From positions 4,124,001-4,188,000 of the forward strand of contig NZ_SOAU01000001.1 of assembly GCF_004364865.1 (NCBI RefSeq): a stretch of DNA of 64,000 nt, in the 5' to 3' direction. This DNA is from Ilumatobacter fluminis. Lineage in GTDB: Bacteria; Actinomycetota; Acidimicrobiia; Acidimicrobiales; Ilumatobacteraceae. Each line of letters begins with the position of its first letter. The stretch's first letter is position 1. This document shows, piece by piece, positions 1 through 64,000 of the stretch. Under the pieces are notes generated by a model. That model was not told the DNA's origin and searched no databases. It saw only the letters and a program-made list of their open reading frames with translations. The position numbers and the translations under genes are program-made.

Positions 1-22
1 GGCGCGGCGAGAAGAGTCGTAC

Positions 23-1384
23 TCACGCCGCCTGAGCGTACTTGGAGGCGTCGGTGACGAAGTCGGCGTGGCCGTATGACTCGAGCTGTTTCGCCAGTTT
101 CCGCACCCGGTTCCGGTACGCGATCGGGCCGATCTTCGGAACCTTGACCAGCGCCTCGAACAGGTGAACCCGCGCGATTGCGTAGGCGTAGCCGATGGTG
201 GCCGCCACGCGGTGGGTGCGCGTCACGTCGATGCCGAGCGACTGTGCCCGCTCGAAGTTCCCGTTCAGGAAGTTCTTCACGAGGAAGATCCTGGAGAACC
301 CGTCTTCGCACCAGCGGTGCACGGCGTTGCCGAGGCCGGGTTGGTCGAACAGGTCCGCTTCCATGGTGGCGCGCAGCAAACTGCCACACGTCGCGTCGTC
401 GAACTCGGAGCGCAACGTCGCCTGCCGCGTCAACCAGACGTCCCGGATCGCACGTGGTGAATCGGCGAGCAGTGCTTCGGGCAGTCCGAGGAGGTAGCAG
501 CGGTAGCGGGCGAGTTCGACCCGTGCACGCTCTTGAGGTGTGAACTCCTCGCGCCCGGAACTCAACACCTTCAGCGACATGAGATACATGCCGAACATCC
601 CGGCCGGCATCTGATCGACCTGTGGGATCGGGATGCCGTAGACGGCGGGGTCCCACCGGTCGCCGCGCATGAGGTTGAAGCGCACCATCGAGTGCATCAG
701 GCGCACCTTGGCGGCGGCCTTGAACCCAGCGCCCGATCGTTCGAGCGCTCTGGGCATGATCGTCGACCCGAAGAAGCTCCCTGTCTCGAACGAGCGCTTT
801 GCACTCCGCTTGCCCGAGAGCGTGCCGGTCAAGGCCATCGGGAGCGCCGAGTACTTGTTGACGAACGTCGCGAGCAGCCCGCCGCGCAGCGCGAGTGGAG
901 CGACGTGCACGTAGTTGATCAGCTCCTGCCGTGCACCCTCTTCGACGAGATCACGATCGAGCCAGGCGGGAACGATCTCCATCTCGGTGATGAAGGCGTG
1001 CAGCTCCGGTGGCGCATCGGCCACAGCATCGATGCCGCTGTCGCAAGCGAGCTCGAGCATGTCGACCAAACGACGGAAGCCGAAATCGGGCATCAGGGCG
1101 GCGTACGCGTCGGCCGTCCGGTCGCCGGTCATCGTGTACAGGCGCATCAGCCCCACCAGATGCTCGTTCGCGAGCATCTCTTCGCGCTCCGCCAGAAAGC
1201 GCCGTGGCATCTCGGTCTTTGCGTCGATGTCGGTCGTGAATCGTTCCGGCTGGACGTCGAAGTCGATTCGTCCATAAATCGCAGGGACGAGGTCCGCCTG
1301 GTCGGCGGCGTCCGGAGCGAAGCCACTCGGAGCCGGAGAGACGTCGGGGTCCAACTCGTTGTCGATGCCAGGGAGTGAGCTCAT
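23..1384 (-). CDS. MpaB/DUF2236-family (Lcp-like) oxygenase
   Basis: A 453-residue protein of the oxygenase MpaB / latex-clearing-protein-like family (DUF2236), which are helical b-type haem proteins. What is seen is the family core: a conserved helix around RLMHSMVRFNL, whose His is the likely haem ligand, followed by GIPIPQVDQMPAGMFGMYL. There is no signal peptide, so a cytoplasmic role is likely; the substrate cannot be told. The ATG at 1384 has GAGGAG touching it with no spacer, which is unlikely to work as a ribosome site; a TATATT box 7 nt upstream suggests a leaderless message instead. It diverges from the CaCA exchanger. Family assignment is fairly sure, function is not. Confidence 0.75.
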   Translation of the reverse strand: MSSLPGIDNELDPDVSPAPSGFAPDAADQADLVPAIYGRIDFDVQPERFTTDIDAKTEMPRRFLAEREEMLANEHLVGLMRLYTMTGDRTADAYAALMPDFGFRRLVDMLELACDSGIDAVADAPPELHAFITEMEIVPAWLDRDLVEEGARQELINYVHVAPLALRGGLLATFVNKYSALPMALTGTLSGKRSAKRSFETGSFFGSTIMPRALERSGAGFKAAAKVRLMHSMVRFNLMRGDRWDPAVYGIPIPQVDQMPAGMFGMYLMSLKVLSSGREEFTPQERARVELARYRCYLLGLPEALLADSPRAIRDVWLTRQATLRSEFDDATCGSLLRATMEADLFDQPGLGNAVHRWCEDGFSRIFLVKNFLNGNFERAQSLGIDVTRTHRVAATIGYAYAIARVHLFEALVKVPKIGPIAYRNRVRKLAKQLESYGHADFVTDASKYAQAA

Positions 1385-1391
1385 CTCCTCG

Positions 1392-1418
1392 AATATACAT
1401 CACTTGATACATTTTCAA
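1392..1418 (-). promoter_or_regulatory. Predicted leaderless promoter with imperfect dyad
   Basis: On the minus strand a TATATT -10 box (1392-1397) lies 7 nt before the ATG of the MpaB-like gene, with TTGAAA (1413-1418) upstream at a short 15-nt spacing. The imperfect dyad TACATCA-CT-TGATACA (5 of 7 pairs) sits between them and could be a repressor site. No regulator gene lies next to it. Confidence 0.4.
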
Positions 1419-1533
1419 CTCGTCGATCGCAGGGCGATGCGAGTGATTGCAAAGTTCTGACGCCGCCGTACCGTTCCGACCTCCGAGGCGGATACGTTTC
1501 CGGCTGCAACCATCACATGATCCGGAGGTCAGC

Positions 1534-2478
1534 GTGTTGCTCGGTGTCGCGGCGATCATCGTCGGCGTGGCAGCCCTCGCTTGGGCCGCAGATCAGTTCG
1601 TCATCGGCGCGGCGCGAGTTGCACTCATCCGCAACGTGCCGTCACTCGTCGTCGGTGTCGTCATCGTCGGCTTCGGGACCAGTGCTCCCGAGTTGCTCGT
1701 GTCGGCCCTCGCCGTGCTCGACGACAACACGGCGGTCGCCGTGGGCAACGTCGTCGGGTCGAACCTGGCGAACCTCACCCTCCTGCTCGGCATCGGGGCG
1801 GTCATCGTCGCGCTCACCGTCGAATCGCGAACGGTCCGGCTCGAGGCCCCGCTCGTGCTCGCCGCGACGATCGCCTTTGCGCTCGCGGTGCAAGGCGGCA
1901 TCCAGCGGTGGGAGGGCGTGCTGCTCGTCGCCGGTCTCGCCGGCAGCCTCGTCGTCATCGCCCGCAAACCCGGGGCCGAGCCGACCGACGCCGTCGGCGA
2001 CGACGTCATCGAACTCGCCGATGCCGAGCACCATCGATTCGGTGTCGAGGTCGGCCGCACCGTCGCCGGGCTCGTGGCGACCGTCGCCACCGCACAGCTG
2101 CTGCTGTGGGGCGCCATGCGCGTCGCCGACGAGACCGGCCTGTCGGGCGGATTCGTCGGCGTCACCCTCGTCGCCGTCGGCACCTCGCTCCCCGAACTGG
2201 TCACCGTCATCCAGTCGGCACGTCGGCACGAGACCGACCTGATCGTCGGCAACCTGCTCGGATCGAACCTGTTCAATGCGCTTGCCGTCGGCGGCGTGAT
2301 CGGGATCCTCGGTGCGCCGCCGCTCGACGACACCTCGCTCACGATCGTCGGTGCAGGTGCCGCTGTCGTCGCCGCCGGCCTCGCCACGATCGCGATGGCG
2401 ACCCGCCGCACCGTCACCCGCACGGAGGGCATCGTGCTGATCGTCGCCTACGTCGCCACGATCCCGCTGCTCACCTGA
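1534..2478 (+). CDS. CaCA-family Na+/Ca2+ (cation) antiporter
   Basis: A 314-residue inner-membrane cation exchanger of the calcium/cation antiporter family (YrbG-like), exchanging Ca2+ or a similar ion for H+ or Na+. Both family signature repeats are present: GFGTSAPEL near residues 46-54, followed by GNVVGSN, and VAVGTSLPEL near 213-222, followed by GNLLGSN. The acidic residues in these repeats are the ion ligands in the family. About ten hydrophobic segments are split by an acidic loop around residues 145-175. The GTG at 1534 is chosen because GGAGG lies 5 nt before it and a membrane helix begins at once; an upstream start in frame at 1447 would add 29 non-conserved residues. Confidence 0.9.
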   Translation: MLLGVAAIIVGVAALAWAADQFVIGAARVALIRNVPSLVVGVVIVGFGTSAPELLVSALAVLDDNTAVAVGNVVGSNLANLTLLLGIGAVIVALTVESRTVRLEAPLVLAATIAFALAVQGGIQRWEGVLLVAGLAGSLVVIARKPGAEPTDAVGDDVIELADAEHHRFGVEVGRTVAGLVATVATAQLLLWGAMRVADETGLSGGFVGVTLVAVGTSLPELVTVIQSARRHETDLIVGNLLGSNLFNALAVGGVIGILGAPPLDDTSLTIVGAGAAVVAAGLATIAMATRRTVTRTEGIVLIVAYVATIPLLT

Positions 2479-2479
2479 C

Positions 2480-2496
2480 GGCCGCGGGCTGCGGCC
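2480..2496 (+). terminator. GC-rich hairpin after the exchanger gene
   Basis: GGCCGC-GGGCT-GCGGCC is a perfect 6-bp stem starting 1 nt after the exchanger stop codon, between two convergent genes. There is no U-tract, so it is only a candidate terminator. Confidence 0.45.
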
Positions 2497-2528
2497 CGTC
2501 CCTCGACGGCCTTCCGACCGGTCGTCGC

Positions 2529-3704
2529 TCAGGGTCGACCGCCACCGCCACCGCCACCACCACCACCCTGCCGGCTCTGCGGGATCGACGTCAGCTGCTG
2601 CCCGTTGACGACGAGGGTGCCGCCGTTCATGACGGCGGTGCCGTCGGCGTCGAACGACGAGGTCGGCGCCGTGACGGTGACGGCGCCACCGTTGAGGGTG
2701 AGGTCGCCGTTCGAGTCGAAGGCGTCGGTGTCTCCCGACCCGACCTCGACGGCGATGGTGCCGCCGTTGACGGTGATGAAGACGTCGAGCCCGACCTCAC
2801 CGGCGACCGCATTGATGCCGTCGTCAGCGGCGTAGATCGAGATGTCACCACCGTTGATCGTGATGTTGTTGGCTTCGAGGCCCTCGACGCTGTTCGCGAC
2901 CGTGATCGTTCCCCCGTCGATGACCATCGTCGTCTGCGCCTTGATCGCGTCGTCGCCCGAGTCGACGGTGATCGTGCCGCCGACGATGTGGACGTTGCCG
3001 CGATCAGCCTCTTCCTCGTTGGTGGTCTTGAGACCGTCGCCGCCCGAGACGACCGAAATGACACCGTCGACGAGGGTGATCGAGTCACGGCCGCGGATGC
3101 CGTCGTCGGGAGCGGCGACCGTGATCGTGCCCGACACGATCTCGAGATCGTCCTTGGTCGCGATGCCGTCCTCGTAGTTGGCCCGCACCGTGAGCGAGCC
3201 GCTCCCCGTGATGGTCAGGTCGGACTCGCTGTACAGCACGGCATTGATCTCCTCGTCGCTGCGCGTCGAGGCGTCCTCCAGGCGGTTCTCACTACCGGCC
3301 GCCAGTTCGATCGTCACGTCGTCGGCCTGCTCGACGACGATCGCCGCGCCGGTCGTACTGGCGATGTCGACACCGTCGAGCACGAGCACCACCGCTTCAT
3401 CGGTGTTCACGACCACGCTGCTGCTGCTCGATCCGGTCAGCACGAACGTGCCGCCCTGGTCGATGATCAGCTGCTCGTCGCCGAGTTCGATGGTCTCGCC
3501 GGTCACCGAGGCGGTGACGGCCCCGGGTGCGAGGTCGCCACCGTCGCTCATTACGTCGTCGGCTGCCAGGTCGGCTGCGCTCTCGTCGAGGGTCTGTGTC
3601 GCGGTCGCTTCGGTCGCCGAATCCGAGGCGTCGGTCGACGCCGTGCAGCCGGCGGCCAGCGCAGCGGCGACCGAGGCAACGGCGATCAGTCGGGTGATGC
3701 TCAT
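2529..3704 (-). CDS. Beta-helical carbohydrate-binding lipoprotein (Cthe_2159-like)
   Basis: A 391-residue predicted surface lipoprotein. The ATG at 3704 is chosen because AGGAG lies just upstream and a lipoprotein signal follows: a hydrophobic stretch ending LAAG-Cys20. The mature part is a run of short repeats of the form VNGGTITV / IDGGTITVANS, alternating with DDGI and SSSVVVN turns, typical of the right-handed beta-helix of the Cthe_2159 family (carbohydrate or polygalacturonate binding). It ends in a glycine run just before RP. The role is probably cell-surface polysaccharide binding or adhesion; no catalytic motif was seen. The longer frame upstream runs through two 25-bp palindromes and is not coding. 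Confidence 0.8.
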   Translation of the reverse strand: MSITRLIAVASVAAALAAGCTASTDASDSATEATATQTLDESAADLAADDVMSDGGDLAPGAVTASVTGETIELGDEQLIIDQGGTFVLTGSSSSSVVVNTDEAVVLVLDGVDIASTTGAAIVVEQADDVTIELAAGSENRLEDASTRSDEEINAVLYSESDLTITGSGSLTVRANYEDGIATKDDLEIVSGTITVAAPDDGIRGRDSITLVDGVISVVSGGDGLKTTNEEEADRGNVHIVGGTITVDSGDDAIKAQTTMVIDGGTITVANSVEGLEANNITINGGDISIYAADDGINAVAGEVGLDVFITVNGGTIAVEVGSGDTDAFDSNGDLTLNGGAVTVTAPTSSFDADGTAVMNGGTLVVNGQQLTSIPQSRQGGGGGGGGGGRP

Positions 3705-3772
3705 GGGGGGTGCTCCTGTCTTCTTGCCGGACCGACCGCTCGAGCTACTCGTTCGTGCCCCCGCTGTCGGAG

Positions 3773-3797
3773 TCGGATGATGTCTGACATCATCCGA
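3773..3797. repeat. 25-bp perfect palindrome, copy 1
   Basis: Two 12-bp arms, TCGGATGATGTC and its complement, flank a single T. It lies in the 238-bp region between the divergent beta-helix lipoprotein and FAD-oxidoreductase genes, 69 nt before the lipoprotein start. The core ATGTCTGACAT resembles the GT-N3-AC operators of FadR-type GntR regulators. Confidence 0.75.
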
Positions 3798-3830
3798 CGG
3801 GGCACTGCTCCGGCCGGTCGATCGAGGGTT

Positions 3831-3855
3831 TCGGATGATGTCTGACATCATCCGA
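3831..3855. repeat. 25-bp perfect palindrome, copy 2
   Basis: An exact second copy of the 25-bp palindrome, 58 bp from the first (start to start) and 88 bp before the FAD-oxidoreductase start. Identical spacing of arms and identical sequence suggest two operators for one dimeric regulator or a short duplicated element. Confidence 0.75.
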
Positions 3856-3942
3856 CGGTACGGAGTCCGTCCGACAGGCCGCCGGGAGCCGGCTGGGAAG
3901 TAGCTGTGAGTGGCGGCGGGCGGAGATGCGAGGATGGTCGGG

Positions 3943-5343
3943 ATGAGCGAGATCGAGACCGACTACCTGATCGTCGGAACCGGGTGCGTCGGCATGGCGT
4001 TCGCCGACACCCTCGTCGACCACTGCGACGCCGACGTCGTCATGATCGACTCCCACGCCGAACCCGGCGGACACTGGAACGACGCATACCCGTTCGTGAC
4101 GCTGCACCAGCCGTCGTCGTTCTACGGCGTCGCCTCGACACCGCTCGGGCGCGACCGGATCGACACGACCGGCTTGAACGCAGGGCTCGGTGAGCTGGCA
4201 ACCGGCGCCGAGATCCAGCAGTACTTCCACGGCGTCATGCACGACCACCTGCTCCCGACCGGACGCGTGCGCTGGTTCCCGAAGAGCGTCTGGGACCGAG
4301 ACGGTGGCTTCCGGTCGCAGCTGACCGGTGAGACGCATCGCATCACGGCCCGCCGCCGGATCGTCGACACGACCCACCTCAAGACGACGGTGCCGTCGAC
4401 GCACACCCCGTCGTTCGAGATCGACCCTGATGCGCGCTTCATGCCGCTCAACGATCTCCCGAAAGTGACCGAACCACCGGCCGGCTGGGTGGTCGTCGGC
4501 GGTGGCAAGACGGCGATGGACGCCGTGCTGTGGCTGCTCGGGGCGGGCGTCGACCCCGAGGCGATCACCTGGATCATGTCGCGCGACGGCTGGTTCATCC
4601 CGCGCGAGACCGTGCAGCCCGGACCCGATCGGTTCCGGCAGACGTTCACGGCACAGGCGCTCCAGTACGAGGCGTGCGCCGCAGCGACAGACGTCGACGA
4701 TCTGTTCGCCCGTCTCGAGGACGGCGGCGTGCTCGTCCGACTCGACCCCTCTGTGGAGCCGAGCATGTTCCACGCGCCGACGGTGAGCGCTCCGGAACTC
4801 GAGGCGCTGCGGAGCGTACGCAATGTCGTCCGCCTCGGACGGGTGACCCGCATCGGCAGTCACGAGATCGAGCTCACCGGCGGCACCATCCCGACCTCGC
4901 CGGACCACATCCACGTCGACTGCTCGGCGAGCGCTATCCCGAAGCAGGCGCCCACCACCATCTTCGACGGTCACGTCATCACGCCGCAGACGGTGCGGGC
5001 GTACCAGCCGGCGTTCTCGGCGTCGGTGCTCGCATGGATCGAAGCATGCGTCGGCGGTGGCGACGACGCCAAGAACGCGCTCGCCACCGTGGTGCCGATC
5101 CCCGACGACCGGCTCGACTGGCTGAAGCTGACCGTCGCCAACGCGGTCAACATGCGGGCGTGGTCGGAACAGCCGGAGATGACGAGGTTCCTCGACCAGA
5201 ACCGGTTGAACGGATTCAGCCGGACCGTGCGAGACGTCGACACGTCCGACCCGGACAACGTGGCGCTGCTGATGCGGATGCGAGAGGCGGTTCTGCCCGG
5301 CGTCATGAACCTCGTGAAACTCATCGGCGACGCCGAAGCCTGA
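3943..5343 (+). CDS. FAD/NAD(P)-dependent oxidoreductase (flavin monooxygenase-like)
   Basis: A 466-residue flavoprotein with two Rossmann folds: IVGTGCVG at residues 10-17 for FAD, followed by an acidic residue and PGGHWNDAYPFVTLH, as in flavin-containing monooxygenases, and VVGGGKTAMD near residue 185 for NAD(P)H. It resembles NAD(P)-binding proteins that sit beside acyl-CoA ligases, and an acyl-CoA synthetase follows 49 nt downstream, so oxidation of a lipid-like substrate is plausible. The ATG at 3943 is chosen over two earlier in-frame starts because the FAD motif begins soon after it and AGG lies about 8 nt upstream. A decayed relic of a paralogue C-terminus lies at 9094-9207. Substrate unknown. 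Confidence 0.75.
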   Translation: MSEIETDYLIVGTGCVGMAFADTLVDHCDADVVMIDSHAEPGGHWNDAYPFVTLHQPSSFYGVASTPLGRDRIDTTGLNAGLGELATGAEIQQYFHGVMHDHLLPTGRVRWFPKSVWDRDGGFRSQLTGETHRITARRRIVDTTHLKTTVPSTHTPSFEIDPDARFMPLNDLPKVTEPPAGWVVVGGGKTAMDAVLWLLGAGVDPEAITWIMSRDGWFIPRETVQPGPDRFRQTFTAQALQYEACAAATDVDDLFARLEDGGVLVRLDPSVEPSMFHAPTVSAPELEALRSVRNVVRLGRVTRIGSHEIELTGGTIPTSPDHIHVDCSASAIPKQAPTTIFDGHVITPQTVRAYQPAFSASVLAWIEACVGGGDDAKNALATVVPIPDDRLDWLKLTVANAVNMRAWSEQPEMTRFLDQNRLNGFSRTVRDVDTSDPDNVALLMRMREAVLPGVMNLVKLIGDAEA

Positions 5344-5392
5344 CCCGGTCGTCCGGTCGCAGAGCGGTCCCGGCTGCGTGGTACGACATGGC

Positions 5393-6961
5393 ATGGATCT
5401 GCTGACGGGGCACGCAGCCAACCAGCCCGACAAGATCGCGGTGATCGACGACCGCCGTGGACGCACGGGGCAGGGTGACGACATCCGCACCGCCACGTAC
5501 ACCGAACTGGAGTCGCGCGCGAACCGACTCGCCCGCGTGTTGCTCGACCACGGTGTCGGCACCGGCGACAAGGTCGTGTGGTGCGGCCAGAACTCGATGG
5601 GCATCGTCGAGATGGTCAACGCCGCCCGCAAGGTCGGCGCCGTCGCCGTGCCACTCAACTACCGCCTCGCCGACGAGGAAGCCGCGTACGTGGTCGACCA
5701 CTCCGACGCGACCACCGTGTACGTCGACGCCGACTTCGCACCGATGTTCGCCCGGGTTCGCGATGCGATCCCGAAGGTGGCGACGATCCTGGTCTTCGAC
5801 GGCGGCGCCGACCGGGTGCCCGAGGGGATGACGGCGTGCGACCCGCTCGTCGATGCGGCGTCGGCCGAGCCACCGCCGCCGCCCGACGAGGAGATGGCCC
5901 GCGGCGCCACGATGATCTACACGTCGGGAACCACCGGCAAACCGAAGGGCGCCTACCGACACGCGGCCTCGAGCGCAGCGCAGAGCGCCGCCATGCTCGA
6001 GTTCATCGGGTACCGCCCCGACGACGTCTACCTCACGACCGGGCCGCTCTACCACTCGGGTCCGGGCGGGTTCATGGGCATCGGGCTCGCCATGGGTCAG
6101 ACCATCGTCCTCCAACGCAAGTTCGACCCGGAAGACTGGCTCCGCCTGCTCGAGACATACGGGGCCACGTCGACGTTCTCGGCCCCGACGCCGATCCGGA
6201 TGATCTGCAACCTGTCCGACGAGGTGAAGGCCCGGTACGACCGTTCGTCGATGCGGGTGATGATCGCCAACGCCGCTCCGTGGAGCTTTGCCCTCAAGCA
6301 GGCCTACGTCGCCGACTTCCCGCCCGAGTCGCTGTGGGAGGTCTACGGCTCGACCGAACTCGGCGTGAACACGGTGATGCGTCCCGAGGACCAGATGCGC
6401 AAGCCCGGGTCGTGCGGCAAGGAGGCGCCGATGGTCGAGGTGCGGCTCTACGGGCCCGACGGCGATGTGGTCACCGACACCGGGCCCGAGGCGACGGGCG
6501 AACTGTTCGTCCGGTCGTCGGCGGTGTTCGACGACTACTACAAGCAGCACGACAAGTACGAAGAGGACCGACGCGACGGCTTCCAGACAGTGGGAGACAT
6601 CGCGTACCGCGACGACGAGGGCTTCATCTACATCTGCGACCGCAAGAAGGACATGATCATCTCGGGCGGGATGAACATCTATCCGGCCGAGATCGAGGCG
6701 GCCCTCGAGGCACACCCCGACATCTACGAGGCTGCGGTGTTCGGCATCCCGAGTGAGGAATGGGGTGAGACCGTCCACGCGATCATCGTCGGCCGGCCCG
6801 GCTCCGGAATCGACGAGGCAGCGGTCGACGAGCACGCCCGGGCCCACCTGGCGAGCTACAAGATCCCGCGTTCGTACGGTTGGCTCGACGAACTCCCCAA
6901 GACCGGCTCGGGCAAGATCCTCAAGCGCGACCTCCGGGCCCCCTTCTGGACAGACCGGTAA
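5393..6961 (+). CDS. Acyl-CoA synthetase / AMP-dependent ligase
   Basis: A 522-residue ANL-superfamily ligase that adenylates a carboxylic acid and transfers it to CoA. All core motifs are present: MIYTSGTTGKPKG near residues 173-185 (phosphate loop), YGSTE (A5), the hinge DRKKDMIISGG near 415, and PKTGSGKILKR with the catalytic lysine near 502. The acid substrate cannot be read from sequence. It likely forms one unit with the FAD oxidoreductase just upstream. The start is uncertain: GTG at 5378 is possible, but ATG at 5393 gives the usual N-terminus (MDLLTGHAANQPDK) and neither has a clear ribosome site. It ends 10 bp from the convergent RidA gene. Confidence 0.88.
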   Translation: MDLLTGHAANQPDKIAVIDDRRGRTGQGDDIRTATYTELESRANRLARVLLDHGVGTGDKVVWCGQNSMGIVEMVNAARKVGAVAVPLNYRLADEEAAYVVDHSDATTVYVDADFAPMFARVRDAIPKVATILVFDGGADRVPEGMTACDPLVDAASAEPPPPPDEEMARGATMIYTSGTTGKPKGAYRHAASSAAQSAAMLEFIGYRPDDVYLTTGPLYHSGPGGFMGIGLAMGQTIVLQRKFDPEDWLRLLETYGATSTFSAPTPIRMICNLSDEVKARYDRSSMRVMIANAAPWSFALKQAYVADFPPESLWEVYGSTELGVNTVMRPEDQMRKPGSCGKEAPMVEVRLYGPDGDVVTDTGPEATGELFVRSSAVFDDYYKQHDKYEEDRRDGFQTVGDIAYRDDEGFIYICDRKKDMIISGGMNIYPAEIEAALEAHPDIYEAAVFGIPSEEWGETVHAIIVGRPGSGIDEAAVDEHARAHLASYKIPRSYGWLDELPKTGSGKILKRDLRAPFWTDR

Positions 6962-6971
6962 GCGGTCGGCG

Positions 6972-7388
6972 TCACCGTCGCGCGAGGACGGCGACTGCCT
7001 CGATCTCGACGCGGAACTCCGGTTCGGCGAGCGCCGCCACGCCGATGCCAGTCAGAGGTGCCATCGGCGGAGCGATGCCGAGACGGTCGCAGGCCCGAGC
7101 GACACCATCGCCGAACTGGGGAAGCACAGCGGGGTCGAGGTCCGTGACGTAGGCAGTCAGCTTCACGACATCGTCGAACGTGGCTCCAACTGCACCGAGC
7201 GCGGCGGCGACATTGAGGTAGCACTGTTCGACTTGGGCCGCGACGTCATCGCCGCCGACGTGGGCCCCACTGGCGTCCAGGGCTACCTGGCCGGCGATGA
7301 AGACCATCTGTGATCCGGACGAGACGGCGACCTGATGATGCGTCGGCGTCGTCGGAAGGGTGTGGGGTGTGAGAAGCCGTACGGGCAC
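6972..7388 (-). CDS. RidA-family (YjgF) protein
   Basis: A 138-residue member of the RidA/YjgF/UK114 family, which hydrolyse reactive enamine/imine intermediates or act as related deaminases. It has the family core VFIAGQVALD, the long helix with AAALGAVGATFDDVV, and the C-terminal RVEIEAVAVL, where the Arg binds the substrate carboxylate. The GTG at 7388 is used: it lies 14 nt after the hydrolase stop, with GGAAG upstream overlapping that gene's end. The pair is most likely co-transcribed from the promoter at 8223-8251. The combination of hydrolase and RidA under an IclR regulator suggests a small catabolic unit. Confidence 0.85.
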   Translation of the reverse strand: MPVRLLTPHTLPTTPTHHQVAVSSGSQMVFIAGQVALDASGAHVGGDDVAAQVEQCYLNVAAALGAVGATFDDVVKLTAYVTDLDPAVLPQFGDGVARACDRLGIAPPMAPLTGIGVAALAEPEFRVEIEAVAVLARR

Positions 7389-7402
7389 GATTCGTCTTCC
7401 GG

Positions 7403-8188
7403 TCAGGCGACGGCTGTCGGCCGGTCGAGGAAGTCGAGCGTGGCGGCGTTGACGATGTCCGGCTGTTCGATGAGCGGGCTGTGGCCAGCGCGCTTGAGTC
7501 GCCACAGTTCCGCATCGGGGATGTGCTCGAACAACTCGTCGGACCATGCCGGAGGTCGAGCATGATCTTCGACGCCCGACACGATCAGCGTCGGAGCGAT
7601 GATCGACGCCAACAGATCGACTGCGCTGTCGCGCTCGACGACACCGCGCATCGCCGGTGCGAGGCGCGGTGACAGCAACTCGATGTGACGACGCCATCGT
7701 TGGATGCGTGCTTCAGCCGCCTCGCTCGCACGCGCTGACGCCGCGAAGAGGATGCCCATGAGCAACTCGACCGTCTCCTCCGAGTAGCCCTTGTCGGCGA
7801 CCTCGTCGACGAGCCCCGTGAACGCCGCTCGCTGGTCGAGTGGTTCGGCACAGGCGGACGTGCCCATCAACACCATCCGGTGTATCCGGTGCGGTTGCCG
7901 TGCCGCCATCCGGACGGCGACGTCGCCGCCCATCGACTGGGCGACGATGCTGAATCGTTCGATGCCGAGCTCGTCGATGACCCTCCAGAGGTCGTCGGCA
8001 GCGTCGTCCATCGTCACGATCGTCGACGCCACTTCGTCGAGCCGGTTCTCCTGGCCGAGGAACTCTGGCGCGATGAATCGGAAGCGACCAGCCCCGGCAG
8101 CGATCAGGTCCTCGAACATGTGCGGTGAGAGGAACAGCGAGTGGAGACAGATGACGGCATCGAGTCCCGTCTCGGACGTGTCGATCAT
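7403..8188 (-). CDS. Alpha/beta-fold hydrolase
   Basis: A 261-residue alpha/beta hydrolase. The nucleophile elbow is AQSMGGD (Ser in a G-x-S-x-G-like turn), the acid is in VSGVEDH, and the catalytic His in the late AGHSP. The oxyanion strand reads VICLHSLFLS. The start at 8188 is preferred over in-frame ATGs at 8251 and 8227 because AAGGGG lies about 8 nt before it and because a good promoter (TTGACA-N17-TATGGT) overlaps both earlier starts. It is divergent from the IclR gene and followed by RidA. A hydrolase of an ester, lactone or C-C bond in a degradation pathway is likely; substrate unknown. Confidence 0.85.
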   Translation of the reverse strand: MIDTSETGLDAVICLHSLFLSPHMFEDLIAAGAGRFRFIAPEFLGQENRLDEVASTIVTMDDAADDLWRVIDELGIERFSIVAQSMGGDVAVRMAARQPHRIHRMVLMGTSACAEPLDQRAAFTGLVDEVADKGYSEETVELLMGILFAASARASEAAEARIQRWRRHIELLSPRLAPAMRGVVERDSAVDLLASIIAPTLIVSGVEDHARPPAWSDELFEHIPDAELWRLKRAGHSPLIEQPDIVNAATLDFLDRPTAVA

Positions 8189-8222
8189 TGCTGGGTACCC
8201 CTTGTCGTAGCGAACGCCGCGA

Positions 8223-8251
8223 ACCATATGGACCGGCCACGGGCATGTCAA
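8223..8251 (-). promoter_or_regulatory. Promoter for the hydrolase-RidA operon
   Basis: On the minus strand TTGACA (8246-8251) and TATGGT (8223-8228) are separated by exactly 17 nt. The expected transcript start near 8216 gives a leader of about 28 nt and rules out the two upstream in-frame ATG codons of the hydrolase. Confidence 0.65.
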
Positions 8252-8286
8252 TATGTGACGGATCTTTCATATACCGAAATCTGAAC

Positions 8287-8292
8287 TAGAAT
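8287..8292 (+). promoter_or_regulatory. -10 box of a leaderless IclR transcript
   Basis: TAGAAT ends 6 nt before the ATG at 8299 and no Shine-Dalgarno sequence is present, which is the usual layout of actinobacterial leaderless genes. Confidence 0.55.
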
Positions 8293-8298
8293 GCCAGC

Positions 8299-9093
8299 AT
8301 GCCCTCATCTGAGTCGCCGACGTCGACGCCGCACACGTTGCAGACCGTCGACCGAGCGTTGAGCTTTCTCGAGTTCGTCGCGACCAGCGACGAACCCCCG
8401 GCTGTCAAAGAGGTTGCAGCGGCGCTGCAGCTGAACCTCACCACGAGCTACCACCTGCTCAGAACGCTGGTGGCGAGGGGCTACCTCGAACGCGACGACG
8501 CAGGTCGACTCCGTCTCGGCGGTGGCGTCGGCACGCTGTCGCACGCATACCTGAGCGCCCTCGACGTCCGCCACGACCTCACCGTTCTGGTCCGCCAGAT
8601 CAACGACGCGACGAACGAGACCGCGTTCCTGTCCACGCTCGACGGCCGCAGCGTCATTCTCAAGGAGCTCGTCGAAGGAACTCAGCCGCTCCGGGTCGGT
8701 GGTCTCACCGTCGGATACGCCGGCCCCGAGCTCCGACGTGCGTCCGGACGCGCCGTCCTCGCCTTCTTGGATGACGGGCCGCGGGACGACATCGTGTCGC
8801 GCAACCTGCGATCGATGCCCGCCCGTGAGCGCGAATCCGCACGGCGGACAATGGAGGAGGAACTCCGCCGGATACGCGATCGCGGTTTCGCAGTCGACGA
8901 CGAGACCTCAGAAGCCGGGGTCACGGGCATCGCCGCACCGATCTTCGAGCACGCCGCGAGCGTCTATGGAGCCATCGGCCTGGTCGCACCGACCAGTCGG
9001 GTGGCCACGTCCCACGACCACTACGTCGATGTCGTGGTCGATGCCGCGCAGCGGGCCACCCAACTACTGGGGGGCGCCGCAACGCTCCGCTGA
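8299..9093 (+). CDS. IclR-family transcriptional regulator
   Basis: A 264-residue regulator with an N-terminal winged helix-turn-helix (residues about 12-70, including VKEVAAALQLNLTTSYHLLRT) and the IclR effector domain (about 90-255) with the family signature region RDRGFAVDDETSEAGVTGIAAPIF. IclR proteins bind a small ligand, often an aromatic or carboxylic compound, and usually control a divergent catabolic operon. Here that would be the hydrolase-RidA pair, 110 bp away. The message appears leaderless. Confidence in family is high; the ligand is unknown. Confidence 0.9.
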   Translation: MPSSESPTSTPHTLQTVDRALSFLEFVATSDEPPAVKEVAAALQLNLTTSYHLLRTLVARGYLERDDAGRLRLGGGVGTLSHAYLSALDVRHDLTVLVRQINDATNETAFLSTLDGRSVILKELVEGTQPLRVGGLTVGYAGPELRRASGRAVLAFLDDGPRDDIVSRNLRSMPARERESARRTMEEELRRIRDRGFAVDDETSEAGVTGIAAPIFEHAASVYGAIGLVAPTSRVATSHDHYVDVVVDAAQRATQLLGGAATLR

Positions 9094-9207
9094 TACCCCC
9101 TCGGCGCCTTCCCGAGCGACAAGGCGGCTCTCATCACACGGATACGAGCGGCGCTCTTGCCGGGCGTCATGAACCTCGTCCAACTCCTCGCCGACGCCGA
9201 AGCCTGA
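9094..9207 (+). pseudogene. Relic of the C-terminus of a second FAD oxidoreductase
   Basis: Directly after the IclR stop, and in the same frame, the DNA reads SDKAALITRIRAALLPGV then MNLVQLLADAEA and a stop at 9205. This matches the C-terminal end of the FAD oxidoreductase at 3943-5343 (VALLMRMREAVLPGV then MNLVKLIGDAEA). Nothing else of such a gene remains upstream, where the intact IclR gene lies. The similarity may continue past the stop, since both copies have a CGACATGG-ATGG string 45-50 nt later. It looks like the tail of a deleted paralogue. Confidence 0.75.
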
Positions 9208-9272
9208 ACCCGACGTGCACCATCGCCGAGCGTCTCGTTGACGGCGTCCGCACGACATGGGATGGTGACGAC

Positions 9273-9539
9273 ATGGGCACTCTCAGCGACGACCAACCCA
9301 CCGAGGAAGCCGAGCTCCGGCGCCGTCTCGGCGAGATCTACGACGAGCTGGCCGAGGTGCCGAGTACCGAGATCGGACGACGAGCGAGCCTGCAGCACGA
9401 ACGCGACGCCATCGCGGAGCGGCTCCGCTCGCTGGCCGCGAACCCCACCATCAGCCACGCGTGGACCGACCGGGCGGGGCTCCGGCCGTCGGGCGACGTC
9501 ACCCCCGTGATCGTCTCGCCGGGCGAGGGCGGCGGCTGA
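9273..9539 (+). CDS. Small helical protein of unknown function
   Basis: An 88-residue acidic protein, not recognised. The first 55 residues are charged and helical (ELRRRLGEIYDELAEV, LQHERDAIAERLRSLAAN) and could form a coiled-coil hairpin; the tail is short, with GLRPSGDVTPVIVSPGEGGG. Coding bias at third positions is GC-rich like the neighbours, which supports it as real. No good ribosome site precedes the ATG. A 60-bp inverted-repeat element follows 18 bp after its stop. Confidence 0.55.
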   Translation: MGTLSDDQPTEEAELRRRLGEIYDELAEVPSTEIGRRASLQHERDAIAERLRSLAANPTISHAWTDRAGLRPSGDVTPVIVSPGEGGG

Positions 9540-9557
9540 CCGCTACCGGCACGTTCC

Positions 9558-9617
9558 CGGGTCGGGTGATCTCCCGGAACGTCGACTCCGTCGCCGTCCC
9601 GTACGACACCCGACCCG
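9558..9617. repeat. 60-bp inverted-repeat element, copy A
   Basis: Begins CGGGTCGGGTG and ends with its exact complement CACCCGACCCG (11-bp terminal inverted repeats). It lies in the 98-bp gap between two convergent genes. A copy in inverted orientation lies at 48571-48630 and a diverged copy at 48659-48720, also between convergent genes. It may act as a bidirectional terminator or be a small non-autonomous repeat. Confidence 0.8.
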
Positions 9618-9637
9618 AATGCACCCGACTCGAAGGG

Positions 9638-9952
9638 TCAGCGGGCGCGCATCACGCGGCGACGGTGATCGGATTGGTTCCGGCCGTCGATGCTCTTCTT
9701 CTTGGTGCCCTTGATCGTCTTGATCTTGCTCTCGTCACCGGTCACCGACTGCGCCTCGATGCGGGTCTCGCGCTCGAACGCGTGGGACTGGTGGGTGTTG
9801 CGGTAGTACCGCCACGAGACGTAGTAGACGCCGCCACCGCCGGCGGGCCCGGCGAGGAGGAGCCATCCGGGCACGCCGCCGTCGTCGGACGACGCGGCGA
9901 GGACGACGGTCGAGAACACCGCAGCGAGTTCGGCAGCGAGTGCAGCGATCAT
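9638..9952 (-). CDS. Small membrane protein, third gene of the SPFH operon
   Basis: A 104-residue protein with an N-terminal hydrophobic stretch (residues 1-20), a second one around 28-47 (GWLLLAGPAGGGGVYYVSW), then a long basic tail (SKIKTIKGTKKKSIDGRNQ). Its ATG overlaps the stop of the zinc-ribbon gene (ATGA), so the two are translationally coupled and probably act together. It may correspond to the extra small membrane component of YdjG/YdjH/YdjI-type membrane stress modules, but this is inference from position. No enzyme motif was seen. Confidence 0.7.
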   Translation of the reverse strand: MIAALAAELAAVFSTVVLAASSDDGGVPGWLLLAGPAGGGGVYYVSWRYYRNTHQSHAFERETRIEAQSVTGDESKIKTIKGTKKKSIDGRNQSDHRRRVMRAR

Positions 9953-11277
9953 GACGTCGCCACCATGAGTGCGATCACGCCGGCGTCGATGACGCCGCCG
10001 ACCGACACGGCCGCTGCGAGCAGCCGCTTGTGCGAGACGGGCACGCTGCCCATCACCTCGCCGGTCCGTCCGTTCACGGCGATGTAGTGCACCATGCCCT
10101 TGCCCTTGACCTCGTGGTAGTAGGAGTACAGCCAGACCGGGAGGTACATCGACACCCACCGCGTACCGTGCACATCGAGCTTCTCGACCTCCCAGCACAC
10201 CCCGCGGTCGAACTTCTTCACGCTCGGCTCGACCTGCGAGCGAGCGATCGAGAGCAGCTGATCCTCGACCTCGGGGACCAGATGGGCGACGTCCTGGTCG
10301 CGCTTCTCGGAGGTGTACCCGGTGAGGTAGCTGGCGTTCCACTTCACGGCGTTCTCGGTGTCGAACGGCAGGATCGTGTTGATGATGTTGTTCGTGTTCG
10401 CCGACGAGTCGAAGTTCGCTCGCTCGGCCGACGACTCGACGGTGAGATCGTCGACCGTGAAGTCGACGTGGCGACGGACCTCGTAGCGGTCGGCGTCGTA
10501 CACCGTCTCCTCGTTGTCGCCAGAGCCTCTCGTGTACTTGCGTGTCTGGATCTCGCCCTTGCCCGTGATGTCAGCGCTCGCGTTGCTGTCGACCACCATG
10601 TACGGCATGTAGACGCCGACGATGTTCTCCGGCTTGAACTCGGCGGCGAATGCCCGGTCGGCGAAGAGCTTGCGCTTGCCGGCGAACGCCCTGATCCGCT
10701 CGACGGCGTCGCCGTGCGTGATCGTGAACGGCAACACGGCGTCGGGCACAGCGCCGTTCGGGATCTGCTCGTTGACGGTGAGCACGTGGCGGCACCAGTG
10801 ACACCGGGCCGTCATGTTCTCGGCGGTGTTGACGACGACCTCGGCACCGCAGCCCGAACACTTCATCGTCATGACGACGTCGACCGAGGCGTCGATGTCG
10901 GACGCGCCCGAACCGATCGTGGTTCCGGTCAACGTCGTCAGGTCGCCGTTCTCGATCGTCTCGTCGAGCCGGGCCTCCGACCACTGGTGACGGCAGAACA
11001 GACAGATGAGCTCACCGGCGGTGGCGCGCAGCTGGACATCGGTCGAGCCGCACTTCGGGCATCGGTTGATGCCGTCGTCGAGACCGTCGTTGCTGGTGTC
11101 GATCACGGGGTCGCCGGTGTCGACGACGTCGTCGAGCGTCGGGACGGTCGGATCGGCCAGATCGGTGGGATCGCTCGGGGCCGTCGGCGCTGCTGCAGCG
11201 CCGTCGGCGGTTGCATCTGGATGGGAGCCGCGAGCGGTCGACGGGTCGCCCGCTCCCGGCGGCGGGAAGTTCGTCAT
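9949..11277 (-). CDS. Double zinc-ribbon membrane-associated protein (YdjG-like)
   Basis: A 442-residue protein. After a proline/aspartate-rich leader come two zinc ribbons: Cys73/Cys76 with Cys92/Cys95 (a TFIIB-like ribbon) and Cys140/Cys143 with Cys159/Cys162. A large beta-rich domain follows, with VYMPYMVVDSNA and near the end YLPVWLYSYYHEVKGKGMVHY. The C-terminus (RLLAAAVSVGGVIDAGVIALMVATS) is a membrane anchor. In Bacillus the zinc-ribbon protein YdjG anchors an SPFH protein and PspA to the membrane; here the SPFH gene is directly upstream, 37 bp away, so a similar scaffold role is inferred. Confidence 0.75.
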   Translation of the reverse strand: MTNFPPPGAGDPSTARGSHPDATADGAAAAPTAPSDPTDLADPTVPTLDDVVDTGDPVIDTSNDGLDDGINRCPKCGSTDVQLRATAGELICLFCRHQWSEARLDETIENGDLTTLTGTTIGSGASDIDASVDVVMTMKCSGCGAEVVVNTAENMTARCHWCRHVLTVNEQIPNGAVPDAVLPFTITHGDAVERIRAFAGKRKLFADRAFAAEFKPENIVGVYMPYMVVDSNASADITGKGEIQTRKYTRGSGDNEETVYDADRYEVRRHVDFTVDDLTVESSAERANFDSSANTNNIINTILPFDTENAVKWNASYLTGYTSEKRDQDVAHLVPEVEDQLLSIARSQVEPSVKKFDRGVCWEVEKLDVHGTRWVSMYLPVWLYSYYHEVKGKGMVHYIAVNGRTGEVMGSVPVSHKRLLAAAVSVGGVIDAGVIALMVATS

Positions 11278-11314
11278 GTCGGTACCGACGTGATCGAGTC
11301 AGGGTCGCCCGGGC

Positions 11315-12550
11315 TCAGAGCCCGAGGACCTTGTTCTTGGCGGCGTCGTAGTCGTCCTGGGTGATCAGGCCGGCATCGAGCATCTCTTTGAACTTCGCGA
11401 GCTGGGCCACCGGATCGTCGGCGGGCGCCGCCGGTGCGGCGGGTGCCGGTGCGGGCGGCGGTGCAGCGGCTGCGCCGGCGGCGGGCGGCGGCGGGGGCGG
11501 CGGGGTGCTCTGGGCACCGATGCCGGGCACCGGCTGCTGGAGCCCGCCCAGGCCGGTCGCGCCGGCAGCCATGCCGAGGCCGACCAGGCCGGCGGCACCG
11601 CCGTTCTCACCGGCGCCTTCGAAACCGGCGGCGACCGACGCCTGCAGGTTCGAGTTGCCGCGGGCGCCGGACAAGGCGTCGGCACGCTGGACGTTGCGCA
11701 GCAGTTCGCGGGTGTTCTCGTCGTACTCGATCGAGATGATGGCGGTCGAGATGATCTCGAGGCCACGGCCGGACGCCCACTGGTAGTTCTGCTCGACGGC
11801 GGCGGACAGGCTCTGCGCGAAGCCGATCGAGTCCTGCTGGATCTTGGTGATCCGGTTGCCCTTCGACGGGTCGTTCGTGTACATCGAGAACGCCGGGGCG
11901 AGCGAGCCCACGACCTCGTTGAACAGCTGCGACGCAGCGTCGTTCTCGATGTCGGTGAAGTCGAACACCTGGCCGGGCTCGAGGTACTTGGCCGGCATCC
12001 AGGCCTGCATGAACAGGATCGGGTCGGTGATCTTCAGGGTGTACGTACCGCGGGTGACGGCGCCGACCTGGGCGTTCATGTAGGCGTCGTCCCAGTAGAT
12101 CTCCGATTGGGTGCCGAAGCGGTTGTTCGGGAGTTCCTTCAGGGTGACGAAGTAGGCGCGCTGTTGGGCGCCGGGGCGTCCACCGAACTTGAAGCGTTCC
12201 CACGAGGTCTTGATGAGCGGGCTGACGATGCCGTCGCCGGCGAAGATCGACTGCGAATCCTGTTCTTCGCTGTTCCACTCGTAGGCACCGGCCTCGGCGG
12301 CGAACCCGGTGATCGCGCCCTGCTCGAGCAGGATCAGGCCGTAGCCCTCCGGCACGATGATGCGGCTGCCGTTGGTGATGATGTCGTCGGAGCCCTTGGT
12401 GTTCGAGCCGCGGCCGGCGTTCTGCTCACGCTTCTCGGCCGCGAACACCGCGGCCGTCGGCGCCAACCGGTCGGGCACCGTGAAGAAGTCCTTCCACTGG
12501 TCCGCAAAGGTGCCGCCGAGTGCACCAACCGCTGCCTGAATGAGTCCCAT
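11315..12550 (-). CDS. SPFH-domain protein with C-terminal SHOCT domain
   Basis: A 411-residue protein of the YdjI / virion-core-like SPFH family (COG4260). Residues about 25-300 hold the SPFH fold (SRIIVPEGYGLILLEQGAI, later GRGLEIISTAIISIEYDE). An Ala/Pro/Gly-rich linker (about 335-375, with a proline run) leads to a SHOCT motif at the end (LAKFKEMLDAGLITQDDYDAAKNK). These proteins bind or organise membranes. GAGGAG lies 8 nt before the ATG. It is the first gene of a three-gene unit with the zinc-ribbon protein and a small membrane protein. No PspA gene is next to it, unlike the Bacillus operon. Confidence 0.88.
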   Translation of the reverse strand: MGLIQAAVGALGGTFADQWKDFFTVPDRLAPTAAVFAAEKREQNAGRGSNTKGSDDIITNGSRIIVPEGYGLILLEQGAITGFAAEAGAYEWNSEEQDSQSIFAGDGIVSPLIKTSWERFKFGGRPGAQQRAYFVTLKELPNNRFGTQSEIYWDDAYMNAQVGAVTRGTYTLKITDPILFMQAWMPAKYLEPGQVFDFTDIENDAASQLFNEVVGSLAPAFSMYTNDPSKGNRITKIQQDSIGFAQSLSAAVEQNYQWASGRGLEIISTAIISIEYDENTRELLRNVQRADALSGARGNSNLQASVAAGFEGAGENGGAAGLVGLGMAAGATGLGGLQQPVPGIGAQSTPPPPPPPAAGAAAAPPPAPAPAAPAAPADDPVAQLAKFKEMLDAGLITQDDYDAAKNKVLGL

Positions 12551-12703
12551 TGCGCAGATCTCCTCGTGTCCGCCGAGCTGTGAATTGGCGAGTGTAGAAC
12601 CGGTGGTGGACCCGACACCAGGGATTACCCGGCCGCACGACGGAAAACCGCTGGTCAGAAGCCTGCCGCACCGCCGGCGACGGCGCTTGCCGCGCCGACG
12701 GGT

Positions 12704-13732
12704 TCAGCGCGCTCGGACCTGCCACGTCGACGGCTCGACCAGGACGCCGAGGTCGATGTCGATGTGGAGCGAATCGCCCGCGGCGATCGCTCGGTCGAGG
12801 CGGAAGACCCGGTTCCCCCAGCTCGTCACGGGGTCGAGAGGTGAGGTCGAGAGCACCGTCTCGTCGTCGAACTGCGCCTCGAACCACACGGCGCAACCGT
12901 CGGCGATCGCGTCCGAGGTGGCGGTTCGTTCGACGGTGTACGACGTCGCCAGGTCGAACGGCGTCGCGAGGTCGGCCAGGTCGAACTCGAGCACCGGCTG
13001 CGGAGCGCCGACGGTTGCGGCGACCGAGCGGGGTCGGAGCCAGAAGAGGTCGTTGCGGCCGGCGTCGAACCGTTCGGCGACCGGTGACCGTTCCATCCCG
13101 CTCAGATCGATGTCGTCGGGGAGGTCGATGTTCCAGAAGCGCCGGATCCGCATGTCGTCGTGGAGCGTGATCGGTTCGACGAACAGCCGGAACCGTCCGG
13201 GCAGGATGCGACCGCCGGGGCGGAGCACGCGGTCGCGCAGGTCGAGGATGTTCTGCAACATGTTCTCGTTGAACAGCTCGTCGCCCATCTGCTCGTGGAG
13301 GATGACGTCGACCGGCTCGGGCGCGACGAACTCCCGGCTGTTCGCTCGGACGAACTCGATGTTGGTCACCCCGTTGAGCCGGGCGATCTCCTCGGCGACC
13401 TCGATCACGTCGCTGTGCTCGACGGCGTAGACCTTCTCGGCACCGGCCTTGCTCGCCATCAGCGCGAGGACGCCGGTGCCGGTGCCGAGGTCGACGACGA
13501 CGTCGCCCGGACCGACGTTGCGGTGGATCCCGCGGTGGTACGCCTCGATGCGAGGGGTGTCGGACAGCATCTCCTCGTGGGCCTCGAGCCCGGCGAACGT
13601 GTCGCCGTTGATCAGGTCGTAGGCGATCGACATGAGTCGGTCGCTCGACGCGATCCGTGTGGCGACGAACTCCATCGTCGAGCGGATCGCCTTCGAACTC
13701 GCACGCTGCACCGAGTCACCCATGGCTGCCAT
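12704..13732 (-). CDS. PRMT-like class I SAM methyltransferase
   Basis: A 342-residue protein that resembles protein arginine methyltransferases. The SAM motif VVDLGTGTGVLAL lies at about residues 79-91, followed by an acidic ribose-binding residue in YAVEHSD. The double-E loop is HEQMGDELFNENML (about 146-159), comparable to the SE-x-MG-x-x-LxxESML loop of PRMTs, and a C-terminal beta-barrel-like region follows. Arginine methylation is rare in bacteria, and small-molecule methylation is the alternative. Start choice between 13732 and 13723 is uncertain; no clear ribosome site. It starts 10 nt after the stop of the NmrA-like gene and is probably co-transcribed. Confidence 0.75.
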   Translation of the reverse strand: MAAMGDSVQRASSKAIRSTMEFVATRIASSDRLMSIAYDLINGDTFAGLEAHEEMLSDTPRIEAYHRGIHRNVGPGDVVVDLGTGTGVLALMASKAGAEKVYAVEHSDVIEVAEEIARLNGVTNIEFVRANSREFVAPEPVDVILHEQMGDELFNENMLQNILDLRDRVLRPGGRILPGRFRLFVEPITLHDDMRIRRFWNIDLPDDIDLSGMERSPVAERFDAGRNDLFWLRPRSVAATVGAPQPVLEFDLADLATPFDLATSYTVERTATSDAIADGCAVWFEAQFDDETVLSTSPLDPVTSWGNRVFRLDRAIAAGDSLHIDIDLGVLVEPSTWQVRAR

Positions 13733-13742
13733 GGGTCGCAGG

Positions 13743-14633
13743 CTATGGGCCGGTTCGGGTGAACTCGTCCGCCAGGTGATGGGTGCCGATCGGCTCACCG
13801 ACCATGTCCTGTTCGCCCATGACGGCGAACATGCGCAGGTTGGCGCCGGCGTTCGGGTTGACCGGGCCGATCAGCCTGCCGATCGCTCGGACCACACCGC
13901 TCGGAACGGTGCTCACCTTCTCCGTTCGACGGCCGGCTCCCTCGAACGCGAGGTGGGCGACGTCGGCCTGCGACAACACGTCCGGTCCGCCGACGCTGCG
14001 GTCGCTCGTGTCGTCGGAGGCGAACGCTTCCCGGATCACCTCGGCGAGGTCGGCTCCGTGGATCGGGTTGATGCGGGTCCGACGGTCGCCGATCAGCCAG
14101 ACCCGGCCGCGTTCGGCCATGTCACGGAATGCGCGCATGTCGTTGAAGAAGCCGGTCGGACGGATGATCGTCTCGGTCATCGGGCCGGCCCGGAGCCGAT
14201 CGACCACCCGCTCGCGCGCCTCGATCAGCGGGGAGGCGGCGCGTAGCTCGTCGCCGCGCAGGATCGACACGAACACGAATCGTCCGACGCCTGCTCGTTC
14301 CGCCGCGTCGACCAGGTTCAGGTTCGCCCGCTCGTCGACGTCGCGGAAACTCGGGCGACGCCCGAACGATCGGGTGCCGATCGACGAGAACGCCGCATCG
14401 GCACCGTCGAACAGGCCGTCGATCGAGTCGGGCTCCGTCGGTCGGCCGACGAACACGTCGTCGCAGTAGTCGGCGGCATCGCCGAGTCGGCCGGCGTCGC
14501 GCACGAGGGCTCGTACTCGCCAGCCGTCGTCGTACAGCGCTCGCACGACGTGACCGCCGAGGTAGCCCGTGGCGCCGCACACGACGACCGTGCCTCGGCT
14601 TCTGCGCTGGGCGGGTTCGGGGGGTGTGTTCAT
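13743..14633 (-). CDS. NAD(P)H-binding atypical SDR (NmrA-like)
   Basis: A 296-residue atypical short-chain dehydrogenase/reductase. GATGYLG at residues 20-26 is the nucleotide-binding motif, and FVFVSILRGDE plus IIRPTGFFNDM are the usual strands of NmrA/complex-I-assembly-like SDRs. It lacks the normal Tyr-x3-Lys pair, as many NmrA-like proteins do, so it may be a redox sensor or a reductase with other chemistry. AAAGGA lies 7 nt before the ATG. It is followed closely by the PRMT-like gene. Confidence 0.8.
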   Translation of the reverse strand: MNTPPEPAQRRSRGTVVVCGATGYLGGHVVRALYDDGWRVRALVRDAGRLGDAADYCDDVFVGRPTEPDSIDGLFDGADAAFSSIGTRSFGRRPSFRDVDERANLNLVDAAERAGVGRFVFVSILRGDELRAASPLIEARERVVDRLRAGPMTETIIRPTGFFNDMRAFRDMAERGRVWLIGDRRTRINPIHGADLAEVIREAFASDDTSDRSVGGPDVLSQADVAHLAFEGAGRRTEKVSTVPSGVVRAIGRLIGPVNPNAGANLRMFAVMGEQDMVGEPIGTHHLADEFTRTGP

Positions 14634-14744
14634 GATCGTTCCTTTCGGTGACGTTCGACAGCGTCTCCGGCACCGGGGTGAGCACGCCTCACGCCATCGG
14701 CGCGCTCACCCGGGTGAATCACCCCGACCCGCCCGGCCGACGCG

Positions 14745-16925
14745 TCAACCCTGCTGACGCCGGTGACGTCGGCCATCTCGATCCGCGTCGCCGTCTCGAT
14801 CCCGCGGTCGGTTGGAACGGCGTCGCTCACCGTCCACCTGGTCCTCGTCCGATTCGTCGTCAGGTGTCTCGTCGCTCGTCCCGCCGTCCGCCGCGTCGGC
14901 TGCCTGATCGTCCGACGCATCGCTCGGCTCCTCCGTTGCCTGCGGGAGGAGGAAGACGTTGTCGGCGATCTCGGCGGGCTCGACGTCGGAGTTGGCGACG
15001 ATGACGTCGGCGAGGGTGCGCCGATAGTCGATGCCGTACTCGTCGGCGATCAGGTCGAGCGCACCGTCGTTGCCGTAGAAGAAACGGTCGCCGTCGCGCA
15101 GCGCCGCGAACTGGGAAGTCCACATGGCGAGCTGCAACTCGCCGAACTCGGTGCCGTCGACGTGCGCTTCCGACACCATGCCGGTGAAGGCATCGATCGA
15201 GTCGACGTCGCCGTAGATGGCCTGCAGCCGCGCTGCGGTCGTGGTCCGCCGCACTGCCGTGACCGTGTCGCCGTCGGCTTCGTCGGTGCCGGCCTCCAGC
15301 ACGTTGCCGTCGGCATCGGCCAGGTACACGAAGTCGAGGATGTCCGGATCGTCGATCGGGTTCTCGAGGTCGATCTCGGGATCGTCGGGCCATTGGTCCG
15401 TGTCTTCACCGGTGATCTCGGTGAACGACTCGACCCGCTCCAGACCGTACGCCTCTCGCAGGTCGTTGTACGACGGCATCCCGTGGTCGGCGGCGCGGAT
15501 CATGTCGAGCGCTCCGAGATCGTTCACGATCGTGAAGCAACCCGCGATCTCGGTGCCGTCGAGACACGAGGCCGGATCCTCCACGTCGGGACCGGGCACC
15601 TGGAACAACACGCTGCGGAGCTGGTTGTCGATCTGTTCGTCGTTCGCGTATGCCGCTTCCGATGCGAGGCCGGCGAGCATGCTGCCGAGCCCGACCTGTT
15701 CGAGCAGGCCCGGGTTGCCGAACGCGACGTTGAGCGGGATGGCGTACTCGACCACGTCGCTCGCGACGGTGACCTCGACCCCCTGCGCCTCGAGCGCTGC
15801 GATCTCGTCGTCGGTGATGGCCGACCGGTCGATCTCACCCTCGAACTCACCGTGGATGGTCGAATGGGCGCGATACCCGACCGTGGCGAACTCGTTGGTG
15901 ATCGTCGGGTCGACGGTCGGGTCGTAGCCGGTGTAGTCGTCGAGTTCGACACCCATCGCCGGGAGGAACTCGTTGTAGGTGATGTACTGCTGCAGCGCCG
16001 CGACCGAGCGTTGGGCGATCTCGAACTTCGTCTGTTCGTCGAGGTCATCGGGCAAGGCGTCGACGATCCGGTTGTGCTCGAGCGCGAACAGCGTCTGGAC
16101 GGCGGTCAACCCGAGGTTCTCGTTGACGCGGACATCGCCCGCGATCACGGCCGACGTCGGGTCGGCGAACAGGCGGCCGGCGAGTTCGACCTCCGGTGTC
16201 TCCGTGTCGGGTCGGGCCTCGCTCGTCGGGAGGTAACCGTCGACCAGCAGGAGCGAGGCGTCGTTGTTCGTCGGGTCGCCGTCGACGGTTCCCGCTCGGA
16301 GCCAATCGAGCCGCTCGTCGGATCCGCCGTACACCGCCCAGGCGTCGATGTAGGAACTGATCGTGTTGATCTGCTCACGAACGCTGTCGTCTCCGGTGCC
16401 GGCGGCGGCAGCCGACCGGGTGGTCGAGATCGCACCCAGATCGTTCGTGAACTCCTCGAGCGGGTCGTCGGCATCGAAGGCGACGACGAGATCCTCGTCG
16501 CTGCTCTCGCGCAGACCGATCGTGTGGTCGATGAACTGGCCCCACACGAAGCTCCAGTGGGTCACGCCGTTCTCGGAGAACACGTTCTGGTTCACGTCGT
16601 TGAAGATCCGGTTCGAGACGGAGCGCTGGTCGGGCCCGTCGACGAGTGCGCCGACATCGTCGGCGTAGTTCGCCTCGGCGACGCGCGTGTAGATGGTTCC
16701 GGCCTGGCCGAGCGTCGGGTCGTCGACGTTGTTCCCGAACCCGTCGAGGGTGCGACCGTCGGCGAGCTCGACGGCGAGCTCGTCCGACACGCCGTCGTCC
16801 GGCGTCTGCGCGGCGACGGTGCCGGTGCTGACGGCGACCGGAACGACGGCGGCGACGAGCGCGAGACGTCGAGAGATCGGAAGGACGACGCAGCGGCGTC
16901 GCCCAGGGCTGGATTCGTGTGGCAT
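14745..16925 (-). CDS. Secreted animal-type haem peroxidase
   Basis: A 726-residue member of the peroxidase-cyclooxygenase (animal haem peroxidase) superfamily. A twin-Arg-like basic stretch and hydrophobic segment (residues 10-39) form a signal peptide. The distal site is WGQFIDHTIGL, with His134 as distal histidine. RVNENLGLTAVQTLFALEHNRI carries the conserved Asn-Glu and EHNR, but the usual REHNR reads LEHNR. The proximal His is likely in YRAHSTI, and MPSYNDLREAYGL is conserved. The last 70 residues are first acidic, then Arg-rich. AAGGAG precedes the ATG at 16925; the longer upstream frame lacks homology. Likely an exported oxidant-generating or defence enzyme. Confidence 0.88.
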   Translation of the reverse strand: MPHESSPGRRRCVVLPISRRLALVAAVVPVAVSTGTVAAQTPDDGVSDELAVELADGRTLDGFGNNVDDPTLGQAGTIYTRVAEANYADDVGALVDGPDQRSVSNRIFNDVNQNVFSENGVTHWSFVWGQFIDHTIGLRESSDEDLVVAFDADDPLEEFTNDLGAISTTRSAAAAGTGDDSVREQINTISSYIDAWAVYGGSDERLDWLRAGTVDGDPTNNDASLLLVDGYLPTSEARPDTETPEVELAGRLFADPTSAVIAGDVRVNENLGLTAVQTLFALEHNRIVDALPDDLDEQTKFEIAQRSVAALQQYITYNEFLPAMGVELDDYTGYDPTVDPTITNEFATVGYRAHSTIHGEFEGEIDRSAITDDEIAALEAQGVEVTVASDVVEYAIPLNVAFGNPGLLEQVGLGSMLAGLASEAAYANDEQIDNQLRSVLFQVPGPDVEDPASCLDGTEIAGCFTIVNDLGALDMIRAADHGMPSYNDLREAYGLERVESFTEITGEDTDQWPDDPEIDLENPIDDPDILDFVYLADADGNVLEAGTDEADGDTVTAVRRTTTAARLQAIYGDVDSIDAFTGMVSEAHVDGTEFGELQLAMWTSQFAALRDGDRFFYGNDGALDLIADEYGIDYRRTLADVIVANSDVEPAEIADNVFLLPQATEEPSDASDDQAADAADGGTSDETPDDESDEDQVDGERRRSNRPRDRDGDADRDGRRHRRQQG

Positions 16926-17131
16926 CGATTGCTCCTTGTGATGTCGGTCGAGCGGTGTGCACCGGCGGTGCCCTGCTCGGTGATCACGACGTTCGCCTGG
17001 CGGGGTAAGGGACCGGGGCGGCGGCACGAAAGGAGTTCGAAAGCCTCGAGCCTCACGCCCGGCCGGCTCGGTGCAATCTCTCAGCGATCTCACAGTCCGA
17101 GCGGCGACACTGGACCCACCAGCGCGACCCG

Positions 17132-18310
17132 ATGACCATGGACTTCACCGAGCACCAACACGACGCCAAGCAGAACACCGTGCTGCTCGTCGCTCTGCTC
17201 ACGCTCGGCATCCTGGCGATCGTCGCTGCGGTCTCGGCCGTGGCCACCCTGCTGGCCTCGTACGGCACCGGCGAGTTCGACCCGGTCGCGGCGATCACGA
17301 TCGCCGCACCGATCACCGCCATCGCCGTCATCGGGACGTCACTGATGAAATCGAGCCAGATCCGCCGTGGCGGAGGCGCCTACGTGGCGACCTCGATGGG
17401 TGGGAGGCAGATCGATCGCGGCACCACCGATGTCGCCGAGCGTCGTCTCGTCAACGTCGTCGACGAGATGTCGATCGCGTCGGGTTCGCCCGTGCCCGAT
17501 CTGTTCGTGCTCGATCAAGAGACGAGCATCAATGCGTTCGCCGCCGGGTGGAGTGCCGACCGATCGGCCATCGGCGTCACCCGCGGCGCGCTCGACCAGC
17601 TCACCCGCAGCGAACTCCAGGGCGTCGTCGCCCACGAGTACTCCCATATCACCAACGGCGACACGAGGGTCAAGACCCGCATCATCGGGTGGGTGTTCGG
17701 CATCGCCGCGCTCACCGTGCTCGGTCGGGTGTTCCTGCATCAGCTCTGGTGGTCCCCCCGTCGACGAGGGCGTGACGACCGCGCCGGGCTGGTACTCGTG
17801 GCGGCCGGCTTCGCCCTGATCGCGATCGGCTCGATCGGCACGCTGTTCGCCCGGCTCGTCCAGGCGGCTGTGTCGCGCCAGCGCGAGTACCTCGCCGACG
17901 CCACCGCAGTGCAGTTCACGCGCGACCCCGATGGCATCGGCAGCGCACTGATGAAGATCGGCGGGGGCGGAACGGCGAACAAGATCCGGGCCGCCCATGC
18001 CACCGAGGCCGACCATCTCTTCTTCACGTCGTCGTTCAGCAGCGCCATGGCCAGCCATCCGCCGTTGCAGGACCGGATCCGTCGGCTCGTTCCCAGCTGG
18101 AACGGCCGCTTCATCACGCCGGCGGCTCCCGACCCGGACCCGAACGACGAGCCGATCGGCGGCCTGCGGCCCGGCGACGGCCTCCCGCCACCTCGTGTGC
18201 GACCGGACGATCGACCACCGACACCCTGGTTCGGACCGCCGCCCGGGCACCGAGGTCCACCCGGACGCCGACCACCGCCACCCGGTCGTGGTCGTCACCG
18301 ACCCCGATGA
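17132..18310 (+). CDS. M48-family zinc metalloprotease (HtpX-like)
   Basis: A 392-residue membrane protease. Two hydrophobic segments (about 17-43 and 53-71) precede the catalytic domain. The zinc motif HEYSH is at residues 168-172, NAFAAG sits before it as usual, and the third ligand lies in SRQREYLADATAV. HPPLQDRI is also conserved. Two more hydrophobic segments lie between. The C-terminal 70 residues are Pro/Arg/Gly-rich and probably disordered. HtpX-type enzymes clear damaged membrane proteins. No ribosome site is clear. It diverges from the peroxidase across 206 bp in which nothing else was seen. Confidence 0.9.
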   Translation: MTMDFTEHQHDAKQNTVLLVALLTLGILAIVAAVSAVATLLASYGTGEFDPVAAITIAAPITAIAVIGTSLMKSSQIRRGGGAYVATSMGGRQIDRGTTDVAERRLVNVVDEMSIASGSPVPDLFVLDQETSINAFAAGWSADRSAIGVTRGALDQLTRSELQGVVAHEYSHITNGDTRVKTRIIGWVFGIAALTVLGRVFLHQLWWSPRRRGRDDRAGLVLVAAGFALIAIGSIGTLFARLVQAAVSRQREYLADATAVQFTRDPDGIGSALMKIGGGGTANKIRAAHATEADHLFFTSSFSSAMASHPPLQDRIRRLVPSWNGRFITPAAPDPDPNDEPIGGLRPGDGLPPPRVRPDDRPPTPWFGPPPGHRGPPGRRPPPPGRGRHRPR

Positions 18311-18339
18311 GTCGGTATCGACCACGCCGGGCACCCGGA

Positions 18340-18356
18340 CGGTCGGACCACGACCG
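18340..18356. terminator. Hairpin between convergent genes
   Basis: CGGTCG-GACCA-CGACCG, a perfect 6-bp stem, lies in the 48-bp gap between the convergent M48 protease and homocysteine methyltransferase genes. It has no U-tract; a bidirectional terminator is plausible. Confidence 0.45.
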
Positions 18357-18358
18357 GA

Positions 18359-19294
18359 TCACGCGTCGATGAGCAGGGCGCGACTGATCTCGGCGATGTG
18401 CTCGTGGTCCGTGCCGCAGCACCCGCCGACCACGCGGAGCTCGGGCAGCACGCTCCTCAGCGCCACGTACTCGTCGAGGAGACCGGGGATGTCACCACGA
18501 TCGAGCTCGTCGGCTTCGTCGAGTTCGGCATGGCTCGCCGTCGAGGCGTTCGACCGAACCGCTGCGATCCGCGTCAACCACGAGCCACCCTCCCCGAACA
18601 CGTGCGAGAAGTGGGTCGGGTGGGCGCAGTTGACCATGAAGTACTCGGGTGCCGTCTCGGCGTCGACCTGCTCGATCGCGGACCGCAACGACTGCCCAGA
18701 CGGCAGGCAGCCGTCGGTCTCGACGGTGAATCCGATGGCGAACGGGACGCCGACGTCCTCACACGCCTGGGCGACACCGAGTGCTTCTTCGACATAGTTC
18801 ATCGTCGTCGCCGTCACGAGGTCGACGCCCGCTTCGGAGAGCGCTCGGACCTGCAACGCGTGGTAGTTCGTCGCCTCGGCCACAGTCATCGTCGAACCGA
18901 CGACGTAGCCGTCGCCTCGCGGCCCGATCGCGCCGTTCACGACCACCGGATGCCCCTCGAGGCTCCCGGCGATCTGCTGCACGAAGGCAACCGCGTCGCG
19001 GTTGACGCGATCGAGCGCATCACGGTCGTATCCGACGAGACTTGCCCAGTCCGGGTTGGCTCGCCAGGTCGGCGTGTCGAGCATCATGCCCAGGCCACGG
19101 TCGGTCGCCACGACGAGGTAGGGCGCGTAGTACTCGGCCAATGCCGTGCGGCCCGCCTCGTCGTCGAGGAGCGGGAAGGCGGCGAAGCAGGGCAGATCGA
19201 GTCCCTGCAGGAAGATCAGCGATGTCTCCATGCCGCCGTCGGTGATGAATCCGGTCGAGCGAAGCGACTGGAGGGGGTGGGAGGTGAGTGCCAT
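18359..19294 (-). CDS. Homocysteine S-methyltransferase family protein
   Basis: A 311-residue zinc-dependent methyltransferase of the homocysteine/betaine-homocysteine family. The three zinc cysteines are visible: VNCAHP (Cys223) and GGCCGTD (Cys292, Cys293). The N-terminal TDGGMET motif is also typical. It probably moves a methyl group from S-methylmethionine or another donor to homocysteine to make methionine. AAAGGA lies 8 nt before the ATG. It diverges from the STAND regulator 75 bp away. Confidence 0.88.
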   Translation of the reverse strand: MALTSHPLQSLRSTGFITDGGMETSLIFLQGLDLPCFAAFPLLDDEAGRTALAEYYAPYLVVATDRGLGMMLDTPTWRANPDWASLVGYDRDALDRVNRDAVAFVQQIAGSLEGHPVVVNGAIGPRGDGYVVGSTMTVAEATNYHALQVRALSEAGVDLVTATTMNYVEEALGVAQACEDVGVPFAIGFTVETDGCLPSGQSLRSAIEQVDAETAPEYFMVNCAHPTHFSHVFGEGGSWLTRIAAVRSNASTASHAELDEADELDRGDIPGLLDEYVALRSVLPELRVVGGCCGTDHEHIAEISRALLIDA

Positions 19295-19355
19295 GTTGGT
19301 TCCTTTCTGATGGCGGTGGGTGATTACTCACCTCTCCTGGCGTGAGATCGAACCT

Positions 19356-19361
19356 TACGAT
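19356..19361 (+). promoter_or_regulatory. -10 box of a leaderless STAND regulator transcript
   Basis: TACGAT ends 7 nt before the GTG start at 19369, with no Shine-Dalgarno sequence between. No convincing -35 box was found. Confidence 0.5.
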
Positions 19362-19368
19362 GTGAGAC

Positions 19369-22005
19369 GTGGCCCTGATCGCGCGGGAAGCGGAGCTGGC
19401 CGAACTCGACGATCGACTCCGGCGGCACCGCCTCGTCACGATCGTCGGACCCGGCGGCATCGGCAAGACCACGCTTGCACGCGCCGCTGCCGCCGCGGCA
19501 CTCCCCCGCTTCGATCGCGGCGTCGGAACGGTCGACCTCACCCGCATCGACGAGTCGGCCGAGATCGACGGATTCATCGCGAGCCAACTCGGCTTCCCCG
19601 ACTTCCGCTCGATGACCGACTCACCCGACCATCGGTCGCTGCTCGTCGTCGTCGACAACTGCGAGCACGTCATCGAGGCCGCTGCCGACGCGATCGACAC
19701 GATGATCGGCTCGTGCCTCTCGTTCACGATCCTCTGCACGAGCAGAACGCCGCTCGACCTGTCCGACGAGGCGATCGTGTCGCTCCCCCCGCTCGACGTG
19801 CCGCCTCCCGACCTCGACGACCCGTCCGCCGCCTCGATGCGGATGCTGACCGAGCGCGTCGTCGACCTCGGCGGTCGAATCACCGATGACGACGTGGCGG
19901 CCGCCGCAGAGATCTGTCGTCGACTCGACGGTGTTCCCCTCGCCCTCGAACTCGCCGCCGCGCACGCGCGCACCGTGCCGTTGGGCAGAGTGCTCGACCG
20001 GCTCGATGCCCGGCCGGCCGATCTCGACCGCCGCCGCTTCCGCGGCCGGAGTGCGCACCGTTCGGTCGTCGCCGCCGTCGAATGGTCGCTGCAGCTGCTC
20101 GACGACGACACCCGCCGGTCGTTCGAGCGACTCGCCGTCGTGAACGGACCGTTCGACAACGCCATGGCGCAAGCCGTCGTCGGCGACGACCGACGACCGA
20201 TCGACGACCTGCTCGACGAACTCGTCGCCGCCTCACTCCTTGCCGTCGACACGACCGCAACCGACACGCTGTACCGGATGCTGCGACCGCTCCGAGCTGT
20301 TGCGCTCGACCGCCTCGGCCGGGACGACGACGCCGTCCGCGACGTCGAGAGCCGGATCGCCGATCACGTCGTCGGACGCGCCGCTGCGGTGCTGCTGAGT
20401 TCCGAATCGGACTGGGCCGACCAGCTGCCCCGCCTGCTCGACGGCTACGACGCGATGATCGCCGCACAACGATGGATGCTGGAGCACGACGACGAACCCG
20501 ACCGGTCGCTGGTGCTCCTCGCAGTGTTCTGGGCAGTCGTCCAGCAGCTGCATCGCGCCGAGGTCGCCGAGGTGGGCGAACAGGTGCTCGAGCGCTGGCC
20601 CGACCCGACGACGCCGTTCTGGGTCGACGCTGCCGCCACGGTCGCCACCTGCTATCAACTGCTCGGACGACTCGACGATGCCGTGGCGTTGGCGACGACG
20701 GCGCTCGAGCACGCGGACGGATCGGTGTTCGCTCCGGTCACACTGCGTCGCGCCCTCGCCCAGGCAACCCGTCGGATGGGCCGACCCGAAGAGGCCCGAC
20801 GCTGGTTCGCCGAGGGTGCTTCGGTGGCCGCAGCGAACGTGCCCGGCCTGGCGAGGGTGCTCCGCGTCGACGAGGCGATCATGCTCGCCGAGCTCGGCGA
20901 CACCGACCAGGCGACCCGGGTACTCGACGCGATCGCGGACGAAGCGTCACGAACCGGAGCAACCATCAACCGAGCGTGGGCGCACTGTGCGCGTGCGACC
21001 GTCGCCTGGCTCGCAGCCGACCCGACGGCGGCCGAGCGCGCTCGAGCGGCGATCGACGAGTCGAGGAGCATCGGGTACGCCGCCGGCGAGCTGTACTCGT
21101 TGCGCCTCCTCGGCGCGGTGCTGATCGACGACGGAAAGCTCGCCGCGGCGGCATCCGCCGTGCTCGAGCTCCAGAACGGGTTACTCGAACGGCGCGCCGC
21201 GCTCGACGCCCGTGCAGTCCTCGATCACGCGGCCCGGCTGCTCGAACTCCACGCCGACGACGATTGGGCCGACCTCGCTGCGACGGCCAACCGGCTCGAC
21301 ACGACGTCGACGCTGACCGCACGCGACGCCGCCGACATCGTCGATCGTGGCAGCGTCGTCGGCCGCGACCTCGGCGTCCGGGACGCACTCGAGCTCTGCC
21401 GCGATCGGCTGACAGCCATGGCGAACGACCACGACGCGCCCAATGTCGAAACCGCTGCTGCGCCACCCGCCGGCGGTCCGACGTTGCGGTGTGAGGGCGA
21501 TGTGTGGCGGTGGACGTTCGACGGAGGGTCGGTCACGACCAAGGCCTCGAAGGGGGCCGCCGATCTGGCTCGGCTCCTCGAGCGGCCCGGTCACGAGGTC
21601 TCGGCCCTCGATCTCTCCGGATCGACCAAGATGGCCGACTCCGGCATCGAGACGCTCGATAGCCGTGCCCGCCGAGAGACCGAGGATCGAATCCGTGAAC
21701 TCCGCGCCGACATCGACGAAGCGGACGCCCACCACGACCTCGCACGAGCCGAGCGAGCGACGGCCGAGATGGACCGCCTCGTCGACGAACTCACATCAGC
21801 GCTCGGGCTCGGCGGGCGCGCTCGCCGAACGGGGTCCGACGGCGAGCGTGCGCGATCGGCCGTGACCCAGCGCATCCGGAGCACGATTCGTCGCATCGAC
21901 GAGCTGCATCCGAAGCTCGGTGCGCACCTGAGCGTGTCGGTCGAGACGGGCACGTTCTGCGTGTACCGTCCGGCCGAGCCGGTCGTCTGGACCGTCGAGC
22001 GATGA
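19369..22005 (+). CDS. STAND ATPase regulator with C-terminal helical domain
   Basis: An 878-residue signal-transduction NTPase. The NB-ARC-like ATPase opens the protein: Walker A GPGGIGKTT (residues 27-35), Walker B LLVVVDNCEH (91-100), then CTSRTPL and a GVPLALELAAA motif. The middle, about 370-690, is a helical repeat array of TPR type. The C-terminal part (about 710-878) has a small domain with GDVWRWTFDGG and KGAADLARLLERPG, then a helical hairpin (LDSRARRETEDRIRELRAD) and the ending GTFCVYRP, a layout shared by many actinobacterial STAND regulators. No HTH was recognised. The message appears leaderless, starting at GTG 19369. Likely an ATP-gated sensor or regulator. Confidence 0.8.
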   Translation: MALIAREAELAELDDRLRRHRLVTIVGPGGIGKTTLARAAAAAALPRFDRGVGTVDLTRIDESAEIDGFIASQLGFPDFRSMTDSPDHRSLLVVVDNCEHVIEAAADAIDTMIGSCLSFTILCTSRTPLDLSDEAIVSLPPLDVPPPDLDDPSAASMRMLTERVVDLGGRITDDDVAAAAEICRRLDGVPLALELAAAHARTVPLGRVLDRLDARPADLDRRRFRGRSAHRSVVAAVEWSLQLLDDDTRRSFERLAVVNGPFDNAMAQAVVGDDRRPIDDLLDELVAASLLAVDTTATDTLYRMLRPLRAVALDRLGRDDDAVRDVESRIADHVVGRAAAVLLSSESDWADQLPRLLDGYDAMIAAQRWMLEHDDEPDRSLVLLAVFWAVVQQLHRAEVAEVGEQVLERWPDPTTPFWVDAAATVATCYQLLGRLDDAVALATTALEHADGSVFAPVTLRRALAQATRRMGRPEEARRWFAEGASVAAANVPGLARVLRVDEAIMLAELGDTDQATRVLDAIADEASRTGATINRAWAHCARATVAWLAADPTAAERARAAIDESRSIGYAAGELYSLRLLGAVLIDDGKLAAAASAVLELQNGLLERRAALDARAVLDHAARLLELHADDDWADLAATANRLDTTSTLTARDAADIVDRGSVVGRDLGVRDALELCRDRLTAMANDHDAPNVETAAAPPAGGPTLRCEGDVWRWTFDGGSVTTKASKGAADLARLLERPGHEVSALDLSGSTKMADSGIETLDSRARRETEDRIRELRADIDEADAHHDLARAERATAEMDRLVDELTSALGLGGRARRTGSDGERARSAVTQRIRSTIRRIDELHPKLGAHLSVSVETGTFCVYRPAEPVVWTVER

Positions 22006-22026
22006 TGGCGACCAGGCCGATCGCCG

Positions 22027-22839
22027 TCAGCCGGTGACCGTGTACCGGAGCAGGATCGTGTTGTCGACCTCGAGGTCGGCACCCCAGATGAACTGGGCGT
22101 CGGAGTCCCAGGCGATGTCGCCGTAGCCGTCCTTGGGATTGACGGCGTCGGCGCTCCACTCGGTGGCGTCACTCCACTCACTGTCGTCGAAGTCGGCGTC
22201 GGCCCAGCCCTCCGGGGTCTCGGTGATCTCGAACTCGCAGGTGTCGTCCGGAACAGGATCGTCCTCGCAGTCGGTGTTCAGCGGCGCACGGTGGACGACG
22301 AGTGCCGTCCACGCGTCGTCGGTGACGGCGACCACCTCACCGGTCGCAGCGTCGGTCACCTGGGCGATCAGGCCGCCGTCACCCATCTGTTGGTTCTGTT
22401 CGCCGATGTACTCGATGCCGGAGTCGGTCTCCTTGAAGTCCTTCGCCTCGATCGCGATGGTGAACGGGTACGAGGCCTCGAAGGTGAACGTCTCGGAGTT
22501 GAACGACCGCTCGGTCGTGATCGGCACGGAATCCTCGCCGACCAGTTCGCCGTCGACGTACACCGCAGCCCAGTTGTCGGCCCACACCTCGATCCGGAAC
22601 GTGGCCGTCGTCGCGAGACCGTCGTCGGCCTCGTCGATGGTCGCGTCGGCCGTCGTTGCGTCGGCCGTCGTCGTGTCACCCGCCGCCGTGTCGGTCGTTG
22701 TCTCGGCCGTCGTATCAGCAGTCGTGTCGGTCGTCGTGGTCTCGTCCGATTCGCTGCAAGCGCTCACCACGAGTGCTCCGACGAGGACGCAGACGGTGGC
22801 GCGCCGGCGGAAGCGTGTGATTGGGCGGTTCGTGGGCAT
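22027..22839 (-). CDS. Secreted lipoprotein, beta-sandwich domain
   Basis: A 270-residue predicted lipoprotein. GAAGGA precedes the ATG at 22839; the signal sequence ends VVSAC, followed by a long Thr/Asp/Ala linker. The folded part (about 80-270) has FRIEVWADNWAAVYVDGELVG, paired cysteines in NTDCEDDPVPDDTCEFEI, and ends DNTILLRYTVTG, resembling carbohydrate-binding-like beta-sandwich proteins. Function unknown. It lies 35 bp downstream of the DUF389 gene and may be co-transcribed. Confidence 0.7.
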   Translation of the reverse strand: MPTNRPITRFRRRATVCVLVGALVVSACSESDETTTTDTTADTTAETTTDTAAGDTTTADATTADATIDEADDGLATTATFRIEVWADNWAAVYVDGELVGEDSVPITTERSFNSETFTFEASYPFTIAIEAKDFKETDSGIEYIGEQNQQMGDGGLIAQVTDAATGEVVAVTDDAWTALVVHRAPLNTDCEDDPVPDDTCEFEITETPEGWADADFDDSEWSDATEWSADAVNPKDGYGDIAWDSDAQFIWGADLEVDNTILLRYTVTG

Positions 22840-22874
22840 GGGTGGTTCCTTCGGGTTCGGGTGGCGGTGGGGTC

Positions 22875-24434
22875 TCACGAGTCGTCGCCGATCGTGATGG
22901 TGGCGGATTCGGTGATCGAGATCTGCACGTCGACGGTGTCGACGCCGCCGAGCGCTCGGTCGAGCGCGTCACCGAGGTCGTCGAGATCGTCGGGTTCGGC
23001 GGGTCCGGACAACATGACGGTCACCGCCTCACCGTCGACGTCGACCGAGACCAGTTCGTACTCGGCGTCGTCGATCCACGTCTCGACGACGCGGGCGGCC
23101 AGATCGTCCTGCGCGCCGGCCTCGTTGAGCGCCTCGGTGTTGGAGACGAGGAGTCCGACGATCACTACGGCGAAGACGCCGACCCACAACGTCCACCCGC
23201 CGAGATCCGGAGGGCGGGAGGCTTCGGTCTCGGCCGTGCCGGCGACGACGAATGTCGCCGATCCCATGGCGACGATCGCGAGCGCGTTGGTGCCGAACAG
23301 CAGGAGAGCGCCAACGGCTTCGGCGGCGGCACCGAGCTGGGCGGCGACGCCGACGACGGCGAGCGGCGGGACGAGGGCGATCGCGACGGCGACACCCGGC
23401 AGCGCGTCGGAAGCGTCGCGTCGCGACAGCGCGAACGCTCCGGCTGCACCTGCGGCCAAGGCGATCGCCAGGTCGAGCAAGGTCGGCGAGACCCGGGACG
23501 CGATCTCGGCGTTCGTCGCGACATCGGTACCTCGGCCGAACACAGCGGAGACCAAGTACCCCATGCCGATCGCGACGAGGACGCCGAGACCGGCGACGAC
23601 CGCTGATCGTCGCAGTTCTGCTCGCCATCCGACGACGAGCGACAGCGAGACTCCCATGAGCGGGACGAGCAACGGGGCGACCAACATCGCGCCGATGACG
23701 ACCGCAGTCGAGTCGGCGATGATCCCCAGCGACGCGATCGTCGATGCCAACCCCATGAGAATGACGAACCGGAAGATGCGTCGCTCGCGGTCGGCCCCCT
23801 CGTAGAGGACCTTGTCTCGCACGGAGTGGTCGGATGATGGGTCCGCGGTGCGTTCGTCGATCGTGTGCAGTCCGAGCAGGGCGATCGCCACAAGCCCCGA
23901 CGATCGTCGGAGGTCGTCCGTGAGGCGAGCACGGTTGATGCCGGCGATCACGACCGTTGCGGCGACCAGTTCGACGATGCCGATCGACAGTGACAACAGC
24001 TCGCGGTCGAACGAGACGACGAGGGCGGCCGCTCCCGCGAAGATCGACAGCGTCATCAGCGCGGCAACCCGACCGAGACGGCGCCAGGCGGCAGACGCGG
24101 TCCACACGCCGATGGCGAGCACGAGCACGCCGGCGCCCTGCGTCACCACCTCGATGTACGCCTGACCGTTCCGCAGCAACGCTCCACCGCCGACGACGGT
24201 GGCCAGCCCGATCGGGAGCAGTGGCCAGGTCCGGTCACGAAAGGCGGCCCACAGGAGCACCGAACCGCCGAGCAGCAGCCCGATCGCGATCCTCTCGGGC
24301 GGGCGGCTGCTCGACGGCGCGGTGAGCGACACGAGTCCCGCGATCACCACGACCGTTGCCGCCCAGGTCACCGGCGCGAACCACCACCGGGTACCCGATG
24401 GTGCCGCCGGCGGATCCGTCGCGTGCTCACTCAT
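22875..24434 (-). CDS. DUF389 multi-pass membrane protein
   Basis: A 519-residue integral membrane protein. The second half is a DUF389 domain, which opens with the motif region ERRIFRFVILMGLASTIAS and continues IGAMLVAPLLVPLMG; the first half adds about six further hydrophobic segments. The C-terminal 80 residues are soluble and acidic, a small ferredoxin-like domain (EYELVSVDVDGEAVTVMLSG). DUF389 proteins have no settled function, and transport has been suggested. The ATG at 24434 is used because residues before it are not conserved; no clear ribosome site. Confidence 0.8.
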   Translation of the reverse strand: MSEHATDPPAAPSGTRWWFAPVTWAATVVVIAGLVSLTAPSSSRPPERIAIGLLLGGSVLLWAAFRDRTWPLLPIGLATVVGGGALLRNGQAYIEVVTQGAGVLVLAIGVWTASAAWRRLGRVAALMTLSIFAGAAALVVSFDRELLSLSIGIVELVAATVVIAGINRARLTDDLRRSSGLVAIALLGLHTIDERTADPSSDHSVRDKVLYEGADRERRIFRFVILMGLASTIASLGIIADSTAVVIGAMLVAPLLVPLMGVSLSLVVGWRAELRRSAVVAGLGVLVAIGMGYLVSAVFGRGTDVATNAEIASRVSPTLLDLAIALAAGAAGAFALSRRDASDALPGVAVAIALVPPLAVVGVAAQLGAAAEAVGALLLFGTNALAIVAMGSATFVVAGTAETEASRPPDLGGWTLWVGVFAVVIVGLLVSNTEALNEAGAQDDLAARVVETWIDDAEYELVSVDVDGEAVTVMLSGPAEPDDLDDLGDALDRALGGVDTVDVQISITESATITIGDDS

Positions 24435-24569
24435 CGACGCCGAACGTACGGATCGAGTCTGTGAGTTTCCGGTGTCGTTCCCGAGAATCCCCGGCGAGCG
24501 GAGGCGGGCTGCGCATCGGTCCGACTCCGCCCCGGGTTCGCCTTTCCGGGTCCGCACCGACCCGGGCGG

Positions 24570-25499
24570 TCAGGCGAGGTCGTCGAGCGCTCGGCGTACG
24601 AGGGCTTGCACCAACGGGAGCTTGTAGCGGCTCCGGTCGCCGGGCTCGAACCCGGTCGTCGCGGCACGTGCCGCCGCCTCGATCCGGTCCGGCGTCCACA
24701 CACCATCGAGCGCTTCGGTGGCCACGACGAGGCAGTACGGAGTCGCCGCCACGCCAGACGCGACGAGCCTCACACCGTCGTCGTGGCGTACCGCAGCGAT
24801 GCCGACGAGGGCGAACTGCCAGGCCGCCCGATCCATGGCCTTCAGGTACACCGACGGGCCGTTTGGTCGGGGCACGTCGAGATGCTGGATCACTGCGCCG
24901 TGAGGAAGCCGGTGGAGCCTGCGGTCGTCGTCACTCGGTGCTGCCAGGAGCTCGTCGACCAGGACGGTCGTCGACGAACCCGAGTCGTCGTAGGTGACGG
25001 TCGCGCCGAGGGCGACGAGCGCGCTGGCTGCGTCGGACGGCTGCGTCGTGATGCAGGGTCCCTGGTCGACCACGGCGAGGTGCTCGTGCAGACCGGAACG
25101 GGCCGGGCAGGAGGTGCCGCCCTTCAACCAGCACGGAATGTCCTCGTCTCGAAAGTAGCTGCATCGGGAGCGCTGCAGCAGGTTGCCGGCGATCGTGGCC
25201 CGATTGCGGATCTGTCGGGTCGCCGCCTGCGCCGCCGCCTGGCTCAGCACGGGGGCGCCGGCGATCAGTTCCGCGTGCTCTTCGATCATCGCCAGGGTGG
25301 TACCGGCGCCGATGCGCCAGCCGTCTTCGGTGGTCGTGACGCCGACCGAGAGGTCACCGGCCTTCAGGTCGACGACCGCCGTCGGGCGACGAAGGCCGCC
25401 CCGCATCAGGGTGACGAGGTCAGTGCCGCCGGCGATGAACTCGGCGTCGTCGGCGAGCGCGTCGCCGACGTAGGGCTCGTATCGGGTCGTCGTGGTCAC
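24570..25499 (-). CDS. Molybdenum hydroxylase FAD subunit with [4Fe-4S] insert (PaoB-like)
   Basis: A 309-residue FAD subunit of a xanthine dehydrogenase-family enzyme. FIAGGTDL and TIAGNLLQ are the FAD contacts. RCSYFRDEDIPCWLKGGTSC holds Cys113, Cys123 and Cys131, the pattern of the extra [4Fe-4S] cluster found in E. coli PaoB and 4-hydroxybenzoyl-CoA reductase. The GTG at 25499 overlaps the stop of the molybdenum subunit (GTGA), with GAGGAG 6 nt upstream. Last gene of a three-subunit operon. It passes electrons from the [2Fe-2S] subunit to an acceptor. Confidence 0.88.
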   Translation of the reverse strand: MTTTTRYEPYVGDALADDAEFIAGGTDLVTLMRGGLRRPTAVVDLKAGDLSVGVTTTEDGWRIGAGTTLAMIEEHAELIAGAPVLSQAAAQAATRQIRNRATIAGNLLQRSRCSYFRDEDIPCWLKGGTSCPARSGLHEHLAVVDQGPCITTQPSDAASALVALGATVTYDDSGSSTTVLVDELLAAPSDDDRRLHRLPHGAVIQHLDVPRPNGPSVYLKAMDRAAWQFALVGIAAVRHDDGVRLVASGVAATPYCLVVATEALDGVWTPDRIEAAARAATTGFEPGDRSRYKLPLVQALVRRALDDLA

Positions 25500-27754
25500 A
25501 AGCACTCCTCGGTGACGGTGGCGGCCAGGATGCTCGCCCGGTCGAGCGGTAGTTCGGTGAACCGGTGTCCGGTCGCACGCGCCACCGCATTGGCGATGGC
25601 TGCCGGCACCGGGATCAGCGGCAGCTCGCCGATGCCCTTCACCCCGAGCGGGTTGGCGGCGAGGTCGGCGATGTCGAGCGCCTCGTGGACGATCTCGGGA
25701 ACGTCACCGATCGTCGGGACGAGATACGACTCGAGCCCGGCGTGAGGCCGCACCCCGAGTTCGGGGTCGAACGGTTGCTGCTCGGTCAGGGCGAACCCGA
25801 TGCCCTGAGTGGCACCCCCGATCACCTGGCTGTCGACCAGGCGTCGATCGATGATGCGCCCACAGTCCGGTGCGACCACGAGACGACGGACCGACACCTG
25901 GCCGGTGGACGGATCGACGGCCACGTCGGCGAGCGCGGCGGCCTGCGCTCGAGGGCTCACATCGGTGGCCTGCTCGACCCGCTCGCCGCTCGACCGAAGC
26001 GTCTCGGGTGAGATCGCTTCGAGCAGGTCGGCGACGCCGAGGTCCTCCCCCGATGCGGCGACGATCCGGTCGTCGTCGATCTCGAGCTGATCAGCGGCGG
26101 TTCGGAGATGCTGCGCCACATGGGCGAACAGTCGGGCTTTGAGCTCGGCAGCGGCAGCGCGGACGGCAGGCGCCATCGTCGGGGTCGTCGTCGAACCGGC
26201 GCTGGTGGGCGCCGGTGGGCCCTCGGCGGTGTCACCGACGGTGACACGAATCTTGTCGACCGGGATTCCCAACTCCTCGGCCGCCACCATGGCGAGCATC
26301 GTGCGGGTCCCGGTCCCGATGTCCTGCGCACTCGTCGCGATGTGGACGCTGCCGTCGGCGTTGAACTCCGCCCACGCCGTTCCGGGTGGCATCGCCGTGG
26401 CGGCCATCCAGTCGCACACCGCGATCGCGCTCGCACACACCCGTCCGTCGTCGGTGGGTGGGAGCGATTCGATCGACGACAGCCGATCGATCGCGGCGAT
26501 CAGTGCGTCGGGCGACGACCACGGCAGATCGTCGACCTGGTCGACTCGAGCCACGTTCCGACGACGGAACTCGACCGGGTCGTGACCGGCCGCTGCAGCG
26601 AGTTCGTCGACCGCCGATTCGAGGGCGAAGGCGGCCTCGACGAAGCCGGGTGCGCGGAACGCCACCGCAGGACCCGTGTTGGTGTGGGCCCGCCGCGTTC
26701 GCGTGCGCACCGACGCACAGTCGTACAAGTACTGGTACGAACCGTCGACGGCGCTCGCTTCGCCGGATGTGCTGTACGCGCCGTGATCGGTGACGATGTC
26801 GGCGTCGATTGCGACGATCCGCCCGTCCGTGTCGGCAGCGACGGTCACCGTCTGGACGGTTGCGTTGCGCTTGCCGGCTGCGAGGTTCTCCGCACGTCGG
26901 TCGTTCATGACCATGACCGGGCGGTCGAGATGTCGCGCTGCGACGACGGCAGCCACCGTCGGCTTCCATGGCACCTGCTTGGCGCCGAATCCGCCGCCGA
27001 CGTGTTCGGCGACGACACGGACACGGTTGTAGGGGATCTCGACGGCGTCGGCCAGGATCTCTCGCACGTCGTTGACACCCTGCGTCGAGGTCCACACGAC
27101 GACACCATCACCGTTCCACTCGGCCACAGCGCCGTGTGACTCGAGGGCGTTGTGCACCTGCGTGGGCGTCACGTAAGTACGTCGGACGACGTGGGCGGCG
27201 CCGGCGATCGCGCCGTCGACATCACCTCGTTCGTACTGGTCCGGTTCCTCGGCGAGGTTGTCCGGCCGGTCGGCGTGCACGATGGGGGCGCCGTCGTCGA
27301 TCGCTGCGACCGGGTCGATCACGTGCGGCAGTGGCTCCCATTCGATCGTCACCGCCGACATTGCCCGGCGAGCCGTCGCCCGGTCGACGGCGACGACGAG
27401 TGCGACCTCGTCGCCGCAGAAGCGCGCCGTGTCGGCGAAGAACGGTGCCGATTCGCCGTACCAGTTCGGAAAAGACGCCTGGGTCGATGGCTCGCCGGGC
27501 CGGTGGCACCGATCTCCAACGAACACGGCGAGTACGCCGTCGATCCCGAGCGCAGCGTCGGCGTCGACGTCGACGACCCGGGCGTGGGGGTGGGGGCTGC
27601 GGACGAACTCGCCGTACGCCTGGCGTGGGCGCCGCACGTCGGCGGTGAACATTGCACGACCCCGGACCTTGTCGACTGCCTCCGTTCGAATCGTGCGGTC
27701 TCCGACGAGCGACAGGTCGCGGTCGTGCCACGGGTCGAGCTCGGCGGCTTTCAC
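25496..27754 (-). CDS. Molybdenum hydroxylase large (molybdopterin) subunit (PaoC-like)
   Basis: A 752-residue catalytic subunit of a xanthine dehydrogenase/aldehyde oxidase-type enzyme. It binds molybdopterin cytosine dinucleotide and hydroxylates aldehydes or N-heterocycles. Seen are AEHVGGGFGAKQ, AFRAPGFVEAAFALESAVDE, TSAQDIGTGTRTMLAMVAAEE, and the catalytic Glu710 in GVKGIGE. The GTG at 27754 overlaps the stop of the [2Fe-2S] subunit, with GAGGTGA about 7 nt before it; the long upstream frame is not coding. The subunit make-up is closest to periplasmic aldehyde oxidase PaoABC, but no export signal is visible on the small subunit. Confidence 0.92.
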   Translation of the reverse strand: MKAAELDPWHDRDLSLVGDRTIRTEAVDKVRGRAMFTADVRRPRQAYGEFVRSPHPHARVVDVDADAALGIDGVLAVFVGDRCHRPGEPSTQASFPNWYGESAPFFADTARFCGDEVALVVAVDRATARRAMSAVTIEWEPLPHVIDPVAAIDDGAPIVHADRPDNLAEEPDQYERGDVDGAIAGAAHVVRRTYVTPTQVHNALESHGAVAEWNGDGVVVWTSTQGVNDVREILADAVEIPYNRVRVVAEHVGGGFGAKQVPWKPTVAAVVAARHLDRPVMVMNDRRAENLAAGKRNATVQTVTVAADTDGRIVAIDADIVTDHGAYSTSGEASAVDGSYQYLYDCASVRTRTRRAHTNTGPAVAFRAPGFVEAAFALESAVDELAAAAGHDPVEFRRRNVARVDQVDDLPWSSPDALIAAIDRLSSIESLPPTDDGRVCASAIAVCDWMAATAMPPGTAWAEFNADGSVHIATSAQDIGTGTRTMLAMVAAEELGIPVDKIRVTVGDTAEGPPAPTSAGSTTTPTMAPAVRAAAAELKARLFAHVAQHLRTAADQLEIDDDRIVAASGEDLGVADLLEAISPETLRSSGERVEQATDVSPRAQAAALADVAVDPSTGQVSVRRLVVAPDCGRIIDRRLVDSQVIGGATQGIGFALTEQQPFDPELGVRPHAGLESYLVPTIGDVPEIVHEALDIADLAANPLGVKGIGELPLIPVPAAIANAVARATGHRFTELPLDRASILAATVTEECL

Positions 27755-28245
27755 GAGACGCTCACCTCGACGACGGAACGGGCCGCTTCGAGGATGTTGC
27801 GGTAGGCGCCGCATCGACAGAGATTGCCGGCGAGGGCGTGGCGGAGGTCGTCGTCGTCGAACGAAACACCGGCGGCGGCTCGCCGCCGGAGCGACTCGAC
27901 CGACATCACCTGCCCCGGCGTACAGAAGCCGCACTGCAGGGCGTCGCAGTCGACGAACGCCTGCTGGACGGTGCCAGGCTCTCCGCCGTCGACCAGACCG
28001 GCGGCGGTCTCGACCGATCGCTCGCCACACTCGGCGGCAAGCACCAAGCATGAATAGACGGGATCACCGTCGAGCAAGACGGTGCATGCCCCGCAGTTGC
28101 CCATCTCGCAACCGACCTTCGTCGCCGTCAGGTCGAGGTGTTGCCGAAGTGCGTCGTTGAGTGTCTCGGTGCCGGTGACATGCACATCGTGGTGCTCGCC
28201 ATCGATCCGTAGACGGACAGAAGTGACCCGGGTCGGCGACGGCAT
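27751..28245 (-). CDS. Molybdenum hydroxylase [2Fe-2S] subunit (PaoA/CoxS-like)
   Basis: A 164-residue iron-sulphur subunit. The plant-type [2Fe-2S] motif GCEMGNCGACTVLLDG, with a fourth Cys in VYSC, is followed by the second cluster CGFCTPGQVM and CRCGAYRNI. ATG at 28245 is the first start giving a normal N-terminus. It is the first gene of the operon and overlaps the molybdenum subunit by 4 nt. No twin-arginine signal is present, so the enzyme is probably cytoplasmic. Confidence 0.92.
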   Translation of the reverse strand: MPSPTRVTSVRLRIDGEHHDVHVTGTETLNDALRQHLDLTATKVGCEMGNCGACTVLLDGDPVYSCLVLAAECGERSVETAAGLVDGGEPGTVQQAFVDCDALQCGFCTPGQVMSVESLRRRAAAGVSFDDDDLRHALAGNLCRCGAYRNILEAARSVVEVSVS

Positions 28246-28317
28246 GGTCGTCCGGATACCTCGCGGGGTGCCGCACCAAACCCACCTCACTCGGGCAGCA
28301 GAGGCGCCTGAGGTCGC

Positions 28318-29832
28318 TCAGTGGTCGGACGAGCGCGAGACCGAACTCAGCTGGCCGTCGACCGGGCAGGCATGGCAGCACGGACGTCCGTCGTCGACGT
28401 CCTCACCAGCGACCTCGGCGGCGACATCGTCCGGTCGCAGGAGTGCGAAGGCAGCGACACCCGCTGCGGCGACGATGGCAGCCGAGATCCACATCGCCGT
28501 GTCGAACCCGTCGCCCAGTCGCGTCGGGTCGGAGAGGGCGTCGCCGGTGAGACCGGCAAGACCGGGGATCGCCGCGACCGCGAGGAGGCCGCCGGTGCGG
28601 GCGACCGCGTTGTTCACTCCGGACGCCGCACCCGCTCGTTCGTCGGGCACCGATCCGAGCGCCGTCGACGTGACCGGGGCGACGATGCCCGACAGGCCGA
28701 GCCCGAACACGATGACCGCCGGCAGCACATCGGTCGCGAACGACGCGTCCGGCCCGACCCGGATCATCAAGACGATGCCGAGTGCGGTCGCGATGGGGCC
28801 GAACGTCAGCGGGAGCCGTGGTCCGATCCGGCCCGACAGATCACCCATTCGTGGTGACAGCACGAGCATCAGGAGCGTGACGGGGATGAGCGCCGCCCCC
28901 GCTTCGAGCGCCGACCAACCAGCCGTGACCTGGAGTTGGATCGGCAAGAGGAAGAACAGCACGCCCATCCCGCCGTAGATCGCGAAGGTGAGCCCGTTGG
29001 CGACACCGAAGACCCGATTGGCGAACAGTTCGATCGGCACCATCGGATGAGCGATGCGACGCTCGACGACCCAGAGCACCGCCGCGGCCATGCCCGCCGC
29101 AACGACTGCGGCGATCTCGACGCCCGACAAGCCGCCCTCCGGCCCCTCGATCAACGCGTACGACAAGCCGGCGAGCAGGACCGCCGTCGCTACGGCGCCG
29201 GTGACGTCGATCGAGGCGTCACGCGCCGACCGGTCACGGGTCTCGGGCAACCACCTCGACAGGACGATCACCGCGATCGCGACGGGGATGTTGATGACGA
29301 ACACCCACCGCCACGAGATCTCCACCAGGAGCCCACCGACGAGCGGGCCGATCGCTCCGGCGATGCCGGTGATCCCCGACCAGGCGCCGACACCGCGGCC
29401 CCGATCGTCCGACCGCAGGCTGGATTCGATGATGGCCAGGCTGCCCGGCGTCAGCAGCGCCCCGCCGATGCCCTGCAACAGGCGGCACACGATGAGCAAC
29501 TCGACGGTCGGGGCGATGGCGCACAGCAGCGACGCCACGGCGAACCACACGACGCCGATCCGATAGAGCCGAACGCGGCCGAAGCGATCGCCGAGCGAGC
29601 CCCCGACCAGGATGAACGACGCCAATGTGAGGGTGTAGGCGTTGACGATCCACTTCTGACCGGACGAGGATGCGTCGAGGTCGGACGCCAGTGTGGGGAG
29701 GGCGACGTTGACCACCGTCGCCGTGAGCGACGCCACGGTCGTCCCGAGCACGACCGTGGTCAGCAGGAGGCGCCCGCGGCGGGAGTCGAGCTCGACGTCG
29801 GGTGACCCGTCGGCGGATGACACGGTGACCAT
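28318..29832 (-). CDS. DHA2-family MFS drug/solute exporter
   Basis: A 504-residue major facilitator of the 14-helix DHA2 (EmrB/QacA) group. The first helices carry VVNVALPTLASDL, the loop GGSLGDRFGR is the MFS motif A, and LLQGIGGALLTPGSLAI with GAWSGITGIAGAIGPLVGG is the antiporter motif C. It would export drugs or metabolites against H+. A cytoplasmic tail ends with a cysteine cluster (CCHAC). ATG at 29832 chosen; the upstream frame is not conserved. It follows the same direction as the molybdenum enzyme genes but with a separate gap, and diverges from nirB. Confidence 0.88.
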   Translation of the reverse strand: MVTVSSADGSPDVELDSRRGRLLLTTVVLGTTVASLTATVVNVALPTLASDLDASSSGQKWIVNAYTLTLASFILVGGSLGDRFGRVRLYRIGVVWFAVASLLCAIAPTVELLIVCRLLQGIGGALLTPGSLAIIESSLRSDDRGRGVGAWSGITGIAGAIGPLVGGLLVEISWRWVFVINIPVAIAVIVLSRWLPETRDRSARDASIDVTGAVATAVLLAGLSYALIEGPEGGLSGVEIAAVVAAGMAAAVLWVVERRIAHPMVPIELFANRVFGVANGLTFAIYGGMGVLFFLLPIQLQVTAGWSALEAGAALIPVTLLMLVLSPRMGDLSGRIGPRLPLTFGPIATALGIVLMIRVGPDASFATDVLPAVIVFGLGLSGIVAPVTSTALGSVPDERAGAASGVNNAVARTGGLLAVAAIPGLAGLTGDALSDPTRLGDGFDTAMWISAAIVAAAGVAAFALLRPDDVAAEVAGEDVDDGRPCCHACPVDGQLSSVSRSSDH

Positions 29833-29910
29833 GTTCGCACGTCTCGGCGATGCGTCCACCGGCGGCGTTCGTCCGCACGGGGCCGACCTCACACGCCGTT
29901 CGGGTGCGAT

Positions 29911-29924
29911 GTGAGAAGACTCAC
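29911..29924. promoter_or_regulatory. Dyad in the MFS-nirB divergent region
   Basis: GTGAG-AAGA-CTCAC is a short perfect dyad in the 181-bp region between the MFS exporter and nirB. It may be an operator for either gene. No clear -10/-35 pair for nirB was found here. Confidence 0.35.
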
Positions 29925-30013
29925 CCGACCGAGCAGTCCTGAGCGATCCGCTCGCAAACCTGCCGTCACGCCGGACTCATCGTGACGAAACAGGGCCGTG
30001 GTGCGATGGCCTC

Positions 30014-32521
30014 ATGAGCTCGGGCCGCCCTCCTCGTCACCTCCTCGTCGTCGGCAACGGCATGGTCGGCCAACGGTTGGTCGACGAACTCGTCGCCGCC
30101 GACGTCGACCAGGACTGGACGATCACGGTCGTCGGCGAGGAGAGTCGGCCGGCCTACGACCGCGTCGCCCTGTCAAGCTGGTTCGACGGACGGACCGAGC
30201 TCGACCTTCGTCTGGTCAGCGAGACCTTGCTCGACGGCGATCGGGTCGCATATCGGCTCGGCCACACCGTCGACCGCCTCGATACCGAGAACGGAGTCGC
30301 TCACCTCGACGACGGCACCGAGCTCCGCTACGACGAGGTCGTCATCGCCACCGGCTCGTCCCCGTTCGTCCCACCGATCCCCGGCCACGAGCTGCCCGGC
30401 ACCTTCGTCTATCGGACCCTCGACGACCTCGAGGCGATCAAGGCGTGGGCGGAGGCGGACGGACGCCGCTCCGGCATCGTCGTCGGGGGCGGGCTACTCG
30501 GGCTCGAAGCCGCCAACGCGTTGCTCAACCTCGGGTTGGAGGTCGACGTCGTCGAGATGGCTCCGTTCCCGATGCCGCAGCAACTCGGCGAGGGTGGCGG
30601 GCGGATGCTCGCCCGCTGGGTCGAGTCGTTGGGTGTGCGGCTCCACTGTGGTGTGACTTCCGACGAGTTCGTCGCCGGCGACGACGGCAACGTCGCTGCG
30701 CTCCGACTCGCCGACGGGCGCGAACTGACGACCGACCTCGTCGTGTTCTCGGCCGGCGTCCGGCCGCGCGACCAGCTCGCACGAGCGAGCGGCATCGAGG
30801 TCGGCGAGCGTGGCGGGATCGTCGTCGACGACGCGCTCCGCACACCCCAGCCGAACGTCTCGGCGATCGGTGAGGTCGCCCTCCACCGAGGGCGGGTCTA
30901 CGGCCTGGTCGCCCCCGGCTACGAGATGGCCCGCGCGGTTGCCCGGCGGCTCACCGGCTCCGACGAGTCCTCGTACGAGGGCAGCGACTTGTCGACCAAG
31001 CTCAAGCTGCTCGGCGTCGACGTCGCATGCTTCGGCGCGGCCAACGCAGCCGGCGAGGCCGTCGACGAGATCGTCTACCACGACCCGGTCAACAAGATCT
31101 TCCGACGACTCGTTCTCGACGTCGACACCGGCGCACTGCTCGGCGGTGCACTGGTCGGCGACATCTCGGGCTACGAGCTGCTCACCGCGATCACGCTCGG
31201 GCAGGCCGTCCAGCCCGACGACCTGCCCGCCTACGTGCTGCCGGCGTCGGTGCGCCCTCCCGACGAAGGCGCCCTGCCCGACGGCGCACAACTCTGCTCG
31301 TGCAACGCGGTGTCGGTCGGCACGATTCGCGAAGCGATCGGCGACGGGTGTTCGACACTGGGTGAGCTGAAGGACTCGACCTGTGCCGGAACCAGCTGCG
31401 GCGGTTGCGTCCCGGCCCTGACGTCGCTGCTGAAGACCGAGCTCGCAGCGTCCGGCATCGAGGTGTCGAAGGCGCTCTGCGAGCACTTCGATCACTCTCG
31501 CCAGGAGTTGTTCGACCTGGTCCGTTTCCACCGGTACACGACGTGGGCCGACGTCCTCGCCAACCACGGTCGCGGGAACGGCTGCGAGATCTGTCGGCCG
31601 ACGGTCGGCTCGATCCTGGCGTCGCTGTCGAACGGCTACATCCTCGACGGCGACCAGGTCACGCTCCAGGACACGAACGACCTCCACCTCGCGAACATGC
31701 AGCGGGACGGCACGTACTCGGTCGTCCCGCGAGTACCGGGCGGCGAGATCACACCCGACCAGCTGATCGCGCTCGGACAGATCGCCAAGGACTTCGACCT
31801 CTACACGAAGATCACCGGCGGGCAACGGATCGACCTGTTCGGTGCACGGCTCGGTGATCTTCCGACGATCTGGCAGCGAGTCATCGACGCCGGGATGGAA
31901 TCGGGCCATGCGTACGGCAAGTCGCTGCGCACGGTGAAGTCGTGCGTCGGCTCGACCTGGTGCCGGTACGGCGTCCAGGACTCGGTCGGGATGGCGATCC
32001 TCGTCGAGCAGCGGTACCGAGGCCTGCGTTCGCCGCACAAGATCAAGATGGCGGTGTCGGGCTGCACGCGCGAGTGCGCCGAGGCACAGAGCAAGGACGT
32101 CGGGGTGATCGCCACCGAACACGGCTGGAACCTGTACGTGTGCGGCAACGGTGGCCGTAGCCCACGTCATGCCGATCTGCTCGCCGGCGACCTGACCGAC
32201 GAGCAGCTGATCAGGGCGATCGACCGCTTCCTGATGTTCTACATCCGGACCGCCGACCGCCTGCAGCGGACCTCGAGCTGGTTCGAGGAGCTCGACGGCG
32301 GACTCGACCATCTGCGGGCCGTCGTCTTCGACGACGTGCTCGGCATCGCCGACGAACTGGAGGACGACATGCAGCGCCACATCGACACCTACGAGTGCGA
32401 GTGGAAGGCGACACTCGACGACCCGGAGCGGCTCGCCCACTTCGTCGAGTTCGTCAACGCTCCGGACGCCGCCTCGACCCCGACTCGGGTCGAGGTCCGC
32501 GGTCAGCGGGTTCCGGCATGA
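30014..32521 (+). CDS. nirB: Assimilatory nitrite reductase [NAD(P)H] large subunit
   Basis: An 835-residue sirohaem nitrite reductase that reduces nitrite to ammonium in the cytoplasm. Domains in order: FAD/NAD(P)H oxidoreductase (residues 1-400, VVGNGMVG and IVVGGGLLGLEAA), a BFD-like [2Fe-2S] domain (LCSCNAVSVGTIREAI, CAGTSCGGC), and the sulphite/nitrite reductase ferredoxin half and catalytic half. The sirohaem/[4Fe-4S] cysteines are CVGSTWC and SGCTREC. Its stop overlaps nirD by ATGA. First gene of the nitrate assimilation cluster. Confidence 0.96.
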   Translation: MSSGRPPRHLLVVGNGMVGQRLVDELVAADVDQDWTITVVGEESRPAYDRVALSSWFDGRTELDLRLVSETLLDGDRVAYRLGHTVDRLDTENGVAHLDDGTELRYDEVVIATGSSPFVPPIPGHELPGTFVYRTLDDLEAIKAWAEADGRRSGIVVGGGLLGLEAANALLNLGLEVDVVEMAPFPMPQQLGEGGGRMLARWVESLGVRLHCGVTSDEFVAGDDGNVAALRLADGRELTTDLVVFSAGVRPRDQLARASGIEVGERGGIVVDDALRTPQPNVSAIGEVALHRGRVYGLVAPGYEMARAVARRLTGSDESSYEGSDLSTKLKLLGVDVACFGAANAAGEAVDEIVYHDPVNKIFRRLVLDVDTGALLGGALVGDISGYELLTAITLGQAVQPDDLPAYVLPASVRPPDEGALPDGAQLCSCNAVSVGTIREAIGDGCSTLGELKDSTCAGTSCGGCVPALTSLLKTELAASGIEVSKALCEHFDHSRQELFDLVRFHRYTTWADVLANHGRGNGCEICRPTVGSILASLSNGYILDGDQVTLQDTNDLHLANMQRDGTYSVVPRVPGGEITPDQLIALGQIAKDFDLYTKITGGQRIDLFGARLGDLPTIWQRVIDAGMESGHAYGKSLRTVKSCVGSTWCRYGVQDSVGMAILVEQRYRGLRSPHKIKMAVSGCTRECAEAQSKDVGVIATEHGWNLYVCGNGGRSPRHADLLAGDLTDEQLIRAIDRFLMFYIRTADRLQRTSSWFEELDGGLDHLRAVVFDDVLGIADELEDDMQRHIDTYECEWKATLDDPERLAHFVEFVNAPDAASTPTRVEVRGQRVPA

Positions 32522-32865
32522 GCTGGGTCGACGTCGTCGAACTCGACCAGCTCGCCGTCGACCGCGGCGTTGCCGCCATGATCGGAGACGGTCACGCCGT
32601 CGCCGTGTTCCGGCTGTCCGACGACGAGGTCGTCGCCGTCGACCACGTCGACCCGTTCACCGGCGTCGGCGTTCTGGCTCGCGGTATCGTCGGCTCGGTC
32701 GGTGACCGCGCGGTCGTCGCGTCGCCGCTGCACAAGCAGCGGTTCGACCTCCGGACCGGCGATTGTCTCGACGACCCGGACGTGTCCGTGCGCACGTGGG
32801 ACGTGACCATCGTCGACGGCATGGTCCGCGTCGCCGATCACCGCCGCCACGAATCAGCGGCGTGA
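32518..32865 (+). CDS. nirD: Nitrite reductase small subunit
   Basis: A 115-residue Rieske-fold small subunit. As in other NirD proteins, the Cys and most His ligands of true Rieske proteins are missing (SPLHKQRFDLRTGDCLDDP), so it has a structural role. Its ATG overlaps the nirB stop, ensuring equal production. Confidence 0.93.
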   Translation: MSWVDVVELDQLAVDRGVAAMIGDGHAVAVFRLSDDEVVAVDHVDPFTGVGVLARGIVGSVGDRAVVASPLHKQRFDLRTGDCLDDPDVSVRTWDVTIVDGMVRVADHRRHESAA

Positions 32866-32903
32866 GCAGCGATCGGCGATTCACGTCGAAGCGACGCACT
32901 GCC

Positions 32904-32919
32904 GAAACATCGACGAAAC
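32904..32919. promoter_or_regulatory. GlnR-like box upstream of nnaR
   Basis: GAAAC-N6-GAAAC lies 23 nt before the nnaR start and fits the AC-N9-AC core of actinobacterial GlnR boxes. It lies in the 76-bp gap after nirD, so it could give nnaR a nitrogen-controlled promoter of its own. Confidence 0.45.
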
Positions 32920-32941
32920 CTCGGCGTTCGACACTGAGTCG

Positions 32942-34051
32942 GTGACGAACCCTCTCGCCGGTTACACGATCGGCGTCACCGCCGACCGGCGCTCCGACGA
33001 GCAGATGAAACTGCTGTCCGGACGCGGTGCCGAGTGCCTGCACGGACCCGTCATCAAGACCCATCCCGTCGGGACCGACGATGCGATGCGCGACGCGACG
33101 GAGGCGATCCTCGACGAGCCACCCGACGCGATCGTTCTCACGACGGGTCTCGGCGTGCGGAGCTGGCTCGAGGCCGCCGACGCCGTCCAACTCGGCGACC
33201 GGCTGCACGATCTCCTCGCTTCGACCGCCCTGTACGCCCGTGGCCCGAAGGCCAACGGTGCCCTCGTCACGGCCGGCTTCGACGTCGAATGGACTGCGCC
33301 GAACGCCCGCTACGACGACATCATCGACGAGTTGACCGAGCGAGGTGCCGACGGCATGCGCATCGCCGTCCAACTCGACGGGGCCGGCGCCGCCGGGCTG
33401 TGCGAGCGGATCGAGGCGCTCGGAGCGACGGTCGTGCGCATCCCGGTGTATCGCTGGTCGCTCCCCGCCGACACGACCCACGCCGAGCGCCTCATCCGGG
33501 CGACGATCGACCGGCGGGTCGACGCGGTCACGTTCACCGCCAAGCCGGCCGTCGACAACTTCTTCGAGATCGCCACCCACATCGGCGCGCTCGACGACCT
33601 CGACGACGCCATCCACACCGATGTGGTGATGGTGTGCGTCGGCCCGGTGTGCGCCACCGGCTTCACCGACCACGGCTACGACCCGCCGCTCGTGCCCGAA
33701 CGGCACCGGCTCGGTGCGATGGTGCAGCTCGTCGCGAACCACTTCGCAGAGCGCGGACGCGAACTCCGCCTCGGCGGCAAGCCGGTCCGGATCCAGGGTC
33801 GCATGGTGTACGTCAACGGGTCGCCGCCCGTGTCGCTGACCGAACGGGAACAATCGCTCCTCACGGCCCTCCTCGAGCGCCCGGGCGTGGTCCTGTCGAA
33901 GCGCGATCTGCTGCGGCGGGTCTGGCACGGCACCGAGTCGGACGAGCACCTCGTCGAGGTGACCATCGCCCGCCTGCGTCAGCGGCTCGGTTCGGCGTCG
34001 GACGGCATCGAAACCGTCGTCCGCCGCGGCTATCGGGCGAGCGAGACCTAG
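32942..34051 (+). CDS. nnaR: HemD-domain / winged-helix regulator of nitrate assimilation (NnaR-like)
   Basis: A 369-residue protein with a uroporphyrinogen-III synthase-like domain (about 1-255) and an OmpR-type winged helix at the end (about 270-369: LTEREQSLLTALLERPG, LLRRVW, VEVTIARLRQRLG). This architecture is that of mycobacterial NnaR, a co-activator with GlnR of nitrate and nitrite assimilation genes. Its place between nirBD and narK-nasA supports the same role. The HemD part may sense a tetrapyrrole or may have lost activity. GTG start at 32942. Confidence 0.85.
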   Translation: MTNPLAGYTIGVTADRRSDEQMKLLSGRGAECLHGPVIKTHPVGTDDAMRDATEAILDEPPDAIVLTTGLGVRSWLEAADAVQLGDRLHDLLASTALYARGPKANGALVTAGFDVEWTAPNARYDDIIDELTERGADGMRIAVQLDGAGAAGLCERIEALGATVVRIPVYRWSLPADTTHAERLIRATIDRRVDAVTFTAKPAVDNFFEIATHIGALDDLDDAIHTDVVMVCVGPVCATGFTDHGYDPPLVPERHRLGAMVQLVANHFAERGRELRLGGKPVRIQGRMVYVNGSPPVSLTEREQSLLTALLERPGVVLSKRDLLRRVWHGTESDEHLVEVTIARLRQRLGSASDGIETVVRRGYRASET

Positions 34052-34077
34052 CCGGCGCCGGCCTGATGTCGGAGTTC

Positions 34078-34103
34078 TCACAGGGCGCTGCGCGCCGTTG
34101 TGA
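34078..34103 (+). promoter_or_regulatory. Hairpin in the nnaR-narK gap
   Basis: CACA-G-GGCGC-TGC-GCGCC-GT-TGTG forms a strong stem-loop 27 nt after the nnaR stop. It may terminate nnaR or act in the leader of narK. No U-tract follows. Confidence 0.45.
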
Positions 34104-34202
34104 AGATGCTGTCAGTCGCTGCGGAGGGCGGGTGCGACGGATGCGACACGTCGTTCACCCGGACGTCGTCACCGGGCAACGCGAGTGTTCTTGGATCGCT
34201 GC

Positions 34203-35783
34203 ATGACAACGGACACCCACCCCAACTCGGCCTCGCAAGCGGCCAGCCGTGTGAAGGGCCTCTGGTCGTTCCGCGGCAAGTACCGAATCCTCCACCTGAC
34301 CTGGTTCGCGTTCTTCCTCAGCTTCGTCGTGTGGTTCAACTTCGCGCCGTTCGCGAACACGATCGCCGAGCAGGTCGGACTCACCGCCGACCAGAAGAAG
34401 ACGATCGGACTGTGCAACGTGGCGTTGACCGTGCCCGCCCGGATCTTCATCGGCATGGCCCTCGACCGATGGGGCCCTCGTCGCGTCTATGCGACGATCC
34501 TGATGTTCGCCGTGATCCCGAACACGATCTTCGCCCTGTCGAGTTCGTTCGAGACGCTGGTGTTCAGCCGTCTCGCACTGTCGGTGGTCGGAGCCGGCTT
34601 CGTCGTCGGCATCCGCATGGTGTCGGAGTGGTTCCCGCCGAGCGAGGTCGGCACCGCCGAGGGCGTCTACGGCGGCTGGGGCAACTTCGGATCGGCCGCC
34701 GCTGCGTTCAGCCTGCCGACGATCGCCGCGTTGTTCGGCGGCGACGACGGCTGGCGCTACGCGATCCTGCTGACCGGCGTGATCGCCGCTGCGTACGGCT
34801 TGTTCTACCTGCGGGCCGTCACCGACACCCCCGACGGTGTGTCGTACGCACGCCCCCGGCGACAGGGTGCGCTCGAGGTCACGAGCCGAGGTGGTGTGTG
34901 GGGCCTCGCCGCCCTCACCGTGCCGCTCAACGCGATCCTCGCTGTGATCGCCTGGCGCATCTGGCGGGTCGATGTGATCACCACACCGGTGTTCATCGGT
35001 GTGCTGGCCGCCGTGGCCGCCCTCCTCATCATCCAGGAGATCGCCGTCTTCCGGGTCAACAAGCCCGCACTCGCCGGCGAGTACCGCGAGTCGGACCAGT
35101 ACCCGCTGCGCTCCGTCGCCGTGCTGTGCCTCGCCTACTTCGCCACGTTCGGTTCCGAACTCGCCGTCGTGTCGATGCTGCCGACCTTCTTCGAGGACAC
35201 GTGGGGACTCAACACCACACTCGCCGGCATCGCCGCCTCGGGGTTCGCGTTCATGAACCTGGCGTCCCGTCCGGCCGGCGGCATCATGTCCGACGTGCTC
35301 GGGTCACGGAAGCGGACCCTGTCGGCACTGCTGGTCGGGCTGCTCGTCGGCTACGTCCTGCTGTCGACGATGGGATCGGCGTGGCCGTGGGCGCTGGCGA
35401 TCGCCGCCTCCATGTTCTGCTCGTTCTTCGTCCAGGCCGGCGAGGGTGCCGTCTACGCGATCGTGCCGCTCGTCAAGAAGCGGGTCAGCGGCCAGGTGGC
35501 CGGCATGGCCGGCGCCTACGGCAACGTCGGTGCCATCACGTTCCTCACCGTCGGCCTGTTCGTCAGCGACCGGGTCTTCTTCCTCACGATCGCCGTCGCC
35601 GCCGCCGTGGCGTTCCTCGCGAGCCACTTCATGGTCGAGCCGGCCGACAGTTTCGCCACCGAGTTGTTGGTCGACCACGAGGCCGACGAGACCGATCTCA
35701 CCCACCCCGAGCACGCACACGCCCACCCAGGCAGCATCGGGGATGCCGACGGCCTCGCCCCCGCAGGAGCCCACCGGTCGTGA
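34203..35783 (+). CDS. narK: Nitrate/nitrite transporter (NarK, MFS)
   Basis: A 526-residue 12-helix transporter of the nitrate/nitrite porter family. The nitrate signature-like region is GGWGNFGSAAAAFSLPTIA in helix 5 and GAYGNVGAITFLTVGLFVS in helix 11; the Arg residues expected to bind nitrate lie in VGIRMVSEWF and LASRPAGG. The cytoplasmic tail is His/Asp-rich (HPEHAHAHPG). ATG at 34203 is chosen over an in-frame GTG 18 nt earlier. The stop overlaps nasA (GTGA). It brings nitrate in for NasA. Confidence 0.94.
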   Translation: MTTDTHPNSASQAASRVKGLWSFRGKYRILHLTWFAFFLSFVVWFNFAPFANTIAEQVGLTADQKKTIGLCNVALTVPARIFIGMALDRWGPRRVYATILMFAVIPNTIFALSSSFETLVFSRLALSVVGAGFVVGIRMVSEWFPPSEVGTAEGVYGGWGNFGSAAAAFSLPTIAALFGGDDGWRYAILLTGVIAAAYGLFYLRAVTDTPDGVSYARPRRQGALEVTSRGGVWGLAALTVPLNAILAVIAWRIWRVDVITTPVFIGVLAAVAALLIIQEIAVFRVNKPALAGEYRESDQYPLRSVAVLCLAYFATFGSELAVVSMLPTFFEDTWGLNTTLAGIAASGFAFMNLASRPAGGIMSDVLGSRKRTLSALLVGLLVGYVLLSTMGSAWPWALAIAASMFCSFFVQAGEGAVYAIVPLVKKRVSGQVAGMAGAYGNVGAITFLTVGLFVSDRVFFLTIAVAAAVAFLASHFMVEPADSFATELLVDHEADETDLTHPEHAHAHPGSIGDADGLAPAGAHRS

Positions 35784-37927
35784 GCACCGACGGCCGCGTC
35801 ACGCTGTCGCACTGCCCGTACTGCGCGCTGAACTGCGGGGTCGGTCTCGAGACCGACCCCGCGGGTCGGCTGGTCGGGCAGGTCCGCTGGAAGGGGTCGC
35901 CACTCACTGGTGGCGCCGTCTGTTCGAAGGGATCGACGGCCTGGGAGCAGGTGCAGCACCGCGACCGTTTGACCGCTCCCCTCGTCCGCCGCGACGGCCG
36001 GCTGGTCGAGACCTCGTGGGACGAGGCACTCGATCTCGCGGCGGAGGGCTTCGCACGGATCAAGGCCGAGCACGGCGCCGACGTCAACGCCGTCCTGTCG
36101 GGCGGATCACTCACGAACGAGAAGGCGTACCTCGTCGGGAAGTTCGCCCGGCTCGCGTTCGGGACCCGGCACGTCGACTACAACGGACGCTTCTGCATGG
36201 TGTCGGCCGGCTCGGCCAACCTGCAGGCGTTCGGCCTCGACCGCTCGATGACGCCGCTGTCGGAGGTCGAGCGGGCCGATGTCGTCGTCGTGGTCGGCGC
36301 CAACGTGTCCGACGCCTACCCGGTCATGTTGCCGAACGCGATCAACCGCGCCCGGCAACGAGGCGCGCGCATCATCGCCGTCGATCCTCGCTTCGGGCGG
36401 TGGGTGAAGGACGGCGACACCGCGCTCGCTATCCGGCCCGGGACGGACGGCGTGCTCTTCCTCGGGCTCCTCGCCGAGGTCGAACGACAGGGCCTGCTCG
36501 ACGTCGACTACATCGCGGAACGAACCGTCGGGTTCGCCGAGGCGATCGCCGCAGCCCGGCCCTGGACGCCCGAGCGGGTCGAGGCCGAGACCGACATCGA
36601 CGCCGCCACCGTCCGCGACGTCGCCCGGGCGATCGCGACCGCGCCCCGTTGCATGATCCTCCACGCACGCGGCGCCGAGCAGCAGACGATGGGGACGAAC
36701 AATGTCCTGTCGATGATCAACCTGGCGCTCGCCTGCGGCCTGCCGGGTCGGCCCGGGTCGGGGATCGACATGCTCACCGGCCAGCGCAACGGCCAGGGCG
36801 GTCGCGAATGGGGCCAGCGCTGCAACCAGCTCCCCGCCGGGCGGTCGATCGCCGACCCAGAGCACCGCAGGGTCGTCGCCGAGCGCTGGGGCGTGCCGGT
36901 CGAGTCGCTCCCGGGTGTGGGTGCCACCTATGTCGAGATCCTCCAGATGGCCGGCCGTCGCGAGATCCGGGGTCTGTTGTCGATCTCGAACAACTGGCGG
37001 ATCTCCGCACCCGACCTGCACGCCGTCGACCGCCAGGCCGACGAACTCGACCACGTCGTGGTGATCGATCCGTTCTTGTCGGAGTCGGCGGAGCGGCACG
37101 CGACGATCGTGCTGCCCGGCACCACCTTTGCGGAGGAGGAGGGCACGATCACGACGATCGAGGGTCGCGTCGTCAGGTGCGACCAGGCGGTCGCACCGGT
37201 GCCGCGACGATCCGACATCGACATCGTCCGCAACCTCGCTCGACGCCTGGGTGTCGGTGAGCACTTCGACTTCGTGCGCGGCCGCGAAGTGTTCGACGAG
37301 ATGCGCCGGGTGTCCGCCGGCGGCCCCAACGACTACTCGGGCATCACCTGGGACCGGGCTCGCGACGGCGTGTTCTGGCCGTGTCCGTCAGAGGACCATC
37401 CCGGGACGCCCCAGCTGTACACCGACCGATTCGCCCACGCGGACGGGCGCGCTCGCTTCGTCGCGGTGCACCGCCTGTCGCCCCCGGTCGACGTCGACCG
37501 GCAGTACCCCTTCGTGCTCACGACCGGCCGCCACCTCGCCCAATACCTGTCGGGGAACCAGACCAAGCGGATCGACGCCCAGCAACGCAAGGCGCCCGGG
37601 CCGTACGCCGAACTCCACCCGGAGATCGCCACCGAACTCGGGCTCACGCCGGAAGACCGGATCGTGCTCACGAGCCGACAGGGGCGATCGGTGGTGCCGT
37701 GGCGCCCGAACCCGAGCCTGCGACCCGACACCGTGTTCATGCTCTACCACTGGCGTGAGTGCAACACCCTGACCTCGGCCGACCTCGACCCGACGAGCAA
37801 GATCCCCGGCTTCAAGTTCACTCCCGTCGCCGTTCGGCGTCTCGCCGCCGTCGGCGACGACGATGTCGCGAACGAGGTCCCGAGCGACGTCAACGATCGC
37901 CCCGGCCCACTGGAGGTCCCGTCATGA
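35780..37927 (+). CDS. nasA: Assimilatory nitrate reductase catalytic subunit
   Basis: A 715-residue molybdopterin oxidoreductase reducing nitrate to nitrite. The N-terminal [4Fe-4S] site is CPYCALNC plus Cys in GGAVCSKG. The molybdenum ligand is the Cys in GRFCMVSA. Pterin-binding stretches include VGANVSDAYP and GGREWGQRCNQLPAGR, and the C-terminal MopB domain has TGRHLAQYLSGNQT. Electron donor subunits are not in the window. The GTG start overlaps narK, and the end overlaps cysG by ATGA. Confidence 0.94.
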   Translation: MSTDGRVTLSHCPYCALNCGVGLETDPAGRLVGQVRWKGSPLTGGAVCSKGSTAWEQVQHRDRLTAPLVRRDGRLVETSWDEALDLAAEGFARIKAEHGADVNAVLSGGSLTNEKAYLVGKFARLAFGTRHVDYNGRFCMVSAGSANLQAFGLDRSMTPLSEVERADVVVVVGANVSDAYPVMLPNAINRARQRGARIIAVDPRFGRWVKDGDTALAIRPGTDGVLFLGLLAEVERQGLLDVDYIAERTVGFAEAIAAARPWTPERVEAETDIDAATVRDVARAIATAPRCMILHARGAEQQTMGTNNVLSMINLALACGLPGRPGSGIDMLTGQRNGQGGREWGQRCNQLPAGRSIADPEHRRVVAERWGVPVESLPGVGATYVEILQMAGRREIRGLLSISNNWRISAPDLHAVDRQADELDHVVVIDPFLSESAERHATIVLPGTTFAEEEGTITTIEGRVVRCDQAVAPVPRRSDIDIVRNLARRLGVGEHFDFVRGREVFDEMRRVSAGGPNDYSGITWDRARDGVFWPCPSEDHPGTPQLYTDRFAHADGRARFVAVHRLSPPVDVDRQYPFVLTTGRHLAQYLSGNQTKRIDAQQRKAPGPYAELHPEIATELGLTPEDRIVLTSRQGRSVVPWRPNPSLRPDTVFMLYHWRECNTLTSADLDPTSKIPGFKFTPVAVRRLAAVGDDDVANEVPSDVNDRPGPLEVPS

Positions 37928-39324
37928 ACCGCTACCTGCTCGCCTGGGACCTGACCGACCGTCGTGTGCTCGTTGCCGGCGCCGGCACGATCGCGGAGGG
38001 CAAGGTCGAGACACTCCGTACGGCCGGCGCCCGCCTCGTGGTCGTCGGCCGCGAGGCCACGCCTCGCCTCCGCGAACTCGCAGCAGACGGGACGATCGAA
38101 CTCGCCGAGCGAGGGGTGCGTCGCCGCGACGTGCTCGGCGCCCGCCTGGTCGTCGCCGCCACCGACGACCGTCGTGTCAACCGGCGTGTTCGCCGCTGGG
38201 CCCACGCCGTGCGCGCCGTGGTGAACGTCGTCGACGATCCGGCATTGTGCGACGTCACGGTGCCGGCCACGGTGCAGCGAGGTCCCGCGACGATCGCCAT
38301 CTCCACCGACGGCTCGAGCCCCGCCACGGCCCGCCTCCTCCGAGAGGAGATCGAGCGTGCCGTTCCGCCCGGGGTCGGCGAACTCGTCGACCAGGCGTCG
38401 ATCGCCCGCCGCCGGATCCGCCACGCCGGCGAGTACCGCTACGACTACGCCGCCTGGCGCCAGCGACTGCTCGAACCTGGCCTCGAGGCGGTCCACGCCG
38501 GACGACTCGACGCGATCCGCGAGTTGCGACACCGCTTCGAGATCGGGTTCGCCGCGCCGACCCCGATCCGGAGCGGACGTGTCACCCTCGTCGGTGCCGG
38601 CCCTGGCGGCGCCGATCTCATCACGGTGCGCGGCGCCCGAGCGCTCGCGACCGCCGACGTCGTCGTCTACGACCGCCTGGCCGACCCGGCACTGCTCGAC
38701 CTGGCTCCCGTCGTCGCCGAGCGGATCCCGGTCGGCAAGGCGAAAGGCAGCGGCACGCCGCAAGACGACATCAACGAGCTACTCATCCGCAAGGCGGCCG
38801 ACGGTTCGCACGTCGTGCGCCTCAAGGGCGGCGACCCCTTCGTGTTCGGTCGCGGGTCGGAGGAGTGCGAGGCCGTCACCGCTGCCGGGCTCCCGTGCGA
38901 GGTCGTGCCCGGCGTGTCGTCGTCGCTCGCAGCGCCGGCACTGGCCGGGATCCCCGTGACCGAGCGCAGCGTCGCCGCCTCGTTCACGGTCGTGTCGGGC
39001 CATCGTGCCGCCGACGAAGCACACGACTGGGAAGCACTCGCCCGCTCCGGATCGACGCTCGTCGTCCTGATGGGCGCGACGACGGCGCCGGAGATCGCGT
39101 CGGCACTGATCGACGGTGGCCGGCCCGACGACGAGCCGGTCGCCATCGTCCACGCCGCCGGCACCGAGTCACAACGCTCGATGCACCTCACCCTCGACGC
39201 GCTCCGTGCCGACGGTTGCCCGTTCCCCGCCCCGTGCGTCATCGTCATCGGTCCCGTTGCTCGGACGCGCGACGTACACGCAACTGGAGCGGCGGAAGCG
39301 ATGATCGCCGCCGACGCGGTCTGA
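37924..39324 (+). CDS. cysG: Sirohaem synthase, fused SirC-CobA type
   Basis: A 466-residue fusion. Residues 1-205 are precorrin-2 dehydrogenase/ferrochelatase (VAGAGTIAEGKVETL, VVAATDDRRVNRRV); residues about 215-466 are uroporphyrinogen-III C-methyltransferase (LVGAGPGGADLITVRGARAL, VRLKGGDPFVFGRGSEE). It makes sirohaem, the cofactor of NirB, which explains its place. GGAGG lies 7 nt before the ATG, which overlaps the nasA stop. Last gene of the cluster. Confidence 0.95.
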   Translation: MNRYLLAWDLTDRRVLVAGAGTIAEGKVETLRTAGARLVVVGREATPRLRELAADGTIELAERGVRRRDVLGARLVVAATDDRRVNRRVRRWAHAVRAVVNVVDDPALCDVTVPATVQRGPATIAISTDGSSPATARLLREEIERAVPPGVGELVDQASIARRRIRHAGEYRYDYAAWRQRLLEPGLEAVHAGRLDAIRELRHRFEIGFAAPTPIRSGRVTLVGAGPGGADLITVRGARALATADVVVYDRLADPALLDLAPVVAERIPVGKAKGSGTPQDDINELLIRKAADGSHVVRLKGGDPFVFGRGSEECEAVTAAGLPCEVVPGVSSSLAAPALAGIPVTERSVAASFTVVSGHRAADEAHDWEALARSGSTLVVLMGATTAPEIASALIDGGRPDDEPVAIVHAAGTESQRSMHLTLDALRADGCPFPAPCVIVIGPVARTRDVHATGAAEAMIAADAV

Positions 39325-39393
39325 GGCTCGGGAACCGCGACGTCGTCATCGCGCCGATGTTGCACCGTGTTCGACAAGAGCAGGACACGACTG

Positions 39394-39406
39394 TGCAAAT
39401 TGCACC
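39394..39406. promoter_or_regulatory. Perfect 13-bp palindrome upstream of an unknown gene
   Basis: GTGCAA-A-TTGCAC lies in the 198-bp gap after cysG, 116 nt before the next start. It may be an operator. Nothing else is evident in the gap. Confidence 0.35.
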
Positions 39407-39522
39407 CCGATTCTCCATGGCGGCGTATTCCGACCGGACGGAGCCGCTCTGTGCCGACGTCCGTCTGGGCACTCGACCCAGCGGGGGGCGGGCGCTCGAC
39501 CAGGCGGCACAGGAGCATCATC

Positions 39523-41052
39523 ATGATCAGATTCGACATCAACCCCGGACGGCTCGAGCCGCTTCGGCTGCACTTCCGGGAGTGCACCCCACGCATCCTC
39601 GTCGTCACCGACGGGAGCCTCAACGGCGGCACCGGCGGCTTCGGCCTCAGCCACTTCATCGACATCCTGTCGTCGACCCAGATCCACGGCATGACCCCGA
39701 TCGTCGAACATCGCGACCGCCACGCCGGCGGGCCCGACCAGGCGTTCGACGACCTGTCGATCTCCAAGTTCGACGTCGTGTTCCTCTTCGGGATCGAGAC
39801 GACCGGATCGGCGCTGAGCGCGAGCGCTTTGTCGAAGGTGCAGCACTTCATGGAGGACGGGGGTGGGCTGTTCTCGACCGGCGACCACGAAGACCTCGGG
39901 ACCGGGATGAGCGGCGACATCCCGCGCGTCCGCCAGATGCGCTATTGGGCCGCGGCCGACACTCCGGATGCCAGCGACTCGACCCGCCTGACGACCAACC
40001 TTCCCGGCAACGACGTCGCCTACACCTTCGCCGATCAGTCCGACGAGCATCCGCAGCGGCTCTACCCGAACTTCGCCGTCGGCACCGATGGGTTCGTCCT
40101 GGTGCCGATCGGCGGAGCATCGCCGTCGAGGCCGGCACATCCACTGATCCGGCTCACGGGTGGGGGCGCGCTCGACGTCTACCCCGATCATCCGCACGAA
40201 GGCGAGTGCCGCATCCCGACCGATCTGTCGACCACGTTCGACCTCGACGGTTCCCCGACGGCCGAGTGGCCGGGCGGACCGTTCTTCTTCATGCGGCCAC
40301 GACCTCGGGCCGTCGCGTACGCGATGTCGGCGGGGAACGGCTTCGAAGGGCCCGACAAGTCGGCGGTGGTGCCGAGGTCGTTCATCGCGATCGCCGCCTA
40401 CAACGGGCATCTCGGCAGCGTCGGACGGGTCGTGACCGATGCGACCTGGCACCACTACGTCAACATCAATCTGACCGGGATGCGGCCCGGTGGCGTGTCG
40501 AACACGGACATGCAGGCGATCGAGGCGTTCTGGTCGAACATGGTGAACTGGTTGATGCCGGCCACCGTTCGACGGTGCTTGTGGCCGTGGCTCGTCGTGT
40601 CGACCCTGGTCGATCATCCACTGCTCGAAGAGATCGAGATCCCGGAGCCGTCGCCGAAGCGTGTGCGTGAACTCGTCGCGCTCGGGTCGGCCGTCGTGTC
40701 GGCCGTCGACGAACGACCCGGATCGGTGGGCACCGATGCGGTGACCGATGCGGTCGCCATGCTCGCCGGCACGACCGACCGGAAGACGGACGACCGCAAG
40801 TTCGCCGTGAACGATCGACTCGCCTCGAAGGTCGGGCTGGCCCTGATCGGTGCCCACTTCGCACACGTCGCCCACACCCTCGAGAAGGGCGGCGAGCTCC
40901 ACGACCACGACGGTCTCGAGCGAACGGCCAAGGCACTCGGCGACGAGATCGTCGAGGCTGTGATCGCCGACGAGCGCTCAACGCTCGAGAAGTCGGCAGC
41001 CGAGCTCGACCGGACACGGCGACTGTTGGCCGAGCCGGTGCCGATCGGCTGA
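39523..41052 (+). CDS. Unknown protein, possible class I amidotransferase-like fold
   Basis: A 509-residue protein that is not recognised. The N-terminal half has strands and turns like a ThuA/GATase1-type flavodoxin-like fold (RILVVTDGS, FDVVFLFGIETTGSAL, QHFMEDGGGLFSTGDHEDLG), with HHYVNINLTG later. After about residue 350 it is helical and charged, ending in a coiled-coil-like segment. No signal peptide. AGGAG lies 7 nt before the ATG at 39523; the upstream frame is not coding-like. It follows the nitrate cluster but is separated by 198 bp and is probably independent. Confidence 0.6.
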   Translation: MIRFDINPGRLEPLRLHFRECTPRILVVTDGSLNGGTGGFGLSHFIDILSSTQIHGMTPIVEHRDRHAGGPDQAFDDLSISKFDVVFLFGIETTGSALSASALSKVQHFMEDGGGLFSTGDHEDLGTGMSGDIPRVRQMRYWAAADTPDASDSTRLTTNLPGNDVAYTFADQSDEHPQRLYPNFAVGTDGFVLVPIGGASPSRPAHPLIRLTGGGALDVYPDHPHEGECRIPTDLSTTFDLDGSPTAEWPGGPFFFMRPRPRAVAYAMSAGNGFEGPDKSAVVPRSFIAIAAYNGHLGSVGRVVTDATWHHYVNINLTGMRPGGVSNTDMQAIEAFWSNMVNWLMPATVRRCLWPWLVVSTLVDHPLLEEIEIPEPSPKRVRELVALGSAVVSAVDERPGSVGTDAVTDAVAMLAGTTDRKTDDRKFAVNDRLASKVGLALIGAHFAHVAHTLEKGGELHDHDGLERTAKALGDEIVEAVIADERSTLEKSAAELDRTRRLLAEPVPIG

Positions 41053-41127
41053 CGATCGACGGTGTCGGGTGGTCGGTCGCAGCGTGGCGATCGGGCATCC
41101 GACACCGGCGTCACCACGCCCGCGGCC

Positions 41128-41133
41128 TACGGT
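41128..41133 (+). promoter_or_regulatory. -10 box of a leaderless epoxide hydrolase transcript
   Basis: TACGGT ends 7 nt before the ATG at 41141 with no Shine-Dalgarno sequence. The same hexamer at the same distance precedes several other genes in the window. Confidence 0.55.
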
Positions 41134-41140
41134 CCTGACC

Positions 41141-42274
41141 ATGATCGAGGGGATCCGACCGTTCAGCATCGACGTGCCCGACGAGGTGCTCGACGACCTC
41201 CGCCGTCGGCTGCACGCCACCCGATGGCCGGACGCCGAGTTGGTGGACGACTGGTCGCAGGGCATCCGGCTCGCCTACGTGCGTGAGTTGTGCCGGTACT
41301 GGGCCGACGAGTACGACTGGCGGGCCCGCGAAGCGGCGCTCAATCGGTTCGACCAGTTCGTCACCGAGATCGACGGCGTCGACATCCACCTGGTCCACCA
41401 GCGGTCGCCGAACCCCGACGCCATCCCGCTGCTGATCACCCACGGTTGGCCCGGTTCGATCGTCGAGTTCCACAAGGTGATCGAGCCGCTCACCGACCCG
41501 GCCGCACACGGGGGCGACCCTGCCGATGCGTTCCACGTGATCGCCCCGTCGCTACCGGGCTACGGGTTCTCCGGCAAACCGACCGAGACCGGCTGGGGCA
41601 TCGAGAAGATCGCCGACGTCTGGGCCGAGTTGATGACCATGCTCGGCTACGACCGCTTCGTCGCCCAGGGCGGCGACTGGGGCTCCGCCGTCACTCACCA
41701 GGTCGCCGCTCGCCATCCCGACCGGTGCATCGCGGCGCACATGACCTTGGCGATGGCGGCCCGGCCCGCGGGCGAACCGACCGAGCCGGACGAGCTTCGC
41801 GCGCTCGAGCGAGCGGCCGAGTACCAGCAGGTCGACGCCGGCTACTCGAAGCAGCAGGCGACCCGGCCGCAGACACTCGGCTACGGATTGGCCGACTCGC
41901 CGTCGGGCCAGCTGGCGTGGATCGTCGAGAAGTTCTGGAAGTGGACCGACTGCGCCGGCCACCCCGAGAACGTGCTCACGCGGGACGAGATGCTCGACAA
42001 CGTGATGCTGTACTGGGTCACGAACTCGGCGACGTCATCGGCCCGTCTGTACTGGGAGAGCTTCGGCGGGCGTCGCTCGGCCGAGGTGACGATCCCGGTC
42101 GGGTTCTCGGTCTATCCGAAGGAGATCGTGCCACCGGTCCGGTCGTGGGTCGAGCAGACGTTCCCCGACATCCGCCACTGGGCCGAGCACGAACAGGGCG
42201 GCCACTTCGCTGCGTTCGAAGTCCCCGACGTGTTCGTCGACGACCTCCGCGACTGTTTCCGTCAGTTCCGATAG
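41141..42274 (+). CDS. Epoxide hydrolase (EHN-type)
   Basis: A 377-residue alpha/beta hydrolase that opens epoxides to diols. The N-terminal lid domain (MIEGIRPFSIDVPDEVLDDL) is the epoxide hydrolase N-terminal family. HGWPGS (101-106) is the oxyanion motif, Asp179 in GGDWGSA is the nucleophile, and the late His is in EQGGHFAAFE. Lid tyrosines are expected near YSKQQATRPQTLGYGL. The start at 41141 is supported by the leaderless promoter; an in-frame start at 41069 lies upstream of it. Confidence 0.92.
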   Translation: MIEGIRPFSIDVPDEVLDDLRRRLHATRWPDAELVDDWSQGIRLAYVRELCRYWADEYDWRAREAALNRFDQFVTEIDGVDIHLVHQRSPNPDAIPLLITHGWPGSIVEFHKVIEPLTDPAAHGGDPADAFHVIAPSLPGYGFSGKPTETGWGIEKIADVWAELMTMLGYDRFVAQGGDWGSAVTHQVAARHPDRCIAAHMTLAMAARPAGEPTEPDELRALERAAEYQQVDAGYSKQQATRPQTLGYGLADSPSGQLAWIVEKFWKWTDCAGHPENVLTRDEMLDNVMLYWVTNSATSSARLYWESFGGRRSAEVTIPVGFSVYPKEIVPPVRSWVEQTFPDIRHWAEHEQGGHFAAFEVPDVFVDDLRDCFRQFR

Positions 42275-42295
42275 CCCGAGTCGCCGGGAGGCCGA

Positions 42296-44065
42296 TCAGC
42301 CGGCGGCCACCCAGGTGCCGAGCCCGTTCAGGTCGTAGAACTCCGCTGTGACGGAGACGGCCTGACCGTCGACCACGTCGAACTCGATGCCGGTCGGGCC
42401 GAGGGCGTTCTCACCCGGCGGCGTGAACAAGAACGTGTCACCGTCGTACGGTGACAGTTCGAACTCCATCGGGTCGGGTCCGAGCGTCATCACGAGGACG
42501 CCCGAGCGGTCGTCGACGGTCATCGGGCCGTAGTAGTCGTTGTCGTAGACGCCGACGTACGCCGACGCGTCGAGCGGCGCGGCCGGATCGGCGACGGGCT
42601 CACGCCAGTCGGTGGGCGTCTCGGGCTCGTAGAGCGAGGCCATGAGCCCGCTGTAGCCGGCGAACCAGTCGAGTCGGGGAGCGCCGTCGACGATCAGATC
42701 GACGATCGTCGCCGCGGCTGCCTCGGGGAGGCCGACGGGCTGCCCGTTGGTGATGACCGCGACGCCCAACTGCTGGCCGGGCACCATCACGTACCGCGTG
42801 GCGGTGCCGAGGAGGAACGCACCGGAGTGCGACCACTCGGTGAACCCGTCGTCGCGAACGCCCACCCCGGAGCCGAGGCCGTAGTGACCGGTGTGCGCGC
42901 TCGGCGTGCCCGGCGGATTCGACACACTATGGGGGGTGTACATGGTGAGCAGCGCGTCCGGATCGATGATCTGCTCTCCGTCGAGTTCGCCCGACGCGAG
43001 CTGCAGTCGCATCCAGCGACCGAGGTCGTTCGCGGTCGACGACACCCCGCCGGCCGGCGCCTGCGGGTCGGGGTCACGCTGATCGGTCGTCACGATCCAG
43101 GTGCCCTCGTCGTCGCGCTGGTGCGGAATCGCCCGGTCGTCGGCGCCGATGTAGTCGGCGAACCTCGCCGACGTGGCGTCCATGCCTGCGGGCGCGAAGA
43201 GACGCTGCTCGATCAGGTCGTCCCACGTCTGGTCGGATGCGTTCGCCGCCGCCTCGGCCGCCGCCGTCAGCCCGAAGTTGGTGTACTGGTGCTGTGCTCG
43301 GAACGGCGAGAGCGGTTCGTGCACGAGGCGTGCGAGCACCTCGTCACGGTCGTAGCCGAGATCTTCGAGGAGATCACCGGCGTGCGACGGCAGGCCACTG
43401 TCGTGGGTGAACATGTCGGCGAACGTGACGTGCTCGCCGATGTAGGGGTCGGAGAGTTCGAAGCCGGGGAGGTGGTCGACGATCGGGTCGTCCCAGGCGA
43501 TGGTCCCGTCGCCCACGACGGCCGAGACCGCCGAGCCACTGATCGCCTTCGAGACCGACGCGACCTGGAAGACGGTGTCGGGTCCCACCGGGTCGTCGGT
43601 GCCGACTTCACGCACACCGAACCCGTCGGCGAAGACCACCTCGTCCTCGAACACGATCGCGACCGCCATGCCCGGCACGCCGCTCGCAGCGAGCATCGAC
43701 TCCATCTCGTCCGGAACCAGCGCAAGTGCCGCCTCGACGTCGGCGGCGGTGACCGTCTGGGCGGGATCTCCGGGCGGTCCGGCCGGCGCAGCCTCGGACT
43801 CGTCCTCGTCGGCCGGCTCCGGCTGGGTGGTCTCGACCGTTCCGGCCGTCGTCTCGGTTGTCGTGTCGGTCGTCGTGTCGGTCGTCGTCTCGGTCGTCGT
43901 CTCGGTCGTGGACGGCGCCGTCTCGTCGGAAGGCGCCGCTGCGTCGTCGGCGCACGCGGTCAGCGCGAGCACCATCGCCACGCCGACGGCACTCGCCACG
44001 ACCGGTCGGCGCAGTCGCCTTCCCTGCTGCGTCGCCGTGCCGCTACTCGCCCGCTCGATCGTCAT
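42296..44065 (-). CDS. Class C beta-lactamase-like serine hydrolase lipoprotein
   Basis: A 589-residue lipoprotein of the serine beta-lactamase/esterase family. The signal ends LTA-Cys38. A Thr-rich linker (about 50-82) built of TTT(E/D) repeats follows. The catalytic motifs are Ser170-Val-Ser-Lys173 (SVSK), Tyr in QYTNFG, and HSG in EWSHSGAFL. An extra C-terminal beta domain (about 480-589) is common in this group. It may be a peptidase, esterase or lactamase on the outer face. GAGGA precedes the ATG closely. Confidence 0.88.
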   Translation of the reverse strand: MTIERASSGTATQQGRRLRRPVVASAVGVAMVLALTACADDAAAPSDETAPSTTETTTETTTDTTTDTTTETTAGTVETTQPEPADEDESEAAPAGPPGDPAQTVTAADVEAALALVPDEMESMLAASGVPGMAVAIVFEDEVVFADGFGVREVGTDDPVGPDTVFQVASVSKAISGSAVSAVVGDGTIAWDDPIVDHLPGFELSDPYIGEHVTFADMFTHDSGLPSHAGDLLEDLGYDRDEVLARLVHEPLSPFRAQHQYTNFGLTAAAEAAANASDQTWDDLIEQRLFAPAGMDATSARFADYIGADDRAIPHQRDDEGTWIVTTDQRDPDPQAPAGGVSSTANDLGRWMRLQLASGELDGEQIIDPDALLTMYTPHSVSNPPGTPSAHTGHYGLGSGVGVRDDGFTEWSHSGAFLLGTATRYVMVPGQQLGVAVITNGQPVGLPEAAAATIVDLIVDGAPRLDWFAGYSGLMASLYEPETPTDWREPVADPAAPLDASAYVGVYDNDYYGPMTVDDRSGVLVMTLGPDPMEFELSPYDGDTFLFTPPGENALGPTGIEFDVVDGQAVSVTAEFYDLNGLGTWVAAG

Positions 44066-44157
44066 GTCGTCCTCGCCTTCGTCTCCACCGTTGGGGGTCA
44101 GGGCGCGCCCCGACAGGCGACATCATATGAACACCTTCGTTCAGATGAGAATCAAGA

Positions 44158-44176
44158 GGTCGTGAAGCTCACGACC
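44158..44176 (-). terminator. Intrinsic terminator-like hairpin
   Basis: GGTCGTGA-AGC-TCACGACC is a perfect 8-bp stem 7 nt after the stop of the DJ-1-like gene. On the minus strand it is followed by CTCTTGATTCT, which is moderately T-rich. It ends the TetR-PhyH-amidase relic-DJ-1 unit. Confidence 0.6.
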
Positions 44177-44183
44177 GGCCCAC

Positions 44184-44789
44184 TCACGGCCGCATCCACT
44201 CGACCCAGCGCGACCGGGTGGCGAGTTCGTCGACGACCTGGAGTGCGGCGAGCGCACCCGACGCGGTCGCGACCCGACCCTCGTCGGCCGCAGCGGTTCT
44301 CCCACCGGTGACGATGGCGCCCAACGCGGCGAGGTCGGCATCGGCGAGCCAGTGCCCCGTCGCGTCACGTCCGTCGAGCCGACCGACCGACGCGAGGAGT
44401 AATGAGCCGGTCGAGATCGCGAGGATGCCCTTTGCGTCGAGCGCTGCCCGGGCGAGCCAGTCGCGGGAGGCGGCGTGGTCGATGACCTGCTTCCAGCCGA
44501 GCCCGCCGGGCACCACCAACACGTCGACGGGCGGCGCATCGTCGACCACGTGATCGACCTCGATCTCTCGTGACGGCTCGACGCCGTGCACCGAACCGGA
44601 GCCGGGAGCGATCGTCACGATGTCGGCGTCGAGCCGAGCTGTGAGGCGCTGCACCGGCTCGTCGATCTCGCTGCTCGACACGCCCCGATAGACGAACACG
44701 CCGACGATCCACCGACCACGCCCGGTCGCCCGACTGGCGATCGGCGGCAGCGACCCCGGAGCGAGCCGCTCCGCACGCTTCCCCCTCAT
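44184..44789 (-). CDS. DJ-1/PfpI-family protein lacking the usual cysteine
   Basis: A 201-residue protein with the GATase1-like DJ-1/PfpI fold, as in AraC-type regulators: VGVFVYRGVSSSEIDEPVQ, VDVLVVPGGLGW, and the elbow AISTGSLLLASVGRLDG followed by RDATGHW. The elbow normally has a nucleophilic Cys (V-C-T-G); here it reads Ser, so peptidase or glyoxalase chemistry is doubtful. No DNA-binding domain follows. It starts 25 bp after the break point of the amidase relic. A TACGCT box lies 5 nt before the ATG, so it may be transcribed on its own. Confidence 0.75.
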   Translation of the reverse strand: MRGKRAERLAPGSLPPIASRATGRGRWIVGVFVYRGVSSSEIDEPVQRLTARLDADIVTIAPGSGSVHGVEPSREIEVDHVVDDAPPVDVLVVPGGLGWKQVIDHAASRDWLARAALDAKGILAISTGSLLLASVGRLDGRDATGHWLADADLAALGAIVTGGRTAAADEGRVATASGALAALQVVDELATRSRWVEWMRP

Positions 44790-44814
44790 GGGACGAGCGT
44801 AACAACGGGGTCGG

Positions 44815-45360
44815 ATGAGCGATCGGGACCGCGCCGGCGGCGACGAGCGCGGCCGACCCACCCGACGAGCCGCCGGGCGAGTGCGCCGTGCTCCACGGGT
44901 TGCGCGTCGGCCCGAACAGCGAGCCTTCGGTCGTGGCGACGAGCCCCATCTCCGGTGCCGTCGTGGTGCCGAGGCTCACCAGTCCGGTGGACAGGAAGTG
45001 ATCGACCTCCGGTCCGTTCCGTTCGGCGGGCGTGTCGGGCACCGCACGCGACCCCCACCGGTTCGGTAGACCGGCGACGTTCGAGAGCCCCTTGACGAAG
45101 CTGGGCACACCACCGAACACCACGCCGGCGTTGCGCAGCGCCGTCTGCTGCCTCGCCCGGTCGGTGTCCCAGACGGCCACGGCGTTCAAAGCGCCGTTGA
45201 CGGCCTCGGCACGGGCGATCGCCGCGTCGACGAGTTCGGCGCTCGACACTTCACCGGCGTCGAGGCGCTCGACCAGCCGGACCGCGTCGTCGGTGCCGAG
45301 GGCGTCGTCGGTGAAGCCACTGATGCGATCCCCGACTCGCGAGGGAGACGTGTCGGTCAT
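44815..45360 (-). pseudogene. Truncated amidase (N-terminal 182 residues)
   Basis: The frame opens with an ATG overlapping the PhyH stop (ATGA) and reads as the first 182 residues of an amidase-signature enzyme: DAVRLVERLDAGEVSSAELV, the catalytic Lys in VPSFVKGLSNVAG, and the signature SPGGSSGGSAALVAAG ending at VPIAH. The next conserved block with the nucleophilic Ser (GGSIR-type) is missing; similarity stops at 44815, and the frame then runs meaninglessly through the DJ-1 gene. A full enzyme would be about 450-500 residues. It must be inactive as an amidase; deletion is the likely cause. Confidence 0.8.
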
Positions 45361-46256
45361 CGGGCACCGGTGGTTGCGTCGACAGGGTCGTAGAAGGTCG
45401 CGTCGTCGATCGAGGGCGTGTCGGACGCGCGGCTGCCGAAGAGCAGCTCGGGTGGGGCCAGCTCGACCCCTTCCCCGGGGTCGCCCGGGGTCGAGTAGAA
45501 CCCGAGCACCGGACCGCCGAGCGAGTACCCCATCAGCGAACGCAACTCGGCCGGGAGTTCGGCTGCGATGTGGGGCGGGCACGACAAGTACTGGTTCTCC
45601 TCCTGACGCAACCAGTTGAGCGTGTAGTGCAGCAGGACGCCGACCCGCTCGTCGGCGGTGTCGTTCCGGCCACCGCCGTGCAGCACGGTGCCGTTGTAGA
45701 GCAGGACCGAGCCAGGTTCCATCTCGGCGTAGCGGATCTCGTCGTCGGTCGGATGGCGGTCCTTGTCCCAGGTGTGGGAGCCGGGGACGAATCGGGTGGC
45801 GCCGTTCTCCTCGGTGAACTCGGTGAGCGCCCAGATGGTCGAGAACTGGGTCTCGACCGACCGGTTGAGCGCCGGACCCCACACCCCACGGTCGCGGTGG
45901 ATCTGCTGCGCTCCCTCGCCTCGGCCGATCGCGACGGCCTGGGTGAAATGGAGTTGGTGGCTGTCGCAATAGGGCGCCAGGTACTGCGACGACGATGCGG
46001 TGATCAGCGGGTGCATCGCGAGTTCGCGGCACGTCACCGAGCGCGCCATCAGTGCGCCGATCCGCTTCGTGCGGTAGCCGGCGAACTGGTTGCGTCCGAC
46101 CTCGCACGCGTCGAGGTAGGGACGCAGTTCGGTCTCGAGGCGCTCGAGGGTGTCCGACGACAACAGTCGGTCGACGATCACGCCGCCGTGCTCGTCGATC
46201 GCCTCACAGATCGAGTCCGGGTCGGTCGAGGCGGGGAGGTGGACGATGTCGCTCAC
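45357..46256 (-). CDS. Phytanoyl-CoA dioxygenase (PhyH) family protein
   Basis: A 299-residue Fe(II)/2-oxoglutarate oxygenase of the PhyH family. The iron triad is His120 and Asp122 in QIHRDRG and the distal His in TVLHGGGRN; the Arg for 2-oxoglutarate lies in DERVGVLLHY. PSGH-like ATRFVPGSHTWDKDR is typical. The substrate is unknown; the family hydroxylates acyl-CoAs and many small molecules. The GTG start overlaps the TetR stop (GTGA) and the stop overlaps the amidase start (ATGA), so TetR, PhyH and amidase formed one coupled operon. Confidence 0.88.
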   Translation of the reverse strand: MSDIVHLPASTDPDSICEAIDEHGGVIVDRLLSSDTLERLETELRPYLDACEVGRNQFAGYRTKRIGALMARSVTCRELAMHPLITASSSQYLAPYCDSHQLHFTQAVAIGRGEGAQQIHRDRGVWGPALNRSVETQFSTIWALTEFTEENGATRFVPGSHTWDKDRHPTDDEIRYAEMEPGSVLLYNGTVLHGGGRNDTADERVGVLLHYTLNWLRQEENQYLSCPPHIAAELPAELRSLMGYSLGGPVLGFYSTPGDPGEGVELAPPELLFGSRASDTPSIDDATFYDPVDATTGAR

Positions 46257-46831
46257 GCGGACACTCCTTGGTCGATCGGGGCGAGGATGGGCTCGAGGAA
46301 GGCGCGCATGGTGCGGACCTGACGGTCGTCGGGCCAGAGATCGGGGGCGACGGTGGCGCAGAGTCCGATGCCGTCGACCGCGGCGACGATCGCTCCGGCG
46401 GCGTCCTGCGGCTCGGGGTGACCGAGGTCGGCGAGGTACCGGGCGATCCGGTCCTCGATCGTGCGGTAGAAGCGGCGGTAGGCGTCCATCAGCTTCGGCG
46501 ACGACGGCGCGGCCCCGCAGTAGGCCAACCAGACGCGCCAGACGCGACGCACCTCGTCGGTCGTGGGCAGGTACAGGCCGACCCCGCCACCGAAGAAGGT
46601 CATGGCGAGACGCGAATCGCCGGCGGACATCTTGGCGGCGACGTAGTCGAGCGTTGCGACGAGCAGGTCGGACTTGTCGCGGAAGTAGTAGCCGAGCGCG
46701 CCGGTCGTCACGCCGGCCGATGCCGCGATGTCGGTCAGCTTGACGTGGTCGAGGCCGTACTCGGCGATCGCGTCGACGGCTGCCTCGAGCAGTTCGGCTC
46801 GTCGCTGATCGTGATCCACACGTCGGGGCAT
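46253..46831 (-). CDS. TetR-family regulator
   Basis: A 192-residue regulator. The N-terminal HTH is RRAELLEAAVDAIAEYG followed by VKLTDIAASAGVTTGALGYYFRDK; the rest is the ligand-binding helical domain, with IVAAVDGIGLCA as in BetI/AcrR-like proteins. It heads the PhyH operon, and a 22-bp palindrome lies 4 nt before its start, between it and the divergent monooxygenase. It most likely represses both. A TATGAT box 8 nt before the ATG suggests a leaderless message. Confidence 0.88.
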   Translation of the reverse strand: MPRRVDHDQRRAELLEAAVDAIAEYGLDHVKLTDIAASAGVTTGALGYYFRDKSDLLVATLDYVAAKMSAGDSRLAMTFFGGGVGLYLPTTDEVRRVWRVWLAYCGAAPSSPKLMDAYRRFYRTIEDRIARYLADLGHPEPQDAAGAIVAAVDGIGLCATVAPDLWPDDRQVRTMRAFLEPILAPIDQGVSA

Positions 46832-46835
46832 GTCG

Positions 46836-46857
46836 TTACATCATAGTGATGATGTAA
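46836..46857. promoter_or_regulatory. TetR operator, 22-bp palindrome
   Basis: TTACATCAT-AGTG-ATGATGTAA has perfect 9-bp arms. It overlaps the predicted -10 box (TATGAT, 46840-46845 on the minus strand) of the TetR gene and lies 60 nt before the monooxygenase start, so binding would block both directions. Confidence 0.75.
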
Positions 46858-46904
46858 AAGGGTGCAAGGGGCGGCCTGCCTCGCTGCCGACGGCGACCTC
46901 TCAA

Positions 46905-46910
46905 TACGGT
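46905..46910 (+). promoter_or_regulatory. -10 box of a leaderless monooxygenase transcript
   Basis: TACGGT ends 7 nt before the ATG at 46918. The in-frame GTG at 46909 lies inside the box, which argues for the ATG. Confidence 0.55.
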
Positions 46911-46917
46911 GAGCCAC

Positions 46918-48555
46918 ATGGGGGATGAGCGACGTGAGTTCGACGTGATCGTGATCGGCGCCGGGGTGTCGGGGATCTACCAGATCAACCGACTCGTCGA
47001 CGCCGGGTTCGACGCCGTGGTGCTCGAGGCCGACGATGACGTCGGCGGCACGTGGTACCGCAATCGCTACCCCGGCTGCCGATTCGACTCCGAGAGCTAC
47101 ACCTACGGCTACTCGTTCTCGAAGGAGCTGCTCGACGAGTGGCACTGGAAGGAACGGTTCTCGCCCCAGCCCGAGAACCTGCGCTACCTCGAGTACGTGG
47201 TCGACAAGTTCGACCTGCGCCGCCACATGCGGTTCGGGTGCCGCGTCGAACGGATGCAGTGGCACGACGACGAGCGCCGTTGGCACGTTTCGCTCACCAA
47301 CGGCGACGAGTACGTCGCCCGATTCGTCGTGGCGAGCGTCGGCCCGATCTCGCGGCCGATCATCCCCGACTTCGAGGGCAAGGACGACTTCGAGGGTGCG
47401 GCGTTCCACACCTACGACTGGCCGAAGGAGCCGGTCGAGCTGGCCGGCAAGCGGGTCGGGGTGATCGGCACCGGAGCGACCGGCATCCAGGTCATCGCCG
47501 CGATCGCACCGGAGGTCGCCGAACTGACCGTGTTCCAGCGGCGCCCCAACTGGAGTTCGCCGCTCAACAACTCCGAGATCTCCGACGAGGAGATGGCCGA
47601 CATCCGCTCGCGCTACGACAAGATCTTCGCGGCGTGCGCCGCGTCGAACGGCGGCTTCGTCCACACACCGATCTGGGGCTTCTGGGACAAGACCCCGGAA
47701 GAACGCCGGGCGATCTGGGACGACCTCTACACGCAACCGGGCTTCGCGATCCTGGCCGCCAACTTCGGTGAGATCTTCCTCGACGAGGACGCCAACAGGG
47801 AGGTGTCCGAGTACATCGCCGACCGCATCCGCCAGCGGGTCGACGACCCGGCGGTCGCCGAGAAGCTGATCCCGACCGATCACGGCTTCGGGCTGCAGCG
47901 GCTCCCGCTCGAGACGAACTACTTCGAGACCTACAACCGCGACAACGTCCAACTGGTCGACGTGTCGGAGCACCCGATCGAACGCATCACGGCGACCGGC
48001 ATCCAGACGACGGCCGGCCACCACGAACTCGACATCATCGTGTACGCGACCGGCTTCGACGTGATGACGGGGTCGTTCGACCGGATCGACATCCGCGGGG
48101 TCGACGGCCTCGCACTGAAGGACAAGTGGGCAGACGTGACCACCACGTACTACGGCCTGCTCTCGGCCGGGTTCCCGAACCTCCTCATGGTGGCGGGGCC
48201 GCAGAGCGTGTCCGGCTCGACGAACTTCCCGCGAGCCATCGAGAAGGGCGCCGACTGGATCACGGGGCTGCTCGAGCACGCCAGGGAAACCGGCATCGAC
48301 CGCATCGAGGCGAGATCCGAGCCCGAACAGGAGTGGCTCGACGAGGTCGTGACGGCACACGAACGGCTGCTGTTCCGCCGCAGCAAGGGTTGGTTCACCG
48401 GCTACAACCCGAACCTCCCCGGCCGTGGCGAAGGCACCGTGCGCTACCACGCCTACTTCGGCGGCGCCCACCGCTACGCCAAGAAGATCGACGACCTCGC
48501 CGAAGCCGGCTACCCCGGCCTCGACCTGTCGCCGAGTCGCGTTCCGCAGCTCTAG
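46918..48555 (+). CDS. Baeyer-Villiger-type flavin monooxygenase
   Basis: A 545-residue FAD/NADPH monooxygenase. GAGVSG near the N-terminus binds FAD, the type I BVMO fingerprint FEGAAFHTYDWP is exact in form (FxGxxxHxxxWP), and GVIGTGATGIQ binds NADPH. Other family stretches are DVGGTWYRNRYPGCRFD and VYATGFDVMTG. It turns ketones into esters or lactones with O2. Divergent from the TetR-PhyH operon and sharing its operator, so the two oxygenases may serve one pathway. It converges on the 2OG oxygenase, with two repeat elements between. Confidence 0.93.
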   Translation: MGDERREFDVIVIGAGVSGIYQINRLVDAGFDAVVLEADDDVGGTWYRNRYPGCRFDSESYTYGYSFSKELLDEWHWKERFSPQPENLRYLEYVVDKFDLRRHMRFGCRVERMQWHDDERRWHVSLTNGDEYVARFVVASVGPISRPIIPDFEGKDDFEGAAFHTYDWPKEPVELAGKRVGVIGTGATGIQVIAAIAPEVAELTVFQRRPNWSSPLNNSEISDEEMADIRSRYDKIFAACAASNGGFVHTPIWGFWDKTPEERRAIWDDLYTQPGFAILAANFGEIFLDEDANREVSEYIADRIRQRVDDPAVAEKLIPTDHGFGLQRLPLETNYFETYNRDNVQLVDVSEHPIERITATGIQTTAGHHELDIIVYATGFDVMTGSFDRIDIRGVDGLALKDKWADVTTTYYGLLSAGFPNLLMVAGPQSVSGSTNFPRAIEKGADWITGLLEHARETGIDRIEARSEPEQEWLDEVVTAHERLLFRRSKGWFTGYNPNLPGRGEGTVRYHAYFGGAHRYAKKIDDLAEAGYPGLDLSPSRVPQL

Positions 48556-48570
48556 CCGACGGAACGAACC

Positions 48571-48630
48571 CGGGTCGGGTGTCGCAGGGAACGGCGACGG
48601 AGTCGACGTTTCCGGAGATCACCCGACTCC
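48571..48630. repeat. 60-bp inverted-repeat element, copy B (inverted)
   Basis: Starts CGGGTCGGGTG and ends CACCCGACTCC. Read on the minus strand it matches copy A over the whole 60 bp, including the core GTCGACTCCGTCGCCGT. It lies 15 bp after the monooxygenase stop. Confidence 0.8.
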
Positions 48631-48658
48631 GGCGACGACGACGCGCCACCTGATCACT

Positions 48659-48720
48659 GGGTCGGGCGATCTCCCGAAACGCCTCGGCTGCGCCTCGCCG
48701 TTCCGTACGACACCCGACCC
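48659..48720. repeat. 62-bp inverted-repeat element, copy C
   Basis: Starts GGGTCGGGCGATCTCCCG and ends TACGACACCCGACCC, in the same orientation as copy A, with a different middle (GCCTCGGCTGCGCCTCG). It lies 28 bp after copy B and 12 bp before the end of the 2OG oxygenase gene. Confidence 0.75.
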
Positions 48721-48732
48721 AGCGGTGGCCCG

Positions 48733-49776
48733 TCAGCCGTAGTGGAGGCGGACGTTGTCGGGGTAGCTGCGGGCGAAATAGTTCCAGAGCTGCTCGCCGT
48801 AGCGATCGGGATGATGCGGGCTCGACATGTCGGCGGCCCCCGCATCGACCTCGTCCGGTTGCACCATGAACCCGGCGGCGGCGTGGCGCGGGCTGGCAGC
48901 CACCGCATCGGCGAAGCGCTGCTCGAGCGGGAGCGCGACGAGTGGCATGTCGAGCGACGGGCCGTGGAAGTAGGCGATCGACCGTCGCGCCGTCGGCGTC
49001 GCGACGCGGTGCGGCGTCGCGACGAAGTAGTTGCCGGTCATCTTCTGGAACACCTCGCCGAGGTTGATGACCAACCCGTCGTCGACGTTCGGGACAGCGA
49101 TCCACTCACCGGCGGCGTTCTGCACCTCGAGACCGGGCGTGCCGCCGGTGGCGAGGACCGTCAGGAAGCCGGCGTCGTGGTGGGCGTTCACGCCGAACTG
49201 GCCTGCCGGCGTCGGCGGATAGTTGATGACCTTGCACAGCGACATGCACTCGTCCCCGAACGCTCGCCGCAGGTGATCCTCGTCGAGGCCGAGTCCCAGC
49301 GACAAGAGCCCCATCACCCGGTCGGCGAGCTCCGCTGCCGCGTAGATCCAGCGCTGCACCGCAGCCGCGAAGCCCGGCGCGAGGTCGTCGGACGGCCACT
49401 GGTTGGGTCCGAGGAGGCGGAGGTACGGCGGCTCGACATCGACGTCGCGAGCCGGGTGCTCGGTCCAGAAGTCGAGCTGCTCGCGGATGTCGGGGCGGTT
49501 GTTCGTGCGCTCGACGCCGGTCGCCTCCCAACCCCGGAAGTGCCGCGATCGTCGCTTGTCGACGGCCTCCTTCTGTTCGAGCGGGAGTTCGAAGAAGCGG
49601 CGGGCGGCGGCGAACGCCTCGTCGGTGATCTCGGTCGGCACGCCGTGCCCGGTCACGACGGCGAAGCCGACCTCGTGGTACACGGTCGCCAGGTACTCCC
49701 CCAATCCGCCCGCGCCGAGGCGGGCCGCTTCGGCGGCCAGGTCGATCACCGGTACATCGGAGAACTCTGCGGTCAC
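48733..49776 (-). CDS. 2OG-Fe(II) oxygenase (isopenicillin N synthase-like)
   Basis: A 347-residue plant-type/IPNS-like dioxygenase. The N-terminal DIOX_N region (VPVIDLAAEAARLG, GFAVVTGHGVP) is followed by the iron site HHDAGFLTVLA (His-x-Asp), the distal His in ATPHRVATP and the 2-oxoglutarate Arg-x-Ser in ARRSIAYF. Such enzymes hydroxylate, desaturate or close rings. The GTG at 49776 is chosen because GGAGGTGA lies 5 nt before it. It follows the AztD-like gene after a hairpin. Confidence 0.88.
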   Translation of the reverse strand: MTAEFSDVPVIDLAAEAARLGAGGLGEYLATVYHEVGFAVVTGHGVPTEITDEAFAAARRFFELPLEQKEAVDKRRSRHFRGWEATGVERTNNRPDIREQLDFWTEHPARDVDVEPPYLRLLGPNQWPSDDLAPGFAAAVQRWIYAAAELADRVMGLLSLGLGLDEDHLRRAFGDECMSLCKVINYPPTPAGQFGVNAHHDAGFLTVLATGGTPGLEVQNAAGEWIAVPNVDDGLVINLGEVFQKMTGNYFVATPHRVATPTARRSIAYFHGPSLDMPLVALPLEQRFADAVAASPRHAAAGFMVQPDEVDAGAADMSSPHHPDRYGEQLWNYFARSYPDNVRLHYG

Positions 49777-49823
49777 GTCATCACCTCCGGGTGTCGAGGG
49801 GCACCCGGAGGTGACGCTATCGA

Positions 49824-49858
49824 CCGGATGCCGCCCGGTCGGATCGGGCGGCATCCGG
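49824..49858 (-). terminator. Strong hairpin after the AztD-like gene
   Basis: CCGGATGCCGCCC-N9-GGGCGGCATCCGG is a perfect 13-bp stem, lying 17 nt after the AztD-like stop and before the 2OG oxygenase. No U-tract follows, but the stem strength suggests termination or mRNA end protection. Confidence 0.65.
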
Positions 49859-49875
49859 ACGTTCGTCGTGGCGGG

Positions 49876-51336
49876 TCAGCCGGCCAGCACGACGCCGGCC
49901 GGCGCGCCGCCGACGTCGAAACGACCGAGCTCGGCGAGGCTCGAATCGAGCTCGACGATGCCGCCGTTCACGGGATCGGTGACGAAGATGTGGCCCTCGA
50001 CCACGGCGAGCTGCGGGATCGGTGCAGCACCGTGGCCCTCGGGCAACTCGAACGCGTCGACGACCGGGGTCGACGCCGTGATGGTTCCGGTGGCCGGATC
50101 GATCAGGTGCACCTGCCCGTCGATGGTCAGGACGACGACCGAGGCACCGTCCGGTGCGAGCGCGAAGCCGCGCATGTCCACCGGCAGCTCGATCGCCGTC
50201 GCCACGCCGCCCTCGAGATCGATCACGGCGAGGGCGCCGCTGCCGAGGTTGCCGACGAGGATCTCACCGGACGCGGCGAGGGTGCCGGTGCGGGCGTCGT
50301 CTGCCGAGCCCTCCGGTCGGGCGATCGCGCGCGCGTCCCAGTGGTCGTCGTGCGGCTCGAGGATCAGGACGCCGTCGGCGCACCCGAACGCGACGAACGC
50401 TTCGGTTGCCGCCTCGCCGTGGAGACCGGGGCAATCGGGGAAGCGTTGGAGCTCCTCGCCGGTCTCGAGGTCGACGACGGCGACGCCGTCCGGCAGTGAC
50501 TCGCCCTCGACCGGTGTCGTGAGCACGACGACGCCGTACTCGGCCAGCGCGACCGCGACACCGTGATGGGCGGCGCCGCTGTCGAGCGTCGCGACGACGG
50601 CGTCGTCGTACGACAGGGCCGTCTGGTCGAGCACCATCACGCTGCCGTCGCCGTCGTTGAACACGGCGAGGAGGTCGCCGTGTCCGACCACGTGGGTGGG
50701 ATCATCGACGTCGAAACCCATGTCGGTCAGGGTCGGCGTGGCGACGAAGGAGTGGAAGTGGTCGCCGTGCGGCTCGGTCCACGTGCCGGGGTCGACCACC
50801 TCGAGCCGGTCGTCGGCACGAGCCGCCGCGAGCGTGTACCGGCCGGCGTCGGACACCGCGACGGTGCCGGGCATGTCGAGGGTGGCGATCACCTCGCCGT
50901 CGCTGTAGCGCACGACGCGGACCACCGGCTCGACGGCATCGGCCACGACCAGCCGCAGCTCGGGCTCGGCCACCTCGACGGCGTCGTCGTCATGATCGTG
51001 GTCGTCCTCGTCATGATCGTGGTCCTCGTCGCCGTGATCGTGGTCGTCCTCCTCGTGATCGTGGTCGTCATGATCGTGGTCGTCATGATCGTGATCGTGG
51101 TCGTCATGGCCGTGGTCGTCGTCGTCATCGTCCTCGGCGATGGTGGTCGGCGGCGCCGTCGTCTCGGGCGGGCCGGTCGTGGGCGGCGTCGTCGTCTCCG
51201 GTGTCGTCTCGGCGGGAGCGGCGGTCGCGGCCGCCGGTTCGTCGCTCGAGTCGTCGCTGTCACCGCAGGCGGCGAGGACGACAGCGCAAACGGCCGCAGC
51301 CGCCAGCAGTCGGGGAGGTCGGGTGGATCGTGTCAT
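49876..51336 (-). CDS. aztD: Zinc metallochaperone AztD-like lipoprotein
   Basis: A 486-residue lipoprotein: the signal ends LAA-Cys24, then a linker, then a very His/Asp-rich stretch (about residues 73-121, many HDHDHDD units), then a beta-propeller (blades such as VAVSDAGRYTLAAARAD and DLLAVFNDGDGSVMVLDQ). This matches AztD, the extracytoplasmic zinc chaperone that hands Zn2+ to the AztABC importer. A Zur-like box sits in its promoter, which supports a zinc role. No AztABC genes are adjacent, so it may serve an importer elsewhere. The start at 51336 lies 8 nt after a TACGGT box. Confidence 0.82.
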   Translation of the reverse strand: MTRSTRPPRLLAAAAVCAVVLAACGDSDDSSDEPAAATAAPAETTPETTTPPTTGPPETTAPPTTIAEDDDDDDHGHDDHDHDHDDHDHDDHDHEEDDHDHGDEDHDHDEDDHDHDDDAVEVAEPELRLVVADAVEPVVRVVRYSDGEVIATLDMPGTVAVSDAGRYTLAAARADDRLEVVDPGTWTEPHGDHFHSFVATPTLTDMGFDVDDPTHVVGHGDLLAVFNDGDGSVMVLDQTALSYDDAVVATLDSGAAHHGVAVALAEYGVVVLTTPVEGESLPDGVAVVDLETGEELQRFPDCPGLHGEAATEAFVAFGCADGVLILEPHDDHWDARAIARPEGSADDARTGTLAASGEILVGNLGSGALAVIDLEGGVATAIELPVDMRGFALAPDGASVVVLTIDGQVHLIDPATGTITASTPVVDAFELPEGHGAAPIPQLAVVEGHIFVTDPVNGGIVELDSSLAELGRFDVGGAPAGVVLAG

Positions 51337-51344
51337 GACCAGCC

Positions 51345-51366
51345 ACCGTACTGAGAACGATTCTCA
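51345..51366 (-). promoter_or_regulatory. Zur box overlapping a promoter
   Basis: TGAGAA-CGA-TTCTCA (51352-51366) is a perfect 15-bp palindrome and matches the actinobacterial Zur consensus TGAAAATCATTTTCA at 11 of 15 positions. The -10 box TACGGT (51345-51350, minus strand) lies directly beside it and a TTGCTA -35-like box at 51368-51373 on the other side, so a bound Zur would block the promoter. Confidence 0.7.
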
Positions 51367-51394
51367 TTAGCAACACACACGAGACGCCTTTGCG

Positions 51395-51440
51395 TTCTCG
51401 GCGGCTCACGTCCGGGAAACCGCACCACAGCCACCGAGAA
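51395..51440. repeat. 46-bp inverted-repeat unit 1 of 4
   Basis: Starts TTCTCGGCGGCT and ends AGCCACCGAGAA, one mismatch from a perfect 12-bp inverted repeat. It is followed by a 25-bp spacer (51441-51465) that recurs after unit 3 with one base changed. Confidence 0.85.
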
Positions 51441-51465
51441 CCCAACCGCCAGGTCGACCCCCACC

Positions 51466-51511
51466 TTCTCGGCGGCTCACGTCCGGAAAACCGCACCACA
51501 GCCACCGAGAA
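51466..51511. repeat. 46-bp inverted-repeat unit 2 of 4
   Basis: Nearly identical to unit 1. It is followed by a short spacer of 10 bp, so the array is not evenly spaced. Confidence 0.85.
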
Positions 51512-51521
51512 CCACAACCAC

Positions 51522-51567
51522 TTCTCGGCGGCTCACATCCGGGAAGCCGCACCACAGCCACCGAGAA
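51522..51567. repeat. 46-bp inverted-repeat unit 3 of 4
   Basis: Two changes from unit 1 (ACATCC and AAGCC). Unit 3 plus its 25-bp spacer repeats unit 1 plus its spacer, so a 71-bp block was probably duplicated. Confidence 0.85.
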
Positions 51568-51592
51568 CCCAACCGCCGGGTCGACCCCCACC

Positions 51593-51638
51593 TTCTCGGC
51601 GGCTCACGTCCGGGAAACCGGACGGCAGCCGCCGAGAA
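51593..51638. repeat. 46-bp inverted-repeat unit 4 of 4
   Basis: The right half is diverged (GGACGGCAGCCGCCGAGAA), which makes its terminal 12-bp inverted repeat perfect. The 427-bp region from 51367 to 51793 holds this array and then the selenoprotein leader; no other gene is evident in it. Confidence 0.8.
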
Positions 51639-51793
51639 CCGGGCGACCGGGCCGGGGCCGCTGGGCCGGTGAGGCGGGCGGACCGGTCCGATCGGGAGCG
51701 GTGGAGGCGCCGGCGGTACGGTCGCAGCGAACGACCGGCCGACCGAGAGGACCCACCCGTGCCGACCACGACCATCGACGGAGCAGCGGACTG

Positions 51794-52948
51794 ATGTCGG
51801 GCGACGCTGCGATGCGGGCGTACGCCGCCACGCTGCCGGTCCCCGAGTTCGACACGACCGCGTTCACGAGATCCGACACGCCGCTGTCGGAGCGTCGGGT
51901 CGCGATCGTGACGTCCGCGGCGCTGTACCGCCCCGACCAGGAACGCTTCTCGCAGGGTGACACCGGCTTCCGAGCACTCGACCGGACCGACCGCGATCTC
52001 GTCATGGGCCACTGGAGTCCGAACTTCGATCACACCGGGTTCCAGATCGACCTGAACGTCGTCTACCCGATCGATCGGCTCGAGGAGCTGGCCGCCGACG
52101 GCGTGATCGGCGACGTGGCACCTCGCCACTTCGCCTTCGCCGGGAACCAGCCCGACACCGTCAGCGAGCTCCGTCTCGACACCGGTCCGGCGTGCGCTGC
52201 CGAGCTGCTGGCCGACGAGGTCGACGTCGTCATCTTCACGCCGGTTTGACCACTGTGCACGCGTACCGTGAGTACGCTCGCCCACGTCTTCGAAGCCGCC
52301 GGTCTGGCGACGATCGTCCTCGCCTCGATGATCGAGGTCGTCGAGAAGATGCACCCGCCCCGAGCGCTCTACTGCGAGTTCCCGCTGGGACGACCGCTCG
52401 GCCTGCCGAGTGACGCAGCCTTCCAACGACGAGTGCTCGAGCAAGGCCTGTCGCTGCTCGATGCGGCAGAACCGGTGATCGAGACCTTCCCCGAGGTGAT
52501 CGAAGCCGACGAGACGCCGATGGCGTGTTCGCTACCGCCGCGCTTCGACCCGACCCTGCCGCCCGCCGTCGACGAAGCCAATGGGCTGCGCGCTGCCTAC
52601 GACCGGTCGGTCGCCAAGCGCGGCGTGACCGAGGTGGGCCGTGCGATCACCGCCGACCAGGTGCCCGACGCCTTGGCGACGCTGCACCGCTGGGCCGAAG
52701 GTGAGCGCTGGAAGGAGGTGCCGCTCCCGGGCAAGAACACCGTCGCCGTCGCCCACGACATCCGCTCGTACTACGACGAGGCGGCGCTCCAGCTCGTCGA
52801 CGGCCCACCGCCGGGCGGGCGTGCCGCCGAGGCGTGGTTCTTCGAGACGACCGAGGCCGGCAAGACGCTGCTCGCCGCCCGCAAGGCACTGGAAGCCCAA
52901 GAGGCCCCGTTCCCCTTCTGGTTCTACATGGCCCCCGGCCACCGCTGA
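51794..52948 (+). CDS. GrdB-like selenoprotein, in-frame UGA (Sec152)
   Basis: A 384-residue protein of the glycine/sarcosine/betaine reductase selenoprotein B family, read through a UGA at 52247-52249. Before the UGA: VAIVTSAALYRPDQ, HWSPNFDHTGFQIDLNVVYP, EVDVVIFTPV. After it, in the same frame: PLCTRTVSTLAHVFEAAG, IVLASMIEVVE, CEFPLGRPLG. The motif is U-P-L-C, where relatives have Cys or Sec in the same strand-turn. A stem-loop at 52261-52277 fits the bacterial SECIS rules. Family members reduce C-X bonds through the selenol; the substrate here is unknown. ATG at 51794 overlaps the stop of an 11-codon open frame starting at GTG 51759. Standard gene calling would split this gene in two. Confidence 0.85.
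52247..52277 (+). promoter_or_regulatory. Sec UGA codon and bacterial SECIS-like stem-loop
   Basis: The UGA (52247-52249) is followed by 17 nt, then a 5-nt apical loop CGUGA (52267-52271) closed by a perfect 6-bp stem GCGUAC/GUACGC (52261-52266 with 52272-52277). Known bacterial SECIS elements have 16-37 nt between UGA and loop, a stem of at least 4 bp and a G in the first two loop positions; all three conditions are met. Confidence 0.75.
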
Positions 52949-52962
52949 CCGGGTCCCGGTCG

Positions 52963-53199
52963 TCAGTCGTCGGGGAGGTCGGCGAATCGGCGTTTGGCGT
53001 CGCGGTACCACCGCAGACCGGACACCGGCTTGCGCCAGCGAGCTTTCATCTCATCACGGGCCGGCTGGTGGGCGACGTCACCTGCCGCCTCCATCTCCTT
53101 GAGGTGTCGGTCCTGGGCGTTGATCACGTCGTCGGCCGACTCGCCGTGGTGTGCGTAACCGCACGGGCCACCGAGCTGTTTGCAGGTCATCGTCTTCAT
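52963..53199 (-). CDS. DUF1059-like small protein
   Basis: A 78-residue protein that begins MKTMTCKQLGGPCGYAHHG, the DUF1059 pattern of two cysteines and a following His that may bind a metal, then an acidic helix (SADDVINAQDRHLKEMEAAG) and a basic C-terminus longer than usual. GAGGGG lies 8 nt before the ATG at 53199. It starts 10 nt after the VOC gene stop and is likely co-transcribed with it. Confidence 0.75.
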   Translation of the reverse strand: MKTMTCKQLGGPCGYAHHGESADDVINAQDRHLKEMEAAGDVAHQPARDEMKARWRKPVSGLRWYRDAKRRFADLPDD

Positions 53200-53209
53200 C
53201 GCAAACCCC

Positions 53210-53608
53210 TCAAGCCTGAGCGATCCGGACGAGGTTGCCCGACGGGTCGCGGAAGGCACAATCGGTCACACCCCAGGGCTGCGGCTTCGGTTCCTGGAGC
53301 ACCTCGGCACCGCTCGCCCGAACCCGTTCGAACGTAGCGTCGAGGTCGTCACTGCGGAAGATGGCCGCCTGCATCGCTCCCTTGGTGACCAGGGAGAGCA
53401 ACGCATCGCCGTCGGCCTCGGAGCGGCCGCCGTGCGGATACGACAGGACCACGTCGACGGCCTGGCCCGGAGCACCGACGGTGATCCACCGGAAGTCACC
53501 CTTGCTGACGTCGTTGCGCACGTCGAGGCCGAGGGCATCTCGGTAGAAGGTCAGCGCTTCGTCGCCGTCGTGGACGGTGATGAACATGGTCGAGACAGAA
53601 ACGGTCAT
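53210..53608 (-). CDS. VOC-family (glyoxalase-like) protein
   Basis: A 132-residue vicinal oxygen chelate protein: VSTMFITVHDGDEALTFYRD, then ALGLDVRNDV, and the second half ending WGVTDCAFRDPSGNLVRIAQA, with paired beta-alpha-beta-beta-beta modules. Such proteins act as dioxygenases, glyoxalases or resistance proteins. The start at 53608 is supported by a TACGGT box 6 nt upstream. It follows an AraC regulator gene. Confidence 0.85.
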   Translation of the reverse strand: MTVSVSTMFITVHDGDEALTFYRDALGLDVRNDVSKGDFRWITVGAPGQAVDVVLSYPHGGRSEADGDALLSLVTKGAMQAAIFRSDDLDATFERVRASGAEVLQEPKPQPWGVTDCAFRDPSGNLVRIAQA

Positions 53609-53614
53609 GTCGCC

Positions 53615-53620
53615 ACCGTA
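53615..53620 (-). promoter_or_regulatory. -10 box of the leaderless VOC gene
   Basis: TACGGT on the minus strand, 6 nt before the ATG at 53608, with no Shine-Dalgarno sequence. Confidence 0.55.
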
Positions 53621-53660
53621 CGGACGGGCCCAGTCGGCCCGCTTCTCCATTCCTGCTCGA

Positions 53661-54077
53661 TCAGGCTGACATCGATGAACGTGAACGGCGGGGCCGGAGC
53701 TGTTCTTTCGCCACGCACGGCGGCACGACTTCGAGATCACTGTGGTCGAGTCCTCGATAGCTCGATGGCGACAGGCCGGTGATCTCGGAGAACTTCGAGC
53801 TGAAGGAGCCGAGCGAGGTCGCCCCGACCGCCATGCACGCCTCGGTGACGGTCGCTCCGTGCCGCAGCAACTCCTGTGCTCGTTCGATGCGCCGGGTCAT
53901 CAGGTAGCTGTACGGCGTCTCGCCGTACACGTCGCGGAAACGTCGCGAGAAGTGGGCGGGTGACATCGCTGCCACCTCGGCCATCGCGGGTACGTCGAGC
54001 GGCGATGCGTACTCACGGTCGATCAGATCACGGGCCCGCCGCAGATGGGCGAGTTCGGCAACCGCCTCTGGAGTCAC
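53661..54077 (-). CDS. AraC-family DNA-binding protein (HTH only)
   Basis: A 138-residue protein that is almost all AraC double HTH: LDVPAMAEVAAMSPAHFSRR with FRDVYGETPYSYLM, then VTEACMAVGATSLGSFSSKF and TGLSPSSYR. There is no ligand domain, which is common in short AraC proteins such as SoxS. It ends 52 nt before the VOC gene and may control it. GTG start at 54077 with a TACGGT box 6 nt upstream. Confidence 0.88.
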   Translation of the reverse strand: MTPEAVAELAHLRRARDLIDREYASPLDVPAMAEVAAMSPAHFSRRFRDVYGETPYSYLMTRRIERAQELLRHGATVTEACMAVGATSLGSFSSKFSEITGLSPSSYRGLDHSDLEVVPPCVAKEQLRPRRSRSSMSA

Positions 54078-54083
54078 GTGTCC

Positions 54084-54089
54084 ACCGTA
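54084..54089 (-). promoter_or_regulatory. -10 box of the leaderless AraC-type gene
   Basis: TACGGT on the minus strand, 6 nt before the GTG at 54077. Confidence 0.55.
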
Positions 54090-54123
54090 CGCCGCGACGA
54101 CGAGTACGGGGGGCCGGCCTCGA

Positions 54124-55206
54124 TCACGTTCCGGTGGGGATGGTGAGGACGATCTTGCCGACGTGGTGTTTCGCGACGAAGGCGTCCTGGGCGTCGACGA
54201 TGCGTTCGAGCGGATAGGTGGCGGCGATCAGCGGGCGGATCTCACCGCGCTCGATGTAGCCGACGAGGTTCGCGAACACCTCGGGCGGCTGGTACGTGGA
54301 ACCGTGCAGGCTGAGGTCTTTCAAGTACAGATCACGCACGTCGAGCTCGACGATCGGTCCGGCGATCGCACCCGCCGTCACGTACCGACCGCCGTTGCGC
54401 AGCAGCCGTGTCACCGAACCGAAGAACGAGCCGGCGACCACGTCGACGATGGCGTCGAACGACGACTCACCGAAGCGCTCGGCCGGGTCGACGTCGCGGC
54501 CGATCACCTCGTCGGCGCCGAGCCCGAGAACCGCGTCGGCCTTGTCGGCACCCGCCACGGCGATCACGGTGGCGCCGCGCCGCTTCGCCAGTTGCACCGC
54601 AGCGTGTCCGACGCCGCCCGATGCGCCCGTGATCAGGACTCGCTCGGCACCGAGTTCGATCCGGTGCAGCATGTTCTCGGCCGTCGAGTAGGCGCATGGG
54701 ATCGAGGCGAGCTCGACGTCGGTCCAGTCGCAGTCGACGGCGTAGGTCTCGTCGGTGTGAGCAACGGCGTACTGGGCGAACGCACCGTCGTACTCCGAAC
54801 CGAACACGGTCGTGCTGAGCGGCTCGGTCGAGTAGGCGGTCTGCATCGTCGTCACGATGACCCGCTCCCCCACCCGGCTCGGGTCGACGTCGGCCCCGAC
54901 AGCGACGATCCGGCCGCACGCGTCGGCGCCCTGGATACGCGGGAACTCGAGTGCGCCGGCCCAGCCTTCGTCACCCGACTGCGAACCACCGGCGGCGTCG
55001 GCCGAACTGCCGGTCACGTCGCGCGCGTACCAACCGGTGCGCGTGTTGATGTCGGTGTTGTTGACGCCGGCGGCCGCGACCCGGATCAACACCTGATCGG
55101 GTGCGGGCGTCGGCACCGGCGCGTCGGTGACGTACTCGAGCTGATCGGTGCCACCGAAACCGCGGAGGTGGACGGCGGCCATCGTGGTCGGGATCGCGTC
55201 GCTCAT
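54124..55206 (-). CDS. Zinc-independent medium-chain dehydrogenase (quinone oxidoreductase-like)
   Basis: A 360-residue MDR-family oxidoreductase. The GroES-like half has AAGVNNTDINTRTG and QGADACGRIVAVGADVD; the NADPH-binding motif is VLITGASGGVGHAAVQLAKRRGA. The catalytic zinc Cys/His pattern of alcohol dehydrogenases is missing, so it is a quinone oxidoreductase or enoyl reductase type. It follows the halohydrin-dehalogenase-like gene by 45 bp on the same strand. Confidence 0.88.
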   Translation of the reverse strand: MSDAIPTTMAAVHLRGFGGTDQLEYVTDAPVPTPAPDQVLIRVAAAGVNNTDINTRTGWYARDVTGSSADAAGGSQSGDEGWAGALEFPRIQGADACGRIVAVGADVDPSRVGERVIVTTMQTAYSTEPLSTTVFGSEYDGAFAQYAVAHTDETYAVDCDWTDVELASIPCAYSTAENMLHRIELGAERVLITGASGGVGHAAVQLAKRRGATVIAVAGADKADAVLGLGADEVIGRDVDPAERFGESSFDAIVDVVAGSFFGSVTRLLRNGGRYVTAGAIAGPIVELDVRDLYLKDLSLHGSTYQPPEVFANLVGYIERGEIRPLIAATYPLERIVDAQDAFVAKHHVGKIVLTIPTGT

Positions 55207-55251
55207 GCACCGTCCAGGGTGCCAGGTCGACGAGGTCGACGCGCCAGAACG

Positions 55252-55917
55252 TCAGAGGGTCCAGCCGCCGTCGGTGGGCACGATCGTGCCGAACACGTAG
55301 GACGCCTCGGGTGAGGCGAGCCACCACAGCACCGACGCCGCCTCGGCTCCTCTGCCGAGGCGTTGTGCGGGCACGTTCGTCCGCAACGACGCCTGGAAGT
55401 CGGGATCGGCCACGGTGTCGGGCGGGAAGTACGACGGGTTCTCGATGAAGTTGGGGGCGATGCCGTTGACCCGCACCCCGTGCCGTGCCATCTCCTTGCC
55501 GACGCTGCGCACGAGTTGGAGCTGGTGCGCGCGTGCCGCCTCGTAGCCAGCGATCGGATGCGACGACGACCGGATCGCCGTCGCCGACGCCGGGACGACC
55601 ACCGCACCCTCGCTGCGTTCGACCATCGGCGGCAGGCACGTCGAGAACAGCCAGTACAGCGGTCGGACGAGCCGGGCGTCGAGGTCGTCCGTGACGGCGT
55701 CGTCGTGATCGACGATCGACGCCACCGTGATCGACGCCTCGAGATTCGCGACGACGACGTCGAACGGACCGTGCTCGGCGACGAACCCCTCGACGTCGGA
55801 GCGCGACCCGAACGGTTCGGTCCGGACGACGACGTCGTCACCGCCCGCTCGGAAACGTTCGACGGCGGCCGGCCCGACGAACTCGTCGGCGTCGGTGATG
55901 AGCACTCGGCGGGACAT
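55252..55917 (-). CDS. Halohydrin dehalogenase-like SDR protein
   Basis: A 221-residue SDR-fold protein without the normal Gly-rich NAD motif. Instead Thr8-x4-Phe13-x-Gly15 (TDADEFVG) fits the T-x4-(F/Y)-x-G motif of halohydrin dehalogenases, and Ser111, Tyr125 and Arg129 form the Ser-Tyr-Arg triad with Tyr-x3-Arg instead of Tyr-x3-Lys. Ser-Tyr spacing is x13, one more than the usual x12. IAPNFIENPSYF and AQRLGRGAEAASVLWWLAS resemble HheC. These enzymes make epoxides from halohydrins and can open epoxides with azide, cyanide or nitrite. Start at 55917 by the TACGGT box. Confidence 0.75.
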   Translation of the reverse strand: MSRRVLITDADEFVGPAAVERFRAGGDDVVVRTEPFGSRSDVEGFVAEHGPFDVVVANLEASITVASIVDHDDAVTDDLDARLVRPLYWLFSTCLPPMVERSEGAVVVPASATAIRSSSHPIAGYEAARAHQLQLVRSVGKEMARHGVRVNGIAPNFIENPSYFPPDTVADPDFQASLRTNVPAQRLGRGAEAASVLWWLASPEASYVFGTIVPTDGGWTL

Positions 55918-55924
55918 GTCGGTC

Positions 55925-55930
55925 ACCGTA
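55925..55930 (-). promoter_or_regulatory. -10 box of the leaderless halohydrin dehalogenase-like gene
   Basis: TACGGT on the minus strand, 7 nt before the ATG at 55917. The ATG at 55926 in the same frame lies inside the box and is therefore not used. Confidence 0.55.
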
Positions 55931-55939
55931 CCGGTGGCA

Positions 55940-56980
55940 TCAGCCGAGGGCCGACGAGGCGCGCACTTCCCATTCGAAGGCGTCGTCGCCGAGGTCGAGG
56001 CGACGACGCACGACGAGCCGGCGGTCCTCCATCGCAGCCAGCCCCTCCCACAGCGCGTTCCAACCGTCGAACACGACCGGGTGGACCGTGGCCGGGTCGA
56101 ACAGACGCCACTGCGAGAGCCGGACGGTCGGCGAGGGCGCGCCGGTCACGTCACAGGTCGGACCGTGCGCGTCGAGGAGCCGACCGAACCGCTCCTCGAA
56201 CGAGCGGTCGTCGCCGAGCGTCGCCATCACGCTCTGATGGAACTGCATCCCGATCTGGTGACCGACCACGACCGCCACGCTGCGCGTCTCGGCCGGTCCG
56301 AGCACCTCGGTCATCGCCGGCAGGATCGTGTGGATGTAGTTCATTGCGTAGTTGCGTTCGACCTTGGCGAGGCGAACCGGATCCCACGACGGCGTCGGCA
56401 GGGTCGCCGCCGGCCCGGGTGGTTGCTCGCCGGGTCGGAACCGCACGCGGTCCTCGGGCGACAGTGGCTCGGTCTCTTCGATGTAGTAGCCGACCAAGCC
56501 GGGTTGCCCGTCGGTGGTCTGCGAGGTGGCGACGAAGCCGAGCCGGTCGTTCCCGAGTGACACCCCGTTGTGGCCGTGCCAGCCGCGCAGCATCGCCCGA
56601 CTCAGCTCGGTGGGGATGCCACAGACGGCGGTGCCGTCGAAGATCCAGCGCGGTGGGAGGTATCGAACCCACGACTTCGTGTCGGACTCCGGGATCCACT
56701 CGACGCGCACGCCGCCGAGCGCGTTCGACAGCACGTGGTACTTGGCGCACGCCACGGCGTCGGGCTCGTCGGTCAGGCCGAGCTTCTCGAGACCCGGGTG
56801 GAACGCCTCGAGGTGCTGGTTGCGGAACAGCCGGAAGACCACCTCGGCGGCCGGCGCGGTACCGATGCGGGTGACCATCCCGAGCAGCAGACCGGTGAGG
56901 TAGCGGTGGTACAGCTCGGCGAGTGCCGACCATGCGGCGGCTTCGTCACCGAGTTCGGTCGAGGTCGTGTCGTTCCTCAT
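55940..56980 (-). CDS. Unknown protein in the TetR-Rieske locus
   Basis: A 346-residue soluble protein that is not recognised. It is helical at the start (AAAWSALAELYHRYLTGLLLG), has a central part with AKYHVLSNALGGVRVEWIPE and WHGHNGVSLGNDRLGFVAT, and a stretch AVVVGHQIGMQFHQSVM with several His. AGAGGA lies 8 nt before the ATG. It starts 21 nt after the TetR stop, so it is probably in the TetR operon and linked to the substrate of the divergent Rieske oxygenase. Confidence 0.65.
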   Translation of the reverse strand: MRNDTTSTELGDEAAAWSALAELYHRYLTGLLLGMVTRIGTAPAAEVVFRLFRNQHLEAFHPGLEKLGLTDEPDAVACAKYHVLSNALGGVRVEWIPESDTKSWVRYLPPRWIFDGTAVCGIPTELSRAMLRGWHGHNGVSLGNDRLGFVATSQTTDGQPGLVGYYIEETEPLSPEDRVRFRPGEQPPGPAATLPTPSWDPVRLAKVERNYAMNYIHTILPAMTEVLGPAETRSVAVVVGHQIGMQFHQSVMATLGDDRSFEERFGRLLDAHGPTCDVTGAPSPTVRLSQWRLFDPATVHPVVFDGWNALWEGLAAMEDRRLVVRRRLDLGDDAFEWEVRASSALG

Positions 56981-57001
56981 GATCGGGGTCCTCTCGGATC
57001 G

Positions 57002-57610
57002 TCAGCGGCCGGCCCAGCCCTTGACGAGGAGGTCGAGCGTGGCGTCGATCATCTCGTCGAGGGTGAGTTCGCCGTCGGGGTCGTAGGTGCGGCACAGCGT
57101 GTTGAGGGCGCCGAAGAACGCCGATGACGCGACGACCGGGTGCAGGTCGCGCAGGTCGCCGGCGGCGACCGCCTCGCGGACGATCGCACGGGCGGCCTCC
57201 TCGTGCTCGTGCAACAGTTCGGCGGTGCGGTCGTGCGCGGCGAGCAGGTCGACGTTGCTGATGATCAGCTGGCCGGACGGCCGCTCGACGGCGAGTCGGA
57301 CGTGGGCCCGGCCGAAGGCGGCCAGCCGTTCGAGCGGCGATGCGTCGTCGCCGACCGAGCGGGCGGCCTCCTCGCGGACCGCCCGCAGACCATCTTCGAG
57401 CACAAGGGCGAGCAGGGCGTCGCGGCTGTCGACGTAGTAGTAGAGCGCTCCTTTCGAGAGCCCGACCCGTTCGCCCACCCCGGCGAGCGTGGTGCCGGCA
57501 ATGCCCGACTCGCTGAGTTCGGCCTCGGCGGCGGCGATGATCAGATCGCGACGCTGTTCGCGCCGTTTCTCGGCTCTCGTCGGAGCGTCGGGGTTGACAG
57601 TTTCGACCAT
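57002..57610 (-). CDS. TetR-family regulator
   Basis: A 202-residue regulator with HTH IAGTTLAGVGERVGLSKGALYYYVDSR and a TetR-type ligand domain. Its own start codon lies inside a 17-bp palindrome (57602-57618), and the start of a divergent Rieske oxygenase is only 20 bp away, so autoregulation and control of the oxygenase are likely. A TATTAT box lies 7 nt before the ATG, so the message appears leaderless. Confidence 0.9.
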   Translation of the reverse strand: MVETVNPDAPTRAEKRREQRRDLIIAAAEAELSESGIAGTTLAGVGERVGLSKGALYYYVDSRDALLALVLEDGLRAVREEAARSVGDDASPLERLAAFGRAHVRLAVERPSGQLIISNVDLLAAHDRTAELLHEHEEAARAIVREAVAAGDLRDLHPVVASSAFFGALNTLCRTYDPDGELTLDEMIDATLDLLVKGWAGR

Positions 57611-57622
57611 GGGTCGAATAAT
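57594..57622 (+). promoter_or_regulatory. Promoter of the leaderless Rieske oxygenase gene
   Basis: TTGACA (57594-57599, inside the TetR coding sequence) and AATAAT (57617-57622) are separated by 17 nt; the ATG lies 8 nt after the -10 box. The minus-strand -10 box of tetR (TATTAT, 57618-57623) overlaps it almost fully. Confidence 0.7.
57602..57618. promoter_or_regulatory. Probable TetR operator, 17-bp palindrome
   Basis: TTCGACC-ATG-GGTCGAA has perfect 7-bp arms and covers the TetR start codon and the spacer of the Rieske promoter, so the bound regulator would block both. Confidence 0.65.
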
Positions 57623-57630
57623 AGACCACC

Positions 57631-58794
57631 ATGCAACGGGAGATGGAACTCGAGATCGGCGACCGCATCAACGACCTGGTCGTCAACGGCCCGGCACCGG
57701 CCACCACCGGGTTCACCGAGCTCGACCCGGCGGTGTACACCGACCCCGAGCGGCATGCGCAGGAGATGGCTGCGATCGGCGGCTCCCCCGTCGCCGCGCT
57801 CGCCTCGAGCGAACTCGCCGCGCCGGGCGACTTCGTCACGACCACGCTGGCCGGTGTGCCGGTGATCGTCACTCGCGATCGGTCCGGTGACGTCCACGCC
57901 ATGCGCAACGTCTGCGCCCATCGAGGCGCCACGGTCGAAACCCGCGCGTCGGGTTCGGCACGGATCTTCTCGTGTGGCTTCCATGCCTGGTCGTACGACC
58001 TCGACGGCTCGCTCCGCTCGGTGTCCGACCCGTCGCTGTTCTCCACCGAGCCCTGCACACAAGGACTCCGGACGCTCGGCTGCGAGGAACGCCACGGGAT
58101 CATCTGGGTCACCCCCGACGCCGATGCCGAGTCGCGGCCGATCGCCGACTGGCTCGGGCCCGAGGTCGACCGGATGTTCACCGAACTCGGACTCGGCGAG
58201 ATGGTGCACTTCGCAGCGACCGAGTACGACCTCGGGTGCAACTGGAAGCTGCTCACCGACGGCTTCATGGAGATCTACCACCTCAAGTACCTGCACCGGG
58301 ACTCGATCGCTCCGTACTTCCCGGCCAACATGACGACGATCGGCGACTTCGGCGACCACTTCGGCGGCTGGCTCCCGAAGAACCGGTTCCTGAAAGAACT
58401 GGCCGAGCGCCCGCGCGAACAGTGGGAGGTGCTGCGTCATCTGACCGGCGCGTTCATCCTGGTGCCCGGCACGGTCGTGCAGTGGCAAGCCGGTCACGTG
58501 GAGCTGTTCTCGCTCCGCCCGCATCCGACCGATCCGACCCGCACGATCGCCCGCTTGACGATGATGGTTCCGGCCGACCGGATCGACGAGACGGAGCTGT
58601 GGCAGCGGAACTGGGAACGCGTCTGTGTGACGATCCCCGACGAGGACTTCGCCGCGGCCGTCGAGGTGCAGGCCAACATCGACGCCGGTGCCGTCGACAC
58701 GCTCCGCATCGGCGCCAACGAACACGGCATCGCACGACACATCGAGGCGGTCACCCGTGTGAGCGTCGCCCGACGCGAACCCGCCCTCTCCTGA
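57631..58794 (+). CDS. Rieske aromatic ring-hydroxylating oxygenase, alpha subunit
   Basis: A 387-residue oxygenase component. The Rieske centre is Cys95-x-His97 and Cys115-x2-His118 (CAHRGA, CGFHAW). The mononuclear iron site is LTDGFMEIYHLKYLH with His217 and His222; Asp210 is the bridging residue in ring hydroxylases. It needs a reductase and ferredoxin, which are not adjacent. Substrate may be an aromatic, a sterol-like or a quaternary ammonium compound. Expressed from a leaderless divergent promoter shared with TetR. Confidence 0.92.
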   Translation: MQREMELEIGDRINDLVVNGPAPATTGFTELDPAVYTDPERHAQEMAAIGGSPVAALASSELAAPGDFVTTTLAGVPVIVTRDRSGDVHAMRNVCAHRGATVETRASGSARIFSCGFHAWSYDLDGSLRSVSDPSLFSTEPCTQGLRTLGCEERHGIIWVTPDADAESRPIADWLGPEVDRMFTELGLGEMVHFAATEYDLGCNWKLLTDGFMEIYHLKYLHRDSIAPYFPANMTTIGDFGDHFGGWLPKNRFLKELAERPREQWEVLRHLTGAFILVPGTVVQWQAGHVELFSLRPHPTDPTRTIARLTMMVPADRIDETELWQRNWERVCVTIPDEDFAAAVEVQANIDAGAVDTLRIGANEHGIARHIEAVTRVSVARREPALS

Positions 58795-58803
58795 CCAGAA
58801 CCG

Positions 58804-59226
58804 TCAGCCGGCCGACCAGCCGACGACGTCGTCGATCCGGAACACGATGACATCGGCGAGCCCGTCCGGACCCGCGGCGCGGTACTGGGGATAGCGGTCG
58901 ACCAGGCAGGCCGCCAGGTGCTCGGCACGATGCGCGTCGGTGACCCGCACCAGGTCGAGTCGAACCCACCAGAGCTGCGACCAGTCGTCGCGGTCCCAGT
59001 GGTCGACGACGAAGGTCGCTCGCGGGTCGGCGTCGAGGTTTCGTTCGCGCCGCAACCGCACCGACGTCTTCGGCTTGACCCGGTCGATCGGTACACCCAG
59101 GTGTCCGTCGGCGACCGCGAACACGGCGGGCACTGCGTGCACGCCTCGCTCGACGTCGACGGTGGCCAGCACACCGTGATCGGTGGTGGCCAGACGCGCG
59201 AGCGCCGCGCCCTCGGAGAGCTTCAT
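58804..59226 (-). CDS. PPOX-class F420-dependent oxidoreductase
   Basis: A 140-residue split-barrel flavin/F420 protein of the Rv0121/TIGR03668-like group: EGAALARLATTDHGVLATVD, VHAVPAVFAVADGHLGVPID, then KPKTSVRLRRERNLDADPRA, typical of the family. It would reduce a small molecule with F420H2. It converges with the Rieske gene, 9 bp apart. Confidence 0.82.
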   Translation of the reverse strand: MKLSEGAALARLATTDHGVLATVDVERGVHAVPAVFAVADGHLGVPIDRVKPKTSVRLRRERNLDADPRATFVVDHWDRDDWSQLWWVRLDLVRVTDAHRAEHLAACLVDRYPQYRAAGPDGLADVIVFRIDDVVGWSAG

Positions 59227-59300
59227 CGAGCTCGTCCGTGGACGCGGCGCACGCGGTGCCTGGCAGTGGTGAGCGCCATCAACGATCCACCGGGGGAGGG

Positions 59301-60293
59301 TCAGCTCGCGTCGACCTCGGGCATGATCTCGTGCTTGAGGACCTTGAGGTCGTCGAGCGTCTTCGAGACCGGCACGTCGGCGAACGGCGGCCAGATGAGC
59401 GGCATCGTCAGCCCGGCCTCCTTGAGCTCCTTCAGCTTGTCGGTGATCTGCTGTTTCGTGCCGACGAGGATGTTGCTCGCCTTGCCGATGTCGGTCTGGT
59501 CGGAGGGCTCGTCGGTGATCACGAACCAGTACATGCTGCACAGCTCGAGCTGCTCGAGCGCGTCGGGCTTGCCCAGCTCCTCGAGCTCCTGCTGGATCGG
59601 TCCGCGCCACTCGAGGAACTCGCTCGGCGTGTCCTGGATGCCGATCCAACCCGACAGGTCGTACTTCGCGATCCGACTGGCAGCCCGCTTCGGGTCTCGG
59701 AGTCCACTGAAGAAGATGGGCGGGTGCGGGTCCTGGACCGGCTTCGCGCCGAAGCCGCACGGCGGGAAGTCGGCGAACTCGCCGTGGTACTCGAACACCT
59801 CGTTGGTCCAGATGCCCTGCATGATCTCGATCGTCTCTCGGACGTGCTTGTGACGCTTCGGGAAGATGTGCGACGCGCTCGACGCCGCGAACTCCTCGGG
59901 CATCCAGCCCGCACCGACGCCGACGTTGAGGCGGCCGTTGCACAGGTGATCGACCGTGGCGAGTTCGGCGGCGAGCACACCCGGCGCCCGGTACGGCGTG
60001 TCGGTGATGCTCATGCCAATGCGACACTTCGTGGTCTTGGCGGCGAGCCACGGGATCAACGGCCAGCCCTGGAACCACTGGCCGCGCGACGACACGGGGA
60101 GCGACTTCGGGAAGCCGTCCATCATGCCGAACGCGTACTCGAGCTCTTCGCGATCGGACGCCTCGGGCACGACGATGCGATCGAGCGTCCAGATCGAGTC
60201 GAAGTCGAGCTCCTCGGCGAGATCGGTCAGATCGGACAGTTCCTGGACGGTGACCTCGTCGCGGAAGTTGGGCAGGTACAGAGCGAGCTTCAT
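59301..60293 (-). CDS. LLM-class F420-dependent oxidoreductase
   Basis: A 330-residue luciferase-like TIM-barrel enzyme. KLALYLPNF opens the barrel, GMSITDTPYRAPGVLAAELA and GRLNVGVGAGWMPEEF are the cofactor-binding segments, and HPPIFFSGLRDPKRA follows. It likely uses F420. GAGGAGG lies 7 nt before the ATG. It is 74 bp upstream of the PPOX gene and may be in one unit with it; both enzyme types point to an F420-using actinobacterium. Confidence 0.9.
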   Translation of the reverse strand: MKLALYLPNFRDEVTVQELSDLTDLAEELDFDSIWTLDRIVVPEASDREELEYAFGMMDGFPKSLPVSSRGQWFQGWPLIPWLAAKTTKCRIGMSITDTPYRAPGVLAAELATVDHLCNGRLNVGVGAGWMPEEFAASSASHIFPKRHKHVRETIEIMQGIWTNEVFEYHGEFADFPPCGFGAKPVQDPHPPIFFSGLRDPKRAASRIAKYDLSGWIGIQDTPSEFLEWRGPIQQELEELGKPDALEQLELCSMYWFVITDEPSDQTDIGKASNILVGTKQQITDKLKELKEAGLTMPLIWPPFADVPVSKTLDDLKVLKHEIMPEVDAS

Positions 60294-60390
60294 GAAGCGG
60301 CCTCCTCGGCTGGGCTGGTGGATCGAACCGAGGCGCGGGGCCGGACGGCAGCGTTCGTTGTCCCGAGCACGTCATCCCCTCTCTCGCTCG

Positions 60391-60416
60391 ATGCCCGTCT
60401 CCCCGACGGGTGGCAT
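60391..60416 (-). terminator. Hairpin after the response regulator gene
   Basis: ATGC-CCGTC-N5-GACGG-GTG-GCAT forms a bulged stem in the 193-bp gap between the NarL-type regulator and the LLM gene. It may terminate the regulator transcript. Nothing else was seen in this gap beyond an AACGCGTT palindrome near 60463. Confidence 0.4.
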
Positions 60417-60486
60417 CAGCGTCGTCGCCCGGCGTCGGCACCGACAGAGGCCGCCGCGTCAAACGCGTTAGTGCGAGTGCACCAAC

Positions 60487-61134
60487 TCAGCGTCGGACGA
60501 TGCCGAGCCGGGCGGCGATGGCGGTCGCTTCGAGCTTCGAGTGCGCGCCCAGCTTGTTCAGCACCCGCTGCATGTGGTTGCGCACGGTGTTCACGCTGAG
60601 GAAGAGCTGCTCGGCGATCTCCTTGTTGCTCAGTCCCTGTGCTGCCAGCCGGAGCACCTCGACCTCACGCGCGGTGAGGTCGGAGCCGGTCGCGGTGTGG
60701 TCCTTGCGGACGAGCGACCGCACCATGTCGGGCGAGACCGGCGTCTCGTCGGAGGCAACGGCGAGCACCGCCGATGCGATCTCGTCGGTGCTGTTCCGTT
60801 TGGTGACGAAGCCGGCGCACCCGGCCTCGATCGCATCGCTGAGCAGAACGGGGTCGGTGTACGACGTCAGCATGAGCACGCGGCAGTTCGGCGCCGCCTC
60901 ACGGAGCGGTCCGACCAGTGCGACGCCGTCGCCGTCCGGGAGGTCGTAGTCGAGCACGACCACATCGGGCCGGAGCGACGCGACCGCGGTCAACGCCTCG
61001 GCCGACGACGACGCGGTGCCGACGACGGTGATCTCCGGGCGATCGTCGAGCGCGGACGACAGCAGTTCGGCGAGCATGCGATGGTCGTCGACGATCAAGG
61101 CGCGGATGCTCGGTTGCGGTTGTCCGTCCGACAC
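60487..61134 (-). CDS. NarL/FixJ-type response regulator
   Basis: A 215-residue two-component regulator. The receiver (about 10-128) has the acidic pair in IVDDH, the phosphorylated Asp in VVVLDYDLPDG and the Lys in FVTKRNS. The LuxR-type HTH (about 145-210) is LTAREVEVLRLAAQGLSNKEIAEQL with VNTVRNHMQRVLNKL. The GTG at 61134 is chosen because a strong GGAGAAGGGGG lies upstream. It diverges, 68 bp away, from a large hybrid histidine kinase, the likely partner. Confidence 0.93.
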   Translation of the reverse strand: MSDGQPQPSIRALIVDDHRMLAELLSSALDDRPEITVVGTASSSAEALTAVASLRPDVVVLDYDLPDGDGVALVGPLREAAPNCRVLMLTSYTDPVLLSDAIEAGCAGFVTKRNSTDEIASAVLAVASDETPVSPDMVRSLVRKDHTATGSDLTAREVEVLRLAAQGLSNKEIAEQLFLSVNTVRNHMQRVLNKLGAHSKLEATAIAARLGIVRR

Positions 61135-61202
61135 GGTGCCCCCTTCTCCTGTCGTCGGGCCGATCACGTCTGACAGTATGCGAGCGGAAGGGGGTTCGGG
61201 TA

Positions 61203-64000
61203 ATGACACGAGACCAGACGCCGTCGATCGACGATTGTGCGGTGCTCACGGAGGTCGCCGAGGTCGCTCGACGTCGCTCGCTCGACCGGGATGCACCCAT
61301 CGTGGCGATCGTCGACGGCCTTGTCGCCGACGAGCACGTGATCGCTCAGTCGGCCGGTGCCGACGTCGTCCTCGTCGGCGACACCGGGCGCGGCGACGCA
61401 CCCGGGCTGGAGCTGGCGCGTCACGCCGCCACCGCGATGGCTGCGCGTCGCACGCGTGTCACTCGAGCCTCACGCCGGGCCGCACACGACGTCGCCCAGT
61501 CGCTGAACCTGATCGGGCTGACCACCGACGCGGCGCAGCACGGTCGGCTCGACACGGAGGAGGCGTTGCAACGCATCCGGGACATCGTCGACGATGCGGG
61601 CGACGACGTCTGGCGCTCGGGCCGCCCGAACCGCTGCGGTCTCGTGCTCGTGCCGGTCGACCTGTGTGCGCTCGTGCGCGATCGGGTCGATGCCCCCGAC
61701 ATCACGGCGACGGTCCCGGACGACGACGTCGTCGTCCTCGCCGACGAGCACGCGCTCGGGCGCTCCGTCGACGAACTGATCGCGAATGCCCGTCGCGCCG
61801 GGGCGACCGACGTCCGCATGTCGGTGCGGGCCGACCATGAGGTCGCGACGCTCCGCGTCACCGATGACGGCTCGGGCTTCCCGGACGATCCACCGACCGA
61901 GGTCGGCCGACCGTTCGCCGCACCGTCGGGGTCCGATCGCCTCGGCCTCGGTCTTGCGCTGATCGCCGAACAGGCCGACGACCTGGGGGGCGCTCTGATC
62001 GTGACCGACCCCGGCCACGGAGCTGCACCCACGACCGTCGAGCTCACCCTGCCCCGGTTCGACCGGCACGCACCCGACCCGACCGCCGGCTCGCTCGCCG
62101 CGGTGGAGCCCTCCGACCAGGTGGGCGCGCAAGCCGACATCCTCGAAGGGGTCGTCCGCCACGCCCCGCTCTCGGAGTCGCTCGAAGCGATCGTCGCCGC
62201 CATCGAACGGCAACTTCCCGGCGCCATGTGCTCGATCCTGCTGTTGCACGAGGGTCGCTTCCTCCGTCATGGTGCCGGCGCGCGCCTGCCGCTCGCGTAC
62301 CGCGAAGCGATCGACGGGGTGGCGATCGGCGTCGGGCAGGGGTCGTGCGGCACTGCTGCGTACACGGGCAAGCCCGTGATCGCCGCCGACGTGACAACCG
62401 ACGAGAACTGGGACGACTTCCGACACATCGCACTCGCCCACGGGTTGCGCTCGTGCTGGTCGACACCGATCGTCGCCGCGGAGGGCGGCGACATCCTCGG
62501 CACGTTCGCCGTGTACAAGCCGGCGCCCTGGCACCCGGACGAGTCGGCCATCCGACGCGTCAACCGGTTCACGTATCTCGCTGCCGTGGCGATCGACCAC
62601 CACCGACTCTTCGCCGCGCTCGCCAAGAGCGAGGCGCGCTTCCGCAGCGCGTTCGAGGGAGCCGCCGCCGGCCTCGCGCTCACCGCACTCGACGGCACGA
62701 TCTCCAAGTCGAACCCGGCGCTGTCGCGCGTCGTCGGACGATCGGTCGCCGAGCTGGCAGGCACCAACCTGCTCGACCTGGTCGACGCCGACCACCACGC
62801 CGCCGTCCTCGAATCGTGGGCCGAACAACGCGACGCCCGAACGTCGACGCTGCGCACCGTCGACGTTCCGCTCGCCGACTCGAACGGCGACGCATGGCTC
62901 TCGCTGCACTCCTCGCTCATTCCGGCCGAGTCGGGCCGTCAGCCCTACCTCTACGTCGAAGTACGCGACATCACCGCGTCGCGACGCCAGCTCGCCGACC
63001 TCCGCGCTCGCGAGGTCGCCGAGGCGGCGAACCAGGCGAAAACCGACTTCCTGGCACTCGCGAGCCACGAACTCCGCACCCCGCTCAACTCGATCCTCGG
63101 GTTCGCACAGGTGATGCAGATGGTCGACCTCGATGCCGGCCAGCGCGCCGACAGCGTCGAACAGATCGTGAGCGCCGGACGCCACCTCCGCGACCTGATC
63201 GACCAGCTGCTCGATCTCTCACGCATCGAGTCCGGCCAACTCTCGGTCGATGCCGTCCCGGTCGACGCCGCCGACGTGGTCGGCGAGGCGCTCGAGCTCG
63301 TTCGGCCGCTGGCGGCGGCGCGGGAGATCGAGATCGTGCGGCACGTCGACGACGCCACACCCTCGGCGCTCGCCGACCAGCGCTGCATGCGACAGGTCGT
63401 CATCAACCTCCTCGACAACGCCGTCAAGTACACGCCGACCGGGGGGAGGGTCGATGTCGACGTGAGCCGAGTCGACGGCGACACCGTCCGCGTGAGCGTC
63501 GCCGACACCGGCCCGGGTATCGCGCCCGAGTCACTCGACGACATCTTCCAGCCGTTCCTCCGGCTCGACGACGCCACCGTGTCCGGCAAGAAAGGGACCG
63601 GGCTCGGCCTCGCCGTGTGCGAGCGGCTGATGCGCGAGATGCACGGTTCAGTCGCCGTGGTGAGCACGCTGGGGGTCGGCAGTACCTTCCACGCGGACTT
63701 CCCGGTCGCGTCGGGGAACGCCGTGTCGGCACCGCACGACGAGCCCGATTCGGCGGCGACGACTCGGTCGCGGTCCGGTCACGGGACCGTGCTCTACATC
63801 GAGAACGATCCGGCGAGTGTCGAGGTGGTGCGTGCGGCTCTCCGGCTGCGCCCCGATCTGACGTTGCGATCGGCCGAGACCGCCGCCGCCGGCCTCGCGC
63901 TGCTCGACGACCACACGGTCGACGTGGTTCTGCTCGACATCGGGCTCCCCGACCGATCCGGCTGGGACGTGCTCCGCCGCATCCGAGTCGATCGCCCCGA
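61203..64000 (+). CDS. Hybrid histidine kinase with two kinase modules (partial, runs off the end)
   Basis: At least 932 residues, open to the window end. Order: an N-terminal module with a DHp-like helix (RAAHDVAQSLNLIGLTTDAA) and its own ATPase (VDELIANARRAG, VTDDGSGFPD, GLGLALIAEQ), about residues 85-280; a GAF domain (about 310-465, GSCGTAAYTGKPVIAADV); a PAS domain (about 475-595); a HisKA helix with LASHELRTPLNSILGF (His near 622); a HATPase (NLLDNAVKYTPTGG, VADTGPGI, GTGLGLAVCERLM); and the start of a receiver (TVLYIENDPASVEVV, VVLLDIGLPDRSG). GGAAGGGGG lies 9 nt before the ATG. Sensing is through GAF/PAS, no membrane segment seen. Divergent from a NarL-type regulator. Confidence 0.88.
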   Translation, partial: MTRDQTPSIDDCAVLTEVAEVARRRSLDRDAPIVAIVDGLVADEHVIAQSAGADVVLVGDTGRGDAPGLELARHAATAMAARRTRVTRASRRAAHDVAQSLNLIGLTTDAAQHGRLDTEEALQRIRDIVDDAGDDVWRSGRPNRCGLVLVPVDLCALVRDRVDAPDITATVPDDDVVVLADEHALGRSVDELIANARRAGATDVRMSVRADHEVATLRVTDDGSGFPDDPPTEVGRPFAAPSGSDRLGLGLALIAEQADDLGGALIVTDPGHGAAPTTVELTLPRFDRHAPDPTAGSLAAVEPSDQVGAQADILEGVVRHAPLSESLEAIVAAIERQLPGAMCSILLLHEGRFLRHGAGARLPLAYREAIDGVAIGVGQGSCGTAAYTGKPVIAADVTTDENWDDFRHIALAHGLRSCWSTPIVAAEGGDILGTFAVYKPAPWHPDESAIRRVNRFTYLAAVAIDHHRLFAALAKSEARFRSAFEGAAAGLALTALDGTISKSNPALSRVVGRSVAELAGTNLLDLVDADHHAAVLESWAEQRDARTSTLRTVDVPLADSNGDAWLSLHSSLIPAESGRQPYLYVEVRDITASRRQLADLRAREVAEAANQAKTDFLALASHELRTPLNSILGFAQVMQMVDLDAGQRADSVEQIVSAGRHLRDLIDQLLDLSRIESGQLSVDAVPVDAADVVGEALELVRPLAAAREIEIVRHVDDATPSALADQRCMRQVVINLLDNAVKYTPTGGRVDVDVSRVDGDTVRVSVADTGPGIAPESLDDIFQPFLRLDDATVSGKKGTGLGLAVCERLMREMHGSVAVVSTLGVGSTFHADFPVASGNAVSAPHDEPDSAATTRSRSGHGTVLYIENDPASVEVVRAALRLRPDLTLRSAETAAAGLALLDDHTVDVVLLDIGLPDRSGWDVLRRIRVDRP

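Follow-up and report, generated by a model that had tools for sequence, protein, structure and literature searches.

Proline reductase and glycine reductase use a pyruvoyl subunit. Selenocysteine (Sec) forms of the proline reductase protein PrdB, with a UxxC motif, are abundant in sea water, where the accessible sections of two surveys give 42 Sec sequences (PMC1088965) and 235 (PMC2398784), and those of a 2021 survey assign 6.4% of marine selenoprotein genes to proline reductase (PMC9402790). According to the sections available from two further studies, proline reductase occurs in 110 organisms and transfer of the Sec trait between actinobacteria is listed (PMC5029168), and 12 selenoprotein families were counted in Actinobacteria (PMC1794560). 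As the marine surveys already list Sec PrdB, the kind of protein that we describe here is known; the novelty lies in the subfamily itself, in its architecture and in the argument against its identity as a proline reductase. The accessible text of the review PMC13188914 makes no mention of Actinobacteria, nor, for such terms, does that of PMC12013277. Our literature search, which covered few subscription journals, returned no selenoproteins of Ilumatobacter or Microthrix, and neither the long-form subfamily nor its partner-free state was found in the parts of the literature accessible to it.

The gene lies on a 64-kb stretch of Ilumatobacter fluminis DNA (referred to as "the window"), from a genome of 4,775,416 bases in a single contig, with a stated completeness of 99.97%. 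One phase is kept throughout, from ATG 51794 through 151 codons to TGA 52247-52249, and then through 232 codons to the stop TGA 52946-52948 (Table 1). Re-reading of 51794-52948 thus confirmed the original prediction, which described frames of 151 and 232 codons in the same phase, split by a UGA alone. It had also foreseen that a standard pipeline would begin the second half at GTG 52268; this is indeed the mechanical start, and it opens a 226-aa frame. With the UGA inside the gene, standard annotation would yield two broken pieces of one redox enzyme. By itself, the frame layout is weak evidence of recoding in a GC-rich window: in all frames of both strands of the 64 kb, 33 of 1322 TGAs (this one included) follow 151 or more open codons and precede 232 or more. 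Given that the layout and the single-sequence fold (see below) are ordinary, the Sec case rests on comparison among homologues. A simple promoter scan of 51300-53100 found no promoter, and a search of 51700-53000 against Rfam at a lax threshold gave five weak matches, every one below gathering score.

Table 1. Features of the selenoprotein gene, in window positions, and of a second locus, in genome positions.
Feature	Position	Strand	Remarks
PrdB-like selenoprotein gene (predicted)	51794-52948	+	384 residues, one internal UGA (putative Sec152); about 47-80% identity to full-length homologues
N-terminal alpha/beta domain, residues 29-237	51878-52504	+	common to PrdB/GrdB; TIGR04483 match 16-224
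UGA, predicted to be read as selenocysteine	52247-52249	+	TGA 142, Cys 9 among 151 loci; Sec machinery in genome
U-P-L-C putative redox motif, Sec152 and Cys155	52247-52258	+	at N-end of helix 153-168, after strand 145-149 (model)
Candidate bacterial SECIS apical stem-loop, 6-bp stem	52261-52277	+	52261-52266 / 52272-52277, loop CGUGA 52267-52271
C-terminal all-helical extension, residues 239-384	52508-52945	+	absent from PrdB and short paralogues
Molybdopterin oxidoreductase L172	G000:C1:1378177-1379448	minus	in-frame TGA in CNRTUHAPSV

We collected homologues by tblastn with the fused protein. At E 1e-10 it matched 54 genomes among 148 from the order, and at E 1e-6 it matched 77 among 396 from the phylum; the best 80 of 91 loci were taken from a genome-contig collection. 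Among loci L020-L129, where L020 is the window gene itself and the fragment L126 does not cover the column, every one of the 109 loci that cover it has TGA there, the least similar at 36% identity (103 distinct proteins, given near-duplicates between collections). A further 30 loci (L130-L159) have TGA in 27 cases and TGC in three. In 12 more, TGA occurs six times (two of these being annotated PrdB) and Cys six times (TGC in L160-L164, TGT in L165). It had been proposed that relatives carry Cys or Sec at this position, and across the 151 loci fetched, window gene included, the column holds 142 TGA, 8 TGC, 1 TGT and no other residue or stop; some weaker matches of the order and phylum searches bear extra stops (two or three TGA, or TAG/TAA). 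The nine Cys forms are every stop-free, column-covering match of the order and phylum tblastn searches. A handful of the members were found in MAGs under the labels Chloroflexi, Acidobacteria, Gammaproteobacteria, Akkermansiaceae, Deltaproteobacteria or Poseidoniales, and binning errors may account for some of these.

Bacterial SECIS elements, as set out in the accessible part of a review, have a loop of 3-9 nt, a stem of 4-16 bp and a G within the first two loop positions, lie 16-37 nt from the UGA and have an MFE of at most -7.5 (PMC13188914). The hairpin GCGUAC-CGUGA-GUACGC was found as originally described, with a 6-bp stem, a CGUGA loop and 17 nt between UGA and loop. The claimed agreement with the SECIS limits also held, as the 5-nt loop begins with CG and a 39-nt fragment folds at -10.2 kcal/mol. 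Folding of the window sequence alone was uninformative, the energy being no better than that of shuffles (z 0.10, -0.41 and 0.75 for three fragments). The suggestion that the stem might covary in relatives was borne out. In an alignment of 35 rows hand-chosen from 109 loci (32 distinct sequences), 97.4% of stem cells are paired versus 91.4% in shuffles. Changes on both sides occur in three of the six stem pairs, a number reached by 4 of 500 shuffles, and neither the covariation score nor the count of double-change cells was matched by any of the 500; the count of further pair types is not above chance (500 of 500 shuffles reach its value). In detail, pair 18-28 is C-G (18) or U-A (14), pair 19-27 is A-U (29) or G-C (2), and pair 16-30 is C-G (31) or G-C (1). 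Shifting the stem partners lowers pairing to 77% or less, and a 6-bp stem with a 5-nt loop placed elsewhere in the 210 nt never pairs above 85%. Among 74 distinct 39-mers, all six pairs form in 67, five in 6 and four in 1. Third bases and amino-acid changes are coordinated, Arg CGT occurring with Thr ACG, and CGC with GCG or GTG; random synonymous codons drawn at local usage form all six pairs with probability 0.002-0.009.

The hairpin also separates the two forms of the gene. A stem of at least 6 bp inside the SECIS loop, spacing and G limits is present in 126 of 142 TGA forms versus 2 of 9 Cys forms, in a scan whose TGA set is dominated by close relatives. At 4 bp or more, a length at which hairpins are common by chance, the counts are 139 of 142 versus 8 of 9. 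The three TGA forms without a hairpin include the annotated PrdB L170. The full-length Cys homologue L137 retains two of the six pairs and has no qualifying hairpin. In distant short paralogues, L146 and L167 among them, a CGUGA loop stands at 17 nt on stems of different sequence, as though loop and distance were constrained features.

The original prediction held that the cell makes Sec and named the genes by which this could be checked, and all four were identified by searching the genome. Profile searches found selA (405.6 bits versus a cut-off of 267.9) directly upstream of selB on the same strand (271.9 versus 242.25), together with selD (324.5 versus 125). A tRNA-Sec scored 66.6 bits versus a cut-off of 47, and ARAGORN reports it as tRNA-SeC with anticodon TCA (UCA). 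The machinery is thus complete. A 54-bp tandem repeat of 3.3 copies lies at the 3' end of the selB frame (L001 707-886). Among eight molybdopterin oxidoreductase matches of the genome, one (L172) has an internal TGA and reads CNRTUHAPSVVGL, which we take to be the Sec site of a formate dehydrogenase (alpha subunit). With a TGA within this motif, L172 is probably a second selenoprotein, so the genome appears to have at least one besides that of the window.

The original prediction described selenoproteins as seldom reported in Acidimicrobiia-like actinobacteria. Sec use proved not to be rare in this order: of 148 sampled genomes, 86 have a selA that exceeds its cut-off. At E 0.001, selA was detected in 52 of the 54 homologue-bearing genomes, some of which have only paralogues or weak GrdB-type matches, versus 37 of the 94 others (Fisher p 3e-13, 148 genomes). 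The two homologue-bearing genomes with no selA match are G001 (84% complete) and G063 (78% complete). In hand-chosen phylum genomes with homologues, selA was found in 23 of 23, over cut-off in 22. All nine genomes with Cys forms (L137, L149, L153 and L160-L165; G040 and G121 included) have selA, so loss of Sec did not follow loss of the machinery. Sec thus appears to be used regularly across an environmental order that is large and has been little studied.

Other explanations of the interrupted frame have to be weighed against these observations. A nonsense mutation that split a Cys-type gene would need a single-base step (TGC to TGA), and a TGA flanked by in-phase open frames is no rarity in the window, as counted above. 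Such a pseudogene is nevertheless extremely improbable, given the same TGA in every covering locus of L020-L129, the covarying hairpin and the conservation of sequence on either side of the UGA among homologues. One long product would also be expected if UGA were read as some other amino acid, through a changed code or general readthrough. We give this hardly any credence, because TGA is the terminal stop of the window gene and of 58 of 109 loci in all (TAG ends 32 and TAA 19), the replacement is Cys in nine of nine stop-free matches, and selA, selB and tRNA-Sec are in the genome. The 226-aa frame opening at GTG 52268 could in principle be a second working gene; against two separate genes stand the strand-turn-helix and UxxC motif, which bridge the gap, and L137, which is a single uninterrupted frame, and the chance that they exist is in our view minute. 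In combination, the comparisons among homologues make it very nearly certain that 51794-52948 is one gene and that its in-frame UGA is read as Sec.

Positions 152, 153 (Pro) and 155 (Cys) are invariant in 36 aligned sequences, and U-P-x-C is conserved. The AlphaFold2 model of the protein has a mean pLDDT of 88; its C-terminal part (about 145 residues) consists of helices only, with pLDDT 85.5. The original prediction placed both halves of the protein in one family. This stood insofar as the match to the PrdB profile spans the UGA, and failed for residues ~239-384, which match no Pfam or NCBIfam profile at E 0.001 within the window protein and, when residues 239-384 were searched alone, no NCBIfam model at E 0.01. 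At E 1, Pfam gave scattered weak matches in relatives, the best being ScsC_N (0.0052) in one of 36 sequences, and we set these aside. By sequence, no PDB chain matches the window protein at E 1, and a profile built from alignment A3 retrieved only 2f6i (E 0.36). In Foldseek, no match of the whole model reached E 0.001; the best, the photocobilin 8j2y from an Acidimicrobiaceae bacterium, was rejected, at only 1.3e-3 and TM 0.28. The best VIA-align score of the whole model (Z 7.9) is tied across many Rossmann-like chains and so says little beyond alpha/beta. For the C-terminal part alone, the best values were E 3.9 with Foldseek and Z 2.7 with VIA-align (233 chains). The absence of a structural match for this modelled part does not show that it has a new fold.

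The protein had been labelled GrdB-like. It proved nearer to PrdB than to GrdB, and it reaches neither curated cut-off. The window protein scores 32 bits with PF07355, above the gathering score of 22, and all 36 aligned members also match this family at E values of up to 1, the best being 3.8e-10. Its best NCBIfam model is that of PrdB, TIGR04483 (E 2e-33, residues 16-224). These matches could mean that the protein is a true D-proline reductase PrdB or a glycine/betaine/sarcosine reductase B subunit, and the annotated PrdB L170 of Peptoclostridium, like the window gene, stands without prdA, in its case within 4 kb; distance to PrdA alone therefore cannot exclude a PrdB role. The scores argue against this identity: TIGR04483 gives 115.8 bits versus a cut-off of 300, which two annotated PrdB controls exceed with 310 and 408 bits; the four other NCBIfam models are also below cut-off, GrdB TIGR01917 among them with 47.5 bits versus 602.2. 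As no NCBIfam model reaches its cut-off on the window protein, the subfamily is likely to remain mis-called.

The motif, UPLC and not UGTC, and the distribution of the PF09338 family (PrdA/GrdE type) also speak against a PrdB or GrdB identity. We detected no PF09338 match anywhere in the genome of the window, and 14 control genomes were likewise silent in the same search. The model finds annotated PrdA at 9e-27 and matches 15 of 396 phylum genomes; 14 of these 15 have a match to the window protein, 13 of them weak. Among the 64 phylum genomes that match the window protein at E 2e-14 or better, a single one (G420) has PF09338. The homologues fall into two length classes, as 116 of 152 loci match past residue 300 and the other 36, which include both annotated PrdB and four GrdB-type loci, end by residue 237. 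In a 139-row tree that covers the shared core alone, a 103-row clade (100/100) holds the window gene apart from PrdB and GrdB. Cys requires six changes in this tree, at least four of them forced by starred branches, and long branches leave the deep order unsure. We thus consider it very improbable that the protein is a true PrdB or GrdB; the best description is a PrdB-like selenoprotein of a stand-alone kind, which is common in Acidimicrobiia.

Within flanks of up to 3 kb in the best 80 of 91 loci, we found no gene that accompanies the selenoprotein in more than 18 of them. In one clade, mainly marine, PhyH, SDR, EamA and MFS genes and a fifth gene without a Pfam match are retained nearby (16-18 loci each), and other sets of loci have an AMP-ligase (18), an enoyl-CoA hydratase (12) or an acyl-CoA dehydrogenase (7). 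The ten neighbors scanned in the window comprise oxygenases, dehydrogenases, a glyoxalase, a TetR regulator and two genes without a match. Neighboring genes hint at catabolism and fix no substrate. The oxygenases around the gene, at 45357-58794, are of PhyH, FMO-like, 2OG-Fe(II) and Rieske/ring-hydroxylating types, and an SDR and a zinc alcohol dehydrogenase occur in the same interval.

Just upstream of the gene, at 51395-51640, four copies of a palindromic element of about 46 nt are arranged head to tail, the last of which folds at -40.3 kcal/mol (z -8.1). The 21-base core of the element has 38 matches in the genome with up to two mismatches versus none for the reversed control, and many of the matches stand in arrays about 71 bp apart. 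We classify this element as a probable REP-like repeat. On the minus strand at 49876-51336 is a 486-aa protein with, by eye, a lipoprotein-like start, a long His/Asp-rich stretch and no Pfam match, which is perhaps metal-binding.

The start of a helix is the usual location of a thiol/selenol redox centre. From its parts, we infer that SelB with Sec-tRNA(UCA) would bind the hairpin behind the UGA, so that Sec is inserted at residue 152 with no termination. The Sec152-Pro-Leu-Cys155 pair would then sit at the helix start of a PrdB/GrdB-type alpha/beta domain, where a selenenylsulfide/thiol cycle may reduce a small organic substrate without a pyruvoyl subunit, and a probable role of the helical C-terminal part is to shape the substrate site or an oligomer. 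To this putative role as a thiol/selenol reductase we assign an even chance.

Compared with known systems, the window protein shares with PrdB (TIGR04483) the alpha/beta domain, a U-x-x-C motif with Sec from an in-frame UGA, and its best profile match. The two annotated PrdB differ from it in having U-G-T-C where the window gene has U-P-L-C, and at 237 and 241 aa they are without its helical extension; in genomic setting they differ from each other, as the prdB of Ligilactobacillus stands with prdA and that of Peptoclostridium has no prdA within 4 kb. With GrdB (PF07355, TIGR01917/TIGR01918) it shares the PF07355 match over the gathering score and the Sec at the homologous column in L130-L133; unlike the window gene, those loci have the motif U-G-T-x-T-R-C and an adjoining PF09338 gene. 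The "proline reductase PrdB" of the Sargasso, GOS and 2021 marine surveys resembles it in Sec, UxxC and marine abundance, and PF07355 is named for it in the accessible part of PMC2398784; these proteins were named by nearest family. We put at roughly equal weight, for and against, the proposal that this subfamily, which is common among the Acidimicrobiia, is a stand-alone Se-dependent reductase separate from the proline and glycine reductases of the Stickland type, that it has a helical substrate domain of its own and works without a pyruvoyl partner, and that much of the marine "PrdB" may be the same enzyme or close kin with other chemistry. The comparison makes it possible to test whether the selenoproteins called "PrdB" that abound in marine samples are in fact proline reductases.
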